Shown: piece by piece, positions 1-29,523 of the stretch
Numbering within the stretch: the stretch's first letter is position 1
How the letters are laid out: every line of letters begins with the position of its first letter
IMG/VR virus record: IMGVR_UViG_3300029951_000090
Coordinates: 1-29,523 of that record
Reading direction: 5' to 3' (one strand)
Length of the DNA stretch: 29,523 bases
Source of the DNA: a virus
Notes under the pieces: generated by a model
Told to the model about the DNA's origin: nothing
The model's input: the letters and a program-made list of their open reading frames with translations, nothing else
Databases searched by the model: none
Made by a program: the position numbers and the translations under genes

Positions 1-1
1 C

Positions 2-97
2 GTTTGCGCCCGCTTTCATGCTGATGATGACGACAGCTTTGACCGCTACATTTTCAATGACGGCGAGCCAGGCTGGCAGAAGTTAACGGTTCATTAG
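2..97 (+). CDS. 3' end of an unidentified gene (cut by window start)
   Basis: Frame 2 is open from the window edge to a TAG at 95-97 and gives 31 residues rich in Asp and aromatic residues (a run of four Asp, then FDRY, then EPGW). The next gene starts with GTG on the very next base, which is the tight packing seen throughout the window, so I read this as the C-terminal end of a real gene. It is too short to name a family. It could still be a chance open frame. Confidence 0.45.
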   Translation, partial: VCARFHADDDDSFDRYIFNDGEPGWQKLTVH

Positions 98-319
98 GTG
101 GCAAAGCTAACCGCGCGCGCCCGCAAGAAGATCAAGCCTAAGAACTTCGCGCTACCGGGCGGCCGCTATCCCATCGAAGATAAGAACCATGCGCGCAATG
201 CGCTTTCGCGCGTGGCCCAGAACGGAACGCCAGCCGAGAAAGCAACTGTCCGCGCCAAGGTTCACGCCAAGTACCCGGACATCGGCCACCCAAACGGCCT
301 AATCAACAGCGCCAAATGA
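98..319 (+). CDS. small conserved phage protein, DUF6582-like
   Basis: A 73-residue basic protein starting at GTG 98, directly after the preceding stop. The core (residues about 17-63) has the pattern of a small family seen in many phages and annotated as DUF6582: KNFALP, then RYPIEDKNHARNALSRV, then a Lys/Arg-rich helix ending KYPDIG. In other genomes such proteins sit near terminase or protease/head genes; their function is not known to me. No good Shine-Dalgarno is visible, so translation probably depends on the upstream gene. The stop overlaps the next ATG by four bases (ATGA). The family call rests on recall of the motif, not on a search. Confidence 0.8.
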   Translation: MAKLTARARKKIKPKNFALPGGRYPIEDKNHARNALSRVAQNGTPAEKATVRAKVHAKYPDIGHPNGLINSAK

Positions 320-603
320 GCGCTGGCAACCGCGAATACCGCAACAGAGATGGCCAGCTCGTAACCGCAATGCGGATTACCCAAGCCAATGCCGAAGCGG
401 TTTGCACAGTTAGTGGCGGCGCGCTTACCTCCCGGCAAGTTCTCAACAAAGATGCGCCGGACGATATGTCACTCGCGCGCCGTGAATTTCAATTCCGCGG
501 CGAACCGATATTCACTGGCGAATGGATTGTGCGTGCGCCCGATGGCGCGTTCAGCATCGTCAGCCATTCCAACTTCTCCGCCCAACACATTCCAGTCAGG
601 TGA
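316..603 (+). CDS. hypothetical protein with PGDYG-like C-terminus
   Basis: A 95-residue protein whose ATG overlaps the upstream stop (ATGA at 316-319). The C-terminal third reads GEWIVRAPDGAFSIVSHSNF. This resembles the small beta-rich domain (PGDYG-like, form G-[DE]-W-[LI]-V-x-x-P-D-G) found in many phage and bacterial small proteins. That resemblance is from memory and only moderate. The N-terminal part (YRNRDGQLVTAMRITQAN) looks beta-rich and soluble; no signal peptide or membrane segment is seen. It lies in the small-gene cluster upstream of terminase and no function can be assigned. Confidence 0.7.
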   Translation: MSAGNREYRNRDGQLVTAMRITQANAEAVCTVSGGALTSRQVLNKDAPDDMSLARREFQFRGEPIFTGEWIVRAPDGAFSIVSHSNFSAQHIPVR

Positions 604-607
604 CCAA

Positions 608-703
608 ATGACTGACCCAGAAGACAAACGCCGAATGTATCTCCTGATGCATCTATGCACGGGGCTGGCGTTGCTTCTGTTTTGCGCGACGCGGCTATCA
701 TGA
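608..703 (+). CDS. tiny single-pass membrane protein
   Basis: A 31-residue reading frame from ATG 608 to TGA 703. It has a charged N-terminus (MTDPEDKRRM) followed by about 18 mostly hydrophobic residues (YLLMHLCTGLALLLFCAT) that would span a membrane once. It fills the gap between the genes ending at 603 and starting at 700, and its stop overlaps the next ATG (ATGA), so position and coupling support it. Phage late regions often carry such small membrane proteins (pinholin- or spanin-like, or accessory), but nothing here proves a lysis role. An ATG at 635 in the same frame would drop the charged N-terminus. Confidence 0.55.
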   Translation: MTDPEDKRRMYLLMHLCTGLALLLFCATRLS

Positions 704-855
704 GCGCGGGGCACATGGAAGCGCTCGCCGCACTCAAAGCAATGCGCGTCTCCGAACTTCGTTCCTACCGCGCTGGCCCCAAGCCGGTGACCCTACGAAT
801 CAAACCGACCAAAGAGCCGGTTAAGACCAAACCCAAAAACGGAGGCCGAAATTGA
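700..855 (+). CDS. small basic hypothetical protein
   Basis: A 51-residue protein beginning at ATG 700, chosen over an upstream in-frame ATG at 655 because 700 gives the usual ATGA overlap with the stop of the previous small gene. It has a short helical N-terminus (MEALAALKAMRVSELRSYRAG) and a Lys/Pro/Thr-rich tail ending in Asn. Net charge is strongly positive, which would suit nucleic acid or membrane-surface contact. I do not recognise a family. Confidence 0.6.
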   Translation: MSAGHMEALAALKAMRVSELRSYRAGPKPVTLRIKPTKEPVKTKPKNGGRN

Positions 856-1154
856 CCGCAGTAGCATACAAGAAACACGGCCCACGGCATGACGGTGCCC
901 GCACTGGCCAACCCACACGGCTAGACCGCAAGGGCGGGGCCATTAGCCTGGCCGCGTGTGAACGCGCGATTGCTGCCGAGGCTGAGACTGCCGCCGCGCT
1001 CTGGGCCAAGCGGATGGGCGATAACCGGTGGGACAACAGGGCGCTTATTCTTGCCCGTTCCACCGCAGATGAGATAACCACGTCGAATATGACGCAAGTA
1101 TGCAGCGGGATTGCTAATAGAGACGCGCGGCAGGCCGCACAGAGGGCCACATGA
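852..1154 (+). CDS. hypothetical protein, TTG start
   Basis: A 100-residue protein read from TTG 852. The start is supported by a GGAGG at 841-845, at normal distance, and by the overlap of TTG with the TGA of the gene before it. The N-terminus is basic and Gly-rich (YKKHGPRHDGARTGQPTRLDRKGG); the middle is an Ala/Glu-rich helix (ACERAIAAEAETAAALWAKRM). No known motif is seen. The stop overlaps the next ATG by four bases. Its place just ahead of the terminase genes suggests a packaging or late accessory role, but this is only context. Confidence 0.7.
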   Translation: MTAVAYKKHGPRHDGARTGQPTRLDRKGGAISLAACERAIAAEAETAAALWAKRMGDNRWDNRALILARSTADEITTSNMTQVCSGIANRDARQAAQRAT

Positions 1155-1375
1155 GCCTTCCCGAATATACCAAGCAACCAGACAACGACGCGCTCCACGC
1201 TGCAGCGACCGAGCTTGGAATTGATTTCGGCATGACCGGCTCCGCCATCATCTGGGTCGCCAAATGCGTCAAGCAATTAGACGAACGTCTTGAACGTCTA
1301 GAGAAGGCCACCGCGTTCGTAACGGGCATTCAGCCTATCAAACGAGTTGAAGCCCGTGCCCCGGAAAAGGATTGA
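1151..1375 (+). CDS. small helical hypothetical protein
   Basis: A 74-residue protein from ATG 1151, with an AGAGGG a few bases upstream. Residues about 35-55 (AIIWVAKCVKQLDERLERLEKATAFV) form a heptad-like helix that could make a short coiled coil. No catalytic motif is seen. It overlaps the start of the terminase small subunit by 29 bases, so the two are probably translated together. It may be a terminase partner, but I have no motif evidence. Confidence 0.7.
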   Translation: MSLPEYTKQPDNDALHAAATELGIDFGMTGSAIIWVAKCVKQLDERLERLEKATAFVTGIQPIKRVEARAPEKD

Positions 1376-1904
1376 GCCGCGCGTAAAGGCTGGGCAGAAC
1401 AAGGAAGCGGTAGCCGCTCGACGTAAGGCATTTGCTGAGGCTTATATCGTCAACGGCAACAACGCTACGCAGGCCGCCATCACGGCGGGGTTTAGTCCAA
1501 AGACGGCTTATAGCCAGGGCCAGCGGTTGTTGAAGAACGTTGAGTTGAAACAAGCCATTGCCGTTCGATCAGAAGCCATCGCCAAAATCGTCGGGCTTGA
1601 GACGGAGCGCACAAAGCTCGAAGTGGCCCGTCTCGCATATTTTGACCCCCGCAAGCTGTATCGCGAAGACGGCTCGTTCAAAGACCCAAAGGAATGGGAC
1701 GACGACACTGCCGCTGTTGTGGCGTCCTTAGATGTCTCCGAAGAGTTTGCCGCTGACGGCAGCAAGACCGGCTTCCTCAAGAAGCTAAAACTCTGGGACA
1801 AGAACGCGGCGCTTGAAAAAGCCATGAAGTTCCACGGGCTCTACAAAGAGGACAATGCCCAGTCTCGCGGCGAGCCGGTTCATATCAATCTGATATTTGA
1901 ATGA
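1347..1904 (+). CDS. terS: terminase small subunit
   Basis: A 185-residue protein. Residues about 24-62 (AEAYIVNGNNATQAAITAGFSPKTAYSQGQRLLKN) are the classic helix-turn-helix of the Terminase_2 family, with the pattern NATQAAI-x-AG-[FY]-[SP]-x-K-T-A. The small subunit binds the phage DNA at the packaging site and regulates the large subunit. The middle (FDPRKLYREDGSFKDPKEWDDDTAAVVASLDV) and the C-terminal part (LKKLKLWDKNAALEKAMKFHGLY) are also typical of this family. The start used is TTG 1347; GTG 1356 would remove only three residues and cannot be excluded. The gene overlaps the large subunit start by four bases (ATGA), the standard terS-terL order. Confidence 0.93.
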   Translation: MKPVPRKRIEPRVKAGQNKEAVAARRKAFAEAYIVNGNNATQAAITAGFSPKTAYSQGQRLLKNVELKQAIAVRSEAIAKIVGLETERTKLEVARLAYFDPRKLYREDGSFKDPKEWDDDTAAVVASLDVSEEFAADGSKTGFLKKLKLWDKNAALEKAMKFHGLYKEDNAQSRGEPVHINLIFE

Positions 1905-3280
1905 GACGTAAGCCGGAACCGGCTAATCCCGTAGCGGACCAAGCTATTAAAGCCGTCACACGCGGCATAGACATTCGCCTGCCGAAAAAGCTCGCGTTCC
2001 TTATGGAGCAACACCCGTACAAAATCCTGTACGGCGGCCGCGGCGGGATGAAGACAGAGAGCATAGGCCGGGCACTGTTAGCCCTGGCCTCGAACCAAAA
2101 ACTCCGCATCCTCTGCGCCCGTGAGATCCAGAACAGCATACTGGAATCGGTTCACGCGACGCTGAAAGCCCTGATCGAAGAGTTCGGGCTTCAGATGTTC
2201 CGGGTGCTTGAGAACAAGATACTGTGCCCGCTTACGGGGTCTGAGTTCATCTTCCACGGCTTGCATGGGCAGTCTGTGGACTCGATCAAGTCCATGGCCA
2301 AGCTGGACATCACGTGGGTTGAGGAAGCCCACAAGGTTTCCAAGAATAGCTGGACCGTGTTGCTCCCCACCATGCGCGAAGAGGGCGCCGAGGTCTGGGT
2401 TAGTTTCAACCCTGACATGGACACGGACGATACCTGGGAACGGTTTGTCGTTCACCCGCCCGAAGGCGCGAGGGTCGTCAAGACGGGCTGGCAGGACAAT
2501 AAATGGTTCCCGCCAATCCTTGAGGCCCAGCGCCAGCACACGCTGAAATACTACCCGGACGATTACGAGAACATCTGGGAAGGCAAATGCCGCACGGTTG
2601 TTGTCGGTGCGATCTATGCGCGCGAAGTCACGCAGATGGTCGAGGACCAACGCTATGGCGCGGTCCCGTATAATCCGCGGTTCCCGGTTCATTGCATCTG
2701 GGACTTGGGCTGGAACGATGCCATGTCACTTATCATGGTGCAGAAGCCAGTTCCGACCGTGGCGAACATCATCAACTACATGGAAGGCAGCTTCCTCACT
2801 TACGCCCAATGGATTTCACTGCGCCGATCGCTTGGGTATGTCTGGGGCGACGATTGGCTGCCGCACGACAGCAAGAACCACAACCCGATATCTGGCACGA
2901 ACGCGCGCAAGACGCTCAAAGACTTGGGCTGCAAGGTCAAGCTGATCGAGAAGACCAGCGACGAGGCGAGGATCAAGGCCGCGCGTATGATGTTCCCGCG
3001 CATCTATCTGAGCAGCGTGAAACGTGACGCGCCCGCCGAAGCGCCATTGATCCACCACGGCGGGCCACGCTTGATGGATTGCCTCAAGCGGTATAAGCGG
3101 ACAATCCCGATCACGACCGGAGAACCCGCGTCGCCAAAGCACGATGAGTTCTCGCACGGGGCTGACGCATTTGGCGGTCTAGCCGAGATCATCGACCAGA
3201 TCAGGAACGAGGCGGACATGCCGTTCGTGCAACTGCCTGAATACGAGAACCTAGAACCGTCAATGGGCACATTAGGTTAA
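1901..3280 (+). CDS. terL: terminase large subunit (packaging ATPase and nuclease)
   Basis: A 459-residue motor protein of the Terminase_3/PBSX-like type. The N-terminal ATPase has a Walker A loop GGRGGMKT at residues 45-52, a Walker B region LDITWVEEAH at 135-144 with the paired Glu at 141-142, and an SFNP coupling motif at 168-171. The C-terminal RNase H-like nuclease has WDLGWND (Asp268), PHD (Asp323) and HDEFSHGADAF (Asp415, Asp422) as likely metal ligands. Length is normal for the family and no key residue is missing. It drives DNA into the prohead through the portal and cuts the concatemer. Packaging type (cos, pac or terminal repeats) cannot be told from this alone. Start ATG 1901 overlaps the terS stop. 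Confidence 0.97.
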   Translation: MRRKPEPANPVADQAIKAVTRGIDIRLPKKLAFLMEQHPYKILYGGRGGMKTESIGRALLALASNQKLRILCAREIQNSILESVHATLKALIEEFGLQMFRVLENKILCPLTGSEFIFHGLHGQSVDSIKSMAKLDITWVEEAHKVSKNSWTVLLPTMREEGAEVWVSFNPDMDTDDTWERFVVHPPEGARVVKTGWQDNKWFPPILEAQRQHTLKYYPDDYENIWEGKCRTVVVGAIYAREVTQMVEDQRYGAVPYNPRFPVHCIWDLGWNDAMSLIMVQKPVPTVANIINYMEGSFLTYAQWISLRRSLGYVWGDDWLPHDSKNHNPISGTNARKTLKDLGCKVKLIEKTSDEARIKAARMMFPRIYLSSVKRDAPAEAPLIHHGGPRLMDCLKRYKRTIPITTGEPASPKHDEFSHGADAFGGLAEIIDQIRNEADMPFVQLPEYENLEPSMGTLG

Positions 3281-3293
3281 GGCTGGAGGGCCA

Positions 3294-3491
3294 ATGAGAA
3301 TCATCCTCGACACGCTAGACCAAGACGGCGCTCGAATGCTGGCCGACAAGATCAGGGCTTTCTGGGCAAAACAGGGCTTGAAGTTCAACATCTGGACCGA
3401 GGCCATGGAGACAAAGGCCAGCACACATTCGGCACCGAAGCCCGTCTTTGTCGTCCGGTCTGACATCGGGCGTTATCTGGCGCCGGCATGA
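3294..3491 (+). CDS. small conserved phage protein
   Basis: A 65-residue protein from ATG 3294 behind a strong GGAGGG site. The sequence (DTLDQDGARMLADKIRAFWAKQGLKFNIWTEA, then KPVFVVRSDIG) resembles a small protein I have seen after terminase or head genes in phages of alphaproteobacteria; its role is unknown to me. It looks like a compact alpha-beta fold. The stop overlaps the next ATG (3488) by four bases. Confidence 0.75.
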   Translation: MRIILDTLDQDGARMLADKIRAFWAKQGLKFNIWTEAMETKASTHSAPKPVFVVRSDIGRYLAPA

Positions 3492-3616
3492 CCTGGGACA
3501 CTAGAGTGCTTACGTTGGCCATCTTGATTGTCGGCCTTATCCTCGACCACCGCCTGACGCGCGCTGAAAACTACATCGCCACGCTGAAACAGCACTTCTC
3601 GTTCGGTGACGAATAA
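3488..3616 (+). CDS. tiny membrane protein
   Basis: A 42-residue frame from ATG 3488 to TAA 3616. It has a short N-terminus (MTWDTR), one hydrophobic segment (VLTLAILIVGLILD, residues 7-20) and a polar amphipathic C-terminus. It overlaps the upstream stop (ATGA) and its last base is shared with the next ATG (TAATG), so it fits exactly between two genes. A single-pass inner-membrane protein is likely. A lysis or superinfection role is possible but not shown. Confidence 0.65.
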   Translation: MTWDTRVLTLAILIVGLILDHRLTRAENYIATLKQHFSFGDE

Positions 3617-3957
3617 TGCCGCTCCCTTTCGTCCGCCAGTTCCCAGACGGCAAGCGCGTCCTGTCCGAGGTCACATGCTCGCCCGAGGTCGAACGCCTTG
3701 GCAGCGAGTTCATCGCCGCTGGTGGCCGCTACATCTGCGAGATCATGCCGGATGGTAAGGCTCGCATCGCCGCCTGCGTCATGATTGACGATGAACAGGA
3801 AGATGTAGAGGTCGAGACCTGCGAGAATGGCCCGCCATTGGCCGCTGCGGTTGATCGGCTGGTGCGCGCGAGCTGGAAGCACATCGGGCCTGAGATGATG
3901 GAAGAAGACACCGGATCATCTTGTGGCGGGGACGACATCACTGATGAGGGCGAGTAA
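3616..3957 (+). CDS. acidic hypothetical protein
   Basis: A 113-residue acidic protein coupled to the gene before it through a TAATG overlap. It has an alternating beta-like middle (GGRYICEIMPDGKARIAACVMIDDEQEDVEVETC), a helix (LAAAVDRLVRASWKHIG) and a disordered acidic, Gly-rich tail. Four Cys are present without a clear metal-binding spacing. I do not recognise the family. The next gene starts with TTG on the base after the stop. Confidence 0.7.
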   Translation: MPLPFVRQFPDGKRVLSEVTCSPEVERLGSEFIAAGGRYICEIMPDGKARIAACVMIDDEQEDVEVETCENGPPLAAAVDRLVRASWKHIGPEMMEEDTGSSCGGDDITDEGE

Positions 3958-4203
3958 TTGGCCACGCTAGTTTCCGTTGAGCCATACAGTGGCACGCTTC
4001 GCCGGTATGAATGCGGCGGTTCGGTGGCACGCCTGACCCACCAATGCACCTCGCACAAGCGCGAGACATTCACGATTGCGGTTGTCGAGAGCTTCCGCCT
4101 GATGCCTGACGCGCGCTTTGCCATTGACCCGCCGCCGCGCCCGACTGGGCCTGGTGGACGCGCTACACCAGCGTTGCTGACCTTGAACGTTCCAGCCGCC
4201 TAG
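3958..4203 (+). CDS. hypothetical protein, TTG start
   Basis: An 81-residue protein read from TTG 3958, directly after the TAA of the previous gene, with GAGGGCGAG upstream acting as ribosome binding site. The first 50 residues look beta-rich (TLVSVEPYSGTLRRYECGGSVARLTHQCTSHKRETFTIAVV); the end is Pro/Gly-rich and probably disordered. Nothing indicates a function. It is the last gene before a terminator-like hairpin, so it probably closes the first transcription segment. Confidence 0.65.
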   Translation: MATLVSVEPYSGTLRRYECGGSVARLTHQCTSHKRETFTIAVVESFRLMPDARFAIDPPPRPTGPGGRATPALLTLNVPAA

Positions 4204-4227
4204 CGCGGTAATTATTCAGTGACCACA

Positions 4228-4271
4228 CCCTGCATCTGCCTTGAATGGCGGGTGCGGGGCTTTCTCGTTTC
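4228..4271 (+). terminator. probable intrinsic terminator after the small-gene cluster
   Basis: A two-part stem: CCCTGCA (4228-4234) pairs with TGCGGGG (4253-4259) with one G-T pair, and inside it GCC (4238-4240) pairs with GGC (4247-4249) around a six-base loop. It is followed by a T-rich stretch, CTTTCTCGTTT (4260-4270). The T tract is interrupted, so termination may be partial. It lies 24 bases after the stop of the gene ending at 4203 and upstream of the structured leader of the next gene. Confidence 0.55.
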
Positions 4272-4300
4272 GACCCCAAATGCCCTTGGGCAAGGCGCTC

Positions 4301-4335
4301 GTGCCGCTGTGAAGCGCCACCATCCCATGCAGGAA
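4301..4335 (+). promoter_or_regulatory. GUGA-tetraloop leader hairpin, copy 1, plus ribosome binding site
   Basis: The stem GTG-c-CGCT (4301-4308) pairs with AGCG-c-CAC (4313-4320), with a C-C mismatch, around the GNRA-type loop GTGA (4309-4312). It is followed by TCCC and the ribosome binding site AGGAA (4331-4335). It matches copy 2 at 6133-6167 at 29 of 35 positions without gaps. Two of the six differences (third and eighteenth bases) are paired with each other and keep the stem (G-C against C-G). A competing stem GGCGCT (4294-4299) with AGCGCC (4313-4318) is also possible. The function is unknown; it lies 25 bases before ATG 4346. Confidence 0.6.
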
Positions 4336-4345
4336 GCCTAACTTT

Positions 4346-4648
4346 ATGGCAACACAGACCCTCCAAGAGCCAAGTTTCGCCGGCATTACGACCAGCGTTC
4401 CGTCCGCGAACACAGACACGGTTATCCTTGCCGCGTCAGTCAATGGCCAGCGCAAGGGGTTCACCGTCTTTAACGACAGCACGCAAATCCTTTATCTGTT
4501 GCTGGCGAATGCGGTTTCTTCGTCCTCGAACTACACCGTCCAGATGGTGGCCGGGTCTTATTACGAATCGCCGTTTGCCTATTCAGGGGTCGTCAAGGGG
4601 ATTTGGGCATCGGCAAATGGCAATGCACGGGTCGAGGAATTCGTCTGA
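4346..4648 (+). CDS. small virion/fibre-associated beta protein
   Basis: A 100-residue protein whose sequence follows a widespread phage structural family: a Thr/Ser/Ala-rich N-terminus, then RKGFTVFNDSTQILYLLL, then YTVQMVAGSYYESPFAYSGVVKGIWASANGNARVEEF. In relatives this fold is a small all-beta module encoded beside fibres and decoration proteins, so an exposed head or fibre role is likely. The start ATG 4346 follows AGGAA and the structured leader. The stop overlaps the next gene's ATG (TGATG). No signal peptide is seen. The exact virion position is inferred from context only. Confidence 0.8.
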   Translation: MATQTLQEPSFAGITTSVPSANTDTVILAASVNGQRKGFTVFNDSTQILYLLLANAVSSSSNYTVQMVAGSYYESPFAYSGVVKGIWASANGNARVEEFV

Positions 4649-5655
4649 TGCCCTATTACCCTCCCGAGGCCAGCACTAGCAGTCCGACGTTCAACGGCAC
4701 GGTGACGTTCCCCGACGCCAGCACGTGGACGGCCAGCGGGCCGACGATCAAATCGCCAGTAGCGATCACCCAGACTGCCATCGCGGCGGCGTTCGGGACG
4801 ACTGGCGTTTCAATCATCGCGGGCGCTTACACCCAGACCGATAGCACCACGGCTGCTGGAACAGTTGCGACGGCTTACGGCTCACTGATCGGAGCCAACA
4901 CATTCGCCACCGCCGTGAACGCCGTCACGATCACGAACGGGTACAACGTCTATGTGAAAGCGCCTGTTCAGGGTGCGAACGTCACAGGGACAAATCTCTG
5001 GGCGTTGGGAGCGGATAGTCTGAATGTCAACGGTATTGGAAACTTTACTGGATCTATTACAAGCAGTGGGAACATCTTTGCTGGCACTGGTAGTAGTCTA
5101 GGTTTTGTTAATCAGAGTAAGATTGCGTCTATTACAGATGCGGTTATTCGGTTTCAAAATTCAGGCGGAACTCAGACATTCACAATGTCTTTTCCTGCAG
5201 TTTCAATGCTTCAGTTAGGTGCGCTTGATGCTGCCGCCCCCAGCGCCCAGACCCTCCAGGCCCAATCCGTCGTAGCTGGTAACGGCAACACTGCTGGCGC
5301 GACATTCACCATCGCTGGCAGCAAATCGAATGGCTCGGGCGGTGGCGATGTGGTGTTCCAGACTACGCTTTCCAGCGCTTCATCTGGCGTGCAAAACACC
5401 CTAGCAGCGGCAATGACGTTGAAGGGTGGCGCTCAGAGCGTCGTGCTTAATTCAGCCGCCATCGCTACAAACGCAACGGACGGCTTTCTTTACATCACGA
5501 CATGCGCTGGCACGCCGACTGGCACTCCCACGACCTTCACTGGCCGCGTCCCGATCATCTTCGACACAACCAACTCGCAATTCTGGATTTATACCGGCGG
5601 CGCTTGGAAACAAGCAAAGACCCCTGCTGGCGCGGCACTCGTGACATGGCAATAA
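4648..5655 (+). CDS. fibre-like or head-fibre virion protein
   Basis: A 335-residue protein; start ATG 4648 is chosen because it overlaps the preceding stop, giving MPYYPPEAST. The N-terminal part (NGTVTFPDASTWTASGPTIKSP) and the low-complexity Gly/Ser/Thr/Ala repeats are typical of phage fibre shafts. The last 60 residues (GFLYITTCAGTPTGTPTTFTGRVPIIFDTTNSQFWIYTGGAWKQA) form a beta module common at the C-terminus of phage and bacterial surface fibres. About bases 5020-5220 (residues about 125-190) are clearly more AT-rich than the flanks and use codons such as TTT, ATT and TCT that are rare around them, as if this part was imported. The target receptor is unknown. Confidence 0.8.
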   Translation: MPYYPPEASTSSPTFNGTVTFPDASTWTASGPTIKSPVAITQTAIAAAFGTTGVSIIAGAYTQTDSTTAAGTVATAYGSLIGANTFATAVNAVTITNGYNVYVKAPVQGANVTGTNLWALGADSLNVNGIGNFTGSITSSGNIFAGTGSSLGFVNQSKIASITDAVIRFQNSGGTQTFTMSFPAVSMLQLGALDAAAPSAQTLQAQSVVAGNGNTAGATFTIAGSKSNGSGGGDVVFQTTLSSASSGVQNTLAAAMTLKGGAQSVVLNSAAIATNATDGFLYITTCAGTPTGTPTTFTGRVPIIFDTTNSQFWIYTGGAWKQAKTPAGAALVTWQ

Positions 5656-5665
5656 GGAAACCCTG

Positions 5666-6082
5666 ATGGCCTTTTCGATATTTAAAGCCTTCAAATCCAC
5701 TGTCACACCTCCCAACTACAGGGACTTGTCGCCTACCGATAACTGGCTGACAGACCCACAGACCGGGGCAATCATCGGCGTTGAAGCTCCGACCGGCACT
5801 GGCCCAGACGCGCGGTTCACCCCGGTTGACATCACGGCGGCCCAGTTGGCGGTCCCGACTGCGGCGATGCTCGCTGACCTGGACGCGACCTATCGGCTGA
5901 ACGTCGCGCCGTATCCGCGGTATTATTCCGACGGTGCGCAGCTCGCGCCCTTTGGGGCCAGTGAAACCGAGGTTGTGATCCCGCCCGGCTTCAACACCAT
6001 TTTCTACGCCCCGCTCACAATTGCGACCCCGGAAGAATTGCTTGTCCAGGGCCAAGTCCGAGTCATCGCTTACACACCGTAA
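5666..6082 (+). CDS. virion-associated hypothetical protein
   Basis: A 138-residue protein behind AAGGAAA, ATG 5666. It contains YRDLSPTDNWLTDPQTGAIIGVEAPTG, a phrase that recalls the N-terminal anchor region of several phage fibre and surface proteins. The second half (PRYYSDGAQLAPFGASETEVVIPPGFNTIFYAPLTI) looks like a beta-sandwich. It is encoded between two fibre-like proteins, so it is probably a connector, decoration or receptor-binding accessory; this is inference. The TAA stop (6080-6082) is the first part of a strong hairpin (see 6080-6123). Confidence 0.7.
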   Translation: MAFSIFKAFKSTVTPPNYRDLSPTDNWLTDPQTGAIIGVEAPTGTGPDARFTPVDITAAQLAVPTAAMLADLDATYRLNVAPYPRYYSDGAQLAPFGASETEVVIPPGFNTIFYAPLTIATPEELLVQGQVRVIAYTP

Positions 6083-6123
6083 TCTCCGCATAAACTGCGG
6101 GGATTACCCGCGCCAATCCCCGC
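6080..6123 (+). promoter_or_regulatory. competing hairpins overlapping a stop codon
   Basis: Three segments are present. Segment 1 (6080-6089, which includes the TAA stop) pairs with segment 2 (6097-6106) over 10 base pairs with one T-G wobble. Segment 2 (6097-6105) also pairs perfectly with segment 3 (6115-6123) over 9 base pairs. The two hairpins cannot form together. No T run follows either, so neither is a standard terminator. A ribosome finishing the upstream gene would cover segment 1 and favour the second hairpin. It lies just before leader copy 2. Confidence 0.6.
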
Positions 6124-6132
6124 ACCCATCTA

Positions 6133-6167
6133 GTCCCGCTGTGAAGCGCGACGGTCCCTTGAAGGAA
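6133..6167 (+). promoter_or_regulatory. GUGA-tetraloop leader hairpin, copy 2, plus ribosome binding site
   Basis: GTC-c-CGCT (6133-6140) pairs with AGCG-c-GAC (6145-6152) around the loop GTGA (6141-6144). Then come TCCC and AAGGAA, ending 7 bases before ATG 6175. It aligns without gaps to copy 1 at 4301-4335, with a compensatory pair swap. It is the leader of the glycine-rich fibre gene, 22 bases from hairpin end to start codon. Confidence 0.6.
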
Positions 6168-6174
6168 AATCCCA

Positions 6175-8526
6175 ATGGCTTCAACTCCCGCAACAGTCAT
6201 CACTGCCAATGCCATCGCCGGTCAGCCCGGCTCGGGCGACGCTGGTGGCGCATTGGTCATGGCCGGTGGTGCCGGTGGTACGACCAATAACGTTGGCGGT
6301 CTCATCAGCGTCACTGGTGGCGCTGGTGCAGGAACGTCCAACGGCGGCGCTGCATCCCTTGTCGGTGGCGCCGGTGGCGCTACATCCGGCCTCGGCGGAG
6401 CGGTTGCTGTAACTGGTGGTGCTGGTGGCACTTCGGCTGGTGCCGGTGGTGCGGTTGCGGTTCAGGGTGGCACGGCGACTGCAGCCTCGACGGCTGGCGG
6501 CGCTGTATCTCTCACGGGCGGCACGTCCACGACTGCCACGGCTGGCGCGAACGCCACTGTCGCGGGCGGTGTCAGCGGTACGACCGGTGCAGGCGGACAG
6601 GCCATCATCGTCGGTGGTGTCGGCGGAACGACTTCAGGCGCTGGCGGCGCAGTTTCGGTCACTGGCGGTGCTGCTGGCACTGGCGGTTCCGGTAATGGCG
6701 GCGCTGTTTCCGTAGCGGGCGGTGCCGCCACGACTGGCGGCGCTGGCGGTAATGCAACCCTAGCCGGTGGTGCGGGTAACGGTGCCGGCGCAGGCGGCAC
6801 GCTTGTTATGGCGGGCGGTGCCGGTGGTGCCACGAACGTAGCCGGTGGCCTGGCGTCCCTGACTGGTGGTGCGGGCGGTGGAACGGGTAATGGCGGTGCG
6901 GCCTCGCTGGTTGCTGGCGCTTCAGGTGCCGGTGCTACGGGCAACGGCGGTGCCATCGCCGTTACAGGCGGTGCGGCTGCTTCGACAAACGGCGCTGGTG
7001 GCGCGAACGTCCAAGCCGGTGGTGCTGGCGTCGGAACCGGCAACGGTGGATTGATTTCAAATACCGGCGGCGCCGCGGGCGCGACCGGAACGGGTGGCGC
7101 AGCTTCTCTCGTTGGCGGCATTGGCGGCAGCACGTCGGGTAATGGCGGTGCCGTTGCGATCACGGGCGGCGGCTCGGGCGCGGCTGGCTCGGGTGCCGGC
7201 GGCGCTGTCGCCATCGCTGGTGGTGCGGCTCTTGCTGGCGGCGCTGGCGGCAATGCTTCATTGGCTGGCGGCGCGGGTCAAGGCGCTGGTGCTGGCGGCA
7301 CTCTCATCATGGCGGGCGGCGCTGCTGGCGCTACCAACGTGGCTGGCGGGCTTGTCTCGCTCACAGGCGGTGCTGGTGGCGGCACTGGTGCCGGTGGAGC
7401 GGCGACCCTTGCGGGTGGCGTCTCTGGCGCTGGAGCGACTGGTAACGGTGGCGCGGTCAGCATTACTGGCGGTGCTGCGACTTCAACGGCTGGTGCTGGT
7501 GGTGCGATTACAGCTGTTGGCGGCGTAGGCACGACCACGGCTGCGGGCGGCGCAATCTCAATCACGTCCGGTGCAGGCGGTACGTCCGGCTTGTCCGGTG
7601 CCGTCACTCTCGCCTCTGGCGCGGGCGGCACGACTTCGGCTTCCGGCGTTCTCACCATTCAGACCGGTGCTGTCACTGCCGGTGCTGGCGCGGCCTCGGG
7701 TGCCATCACGGTTTCGACTGCCGCTGGTGCCACGGGTACATCCGGCACGGCTGGCGGTGCGTCTGGTGCCATCACGGTCCAATCCAATGCGGGTGGCACT
7801 TCCGGCACGTCAACCGGCGGTGCTGGTGGCCTGATATCCCTGCTCGCTGGTGCTGGCGGCGCGGTCGTCACCTCGACCGGCACTGGTGGTGCTGGTGGCG
7901 GCCTGACCGTTACTTGCGGCGCAGGCGGCGGCACGAACGCCGTCACGGGCGGCGCGGGCGGTTCCGTCTCTATCACTGCGGGCGCGGGCGGCAATGGCTC
8001 GACCGCTTCTGGTGCGGCTGGCTCGATCACTCTCACGGCTGGTGCGGCTGGCACGGGCGGTAACGTCGCTGGCGGCAACATCAATCTCGTTCCCGGCGCG
8101 TCTGTCGGTACGGGTCTGCCTGGTGAACTTCAGGTCAACAGCGCGCGCGGCGTGTTCGAAGCCGTCTGGCAGCAAGACCTTCCCGGTTCGGTTCCGGTCA
8201 CGGGCACAAGCTACACGTTCTTCATGGCCAATCGCGCCTATCGTGTCGTCTCGGCTTCGTGCATTTGCTCAAGCTCGGGCACGGTCCCGACCGTCAACGT
8301 CACGAAGGACACTGGCACCACGGCTCCCGGCGCGGGCACTTCGGTCCTCACTGGCGGCACGGCCATGACATTCAACACCACGGCCAACACCCGCGTTACC
8401 GCTGCGGCGTCCGCCACCTTGGCGACCGTTGCCTTGGCCGCTGGCGACCGTCTCGCCACCGTCTGGGGCGGCACCATTGGCTCCATCACGGGTGCCATCG
8501 TGTCGGTCGTTCTCGTCCCGATCTAA
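6175..8526 (+). CDS. giant glycine-rich repeat fibre/adhesin
   Basis: A 783-residue protein. Residues about 10-650 are a tandem array of roughly 34 units of about 16-18 residues, of the form GG-A-[VIL]-x-[VIL]-x-GGA-x-G-x-T-x-x-x; each has a short hydrophobic beta-like stretch between Gly turns. Such sequence should form a Gly-packed solenoid or polyglycine-II-like bundle, as known in some phage adhesins. Residues about 655-783 are a different, non-repetitive beta module (FEAVWQQDLPGS to AGDRLATVWGGTIGSITGAIV) that resembles a domain common in phage surface proteins and may trimerise or cap the fibre. There is no S74 or other chaperone domain. The N-terminus is short, so attachment probably needs a neighbour. 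Start ATG 6175 follows AAGGAAA. The likely role is host binding or capsid surface decoration. Confidence 0.8.
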   Translation: MASTPATVITANAIAGQPGSGDAGGALVMAGGAGGTTNNVGGLISVTGGAGAGTSNGGAASLVGGAGGATSGLGGAVAVTGGAGGTSAGAGGAVAVQGGTATAASTAGGAVSLTGGTSTTATAGANATVAGGVSGTTGAGGQAIIVGGVGGTTSGAGGAVSVTGGAAGTGGSGNGGAVSVAGGAATTGGAGGNATLAGGAGNGAGAGGTLVMAGGAGGATNVAGGLASLTGGAGGGTGNGGAASLVAGASGAGATGNGGAIAVTGGAAASTNGAGGANVQAGGAGVGTGNGGLISNTGGAAGATGTGGAASLVGGIGGSTSGNGGAVAITGGGSGAAGSGAGGAVAIAGGAALAGGAGGNASLAGGAGQGAGAGGTLIMAGGAAGATNVAGGLVSLTGGAGGGTGAGGAATLAGGVSGAGATGNGGAVSITGGAATSTAGAGGAITAVGGVGTTTAAGGAISITSGAGGTSGLSGAVTLASGAGGTTSASGVLTIQTGAVTAGAGAASGAITVSTAAGATGTSGTAGGASGAITVQSNAGGTSGTSTGGAGGLISLLAGAGGAVVTSTGTGGAGGGLTVTCGAGGGTNAVTGGAGGSVSITAGAGGNGSTASGAAGSITLTAGAAGTGGNVAGGNINLVPGASVGTGLPGELQVNSARGVFEAVWQQDLPGSVPVTGTSYTFFMANRAYRVVSASCICSSSGTVPTVNVTKDTGTTAPGAGTSVLTGGTAMTFNTTANTRVTAAASATLATVALAAGDRLATVWGGTIGSITGAIVSVVLVPI
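6244..8120 (+). repeat. glycine-rich coding repeat array with higher-order copies
   Basis: The array consists of short units coding for GG-x-hydrophobic-x-hydrophobic-x-GGAGG. Beyond the unit, a longer block is repeated: the series GG[AT]LVMAGGAGG, GGL[IA]S[VL]TGGAG, GGAASLV, GGA[VI]AVTGG starts at 6244, again at 6793 and again (more diverged) at 7294. The copies are therefore spaced about 549 and 501 bases. The last two copies also share the block before this series (GGNA[TS]LAGGAG[NQ]GAGA). Units after about 7560 are more irregular, with SG replacing GG. Confidence 0.8.
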
Positions 8527-8541
8527 TCGCATAGCGGTGTC

Positions 8542-8569
8542 GCGCCAGCCGTTATCTGTGCAACGGCGC
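8542..8569 (+). promoter_or_regulatory. hairpin upstream of the gene at 8587
   Basis: GCCGTT (8548-8553) pairs with AACGGC (8562-8567) around an 8-base loop. A competing outer stem GCGCC (8542-8546) with GGCGC (8565-8569) is also possible. No T tract follows, so it is not a normal terminator. The end of the hairpin is about 19 bases before ATG 8587, similar to the other leader hairpins, but the sequence is not related to them. It could be chance. Confidence 0.35.
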
Positions 8570-8586
8570 ACAAGAGAAGAAGCAGC

Positions 8587-8895
8587 ATGTTTACTTTGAA
8601 GCTATATCGCAACGGGCCGTTATCTCCCGGAGGCCGCACCGTAATTGTTGAGTGTGCTGGGGTTTGGATCAATCACTGCGACAAGGGCGTGAAGGAAGTA
8701 CACGCTTTCAGGAAGAATGTCGGAGTTCAAGACGAAGATCCGATTGATGCTTTCTATGTCGGCGGCGATTGCATGCCACCGAAGGATGAAGATTTGGACC
8801 CCGCCGCCCCGTTCCCGGTAATTCACCAAGGGAATTATTACGGGTGGGCAGTTCTTGAGAACGCTCAAGGCAAGACCACGGAGATGATCCGTTAA
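8587..8895 (+). CDS. hypothetical protein beside the glycine-rich fibre
   Basis: A 102-residue protein from ATG 8587 behind the purine-rich stretch AGAGAAGAAG. It has a beta-rich N-terminus (FTLKLYRNGPLSPGGRTVIVECAGVWINHC), two Cys in the first 35 residues and a C-terminus with NYYGWAVLENAQGKTTEMI. No known motif is seen. It is less GC-rich than its neighbours. It is followed by the tRNA gene. It may be an accessory of the fibre (assembly factor) or a cytoplasmic protein; I cannot decide. Confidence 0.7.
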   Translation: MFTLKLYRNGPLSPGGRTVIVECAGVWINHCDKGVKEVHAFRKNVGVQDEDPIDAFYVGGDCMPPKDEDLDPAAPFPVIHQGNYYGWAVLENAQGKTTEMIR

Positions 8896-8936
8896 TCGGC
8901 ATATTTCCCAAGAATTATACCGAATTGAATATCAAC

Positions 8937-9010
8937 GCGCTGCTGGGTCATTGGCTGATCACCAGCCTTCCAAGCTGAGAAAGTGTGTTCGATTCACACG
9001 CGGCGCTCCA
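8937..9010 (+). tRNA. tRNA-Gly (anticodon TCC) with encoded CCA
   Basis: A full cloverleaf folds by hand. The acceptor stem GCGCTGC (8937-8943) pairs with GCGGCGC (9000-9006) over seven pairs with one T-G. The D stem is GGTC/GATC with GG in the loop. The anticodon arm is CCAGC (8962-8966), loop CTTCCAA, GCTGA (8974-8978), with one C-A mismatch at the top. The variable loop has four bases. The T stem GTGTG/CACAC surrounds the loop TTCGATT. The discriminator is T9007, followed by CCA (9008-9010). The anticodon TCC (8969-8971) reads GGA and GGG. The anticodon arm is that of typical bacterial tRNA-Gly(UCC). It lies between late genes, on the same strand, and was not part of any reading frame. Confidence 0.9.
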
Positions 9011-9048
9011 CAAAACGACATTTCATAAACCGTAATCATTTTTCATAC

Positions 9049-9083
9049 CCCGCCACCATCCGGTGACGGGCAATCACTGGAGG
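9049..9083 (+). promoter_or_regulatory. competing hairpins reaching the ribosome binding site of the gene at 9094
   Basis: Hairpin A: CCCG-c-CACC (9049-9057) pairs with GGTG-a-CGGG (9062-9070). Hairpin B: CCGGTGA (9060-9066) pairs with TCACTGG (9074-9080) over seven pairs with one G-T. The two share the middle strand and exclude each other. Hairpin B takes in the first two bases of GGAGG (9079-9083), the ribosome binding site of ATG 9094. This is the layout of a translational on/off switch, with no ligand or regulator known. Confidence 0.45.
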
Positions 9084-9093
9084 ACCACACCCC

Positions 9094-9525
9094 ATGAAAA
9101 TGTCAGTGCAACAAGTTCTGGATTCCACTGTCACGCTCACCAACATCATCAATCGTGCGCCTGCCATGCCGATCAAGGGCAAGTACCGCCTCGCGCGTAT
9201 GCACGCGAAGCTGTTGCCGGAGTTCAATCTGGCGAACGCCAAGCGCGACGAAATGATTATGGCCTACGACTTTCATCCCATGGAGACAGTTTCGGCTGCG
9301 ACCAAGGATGAACCGATGGCCATTGAAGTCCGCACCAGCGATAAGTTCGCCGTGCCGCCGGATAAGGTTGCCGAGTTCGCTTCGGCCTGGGCCGAGATCG
9401 GTTCCGAGGAAATTGACGTGGACGTGACACCCATTCCGCTGGCGCAGCTCGACATGGGCGACGATGCCAATGGGGCGATTGAAGCGCATGAGTTGATCGT
9501 CCTTGGCGATCTGGTGGCGGAGTAA
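9094..9525 (+). CDS. conserved phage hypothetical protein
   Basis: A 143-residue protein with a strong ribosome site, GGAGGACCACAC. The N-terminal helix (VQQVLDSTVTLTNIINRAPAMPIKGKYRLARMHAKLLPEFNLANAKRDEMI) and the C-terminal half (KFAVPPDKVAEFASAWAEIGSEEIDVDVTPIPLAQLD) match the style of small proteins found in many phages. In those, a helical bundle is followed by EEI-x-V-x-x-x-PI-x-L; DUF1617-like proteins look similar from memory. Their role is not known to me. It is soluble and acidic. It opens the portal segment after the tRNA. Confidence 0.75.
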   Translation: MKMSVQQVLDSTVTLTNIINRAPAMPIKGKYRLARMHAKLLPEFNLANAKRDEMIMAYDFHPMETVSAATKDEPMAIEVRTSDKFAVPPDKVAEFASAWAEIGSEEIDVDVTPIPLAQLDMGDDANGAIEAHELIVLGDLVAE

Positions 9526-9530
9526 TCACC

Positions 9531-9908
9531 ATGAACCACGGACAAGCCGGCACCGCCGCACAAGTCAAGACAGTCTCCACGCCACCCCGCGCATACCCGT
9601 CTGCGGTTTCTGCTTTAGGCGGTGGCAGCGGCACCCTATGTGCTGATCCTATAAAGCCGTGTGACGTAGCGCGCATGGCTTCGTTCGACCATTCAATTCT
9701 CAACATTAGTGAGCGTGTCTGTCATCTTATGGGCCGTATCTATGATGTCGGAAACCGAGCATTCGGCCCACAGCCAGACACCGACACTCAAAAAGGCCGT
9801 GAATGTCCTGACGGTTGGGTGGGGCAAATTGAATTGCATCTTGAGGGATTGGCACAGTATGTCGAGGAATGCCACAATCAGATGTACCGCATCGAGCGGA
9901 TCGCCTAA
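9531..9908 (+). CDS. hypothetical protein
   Basis: A 125-residue protein, ATG 9531, with GGCGGAG upstream inside the preceding gene's end. The N-terminal 35 residues are low complexity and probably disordered. The rest is helical, with LNISERVCHLMGRIYDVGNRAFG and GWVGQIELHLEGLAQYVEECHNQMYRIERI, giving an amphipathic helical hairpin. Short proteins of this kind with Cys/His-rich helices precede portal genes in some phages, but no function is established. Six bases separate its stop from the portal ATG. Confidence 0.7.
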   Translation: MNHGQAGTAAQVKTVSTPPRAYPSAVSALGGGSGTLCADPIKPCDVARMASFDHSILNISERVCHLMGRIYDVGNRAFGPQPDTDTQKGRECPDGWVGQIELHLEGLAQYVEECHNQMYRIERIA

Positions 9909-9914
9909 CCCTGG

Positions 9915-12470
9915 ATGAAGGCCGATCTCTCTGAACTGCCAGATGATGTCGCACAACTCATAGCTCCGCACGTTGCGGAAGACGCGGCTACGCTCGACGC
10001 TATCTCAATATCCATCGCGCAGCGCCGTGACGAAGCAAAAGCGGCGCGGTCATCTTCTGGTATCGAAACGACGTGGAAAGAGTCCGAAGATTCGTACATT
10101 GGCATTGACGACGTAAACCGCGGCGAGTTCTCGGACGCTCGCTGGGCCAAGCCAATGTCCATGGACGGCCCCGTGACCACGGGCAGAACGCGGACAAAGG
10201 CCACTCACAAGTCAACAGCGTTCGTTCGGTTGACGGCTCGCTATGTTGATGCGGGCGCGGCCAAGCTGGGCGAAATCCTGCTTCCGGTTGACGACAAGGC
10301 GTTCTCATTTTCCGAGATGCCCCTACCGGAACTGATCAAAGCCAAGGAAGACCTATCCCAAGTCGTTCATGACGGCATGGGGAATATCCCGCTCACAAGG
10401 GCGCTGAAGCCCGGCGAAACACCGCCGCCCGCTCCGGCTCCTGCCACACCGCCTATGGCTGCTTCACCGCAGCCGACTAGCCCTGTTCCGCCTGCTGCTG
10501 CCGTGACTGGCGCAGCGGGTGGGACGGTGGCCGCTGCCCCGGTCGGCGGAGTGGTCCCCGCTGCCGGGGCGGTTGGTCCTACGCCTCCGCCGCAAGTCCC
10601 GCTCACGGTCAAAGACCTGGCCGAGGAGCGCATCGAGATCGAGCGCAAGAAGGCTAAGGAAGCCGAGAAGCGCATCTATAACTGGATGATTGGCTGCCAG
10701 CATCCGGCGGAAATGCGGAAGGTCATCTTCGATTCCGCGCGCATTGGCGTCGGCGTTCTCAAAGGCCCGTTTCCGAAATCCGAGAAGGGCATTGCCGTTA
10801 CGCATGGTGACGGCGGCGTTGTCATCGAAATCAAGGAAGACATCCGGCCCGCGACCAAATGGGTTGATCCCTGGAACATCTTTCCAGATCCCGCTTGCGG
10901 CGAGAATATCCACAACGGCGATTACATCTTCGAGCGCGATACGCTGTCAGAACGACAGGTGCGCGACCTCAAGGAAATCCCCGGTTACATCGGGACGCAA
11001 ATCGACAAGGTTTTGGTTGAGGGTGCGGAACGTGCCGAAGCCGAGACCAACAAGAGCGACAGCGAAAAAGACGCGAATAAGAACAAGGGTCGCTATGAGA
11101 TTTGGTATTACTACGGCTCGCTGAAAAGCGAGGAGATGAATAGCCTAGACCTCGCTGCGTTCGGTAAGGGCAAGACCAATGAACAGTTGGCGGCCGGCAA
11201 GAAGCAAGTCTATGCCATCGTAACGCTGATCAATCAGACGGTCGTTCGCGCCACGATCAACCCGCTGGATTCCGGCAAGTTCCCCTATCATTCGGTCCCA
11301 TGGCAGCGCCGTTCCGGTCATTGGGCTGGTATCGGCGTCAGCGAGCAGATCAAGACGCCACAGAAGACGCTAAACGCAGCCTTCCGGGCGATGCTCAATA
11401 ATGCTGGCAAGGCGGCGGGCGCTCAGTACGTCATTGACCAAAGCGCGATCAAACCCGCTGACGGCTCGTGGACGATCGTACCCGACAAGATTTGGTACAA
11501 GACTGGCGATAGCCCCGGCTCTGACGTGCGCCAAGCCTTCATGGCGATTGATGCCGTCAATTGCACGGAGCCGCTGCTCAAGATTTTAGACCTGGCTGAC
11601 AAGTTGGCGGAAGACGCGACCAGCATCCCGCTTATCACGCAAGGCCAATCCGGGGCGACAACGCCCGACACATTCGGGGCCGCCCAGCTTCAAAACAACA
11701 ACGCCAATCAGTTGTTGCGGACGATCGGGTACGCTTTCGACGATTACATTACTGAGCCAGTCGTTCGCCAGTTCTATGAATGGCTGTTGCTCGACCCAGA
11801 CGTGCCGGACGAAGAAAAGGGCGAGTTCAAGATCAACGCCCACGGCTCAGTCGCCTTGGTCGAGCGCGCAATTCAGGACCAGACCATCGCTCAAATGGGC
11901 ACGATGGCGACCAATCCGATTTACGGGATTGACCCGAAAAAGTGGACAAAGATGTTCCTCAAGTCCAAACGGCTAAACCCTGAGGACTTGCAATACACCG
12001 AGGAACAGCAGGCCAAGATTGACGCCGCGCCGCCTCCGCAAGCGCCCGCAGTGCAGGCCGCGAGCATCGCTGCTGACGCCGCGCTCAAGCAAGCGGTAAT
12101 GAAGCAGCAGGGCGACGCGCAAAGCATTGCGTCCGAAGAGAAGATCGAGCAGGCCGCGCAGACGCTCGAAGGCCAGAAGGTTCAGGTCAAAGCGACCGTT
12201 GACCTTCATGAACTGCAAATGCGCCACCAGCTTGCGATGCTCGATCACGCGAACAAAATGGGCATGAGCATAAACGACGTAAAATCGGAACTTGCGCGCA
12301 CCGCAATGACGTTGAACACGCAAAAGCAGCTCAACGCTTCCGACAATGCGACAGATTTGGCGAAGCATCGCCACTCATCGCAGCAACCGCCCAAGACGCT
12401 ACCCAACGCAAAGCCGCTGGCCAAAGCGCCGGGCCGCAGCGGTAACAACCGCGGGTTCGCACAAACTTAA
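9915..12470 (+). CDS. portal protein (large, with Pro/Ala insert)
   Basis: An 851-residue portal. Typical phrases are KWVDPWNIFPDP (residues about 314-325), FPYHSVPWQRRSGHWAGIGVSEQIKTPQKTLNAAFR (about 456-491, wing and clip region) and the long C-terminal helix after about residue 700, rich in Gln, Ala, Lys and Glu (barrel). Twelve copies would form the ring at the head vertex, through which the terminase packs DNA and to which the adaptor binds. Residues about 165-230 are an unusual run of Pro, Ala, Gly and Val between two folded parts. The downstream gene order (scaffold, capsid, adaptor) supports the call. The start ATG 9915 has only a weak upstream site. Confidence 0.93.
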   Translation: MKADLSELPDDVAQLIAPHVAEDAATLDAISISIAQRRDEAKAARSSSGIETTWKESEDSYIGIDDVNRGEFSDARWAKPMSMDGPVTTGRTRTKATHKSTAFVRLTARYVDAGAAKLGEILLPVDDKAFSFSEMPLPELIKAKEDLSQVVHDGMGNIPLTRALKPGETPPPAPAPATPPMAASPQPTSPVPPAAAVTGAAGGTVAAAPVGGVVPAAGAVGPTPPPQVPLTVKDLAEERIEIERKKAKEAEKRIYNWMIGCQHPAEMRKVIFDSARIGVGVLKGPFPKSEKGIAVTHGDGGVVIEIKEDIRPATKWVDPWNIFPDPACGENIHNGDYIFERDTLSERQVRDLKEIPGYIGTQIDKVLVEGAERAEAETNKSDSEKDANKNKGRYEIWYYYGSLKSEEMNSLDLAAFGKGKTNEQLAAGKKQVYAIVTLINQTVVRATINPLDSGKFPYHSVPWQRRSGHWAGIGVSEQIKTPQKTLNAAFRAMLNNAGKAAGAQYVIDQSAIKPADGSWTIVPDKIWYKTGDSPGSDVRQAFMAIDAVNCTEPLLKILDLADKLAEDATSIPLITQGQSGATTPDTFGAAQLQNNNANQLLRTIGYAFDDYITEPVVRQFYEWLLLDPDVPDEEKGEFKINAHGSVALVERAIQDQTIAQMGTMATNPIYGIDPKKWTKMFLKSKRLNPEDLQYTEEQQAKIDAAPPPQAPAVQAASIAADAALKQAVMKQQGDAQSIASEEKIEQAAQTLEGQKVQVKATVDLHELQMRHQLAMLDHANKMGMSINDVKSELARTAMTLNTQKQLNASDNATDLAKHRHSSQQPPKTLPNAKPLAKAPGRSGNNRGFAQT

Positions 12471-12482
12471 CCGGAGGACCAC

Positions 12483-12743
12483 ATGCACTATCGTAACGGA
12501 CGTGAAGCCCATAACGGCGATAAGGTCGTATCGCTTGCTGGTTATGGTAGCGGCCCTGTGAACATCAACGCTATCGGCATCTTGTTCGACGCTACTCCCG
12601 GCAACGATTACTGCAACGGCAACATTGCTTCTATGTTGGGCGGTCCGGTTGTCGGTGCCTGTCTATGCGACTGCTTGCACCTAGATGACCTATCCGCATT
12701 AATAGTCGAAAAGGGCCTGCATAAGCGTCCCGACGGCAAATGA
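12483..12743 (+). CDS. small conserved phage protein
   Basis: An 86-residue protein with an excellent ribosome site, GGAGGACC, before ATG 12483. The start MHYRNGREAHNGDKVV followed by GILFDATPGNDYCNGNIA recalls a short protein family seen in phages of Rhizobiales and other proteobacteria. It is probably an SH3-like or small beta barrel fold of unknown role. Three Cys lie near the middle (CLCDC) without a complete metal motif. The stop overlaps the next ATG by four bases (ATGA). Confidence 0.75.
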   Translation: MHYRNGREAHNGDKVVSLAGYGSGPVNINAIGILFDATPGNDYCNGNIASMLGGPVVGACLCDCLHLDDLSALIVEKGLHKRPDGK

Positions 12744-12985
12744 TCCGCCCAGGACCGCGCATCGCCAAAGCCCCGGAAGATCAATTCGCTCTCTCGGACG
12801 GCGAGAAGCATCATCCGCTTTGGCTTCGGTTGGTCGAACACTTCTACGAGAAGATCGACACCGCACACGCCCGATTAGAGGGCGAAATATCCGAACAATT
12901 GACCGCGACACTACGCGGTCAGATCAAAACCCTCCGGGCACTCATCGCATTGTCCGAAGATATGTCGCCGCAAGACGACGAATAG
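12740..12985 (+). CDS. small helical hypothetical protein
   Basis: An 81-residue protein, ATG 12740, overlapping the upstream stop. Residues about 25-75 are predicted helical (LWLRLVEHFYEKIDTAHARLEGEISEQLTATLRGQIKTLRALIALSED) with a heptad-like hydrophobic pattern, so a coiled-coil dimer is likely. It lies between the portal and scaffold genes. A role in head assembly is possible by position only. Confidence 0.7.
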   Translation: MIRPGPRIAKAPEDQFALSDGEKHHPLWLRLVEHFYEKIDTAHARLEGEISEQLTATLRGQIKTLRALIALSEDMSPQDDE

Positions 12986-12987
12986 TA

Positions 12988-13009
12988 CCGACCACGGAAA
13001 CGCGGGCGG
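12988..13009 (+). promoter_or_regulatory. GAAA-tetraloop hairpin before the scaffold gene
   Basis: CCG-a-CC-a-CG (12988-12996) pairs with CG-c-GG-g-CGG (13001-13009) around the GNRA-type loop GAAA (12997-13000); two single mismatches interrupt the stem. The end lies 15 bases before ATG 13025 and just ahead of AGGAGA. It is similar in plan to the GUGA leader hairpins but not clearly related in sequence. Confidence 0.35.
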
Positions 13010-13024
13010 ATTTCAGGAGACCAC

Positions 13025-13918
13025 ATGGCCGATACCGTAGTAGCAGACGACAAACAGGCTGAATTAGCACTTGAAGCCGGTTTCAACGCCGAGACGCCAC
13101 CGCCCAAAGCGGCGGCGGCTGTTGAACCCGCGCCGAAGGCCGAGCCTGTGGTGCCGAAGGTTGAACCGAAGCCCGCAGCGAAAGCCGCGCCCAAGGTCGA
13201 ACCCAAGGTTGCCAAGCCTGAGTATGTCCAGATCACCAAAGAACAGTTCACGCGCCTCGAAGCATCCGCCGCCAAGACGGGTGAGATCGAGAAGCAGATT
13301 TCCAAGCTGTTCGGCACGACTGGCGACATGCAGCAGATCGTCAAGACGCTACAGACGCAAACACCTTCCGGGCAGCGCATAGAGTTGCCGGAGAAGTTCC
13401 TCGCCAAGACGCGCAAGGATTTCCCCGAACTCGCTGACCAGATTGAGGACGACATGCGGGAGGCCATGAAGGGCCTTCGCGGCACAGGTCCGGCGTCGGC
13501 TCCAGGAGCCACGGCACAGGAAGTGCAGAAAGCCGTTGAGGCCGCGCTGACGAAGCGAGAAGAAAAGTCGCTTACGAAAGCCCATCCCAATTGGCGCGAT
13601 ATCGTCGGTGCTGTCGATAGTTACGACAAGCGTGACACAACCAACCCTTTCCGGGTTTGGCTTGCGACACAGCCGACTGAATATCAAACGGAAGTAAATG
13701 ACGCCGACGACGCAATGACCATCTCCAAGGCCATTGATAAGTTTGAGGCGTCAAAGAAAGCCGCTGCAAAGCCAGCCACACCGTCACCGAAAGATGCCGC
13801 CGCGACTGCTCGAAAGAATGTCTTGAAGGCAGCACTAACGCCCAAGGGCGATGGCGGACAACCGCCCCCGCTCAAAACGGTTGATGACGCCTTTAACGAA
13901 GGCTTCTCCAGCCGATAA
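13025..13918 (+). CDS. capsid scaffold protein
   Basis: A 297-residue protein immediately upstream of the major capsid gene, where scaffolds normally lie. The N-terminal third is a low-complexity, Pro/Ala/Lys/Glu-rich region with repeats like EPKPAAKAAPKVEPKVAKPEY. The rest is strongly helical and charged (QLLEA-type, for example RLEASAAKTGEIEKQISKLFG and ELADQIEDDMREAMKGL). It ends in a Lys-rich disordered region and a short tail, DDAFNEGFSSR. This composition is typical of tailed-phage scaffolds, which guide the capsid protein into a shell and then leave. No protease motif is seen, so it is a scaffold without a fused protease. Start ATG 13025 follows AGGAGACCAC. Confidence 0.85.
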   Translation: MADTVVADDKQAELALEAGFNAETPPPKAAAAVEPAPKAEPVVPKVEPKPAAKAAPKVEPKVAKPEYVQITKEQFTRLEASAAKTGEIEKQISKLFGTTGDMQQIVKTLQTQTPSGQRIELPEKFLAKTRKDFPELADQIEDDMREAMKGLRGTGPASAPGATAQEVQKAVEAALTKREEKSLTKAHPNWRDIVGAVDSYDKRDTTNPFRVWLATQPTEYQTEVNDADDAMTISKAIDKFEASKKAAAKPATPSPKDAAATARKNVLKAALTPKGDGGQPPPLKTVDDAFNEGFSSR

Positions 13919-13931
13919 CCAACCCAATGCA

Positions 13932-13946
13932 GCGTCGTGACGACGC
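13932..13946 (+). promoter_or_regulatory. short hairpin in the leader of the major capsid gene
   Basis: GCGTCG (13932-13937) pairs with CGACGC (13941-13946) around the three-base loop TGA. The downstream bases TCTCAT and GAAAGAAA stand where the GUGA leaders have TCCCAT and the ribosome site. Hairpin end to ATG 13971 is 24 bases, in the same range as the three GUGA leaders. It may be a diverged fourth member, or an mRNA-stabilising stem for a gene that needs high expression. Confidence 0.4.
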
Positions 13947-13970
13947 CGCGTCTCATCGAAAGAAAATATC

Positions 13971-15041
13971 ATGGCAATGAATACCTTCGAGATGACCCCT
14001 GCCCGCCTGGGCAAGTACAAGGGTCAGATTTTGGCTCACGCCGTTCCCGCCGAAGTACTGGGCCGTACCGGACGCCAGATCAAGTTCCCCAAGAACAACA
14101 GCGATACCTATGTGGCCCGCAAATGGCTGCCGTATGGCGCGACCGCGACCTCCGCTTCCACCCAGAACCAGTTCTTCCAGAACGGGACCGGCGACCGCGG
14201 CAACGTGATCGTGCAGGCCCATCAAGTGCAGGAAGGTGTCACCCCGGCGCCCGACAGCATCATCCCGTTGGATATCACCGTAGTGATGCAGCAGTATTCC
14301 TGCCTCTACGGGTTCACCGACAAGACGGCCGACCTCTTCGAGGATGATATCCCGAAGGCGATGATTGAGCAGGTTGGCGAGCGCATGACGTTCGTCAATG
14401 AAATGATCATCTGGGGCGCGCTGCGCGCTTGCACCAATCAGTATTTCGGCGGCGGCGGCACCACGGTGGCCACCACGATTGGCGCGATCACGCTTGGGCT
14501 CGTCCGCAAGATTGCCAAGAACCTGCAGGCCAATCACGGCAAGCCGGTCAACAAGGTGCTCAAGCCGTCCGCGAATTACGGCACGGACGCTGTGGCGGAA
14601 GGCTTCACCGTCTATTGCCACACCGATCTGGAACCCGACATCCGCGATCTGCCCAACTTCACGCCGGCGGAAAAGTATGCGTCGGGCACGCCGATGCCGA
14701 ACGAAATCGGCAAGTGCGAGCGCTTCCGCTTCATCACCAGCCCTGACCTTCCGGCGCTGCAGGATGCTGGCGCGGTGATTGGCTCAAGCGGTCTGTATTC
14801 GACCACTGGCGTCAACATCGACGTGTATCCGATCATCGTGACGGCCCAAGACGCTTGGGGCCAGGTTGCGGTGCGCGGACAGGATGCTCTTGATCCGACG
14901 TATCTTGCGCCGGGCGAGAAGTCCAAGGCCGACCCGCATGGACAGCGCGGCTATGCCGGCACCATTTGGTGGAAAGCGGTCATGATCGAGAACCCGGGCT
15001 GGATGGCGATTGGCTTCGTCGGCTCGAAGATCCTCACCTAA
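13971..15041 (+). CDS. major capsid protein, N4-gp56 family
   Basis: A 356-residue capsid protein of the HK97 fold, N4-gp56 type. Family features are the N-terminal MNTFEMTPARLGKYKGQILAHAVP, then GRTGRQIKFPKNNSDTYVARKWLPYGA, then the long domain with VMQQYSCLYGFTDKTADLFEDDIPKAMIEQVGERM, and the C-terminal GYAGTIWWKAVMIENPGWMAIGFV. It makes the icosahedral shell. It has no delta-domain or protease-cleavage signal that I can see and uses the separate scaffold at 13025. The codon use is among the most GC-rich and regular of the window, as expected for a very highly expressed gene. Start ATG 13971; another ATG six bases later would give almost the same protein. Confidence 0.95.
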   Translation: MAMNTFEMTPARLGKYKGQILAHAVPAEVLGRTGRQIKFPKNNSDTYVARKWLPYGATATSASTQNQFFQNGTGDRGNVIVQAHQVQEGVTPAPDSIIPLDITVVMQQYSCLYGFTDKTADLFEDDIPKAMIEQVGERMTFVNEMIIWGALRACTNQYFGGGGTTVATTIGAITLGLVRKIAKNLQANHGKPVNKVLKPSANYGTDAVAEGFTVYCHTDLEPDIRDLPNFTPAEKYASGTPMPNEIGKCERFRFITSPDLPALQDAGAVIGSSGLYSTTGVNIDVYPIIVTAQDAWGQVAVRGQDALDPTYLAPGEKSKADPHGQRGYAGTIWWKAVMIENPGWMAIGFVGSKILT

Positions 15042-15056
15042 TCAGAAGCTAACTCG

Positions 15057-15070
15057 CTCCTGAAAGGAGG
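15057..15070 (+). promoter_or_regulatory. ribosome binding site inside a small hairpin
   Basis: CTCCT (15057-15061) pairs with AGGAG (15065-15069) around GAA, so the very strong Shine-Dalgarno AAAGGAGG of ATG 15077 is partly hidden in a five-base-pair stem. The stem is short and probably opens easily. It may balance expression of the decoration protein against the capsid protein. Confidence 0.4.
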
Positions 15071-15076
15071 ATTTTC

Positions 15077-15592
15077 ATGGCCTTTTCCGACACAATGATT
15101 CGATGGCTTGAAGGCATCGCGGCGAGCAAGGATCAATACACGCTCAAGAAATTGCTTGAGCCGATCTTTGATCGGATGTCGTCTGCAACGCTTACGACGC
15201 CTGCGCTCGTTATCAGTGCTGGCGGCGCGACTACGGCTAAGACTGGGTCTGCTGACACCTATGGCGTTGCCAACGGTGTTATCTGGAAAGTGCCCGCAAG
15301 CACTACGCTTCCGGCGCTGACCGGCATCAACAACACAGCAGCGTTCTTCAACGTCGCCTGTTTCTTTGTTGATCAGAACTCCGTTGTCACGGTTGCGGGC
15401 GGCGTGCAGGCGTCAACGCTTGCTGGCGTTGTATTCCCGCAGTTCCCGAAGCAGAAGGCATTGCTAGGTTTTCTCATCATCACCTATGCAAGCGCCTTTA
15501 CTGGCGGAACTACGCCACTCGATACGGCGACAACCGTCTACGTCAGCTCCAACGAGGCGTTCGATCCGGCGTGCCTCCTCGGCACCAACTAA
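15077..15592 (+). CDS. capsid decoration-like protein 1
   Basis: A 171-residue protein right after the major capsid gene with a perfect AAAGGAGG site. After a short helical N-terminus (DTMIRWLEGIAASKDQYTLKKLLEPIFDRM) it is all-beta. It has the pattern of a widespread phage virion family: AAFFNVACFFVDQNSVVTVAGG, then PQFPKQKALLGFLIITYAS-x-FTGGTTPLDTATTVYV. The same sequence plan recurs in the next gene, so the two probably share a fold and form trimers or pentamers on the capsid surface. This role is inferred from position and family style. Confidence 0.75.
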   Translation: MAFSDTMIRWLEGIAASKDQYTLKKLLEPIFDRMSSATLTTPALVISAGGATTAKTGSADTYGVANGVIWKVPASTTLPALTGINNTAAFFNVACFFVDQNSVVTVAGGVQASTLAGVVFPQFPKQKALLGFLIITYASAFTGGTTPLDTATTVYVSSNEAFDPACLLGTN

Positions 15593-15621
15593 TCCACCAT
15601 TTCTGAAAGAGACACACCACT

Positions 15622-16173
15622 ATGGACAATCTGCAAGCAATCCCGCTGACCGCCAATCTCACCAAGAATAGCTTGGCGGCCGGCACCACCACCACCATCA
15701 GCACCACGGGCACCGCGACCTATGCCATCAAAGGCAAGCTCTACACCAAGACCGCGATCACCAATGGCGCGACCCCGACGACCGATTACACCACCGGCAA
15801 TGCGTTCGTACCGATCCCGGTGCCGCTGTCGTCTCCGAACCTTCCGGGCGTGCCGAACGCTGCGGCTGGATACGGTAGCGTCTATACCGTTGGCTTCGAT
15901 AGCTCCGGCAACCTGAAAGTCATTCAGGGCCAGATCACCGCTCTCGACGGCAACGGCAACTTCATCACGGCGCCGCAGTTTGGTGGGCTTGGTCCGCTCG
16001 GTAGCGGCTCGACAGACAACAACTTTGCTCCAATTGGCTACATCCTTGTGCAGCTTGGCTCGACAGCGGTTGCGACCTGGACGTTCGGGACGAATAACCT
16101 CTCTGGGGTCAGTGGCGTGACCTACACGTTCGTGGACATTTCCACTCTGCCGGATCGGCCGCAAGTCTCGTAA
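15622..16173 (+). CDS. capsid decoration-like protein 2 (related to the gene before)
   Basis: A 183-residue all-beta protein. Residues about 80-180 repeat the plan of the preceding gene: YTVGFDSSGNLKVIQGQ (against FFVDQNSVVTVAGG), then FAPIGYILVQLGSTAVATWTFGTNNLSGVSGVTYTFVD (against ALLGFLIITYAS-x-FTGGTTPLDTATTVYV). Thus both are likely paralogues that decorate the shell or stand on vertices. The N-terminus is rich in Thr. The gene ends before a strong terminator. The start ATG 15622 lies behind GAAAGAGA. An alternative reading as a fibre base cannot be excluded. Confidence 0.72.
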   Translation: MDNLQAIPLTANLTKNSLAAGTTTTISTTGTATYAIKGKLYTKTAITNGATPTTDYTTGNAFVPIPVPLSSPNLPGVPNAAAGYGSVYTVGFDSSGNLKVIQGQITALDGNGNFITAPQFGGLGPLGSGSTDNNFAPIGYILVQLGSTAVATWTFGTNNLSGVSGVTYTFVDISTLPDRPQVS

Positions 16174-16185
16174 GTGCAAGCATAA

Positions 16186-16219
16186 CGGCGGGGCTGTTAT
16201 GGCCCCGCCGGTTTCTTTC
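16186..16219 (+). terminator. strong intrinsic terminator after the head genes
   Basis: C-GGCGGGGC (16186-16194) pairs with GCCCCGCC-G (16202-16210), nine base pairs around a seven-base loop, followed by GTTTCTTTCT (16210-16219). This is the best terminator in the window. The flanking CATAAC (16181-16186) can pair with the loop GTTATG (16196-16201), which would break the terminator stem, so partial read-through may be built in. Confidence 0.8.
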
Positions 16220-16221
16220 TA

Positions 16222-16258
16222 CGCGCAGTGATGCGCGCCAACCCCATGATGGAGGACC
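16222..16258 (+). promoter_or_regulatory. GUGA-tetraloop leader hairpin, copy 3, plus ribosome binding site
   Basis: CGCGCA (16222-16227) pairs with TGCGCG (16232-16237) around GTGA (16228-16231). The core CGC-A-GTGA-T-GCG is that of copies 1 and 2 (CGC-T-GTGA-A-GCG) with the closing pair swapped from T-A to A-T. The CCCATG that follows matches copy 1. Then comes GGAGGACCAC (16251-16260) before GTG 16265. Only about two bases separate it from the tail of the terminator, leaving no room for a promoter in between. Confidence 0.55.
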
Positions 16259-16264
16259 ACACAC

Positions 16265-16798
16265 GTGGCACGCACTGCAATCAATGCCAAACCGATCGGC
16301 GCTCGCCCGCCCACCCCGGAATTTCATTCGTCTGACGTCAAGATCGAGCAAAAGCCCGATATCGTGGCCACCAGCCACAAGGACCGCGAAACCGACATCA
16401 TCAAGGCGGACAAGCATCAGTTCAGCAAGGAATATCTGGACGAGCTGGCCTTCAATGAGGAGCCGGTAACGATTCGGCTGGAGCCTTCGACGGACAAGAA
16501 CGCTTCGACCCGCTTCCCCGTCTGGGTCAACGGCAAGCCCGGCGAGATTTATCAGCGCGGCAAGTGGGAAGAGATCGGGTACTTCCCGACCGGGACCCCC
16601 TTCGTCACAAAGCGCAAATATCTGGCCGTGATTGTCGGCGCCAAGATCGACAACATCACCCACCATGACGAAGCCATTGTCGATAACAATGTCATTCGCC
16701 GCTTCACGTCCGCGCTTCATTCGTTCTCGGTGATTGAGGACAAGAACCCGAAGGGCCACGAATGGCTGACGCGGCTGCTCCGGGCTAATATGGGCTAA
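16265..16798 (+). CDS. conserved phage structural-region protein
   Basis: A 177-residue protein read from GTG 16265, supported by GGAGGACC upstream. The N-terminal 40 residues are polar and probably disordered. The rest is a mixed alpha-beta fold (EPVTIRLEPSTDKNASTRFPVWVNGKPGEIYQRGKWEEIGYFPTGTPFVTKRKYLAVIVGAK). The phrase on a neutral-to-basic patch followed by KRKYLAVI recurs in proteins encoded between decoration and adaptor genes in related phages. A vertex or head-completion role is possible, but no motif proves it. Confidence 0.75.
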   Translation: MARTAINAKPIGARPPTPEFHSSDVKIEQKPDIVATSHKDRETDIIKADKHQFSKEYLDELAFNEEPVTIRLEPSTDKNASTRFPVWVNGKPGEIYQRGKWEEIGYFPTGTPFVTKRKYLAVIVGAKIDNITHHDEAIVDNNVIRRFTSALHSFSVIEDKNPKGHEWLTRLLRANMG

Positions 16799-16800
16799 CG

Positions 16801-17529
16801 GTGAATTTCCTTTCGTTAGGTCAAAGCCTCCAAACCGAATGCGGTGTAAGCGGATCGCTTACAACCATGCAGAACCAAGCTGGCAGCATCGGGCGGCTCG
16901 TCACTTGGGTAAATCAGGCATGGAATGAGGTTCAGACCGAGCATGATGACTGGATCTGGATGCGCTCGACCGCTGGCCTCGGCGCAGGCATGTCCTTTGT
17001 CCCTGCTGTTGGGCTAGGAGCGTTTCCGCAAGCATCTTTCCCGCTCGGCACTACTGCCGGAACCACATGCGGCGTTGACCCAACAAAGTTCGGCAAGTGG
17101 GTCAAAAACTCCTTCCGCAATTACACAACGTCAGTCGGTCCGATCAATGAAATCTTCATGGACCAAATCAGCTATGACGATTGGTACAACGTCTATCTGT
17201 TCGGCGCGAACCGCAGCGTCCAGACGCGCCCCGTCGCAATAGCCACCGGCCCCGATGAATCAATCTGCCTCGGGCCACCGTCAAACGGGCTCTACACCAT
17301 CACTGGCGATTACATCGTAGCGCCAACGCTGATGTCAGCCGACACGGACGTTCCGAACCTTCTCCCCAATCAATATCACATGCTCATCGTCTACAAGGCG
17401 ATGCAGAAGTACGGCATGTACGAATCTGCGCCGGAAGTCGTGCAGCGAGGAGAGATGGAATACGGGCTGATGCTGGCGCAGCTCGAAGCGATTAAGATGG
17501 AAGAAATCGGTTTCGCTGGTGGGCTCTAA
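16801..17529 (+). CDS. head-tail adaptor protein (SU10-type)
   Basis: A 242-residue protein starting at GTG 16801. It has the adaptor pattern MNFLSLGQSLQTECGVSG, GRLVTWVNQAWNEVQTEHDDWIWMR, later DQISYDDWYNVY and PNLLPNQYHMLIVYKAMQKYG, ending with a Gln/Glu-rich helix. In SU10 and P22-like phages twelve copies bind beneath the portal and connect it to the tail nozzle. The order portal, scaffold, capsid, adaptor and then nozzle supports the call. The last base of its stop starts the next gene's ATG (TAATG). Confidence 0.88.
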   Translation: MNFLSLGQSLQTECGVSGSLTTMQNQAGSIGRLVTWVNQAWNEVQTEHDDWIWMRSTAGLGAGMSFVPAVGLGAFPQASFPLGTTAGTTCGVDPTKFGKWVKNSFRNYTTSVGPINEIFMDQISYDDWYNVYLFGANRSVQTRPVAIATGPDESICLGPPSNGLYTITGDYIVAPTLMSADTDVPNLLPNQYHMLIVYKAMQKYGMYESAPEVVQRGEMEYGLMLAQLEAIKMEEIGFAGGL

Positions 17530-19649
17530 TGGCCACGCGGAAACTGCAACTTCCCAAGGTCCAATATAACACCACGCGCCTTGGCGGCGGGCAGACACAG
17601 CAGGGTGTTTCATTCCCCGGCGGGCTCGATCTCACCACTCCAAGCCTCGCGTTACAGCCTGGGGCGCTGCGGGCGTGCATCAATTTCGAGTGCAGCCAAT
17701 CGGGCGGCTATGGGCGCATCCAAGGCTACGAACGCTACGACGGCCACGCTGCGCCAAGCGCGGCTGGCTTTCAAATCGTGCAGGTCGCGGCGTTCACCAA
17801 TGTGCCATCCGTTGGCCAGACCATCACTCAGGCGACCAGCGGCGCAACCGGGACCGTCGCACTGGTCAATAATGCCTCTGGCCTGTTCTACATGGTTGTC
17901 ACGCAGGTTTCCGGCACGTTCGATACCACGCATTCCATATCGGTCGGCGCAACGCTGATCGGGCTCCCCATCGCGCAGACGGTCGTGATTACCAGCCTCT
18001 TACAGGCCCAATACACCGCTGCTGCTGCCGATATCTATCGCGCATTAATTGGCGCGGTTCCTGGCTCCGGGCCAGTGCTTGATGTTTTCCACATGGCCTT
18101 TGGTGGCGTGGATAACGTCTATGCTTTCCGCGCCAACGCGGGCGGAACAGCGGTCAATATCTACAAGGCCAGTGCGTCTGGATGGGTATTGGTCCCTCTA
18201 TTTTTCACCGTGCAATACACGATTGGCTCTACCAGCCCGCCGCTGGATGGCGAAGTGCTAACGCAGGGTGGCGTCACCGCGACCATCATGCGGTCGCAGC
18301 AGCAGTCTGGTAGTTTCAGCGGGACAACAGCCGTTGGGCAGCTTGTCATCACCGCGCCGGCTGGCGGAAATTTCGCCAACGGCACCGCGACAACGACCAG
18401 CGGCTCGACCGTCACGATCACGGCGCAGCAAGTCGCGATCACGATCCTGCCTGCCGGGAAATACGAACACGTTAAATGCAATTTCTCGGGCCAGCTTGTC
18501 ACGCGCCGTGTCTATGGCTGCGACGGCGTAAACCAGTGCTTCGAGTTCGACGGCGTAACCTATGCGCCAATCGCCACAGGGCTTTCGCCTGACGCGCCGA
18601 GCCATATCTATTTCCACAATAACTATCTGTTCGTCTCGCAAGCGAGTTCTATGTTCTTTTGCGGCGTTGGCACGCCGTTCAAATGGGACAGTACTGATGG
18701 CGGCGGTGAAATTGCAACTGGCGATCAGGTCAACGCATTTCTCACTCTGCCCGGTAGCCAGACCACGGCGACGCTTGCTGTGTTCCTCGCGACCAATACG
18801 GCGTTCCTCTACGGCACCGACCCGACCACATTCAATTATGTCACGTTCAATAACGGCCTAGGCGGCCTGCCGCGGACAGCACAAAATCTGTTCGATACGT
18901 TCGTGATGGACAATCTCGGTGCGCTCACGCTCCGAACGACACTGAACTGGGGCAATTTCCTTCCTTCGACACTGACCAAGAACATCCTGCCATTCATACA
19001 GCAAGAACGCGTAAAGGTTAGTTGCTCGTCGATTCGGCGCGATAAGAGCCAATACCGTCTGTTTTTCAATGACGGGTACGGTCTCTGGGTCACGATGATC
19101 AACCAGTCGTACCTTGGCTCTGGCGTCGTGCTGTTTCCCAATCCCGTGAACTGCGTTGACCAAGACGACGATACGCTTGGCAATGAGGTCATCTACTTCG
19201 GGTCGAATGACGGGCTTGGCTATGTCTATCAAATGGACTCCGGCACTGGGTTCGACGGTCAAAATCTCGATGCCTATATCACGCTGGCGTGGGACGCCAT
19301 CAAATCCCCGCGCGTCCTAAAGCGCTTCCGCGCTGCGAGCATAGAAGTTCAGAGCGATTCCTATGCGCAAATCAGTTTCGGCTACCAGCTTGGGTATGGC
19401 TCGCAGCTTATTGGCCAACCAAATCCCGTCAATTATTCCAGCAACTTCGCAGCCTCGCCGTTTTGGGATCAATTCGTGTGGGACAATTTCACATGGGATG
19501 GCATGACGCTCTCACCAACCGATGTCGATATGACGGGGACGGGTGAGAATCTACAAGTGACGCTTTCCTCGACCACAAATTATATTGGTTCTTATAATGT
19601 GAACTCGCTGATTTCCCATTTTACCCCAAGGCGCGGCATCCGCGTATGA
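17529..19649 (+). CDS. tail nozzle / beta-propeller-like tail protein
   Basis: A 706-residue protein. The N-terminus (LPKVQYNTTRLGG, GVSFPGGLDLTTPSLALQPGALRACINFECSQSGGYGRIQGYERYDG) and the C-terminus (NEVIYFGSNDGLGYVYQMDSG-x-GFDGQNLDAYITLAWDAIKSPRVLKRFRAASIEVQ) are typical of nozzle-like proteins of short-tailed phages. Between them, repeated short strands (for example GVNQCFEFDG and LFFNDGYGLWVTMI) suggest a beta-propeller. Residues about 95-155 and 228-305 are two extra beta modules (SGATGTVALVNN, GGVTATIMRSQQQSGSFSG), which probably stick out from the tail. It would continue the channel below the adaptor. No lysozyme or depolymerase motif is seen. Confidence 0.8.
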   Translation: MATRKLQLPKVQYNTTRLGGGQTQQGVSFPGGLDLTTPSLALQPGALRACINFECSQSGGYGRIQGYERYDGHAAPSAAGFQIVQVAAFTNVPSVGQTITQATSGATGTVALVNNASGLFYMVVTQVSGTFDTTHSISVGATLIGLPIAQTVVITSLLQAQYTAAAADIYRALIGAVPGSGPVLDVFHMAFGGVDNVYAFRANAGGTAVNIYKASASGWVLVPLFFTVQYTIGSTSPPLDGEVLTQGGVTATIMRSQQQSGSFSGTTAVGQLVITAPAGGNFANGTATTTSGSTVTITAQQVAITILPAGKYEHVKCNFSGQLVTRRVYGCDGVNQCFEFDGVTYAPIATGLSPDAPSHIYFHNNYLFVSQASSMFFCGVGTPFKWDSTDGGGEIATGDQVNAFLTLPGSQTTATLAVFLATNTAFLYGTDPTTFNYVTFNNGLGGLPRTAQNLFDTFVMDNLGALTLRTTLNWGNFLPSTLTKNILPFIQQERVKVSCSSIRRDKSQYRLFFNDGYGLWVTMINQSYLGSGVVLFPNPVNCVDQDDDTLGNEVIYFGSNDGLGYVYQMDSGTGFDGQNLDAYITLAWDAIKSPRVLKRFRAASIEVQSDSYAQISFGYQLGYGSQLIGQPNPVNYSSNFAASPFWDQFVWDNFTWDGMTLSPTDVDMTGTGENLQVTLSSTTNYIGSYNVNSLISHFTPRRGIRV

Positions 19650-19661
19650 AGGAACAGAGCA

Positions 19662-20579
19662 TTGGCGAATAGCTTCTATAACCCAAGCGGCAATCCTTCA
19701 ACCGGAGCGGCTGGCGCGTCGTCACCAATGCGCGCAGAGTTTGCGAACATTGCCGCTGGTTTCGCGATGTTACCCGCGCTATCGGCGGGGGTTGCGAATT
19801 GCGCTGTCGTTATCAATGCTGGCGGTACTGGGCTTGTAACGACAACTGGCACGCTCGCGCTCGCCGGTAATCTCGCAACCACGGGCGCATTCAACACGAC
19901 GCTGGCGCAGCAGGCGAGCGTTACGCTGACATTGCCAGCAGTAAGCGGGACGCTGGCGACCCTTGCTGGTGCCGAAACGCTATCGAACAAAGTGGCGATT
20001 GGTGCAGGAGTTATCTATGCCACGAACAACATTCTAGCTGGGACTACAACAAACCCAAATAACGGCATAATCGCGGCTGTTGCAGCATCAACTAGTTGCT
20101 TCACCGCGCAGAACTCATCATCTGGGGCATTTCAATATGTGGCAGTCTATACTGGTGCTACAGGGAGTAACAACTTCGCTGGATTTTTTTACAATGGTAG
20201 CCAAGTAGGCGGCATCACATCGTCCGGAAGCACGACTGCCTACAACACGACCTCGGATGAGACACTCAAGGCTAATTGGCGCGTTCTTGCGCGGGATGAA
20301 GTGCGCACACGGATCAACGGCCTATTCGTTGGCGAGCATGATTGGATAAAGAGCCCAGAAATCGGGCGTGCCATAAATTTCAAAGCGCAGCAAGGGCATA
20401 AAATTCACCCACAAGCGTTCCAACCGGCCAACGATAAGACACCGTGGATGCGGTCGGTAGGCGAGATGGAGCCTTTGCTTACGCTCGGCCTGCAACACGC
20501 CTTTGCAGAACTAGACGACAAAGAAATCCGAATTGCGGCTCTTGAGAAAGAGTTAGCCGAACTTAAGAGGGCGCCATAA
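19662..20579 (+). CDS. tail fibre with S74 self-cleaving chaperone domain
   Basis: A 305-residue fibre read from TTG 19662; the AAGGAA site 12 bases upstream supports it. The N-terminus is a low-complexity Gly/Ala/Thr shaft. Residues about 160-195 (SNNFAGFFYNGSQVGGITSSGSTTAYNT) are the short knob usual before an S74 domain. Residues about 197-305 are a peptidase S74 intramolecular chaperone: TSDETLKANWR with the likely catalytic Ser198/Lys203 pair, then AQQGHKIHPQAF, and a C-terminal coiled coil (ELDDKEIRIAALEKELAELK). The chaperone helps the trimer fold and then cuts itself off. Bases about 20030-20240 are AT-richer than the flanks. Confidence 0.88.
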   Translation: MANSFYNPSGNPSTGAAGASSPMRAEFANIAAGFAMLPALSAGVANCAVVINAGGTGLVTTTGTLALAGNLATTGAFNTTLAQQASVTLTLPAVSGTLATLAGAETLSNKVAIGAGVIYATNNILAGTTTNPNNGIIAAVAASTSCFTAQNSSSGAFQYVAVYTGATGSNNFAGFFYNGSQVGGITSSGSTTAYNTTSDETLKANWRVLARDEVRTRINGLFVGEHDWIKSPEIGRAINFKAQQGHKIHPQAFQPANDKTPWMRSVGEMEPLLTLGLQHAFAELDDKEIRIAALEKELAELKRAP

Positions 20580-21079
20580 TGTCCTCTCTCGGAAACACCT
20601 ATCAATGGGTCGTCGCCACGCTTGCCGTGCCAAGCCTTCAGGTTAATGGCAGCACGCTTCAGGGTGTTATATCGACCATCACTCAGGTTCGCAGCATCGC
20701 CAGCAATGGAACGATGAGCGGGCCGGATATTGTGTATTCCCCGTTATGCCCGGTGCCAGTCCCGGCACCAACAATTCAATCACTGCCATCGTTTATACCG
20801 CTTGCGGACCTGACTTCAAATGATTTGCTTGCGATGGCCCAAGCGGCACTCGGCCCAGATGAATGGGCAGCCCTACAATCCCGCGCCGATGCAGTTTTAT
20901 CTAACGCAATCGCACAAGCGGCGGCGGCACAGAATGCTGCGGCTGCTGCAGCAGATGCGCCAATCCCCGGTCCGACTCTAGGAAATGGGAGTGTTGTTAT
21001 ACCGACGGAATTGACGGCGGCAATCGCCACGCTGCAGCAAGCCCAAAATCCGGCGCAGCCGGTCCAGGCTCTAATATGA
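20579..21079 (+). CDS. hypothetical tail-region protein
   Basis: A 166-residue protein coupled to the fibre gene by a TAATG overlap. It has a beta-rich N-terminus (NTYQWVVATLAVPSLQVNGSTLQGVISTITQVRSI), a Pro-rich hinge (PLCPVPVPAPTIQSLPSFIP) and then a long Ala-rich helix (NAIAQAAAAQNAAAAAADA) and a Gln/Pro-rich tail. There is no known motif. Its place directly after the fibre suggests either a fibre-attachment or fibre-assembly role, or the first of the ejection proteins. Confidence 0.7.
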   Translation: MSSLGNTYQWVVATLAVPSLQVNGSTLQGVISTITQVRSIASNGTMSGPDIVYSPLCPVPVPAPTIQSLPSFIPLADLTSNDLLAMAQAALGPDEWAALQSRADAVLSNAIAQAAAAQNAAAAAADAPIPGPTLGNGSVVIPTELTAAIATLQQAQNPAQPVQALI

Positions 21080-21092
21080 TTAGGACACCAAC

Positions 21093-22316
21093 ATGAGTAG
21101 TGCAGGCGCTGCCGCTGGTTCTGCCGCACCACAACCGTCTGGATTGATTAATAGCGCTCCCGGCCTTAGCACGACCACGCCTGGGCAATTGCCCTCTGGT
21201 GTTTCAAGTGGGGCACCTGTCACGGGCTATAATCCAGCCACGGCCACCACGACCGGGCCGACGACAAGCTCATACAATCCTAACGCCTTTACCGTCACGC
21301 CGAACCAGACGGTCGCAGGAAACATCTCGAACATCATCGCGTCAGGCTCGCCGCTCATGCAGCAAGCCGAAGCCAACGCGAACATGCAGATGAACCAGCG
21401 CGGGCTCATCAATTCGAGCCAGGCTATCACGGCTGGCCAGGATGCACTCTATTCGGCTGCCACGCCGATAGCCACGGCTGACGCAGCGACACAGGCGGCG
21501 GCGGCTACGAACACCACGCAGGCCCAGAACACGGCTGCGGCGGCTAGCGCGGCAGCGGCTAACACGGCGGCACTGCAAGGCTCCGCACAGCAGACCCAGA
21601 CCAGCCAGTTCAACACCGGCCAGACGAATGCCTCGCTCTCGACTGAAGCCGGGGCGGCAAACACCATTGAAGCACAGGCCCAGCAGATTGCCGGATCCAC
21701 CAGCATCGCCCAACTCAATAACGCGAGTTCGCAGGCGATTGCTGCAATTCAGGCCGATACGTCCCTCTCAGTCGAGCAGCAGCAGACGCAATCGGCCCAG
21801 ATCATCGCCGCGGCGAATAATCAGAACGCCGTCTTGGTTCAGCAAATGTCCAATCAAGCGGCGCTCGCCAACATCGCGGCGAACGCGACGGCCAGCCAGC
21901 AATTGGCGCAGATCAACAACGCCAACGCCCAGCTCCTGTCGTCGTCCAGCGCGGCATCTTCGATTTACAGCAATTCGCTTGCCGCCCTGTCCAATATCCA
22001 GACCAATGCGAATATGACCGACGATCAGAAAACTGCGGCGATGAACAACATTATTCAGACGCTCAACGATTCGCTCTCGACTATCGCGGCGATCAATAAC
22101 ACGCCCGGCGTTCAATCGACCCTCACTTTCGATGGTGGGACAAGCCCTAATTCGGCTGTAGCGGCTCCGGCCACCGCTACAGCCACGCCGACGGCCCCCA
22201 CTACCGATCCGGCCACTGGCCTGACCATCGGCCAATCAATAGACGGCGTTTATGTGCCGGCCGGAATGCAGCCATCAGTCGTGGCAAGCTATATCCAAAG
22301 TCAGAACCGGAATTAA
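21093..22316 (+). CDS. probable internal virion (DNA ejection) protein, Ala/Gln/Asn-rich
   Basis: A 407-residue protein with a low-complexity N-terminus. Residues about 85-135 (SNIIASGSPLMQQAEANANMQMNQRGLINSSQAITAGQDALYSAATPIATADA) match a phrase common in phage proteins encoded after the tail genes. After that come 250 residues of long Ala/Gln/Asn/Ser-rich helices with few charges (AAANTAALQGSAQQTQTSQFN and alike) and a disordered Ala/Pro/Thr tail with a GQSIDGVYVP motif near the end. Such proteins are packed inside the head and ejected with the DNA. The call rests on composition and position. The start ATG 21093 follows AGGA. Confidence 0.75.
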   Translation: MSSAGAAAGSAAPQPSGLINSAPGLSTTTPGQLPSGVSSGAPVTGYNPATATTTGPTTSSYNPNAFTVTPNQTVAGNISNIIASGSPLMQQAEANANMQMNQRGLINSSQAITAGQDALYSAATPIATADAATQAAAATNTTQAQNTAAAASAAAANTAALQGSAQQTQTSQFNTGQTNASLSTEAGAANTIEAQAQQIAGSTSIAQLNNASSQAIAAIQADTSLSVEQQQTQSAQIIAAANNQNAVLVQQMSNQAALANIAANATASQQLAQINNANAQLLSSSSAASSIYSNSLAALSNIQTNANMTDDQKTAAMNNIIQTLNDSLSTIAAINNTPGVQSTLTFDGGTSPNSAVAAPATATATPTAPTTDPATGLTIGQSIDGVYVPAGMQPSVVASYIQSQNRN

Positions 22317-22319
22317 CCG

Positions 22320-22703
22320 ATGACCCACGCCAACATTCCCGACCCCGTATTGATGGACATGCTCTGGGCAAAGACGGAGCCCACGTCGTTCCTATCCAAA
22401 GAGCTTTTCATCCGTGGCCTAGACGGCTGGAATATAAAGCCCGTCTGGATGGACGATGAACTTGCGTTCGTGACGGCGCAGCGCGGCCCCGATTTCCACT
22501 TTCAGAGCATGGGCGGCGGCCACAAACTGACGCGCGCGATGATCAACGACTATCTCCAAAAGATCATTAACGAACATGGATACGCCGCGACCAAAACGCC
22601 AGTTGATGACGTGAAACAACGTCGGTTCAATGAACTGTTCGGGTTCAAGGTTGTGGGCGAGGATGAATACGAAATTCATTATAGAATAGAGGGGCTTCGC
22701 TAA
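22320..22703 (+). CDS. GNAT-like small protein
   Basis: A 127-residue protein, ATG 22320. The C-terminal half (TRAMINDYLQKIINEHGYAATKTPVDDVKQRRFNELFGFKVVGEDEYEIHYRIEGLR) resembles the end of an N-acetyltransferase-type fold, where a helix is followed by a [RK]-x-[YF]-x-x-LGF-x-x-VG-x-x turn. The acetyl-CoA loop (Q/R-x-x-G-x-G/A) is not clear in this protein, so it is probably not an active transferase. Proteins of this kind (DUF2824-like) occur next to ejection proteins in P22-like and related phages. The stop overlaps the next ATG (TAATG). Confidence 0.6.
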   Translation: MTHANIPDPVLMDMLWAKTEPTSFLSKELFIRGLDGWNIKPVWMDDELAFVTAQRGPDFHFQSMGGGHKLTRAMINDYLQKIINEHGYAATKTPVDDVKQRRFNELFGFKVVGEDEYEIHYRIEGLR

Positions 22704-23722
22704 TGCCGATCGCACTCATTGCGGTTGCAGCTATTGCTGACGTTGGCGTGGCAGTGGGCGCGATCACGTCCACCTTTGCCATCATCGGCGCGGTCGGTGC
22801 CACCGTTGCCGCCGTTGGTGCGGTGACGAAAGACCCGACGCTAGAAACTATCGGCGCGGTCATCGGCGGCGTTGGTGCAATTGGCGGACTTGCTGCCGCT
22901 TCTGGGCTATTGGACGCCACATCTTTGACCTCTGACGCTTCCGCAGCTAGTGCGGCGACCGATATCAACGCCACCGCCGCTGCCTCTGGTGCTTCCGATC
23001 TCAGCAATATCGACGCTTTGAATCCGGCCCCCGACCTTTCGGGCGCTGCCGCTGATGCAGCCGCTCCGTCCACTGACGTTCTCGACACTCTGAACGCTGC
23101 CGTAAACCCGGCAGATGCTGTGACTGGGGCCGTGACTGGCGCGCCAACCGCTGCCAATATCGTGAGCGCGGATACCGCACCCGCCACGAACTTCGGTAGC
23201 GCCGCACAAGACGCTGCGGCGGAATCATCCATTCCGTCCGGCGTCCCGGCAACAGATTCTAGTAGCCTTATCAACGGCACTGGCGCTGGGAATGCTATAC
23301 CGGGTGTCCCGTCACCAGCGGGAGCGGCCACGCCAGCGGGCACCGGGCTTTCACCTGTAAATGTCACGCCGCAAGTCGCAACGCCAGACGCGCCAGCATC
23401 GCCCGGCATTCTGTCTCAGCTTGGTTCCGTGTTGGGCAAGGGCGACAATGCCGGCCTTCTCGCAATGGGCGGCATTCAAACACTTGGCTCACTGATTTCC
23501 GGCGCGACAAACCCGATGACGCCAGCCCAGATTGCGGCGCTCAATTCACAAGCGGCAGCAAATCAAGCGGCGGCCAATCTGCAAACCCAACAGAACGCTA
23601 ATATCGGCCAACCAATCCCAACTGCAACGCGCACAACGCTTCCGAACGTAACTGGCGGCACGAACGCCGGTATCATCAATGCGCCGGGGACCACCGCTGG
23701 CATAACTGGAGCGACCGCGTAA
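22703..23722 (+). CDS. membrane-active internal virion (ejection) protein
   Basis: A 339-residue protein. The first 70 residues are very hydrophobic and Gly/Ala-rich, with three stretches that could cross a membrane (PIALIAVAAIADVGVAVGAI, FAIIGAVGATVAAVGAV and GAVIGGVGAIGGLAAASGLL). The rest is a low-complexity Ala/Thr/Pro/Asp linker with a second folded patch near residues 240-270 (NAGLLAMGGIQTLGSLISGATNP) and a Gln/Asn-rich helix. This is the layout of ejection proteins that insert into the host envelope to form a conduit. It has no enzyme motif. It overlaps both neighbours by one base (TAATG). Confidence 0.75.
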   Translation: MPIALIAVAAIADVGVAVGAITSTFAIIGAVGATVAAVGAVTKDPTLETIGAVIGGVGAIGGLAAASGLLDATSLTSDASAASAATDINATAAASGASDLSNIDALNPAPDLSGAAADAAAPSTDVLDTLNAAVNPADAVTGAVTGAPTAANIVSADTAPATNFGSAAQDAAAESSIPSGVPATDSSSLINGTGAGNAIPGVPSPAGAATPAGTGLSPVNVTPQVATPDAPASPGILSQLGSVLGKGDNAGLLAMGGIQTLGSLISGATNPMTPAQIAALNSQAAANQAAANLQTQQNANIGQPIPTATRTTLPNVTGGTNAGIINAPGTTAGITGATA

Positions 23723-24264
23723 TGGCGATCCTGAAAAATTCCATCCTAGAAGCAGCCGAGCAGAAGATCGAAAGCGGTCTGATGCCTGATAATCAGGTCA
23801 ACTATCAGAAGATAGTCGTTGCCGGGATGCACGCTGGCATGGCGAAGAACGGCAGTCTGCTTGTGTCTCTCCACAAGAGCAAAGACCCCGTTAGCGATTG
23901 CGCGAACGGCGCCGTCAAGCTGTGCATGATCTTGCGGCGTCAGTCGCACGGCATCATGCCGCTTAAGGCCATGGTGCCCGCTGCGATGACTCTGATGCTC
24001 CAAGCACTGGACTTCTGCGATAAGAGCGGGATTGCCAAGATCGGCACGCCCGAGCTAGTTCGCGCCACGCACATTTTCACCAATACGATGTTCGCGGCGT
24101 TCAAAATCACGCCCCAGATGATTCACACTGCGGCGGGTAAGATCCATGGCATCATGCAAGACCCGGCGAAAATGGAAATGCTGAAACGCCGGGCGGGCGT
24201 TGTGAAGGCACCCGGTGCGTCAGAACCGACGCCAATGCCGCCCGCAGATGCGGAGGCCGCATAA
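23722..24264 (+). CDS. virion-associated hypothetical protein
   Basis: A 180-residue, mostly helical basic protein, ATG 23722 overlapping the upstream stop. It has the phrases NYQKIVVAGMHAGMAKNGSLL, VKLCMILRRQSHGIMPLKAMVPAAMTLMLQALDFCDKSG and TPELVRATHIFTNTMFAAF. These recall small helical proteins that lie in the ejection-protein run of many short-tailed phages; their function is not known to me. It ends in a Pro/Ala/Glu tail and again overlaps the next ATG (TAATG), so it is translated with its neighbours. Confidence 0.75.
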   Translation: MAILKNSILEAAEQKIESGLMPDNQVNYQKIVVAGMHAGMAKNGSLLVSLHKSKDPVSDCANGAVKLCMILRRQSHGIMPLKAMVPAAMTLMLQALDFCDKSGIAKIGTPELVRATHIFTNTMFAAFKITPQMIHTAAGKIHGIMQDPAKMEMLKRRAGVVKAPGASEPTPMPPADAEAA

Positions 24265-25163
24265 TGGCTTTCAGTCTGATGAATGGTTTGTCCCAAGCTG
24301 GCGCGTCGATTGCGCAGACGGCTGGTGCCGAAGGCTTGGAGATGCAGAAGTCTGATCTGCAAAGCCAGCGGGATCAACTCGCTGCTGCGACCGCGCATCA
24401 ATACAAGGGCGAAGAAGCAGTCCAGAGCGAGCAACTCGCGGAGCAAGGTACTGGCGTCACCGCCGGGTATGCCGCGACCGCTGCCTCGAAATTGGCGGAC
24501 GTGAACGCGGCTGCGGCTTCCAAACTAGCCGATTTCCAAACCGGCTTGGCGAAGCTACAAGGCTCCAATCAACTCGCCGTCGCCAAAGTGGGCGCGGGCG
24601 CGGAAATTGGTGCCGCCAATATCTCGGCCGCCGCCAGCCAGGCGAATGTCAAAGCGCAATTGGCGCAAGGCGACGTTCAAGTTGGCCCGGACGGAACGTT
24701 TATGTCTATCGACAAAACGACTGGAAAAGAAAAACCGATCACTGACGATGCGGGCAACCCGGTCAAGGGCGTTGTCCCAGGACAGGCCGCGCTCATCCGC
24801 GATATGGTTCAAAGCACCAATGAACAGATGCGCGCCGTTACCAATCGCTATGACAATGATCTGAGAGGCCCGCAAAAGAACCTTGAAGATGCGATGAAGG
24901 CTGCGGCTACGGCACAAGTAGACCCGGCAAAAGACCCCGGCGTGATTGAGGCCAAAGCGGCTGTCGATGCCATCAAGAAAGAATATCAACCGGCGCTCGA
25001 CAATCTTAATAAGAACATGAGCGCGGCTGCTGCGGCCATGCTTGGAAGTACGTCAGTCGGAGCGGGCGCACCAGGAAATGCGCCGCAAACACCGCCTAAG
25101 GCACCGGGCGGCCCGCAACGCCCGCCATTGGCTTCGTTCAATCAACCACAACCGACGCCCTAA
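24264..25163 (+). CDS. probable ejection protein, Ala/Gln-rich helical
   Basis: A 299-residue protein with long helices rich in Ala, Gln and Lys (residues 20-135), a short beta hairpin (VQVGPDGTFMSIDKTTGKEKPI) about residues 138-160, a second helical region (AALIRDMVQSTNEQMRAVTNRYDNDLRG and onwards) and a Pro-rich end. It lacks transmembrane segments. Composition and place among other ejection-like genes suggest an internal virion protein that forms part of the periplasmic tube. It overlaps the preceding gene by one base; two bases separate it from the next ATG. Confidence 0.72.
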   Translation: MAFSLMNGLSQAGASIAQTAGAEGLEMQKSDLQSQRDQLAAATAHQYKGEEAVQSEQLAEQGTGVTAGYAATAASKLADVNAAAASKLADFQTGLAKLQGSNQLAVAKVGAGAEIGAANISAAASQANVKAQLAQGDVQVGPDGTFMSIDKTTGKEKPITDDAGNPVKGVVPGQAALIRDMVQSTNEQMRAVTNRYDNDLRGPQKNLEDAMKAAATAQVDPAKDPGVIEAKAAVDAIKKEYQPALDNLNKNMSAAAAAMLGSTSVGAGAPGNAPQTPPKAPGGPQRPPLASFNQPQPTP

Positions 25164-25165
25164 CC

Positions 25166-27823
25166 ATGTCCGGGACGGGGACAACAACCGCACCAGCCGC
25201 TACCGCAACCGCCAATTTTGACGTAGCGGGCGCGCGTTCGGCTGGGTATTCGGACGCGGAGATTGCCAGCTACATGGCCTCGCAAACCGGCTTTGACGCC
25301 GATGGGGCACGCAAGGCTGGTTATGCTGACGATGAAATTATCAATCACCTTGCCGCACCAGCACCGACGCCACCGCCATCGCTCTCAAGCAAAATCGGCA
25401 CCGCCATCAATGACGTTGATTCCGTTGTGGGTGCCGTTCCGCGCGCGGTGATGGATTTAATCAACGCCCCGGAGAAGGTGGGCAGGCCCGTCATCCAGGC
25501 TGGTGTCGATCAGGCCAAGCAAATCTGGTCCGAGCCATTGGCGGACCAGGACGACAACGCCACTCCCGGCCCGCTTTCCAGTCTTGGGATATTGGCGAAG
25601 GGTGGCGAAGAGGCCCTTAACACCGGAATGCGCGGCGTCCAAACCGCGTTTCAGGTTCCTGCCGCCATGCTGGGCCAAGCCGCCAAGGAAGCCGAAGGCA
25701 TCCCCTACGTCGGCAAGGTGCTGGCGGCACCGATCGGTGAGGCTGGCGAATATTTGGGCGGCATCCCAGAAGGCGCTGAGGGTGATATTTCTCACATCCC
25801 GCACCCCGAGGAGCGCCTGCCCCAGCCCACCCCGGAAATGGACGGGGCCAAGGTCATGGCGGCCCCTGACAATGTTGACGCCGCAATCAAAACCGCCCAA
25901 GACGTTGTAAACAGCGTCAATGTTGACAACATTCCTGTTGTTGACGCTGCGACGGACAAAATAGCTGCCGAACAGCCGCAAACCGTGGCACAGGAACAGC
26001 CCACACAGGCAAATGCAGGCGAGCCGGTACAATCCGCTACCGGCGAAGAAACGCCGCCAGGGACGCCCGCAGAGGCCGCCACGCCAGACAACGATCTGGC
26101 CACGAAGGGAACAATCCCCCAAGACGAACAAGACGCCGCCGATAAGGCGAAATTCCTAGAAACCGGCGAGGAGCCGGAAGCCGCGGTTGTCCCAGAAACG
26201 CGGCCCCAGCCCGCACCTATCGAGCCCGCCTACAGCCAAGCCCGTGTGCGGGCACAGACTTACCAGCGGTGGCTGGGCGAGTTGGACGATCAGCGCCAGC
26301 AGGAAGCCGCCGCCAGCCCACAGGCGAAGCTCCTACAGCAGACCGCCGATGTCATCACCAGCAAGGTCAAAGGCCCCGTTGATGACGATGGCATACCCGT
26401 CAATCTCACGGGCGCGGCGCGTGCCCGTCTGGAAAAGGTCCAGACCCAATTAGACGCCCTTTTACACCCGACTACCGATAGTCCGCCCATGGCCAAGGTC
26501 CGCGCGGCCATGATTGTCGAGCATCAGAAGATGGCCGACGCAGCGGCGGTGCCGGAAAGAGGCCCGGTAGCGCCAGCGGACGTTCACGCCGTTGCGAGCG
26601 AAATGGGCGTTGACCACAGCGCGCCCGATTTCAAAGCCGCGACCGAAGCCGTGACCGGCGAACAGCATCTAGAAAATCTCACGCCCCCCGAACTGGAAAG
26701 GGTTCACGAGGCGGTTGTTGCCGAACCGGAGGCGTTTAAGGAGCCGCCAGCGGTTGAGGCACCAAGCCATAGCGTGGCCGAACCAACTGAGTTCACCACT
26801 GCTAAGGGCTCGACCTATGCTGTCAACGAAGATGGCACGACCACACGCAATAAAGCCGCGCGACCTGATCGCGGCCACGAAGGGCAAGAAGGACCGCAGC
26901 CAAAATCTCAAAAGACTTTCTACGTCACGAAAGAACAAGCCGACGAACTCGGCCTGTTCCAGGCGCAAGGTGGCCCGCGCATGGCCGTCGCGGAAATTGG
27001 TGACGGCAGAATTGGCGTCAAATATCTTGATGGCAAAGATGCTGGCTTATTCGAGCGCCGCACTGTTGCGAAGCCAGCAGAAGGTCCGGCCAAAGGACTG
27101 ATCCCGGTCGAGACATGGAAAGATGGCGAGCGCGTCCATTTCGGCAATGAGATTACCGATGTTCGCCGGCCGCCGCGACTTGAGCCCAAGGCCGTCCCGT
27201 CAGAGGTGAAAGCTGAAATCGAGAAAGCGCCAAGCGAACCAGCCGCGCCTATCGTAAAGACTAACGAGCCGGAACATACAACCCGCGCGCTCACAGCCAG
27301 GACCATCGAAGGCACTGGCGAGGAAAAGCAGCGCGGCGTCAGTCCTGGCCAGACATATCACGTTGGCGAAGAGGCACCGCAGATTGAGAAATCTGAAAAG
27401 CTGGCGGAGAAAGATTATCCGCGCGCCATTGCCATTGCCATGCGCGAAGTCCAGCCACCGGAAGGCGTTCATCCTCAATTCGTGTATATGGCGGTCGAGC
27501 GCAAAGCCACCCGCGAAGGCGACCAAGCGACAATCGAACGGCTGCGCAATTCCCGCATTGCTGAAGAAGCAACCACGATGGGCCAGCAGATTGCGGCGTG
27601 GCGTAATCGTGACCCGCTTTCCGCCGTGGCGCATCTAAAGGCCGTCGAGAACGCCCGCGCCGCTGCCGTTGAAGCCCGTGGCGTTGACGTTCCGAAAGAA
27701 ACGCGCGCCACTACTGACGCCATTAAAAAGAGCGTTGATGCAGAGGTCAAGAAGTCTGCCGCGCTACGCCCCAAGAGCGATCCTTGGGCGAAATTCCTCA
27801 CTTCTATAACGTGTGCGAGTTAA
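25166..27823 (+). CDS. large multidomain internal virion / polyvalent protein, part 1
   Basis: An 885-residue protein. Residues 18-38 and 43-63 are two copies of a motif F-D-x-x-GAR-x-AGY-x-D-x-EI. Residues about 65-230 are helical; about 230-330 are disordered, Pro/Glu/Ala-rich. Residues about 550-670 (GSTYAVNEDGTTTRNKA, then KTFYVTKEQADELG, then WKDGERVHFGNEITDV) form a beta module I recall from large polyvalent proteins of phages and plasmids. The end (GVHPQFVYMAVERKATREGDQATIERLRNSRI, TMGQQIAAWRNRDPLSAVAHLKAVENAR) is also typical of those. They travel with DNA and act in the new host. No catalytic residues are recognised. The downstream partner starts one base after the stop. Confidence 0.75.
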   Translation: MSGTGTTTAPAATATANFDVAGARSAGYSDAEIASYMASQTGFDADGARKAGYADDEIINHLAAPAPTPPPSLSSKIGTAINDVDSVVGAVPRAVMDLINAPEKVGRPVIQAGVDQAKQIWSEPLADQDDNATPGPLSSLGILAKGGEEALNTGMRGVQTAFQVPAAMLGQAAKEAEGIPYVGKVLAAPIGEAGEYLGGIPEGAEGDISHIPHPEERLPQPTPEMDGAKVMAAPDNVDAAIKTAQDVVNSVNVDNIPVVDAATDKIAAEQPQTVAQEQPTQANAGEPVQSATGEETPPGTPAEAATPDNDLATKGTIPQDEQDAADKAKFLETGEEPEAAVVPETRPQPAPIEPAYSQARVRAQTYQRWLGELDDQRQQEAAASPQAKLLQQTADVITSKVKGPVDDDGIPVNLTGAARARLEKVQTQLDALLHPTTDSPPMAKVRAAMIVEHQKMADAAAVPERGPVAPADVHAVASEMGVDHSAPDFKAATEAVTGEQHLENLTPPELERVHEAVVAEPEAFKEPPAVEAPSHSVAEPTEFTTAKGSTYAVNEDGTTTRNKAARPDRGHEGQEGPQPKSQKTFYVTKEQADELGLFQAQGGPRMAVAEIGDGRIGVKYLDGKDAGLFERRTVAKPAEGPAKGLIPVETWKDGERVHFGNEITDVRRPPRLEPKAVPSEVKAEIEKAPSEPAAPIVKTNEPEHTTRALTARTIEGTGEEKQRGVSPGQTYHVGEEAPQIEKSEKLAEKDYPRAIAIAMREVQPPEGVHPQFVYMAVERKATREGDQATIERLRNSRIAEEATTMGQQIAAWRNRDPLSAVAHLKAVENARAAAVEARGVDVPKETRATTDAIKKSVDAEVKKSAALRPKSDPWAKFLTSITCAS

Positions 27824-27824
27824 C

Positions 27825-29523
27825 ATGGCGTTTTGCCTGCCCCCGGCCCACGCGACAGAGTTCAAGAAAGCTCTGACTGACGGCAGAATCACGCCTGAAA
27901 AGCTGATGGCTATGGAAAGCGCGGACCGGCATGAGTTCCTTGCTGGCATTGTCGGCAAGGATAGCGCCGCCGCTGTCAACTCCCTGTTCGAGAGCAAGCT
28001 GATGCTCAAGGATCAACAGGCCGGGATGGTGCGGTGGGCCAAATCTCTCACAACCGTCAAAGCGGCGGTCAAAAAAGACCTGCTGAATAAAATCGACAAG
28101 CTGGATCGCATTCTAAATCCAGCGGAAGAGAAAGCGTTCCTTGCTGACCTGGCTGCTACCAAACTTGGCACCAAAGTCACGTTCGAGGAATCGCAGAAGA
28201 TCACAAAGCTGGCGCAAAAAGCCATGGTCGAGCGCGACAAGCCGACCGATCAGCTTTCCGGCGTGAGCAATGAGTTCCTGAAAGCGGCGTCCGATCTTGA
28301 GCATTACGTCAAATCGCTCAAGCCAACAACGGCGGTTACGTCGATCTTCAAGAATTTCGCCATCATCGCGCGCAATCATTTGCTGATGAACCCGGCGACG
28401 CCCGTAAAAACCACCATCGGCCAAATCGTCAACTCCGCTATGGATCTGGTAACGCGTCGGATTGCATCGCACTCGCTTGGCGGAGAAAACTCAGAACTTG
28501 CCGCCGAAGCGAACAAGCAGGCGTGGGCGACATTCCGCGAAACCGGCATGAATACCGCGCTGATGGAATCCTATGAGGATTCCGGCAAGTTGGGCGAACA
28601 TGCTAATTTCAACGTGCCGGAGGGTATGCTTTCGGCCCATCCGGCGCTGCACAAGGTTGAGGCCGGTGTGCGCTGGTACGCTCAGAAAACCAACAAAATC
28701 GCCATTGATCTGGAACACAACTACGCCTTCACGAAATTCTATCAAAAAGCCTTCTTCGACATGCTCAATATCGGGTCAACCAATATCGCAAAGTCGGAAG
28801 GGTTGAGCGGGGCGGCGCTGAAATCGCGGGCCGCTGCGATTATGAAAGACGCGGCGAAGATCAAGCCGGAGACGGACGTTGGCGCTGTCATCAGGATGCA
28901 GGGCCAGAAGCAAGCGGCGCGCGTCACCTCCACCAATGACACGGTTATTGGCAACTTCGCGCTTGGGATCAAAGACGCGATCAACAAGCATATTGCCAAC
29001 GGTCTTGGCGATGCTCTAATGCCGATAGCTAAAATCCCGGCCAACATCATTTGGAACGGGATTGAGAACGCTGGCGTCGGCCTCGGGACCGGGGCCAAGG
29101 ACATCTTTGAAGGCCGGGCAAAGATACAATCGGACGATCTGAAAACGCGCTATGAGGGCATGGCGCAAATGTCCGCTGGTATTCAGAAGGTCGCGCGAAC
29201 GGTCGGCGTGCTAGGCATGGCCGCGCTCTTTTCCAGCACGCTCACCAAGCAGGATTTTAGGTCGGACAATTACGGCAACCATTTCGTCAAGATCGGCAAC
29301 GTCTGGATCAATCTGGAATACATCAGCGCCATTTCGCCAGCCTTGGCCGGGTTTATGACGGCCAAGCGTGACGGCAACAGTCGGACGGGAATGCTCAAAG
29401 AATTCGGCTATTACACTTCTGGCGCGCTGCAGGGCCTGAAAAGCGCGCCCGGCGTGGACGAGGCGAGCCAACTTGTGACCAGCATCACGAATAGGAACTG
29501 GGCACTTGGCATCCAGAAATACG
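27825..29523 (+). CDS. large internal virion / polyvalent protein, part 2 (cut by window end)
   Basis: An open frame from ATG 27825 to the window edge, 566 complete codons with no stop. It starts MAFCLPPAHATEFKKALTDG, then has NSLFESKLMLKDQQAGMVRWAKSL, a phrase I recall from large phage proteins. Residues about 180-215 (IIARNHLLMNPATPVKTTIGQIVNSAM) look like the LPD38-type region of polyvalent proteins, where NP-x-T-x-V-K-x-x-x-G is typical. Later parts are helical with hydrophobic patches (VARTVGVLGMAALFSS). It is most likely the main DNA-ejection protein or a membrane-interacting one. The end is unknown because the window stops here. Start 27825 is one base after the previous stop; the same frame has a TAA at 27807. 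Confidence 0.75.
   Translation, partial: MAFCLPPAHATEFKKALTDGRITPEKLMAMESADRHEFLAGIVGKDSAAAVNSLFESKLMLKDQQAGMVRWAKSLTTVKAAVKKDLLNKIDKLDRILNPAEEKAFLADLAATKLGTKVTFEESQKITKLAQKAMVERDKPTDQLSGVSNEFLKAASDLEHYVKSLKPTTAVTSIFKNFAIIARNHLLMNPATPVKTTIGQIVNSAMDLVTRRIASHSLGGENSELAAEANKQAWATFRETGMNTALMESYEDSGKLGEHANFNVPEGMLSAHPALHKVEAGVRWYAQKTNKIAIDLEHNYAFTKFYQKAFFDMLNIGSTNIAKSEGLSGAALKSRAAAIMKDAAKIKPETDVGAVIRMQGQKQAARVTSTNDTVIGNFALGIKDAINKHIANGLGDALMPIAKIPANIIWNGIENAGVGLGTGAKDIFEGRAKIQSDDLKTRYEGMAQMSAGIQKVARTVGVLGMAALFSSTLTKQDFRSDNYGNHFVKIGNVWINLEYISAISPALAGFMTAKRDGNSRTGMLKEFGYYTSGALQGLKSAPGVDEASQLVTSITNRNWALGIQKY

Follow-up and report, generated by a model that had tools for sequence, protein, structure and literature searches.

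A family of structured mRNA leaders appears to be built into the ribosome-binding sites (RBS) of virion genes in a metagenomic virus and in unrelated dsDNA phages, where it probably acts on translation initiation. This level of action is favored because of the position of the element, its near-fixed distance to the Shine-Dalgarno sequence (SD), and the link of an upstream hairpin, P0, to the RBS. Late-gene control in dsDNA phages is usually ascribed to promoters, sigma factors, and antitermination. In this case, a single small RNA design precedes genes for capsid, tail tube, sheath, portal, scaffold, and decoration proteins in otherwise dissimilar phages.

The window, i.e., the whole 29,523-base stretch of an IMG/VR virus contig that was analyzed, contains four good copies of a hairpin termed HpI and one divergent candidate. 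Scores in bits refer to the covariance model R1, built from ten copies (window copies 1 to 4 and six major capsid protein (MCP) leaders of relatives), and to the refined model R2. The features, all on the + strand, are as follows.

4281-4297, + strand: P0 of copy 1, the upstream hairpin, with GCC 4282-4284, bulged C 4285, and UU 4286-4287 in the 5' half, loop GGGC 4288-4291, then AA 4292-4293 and GGC 4294-4296, and a U.G pair 4281-4297
4301-4320, + strand: HpI of copy 1, GUG-C-CGCU-[GUGA]-AGCG-C-CAC, C.C mismatch at pair 4; R1 39.1 bits, R2 29.9 bits
4332-4346, + strand: RBS of copy 1, with SD GGA 4332-4334, GCC 4336-4338 (proposed partner of the P0 loop), and the start codon at 4346
6133-6152, + strand: HpI of copy 2, GUC-C-CGCU-[GUGA]-AGCG-C-GAC; SD GGA 6164-6166, start codon 6175; R1 42.8 bits, R2 37.4 bits
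9049-9070, + strand: candidate copy 5 (divergent), CCCG-C-CACC-[AUCC]-GGUG-A-CGGG, upstream of the gene at 9094; from a structural scan
13929-13949, + strand: HpI of copy 4, GC-A-GCGUC-[GUGAC]-GACGC-C-GC, A.C mismatch at pair 3, before the MCP gene (start 13971); R1 43.8 bits, R2 42.1 bits
16220-16239, + strand: HpI of copy 3, CGCGCA-[GUGA]-UGCGCG at 16222-16237 with the outer pairs open; SD GGA 16251-16253, GTG start 16265; R1 39.3 bits, R2 36.5 bits

An earlier note on this DNA had described copies 1 to 3, and its gap-free alignment of 4301-4335 with 6133-6167 (29 of 35 positions identical) was reproduced. The core CGC-N-GTGA-N-GCG (CGCNGTGANGCG) occurs exactly three times in the window, at 4305, 6137, and 16224, always on the + strand, and the three hairpins indeed end 22-27 nt upstream of the genes that start at 4346, 6175, and 16265. 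The three copies stand, but a fourth, before the MCP gene, had been missed; it was exposed by comparison of the MCP leaders of relatives, and its leader is also present in L002, L003, L012, L017, L052, and L122. The downstream genes had been called virion genes. They do lie in a structural module, which includes the large terminase, a connector (phrog_332), and an MCP (phrog_1357) related to those of N4-like phages, but the products of 4346, 6175, and 16265 are without a PHROG match, and the only identified virion gene after a window copy is the MCP gene behind copy 4. The leader of copy 3 is kept before orthologues of the 16265 gene in four relatives (L002, L006, L052, L122). Candidate copy 5 is uncertain: a clear copy precedes the L122 orthologue of this gene (L122:5914), and the window sequence itself is not detected by R2.

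HpI comprises eight pair positions enclosing a loop of 4-5 nt. Among 113 parsed loops, 88 are GNRA or GNRAN (41 and 47) and 17 are GGAY. The GUGA tetraloop initially proposed is correct as a GNRA-like loop but not as strictly GUGA. The conserved unit is also larger than the hairpin first described: it has a 1x1 mismatch, a bulged-C hairpin on its upstream side, and a proposed RBS pairing. Wherever the outer pairs are closed, HpI has one 1x1 mismatch in every copy and is never a perfect helix; the site is pair 3 (mostly A.C, also C.C, C.U, A.A, and C.A) or pair 4 (C.C), in a tally where most copies were chosen by a pattern that fixes A.C. Covariation was evaluated in a set of 26 copies chosen without that constraint, 25 of them outside the collection-scan pattern described below. 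In this set 86.1% of HpI paired cells were complementary, compared with 68.0 +/- 1.7 in shuffled and 24-58% in slid controls, and double changes numbered 38 against 11.1 +/- 3.0 when shuffled, with 0 of 500 shuffles as high. Judged by these controls rather than by R-scape, covariation of HpI is far above background. HpI is not always the minimum-energy RNAfold structure of the extended leader, as in copy 1. The competing pairing of 4294-4299 with 4313-4318 noted previously is present in the sequence.

The covariation also bears on the idea that the leaders are recombination linkers at gene boundaries, with DNA identity conserved for the exchange of virion modules. One short sequence at gene boundaries of many unrelated phages is what such linkers would look like; however, letters vary while pairs stay, contrary to homology-driven linkers, and copies occur at start codons and not at every boundary. 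Because of the covariation in particular, this explanation is disfavored and seems very improbable.

Downstream of HpI come n-UCCC and then the SD, standing where the U run of an intrinsic terminator would be, and HpI does not qualify as one. Measured to the end of GGA, HpI and the SD are 14-16 nt apart in the pattern matches listed, the only range that the pattern permits, and 14 nt apart in the ten seed copies, which were chosen independently of the pattern.

P0 adjoins HpI upstream in many copies. It consists of three or more pairs that vary, a bulged C that does not, UU/AA, and an NGGC loop. The stem before copy 1 that the earlier note had called switch-like is there (4281-4297) but is really this conserved second hairpin. 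In 32 distinct cases, the bulged C and the three pairs beside it were found in 32 of 32, the pairs being of several types, and the three pairs fail to form once the bulge is left out of the alignment. P0 is also associated with the RBS. Among the matches listed, GCC lies within 3 nt after GGA in 38 of 40 copies with the P0 core and in 17 of 84 others (Fisher p=3e-16); counted by gene cluster, the figures are 17/2 against 12/53. An independent scan, in which the GGCAA of P0 and a C.C-type HpI were fixed while pair 2 could be any letters (N,N) and pair 3 any S,S, returned 56 stretches representing 40 distinct copies. Pair 2 was complementary in 40 of 40 (GC 27, CG 12, AT 1), as was pair 3 (CG 32, GC 8); P0 formed around the bulged C in 36 of 40 and without the bulge in 0 of 40; GCC followed the SD in 35 of 39; and the start codon of an open frame lay downstream in all 40. 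In these comparisons HpI and P0 together have the character of a covarying structured RNA.

The association suggests that GGC of the P0 loop and GCC after the SD could form a loop-RBS pseudoknot. The contact is only 3-4 bp and hardly varies, with no compensatory change at those pairs, and the case for it rests on co-occurrence because GGC and GCC are nearly invariant. In the window, copy 1 has both P0 and GCC, and copies 2-4 have neither; copies with and without P0 could be two separate lineages. A weak pairing of UCC with the SD GGA becomes UCU/AGA in copy 4, a possible compensatory change seen directly in this one case, with the SD being conserved for ordinary reasons as well.

Searches of relatives and of wider collections bore out the proposal of a family of cis-acting RNA elements, through the covariance model, the placement before virion genes, and the covariation. 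In 1.4 Mb of relatives, every significant R1 match was on the coding strand, immediately ahead of a gene start; non-seed copies scored 23-41 bits and included orthologues of the 16265 gene (L002, L006, L052, L122) and of the 9094 gene (L122), and no minus-strand match exceeded 17.7 bits. The collection-scan pattern, GCAGCGYYN{4,5}RRCGCCGCN{2,4}CCCNNNGANGGA, matched at least 120 stretches in IMG/VR. Among the pattern matches listed, a start codon lies 1-12 nt downstream of nearly all of 124 sites, and the proteins encoded downstream fall into 40 clusters without recognizable similarity to one another; whole-contig matches are also a few nt before start codons, almost without exception. Chance occurrence was rejected, as the identical hairpin with an altered tail gave 0 matches in the whole viral collection. 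Carriers have 1-9 copies each, with strong matches confined to one strand.

Bacterial genomes were searched with the exact pattern because an RNA-model search there, with 150 of up to ~3,000 candidates scored, was too shallow; 399 Pseudomonadota genomes gave 0 matches. One copy (47.7 bits) was found ahead of a tail-fibre-like gene in a plasmid region of Sinorhizobium medicae that resembles a prophage; this alphaproteobacterium is the one host shown. A consensus query of 50,697 phage records revealed no near-consensus copy in named phages, bar one 18-nt match, and the element is absent from phiKM1 and from two rhizobial plasmid regions related to carrier L250. Two carriers, L344 and L346 (IMGVR_UViG_2935901341_000001 and IMGVR_UViG_2509276021_000001), have identifiers that are not metagenome-like and are perhaps isolate genomes; a megablast search with L346 gave no named match. 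Another (L277, G430:30918-30978) has a tandem pair of HpI hairpins ahead of one gene. The 48-kb carrier G437 (L284-L286) has about nine copies. In several of them a GGCATACCT motif recurs 10-25 nt ahead of HpI in place of P0; this motif could be a P0 variant or a promoter.

PHROG matching of 40 downstream proteins assigned virion functions to those with a match, with one tail-associated exception, and left several products unannotated. MCPs of nine PHROGs (phrog_10, 283, 212, 1005, 1357, 9953, 29, 334, and 264) are represented, together with major tail or tube proteins (phrog 1407, 158, 185), sheath (165), baseplate (6), and minor tail (290) proteins, portals (phrog 146, 156), a connector (332), a scaffold (3927), a decoration protein (49), other head proteins, and an esterase-like protein (phrog_8480).

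With the window MCP related to those of N4-like phages, and with too little space behind the terminator at copy 3 to fit a sigma70 promoter, the hairpins might be taken for promoters in single-stranded DNA, used by an N4-type virion RNA polymerase just before each late gene. However, carriers are mostly unrelated to N4-like phages, and a link to GCC after the SD is not expected of a promoter hairpin. Additionally, PF00940 was not found in 16 related records, a search in which the control was likewise silent and the window record is incomplete, and a 3145-aa protein of the relative MW202426.1 had no polymerase match. Promoters of this kind are scarcely credible here. The 3145-aa protein (L132:14587-24024) is a polyvalent protein with LPD38, LPD23, and a weak ART match.

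Action through mRNA stability or processing, with the SD merely at a fixed distance, is unlikely but has more in its favor. P0 and HpI would cap the 5' end of late mRNAs after cleavage or initiation a short way upstream, a protection like that of the ompA 5' UTR. The hairpins are stable and GC-rich, the genes that follow often encode high-copy proteins (MCP and tail tube, for example), and copy 3 stands directly after a terminator-like stem, as previously reported, as do copies in L223, L147, and L213. MCP copies, in contrast, lie ~10-20 nt past the preceding stop codon with no terminator, and the RBS itself is implicated by the near-fixed HpI-SD distance, by conservation of the UCCC, and by the association of GCC with P0 across HpI.

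The same terminator-like stems, and the GNRA or GNRAN loops that predominate in HpI and resemble those of boxB, are consistent with an antitermination site (GNRA or GNRNA-type loop) that brings a factor to the polymerase and so carries late transcription past terminators between virion genes. The element is, however, locked to start codons and SD and not to promoters or terminators, is present in up to nine copies per phage, and has its P0 tied to the RBS. No N-like or small gene is common to the 21 carriers, though such genes evolve too fast for this comparison. Antitermination is therefore considered improbable.

For translation initiation, the favored reading, the mechanism would involve pairing of the P0 GGC with GCC after the SD and of the conserved UCC with the SD GGA, such that the RBS would be held in a fold and opened by the ribosome or another factor. 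In this manner the element would gate or boost the start of virion protein translation in late infection. The earlier note had named a phage protein as one possible binder, for which no support was found. In blastp clustering of 17 near-complete carrier contigs and relatives, no non-virion gene family was common to more than 3 of 21 carriers, and only terminase, portal, and similar families reached 4-6 of 21; a common phage RNA-binding protein was rejected as partner for lack of a candidate family, with the caveat that a small, fast-evolving one could escape the clustering. At the sensitivity of this gene-family comparison, it is unlikely that the phages encode a partner in common. Because the RNA is present in unrelated phages that have no accessory gene in common, the host ribosome or a host RNA-binding factor, and not a phage repressor, would be the likelier partner.

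A more specific form of this mechanism, tentatively put forward, is that the leaders constitute a new cis-regulatory RNA class of unrelated dsDNA phages, a common virion translation switch consisting of a host-released two-hairpin RBS pseudoknot. A host factor or ribosome state would free the RBS at the late stage, and diverse phages would then be exploiting a single mechanism of the host for the timing or amplification of virion synthesis. If translation control is correct in general, it would represent a general post-transcriptional layer of virion gene expression, the leader would serve to mark virion genes in the sequences of metagenomic phages, where many of the proteins encoded downstream are unannotated, and it would point to an as yet unrecognized RNA-binding activity of the host.

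Structured phage leaders are a known kind of element. The coat-protein operators of MS2, Q-beta, and PP7 are hairpins with a bulge or mismatch at a phage gene start, comparable with the bulged P0 (bulged base, two pairs, tetraloop) or the mismatched HpI and with the translation role proposed; the leaders here, however, occur in dsDNA phages before many different virion genes, have two hairpins and a proposed RBS pseudoknot, and no common binding protein was found. Pairing of an upstream loop with the RBS, as proposed here, recalls the SAM-II, SAM/SAH, and preQ1-II riboswitches and the T4 gene 32 leader, but metabolic genes are not involved and Rfam has no match. The lambda/P22 boxB (nut sites) has a similar short stem and GNRA-fold tetra- or pentaloop, whereas HpI has an obligatory 1x1 mismatch, a near-fixed SD distance, many copies, and a location at translation starts. 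The T7 gene 10 leader and the ompA 5' UTR raise expression of an abundant protein, but are single leaders and not a covarying family across unrelated phages. With Rfam 15 at the gathering threshold, the window yields only a tRNA (8937-9007; RF00005, 45.8 bits), located within the structural module and immediately preceding candidate copy 5. No family was matched in 20 loci of carriers or relatives, and a permissive search of four loci gave nothing at the element. The open literature searched, a comparison that a 2017 survey of 224 candidate RNAs lies outside, has no earlier description of the leader. As far as testable, a covarying leader common to virion genes of unrelated dsDNA phages is new.

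In sister phages that lack the element, the MCP leader contains another hairpin, with a loop complementary to the SD; the mean complementary run is 6.0 nt compared with 3.5 for shuffled SDs (4 of 1000 permutations), which suggests that control of MCP translation via loop-RBS pairing may recur. This second leader type, with the hairpin ACCGNCG-CCCUGUGA-CGNCGGU, occurs at L022:9928-10000 and about 20 related loci (among them L010, L015, L026, L029-L037, L042, L048, L057, L061, L065, and L073), is noncoding, and has no Rfam match. The complementarity of its loop to the SD involves UCACAGG, or in L032 CCUUGUG/CACAAGG, and GGUUUC..GAAACC between loop and SD possibly allows two alternative folds. 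Coding conservation was rejected as a cause of either MCP-leader type, as the upstream scaffold-like gene stops before the hairpins in both. A third MCP-leader type (CCGGCCAUUGACCGGCGGCGAUGAGGAC...) is found in L041-L047, another subgroup of the same phage family.

Other potential structures were observed in the window. Just upstream of copy 2 are three mutually exclusive 10-nt segments, AATCTCCGCA (6081-6090), TGCGGGGATT (6096-6105), and AATCCCCGCA (6115-6124), and within this 6081-6124 region the middle segment is able to pair with either neighbor. At the start at 15077, the SD is sequestered in a tiny hairpin, CTCCT-GAA-AGGAG, within the preceding 30 bases, and at the start at 15622 in a tiny TCT-GAA-AGA hairpin that is compensatory relative to that at 15077.
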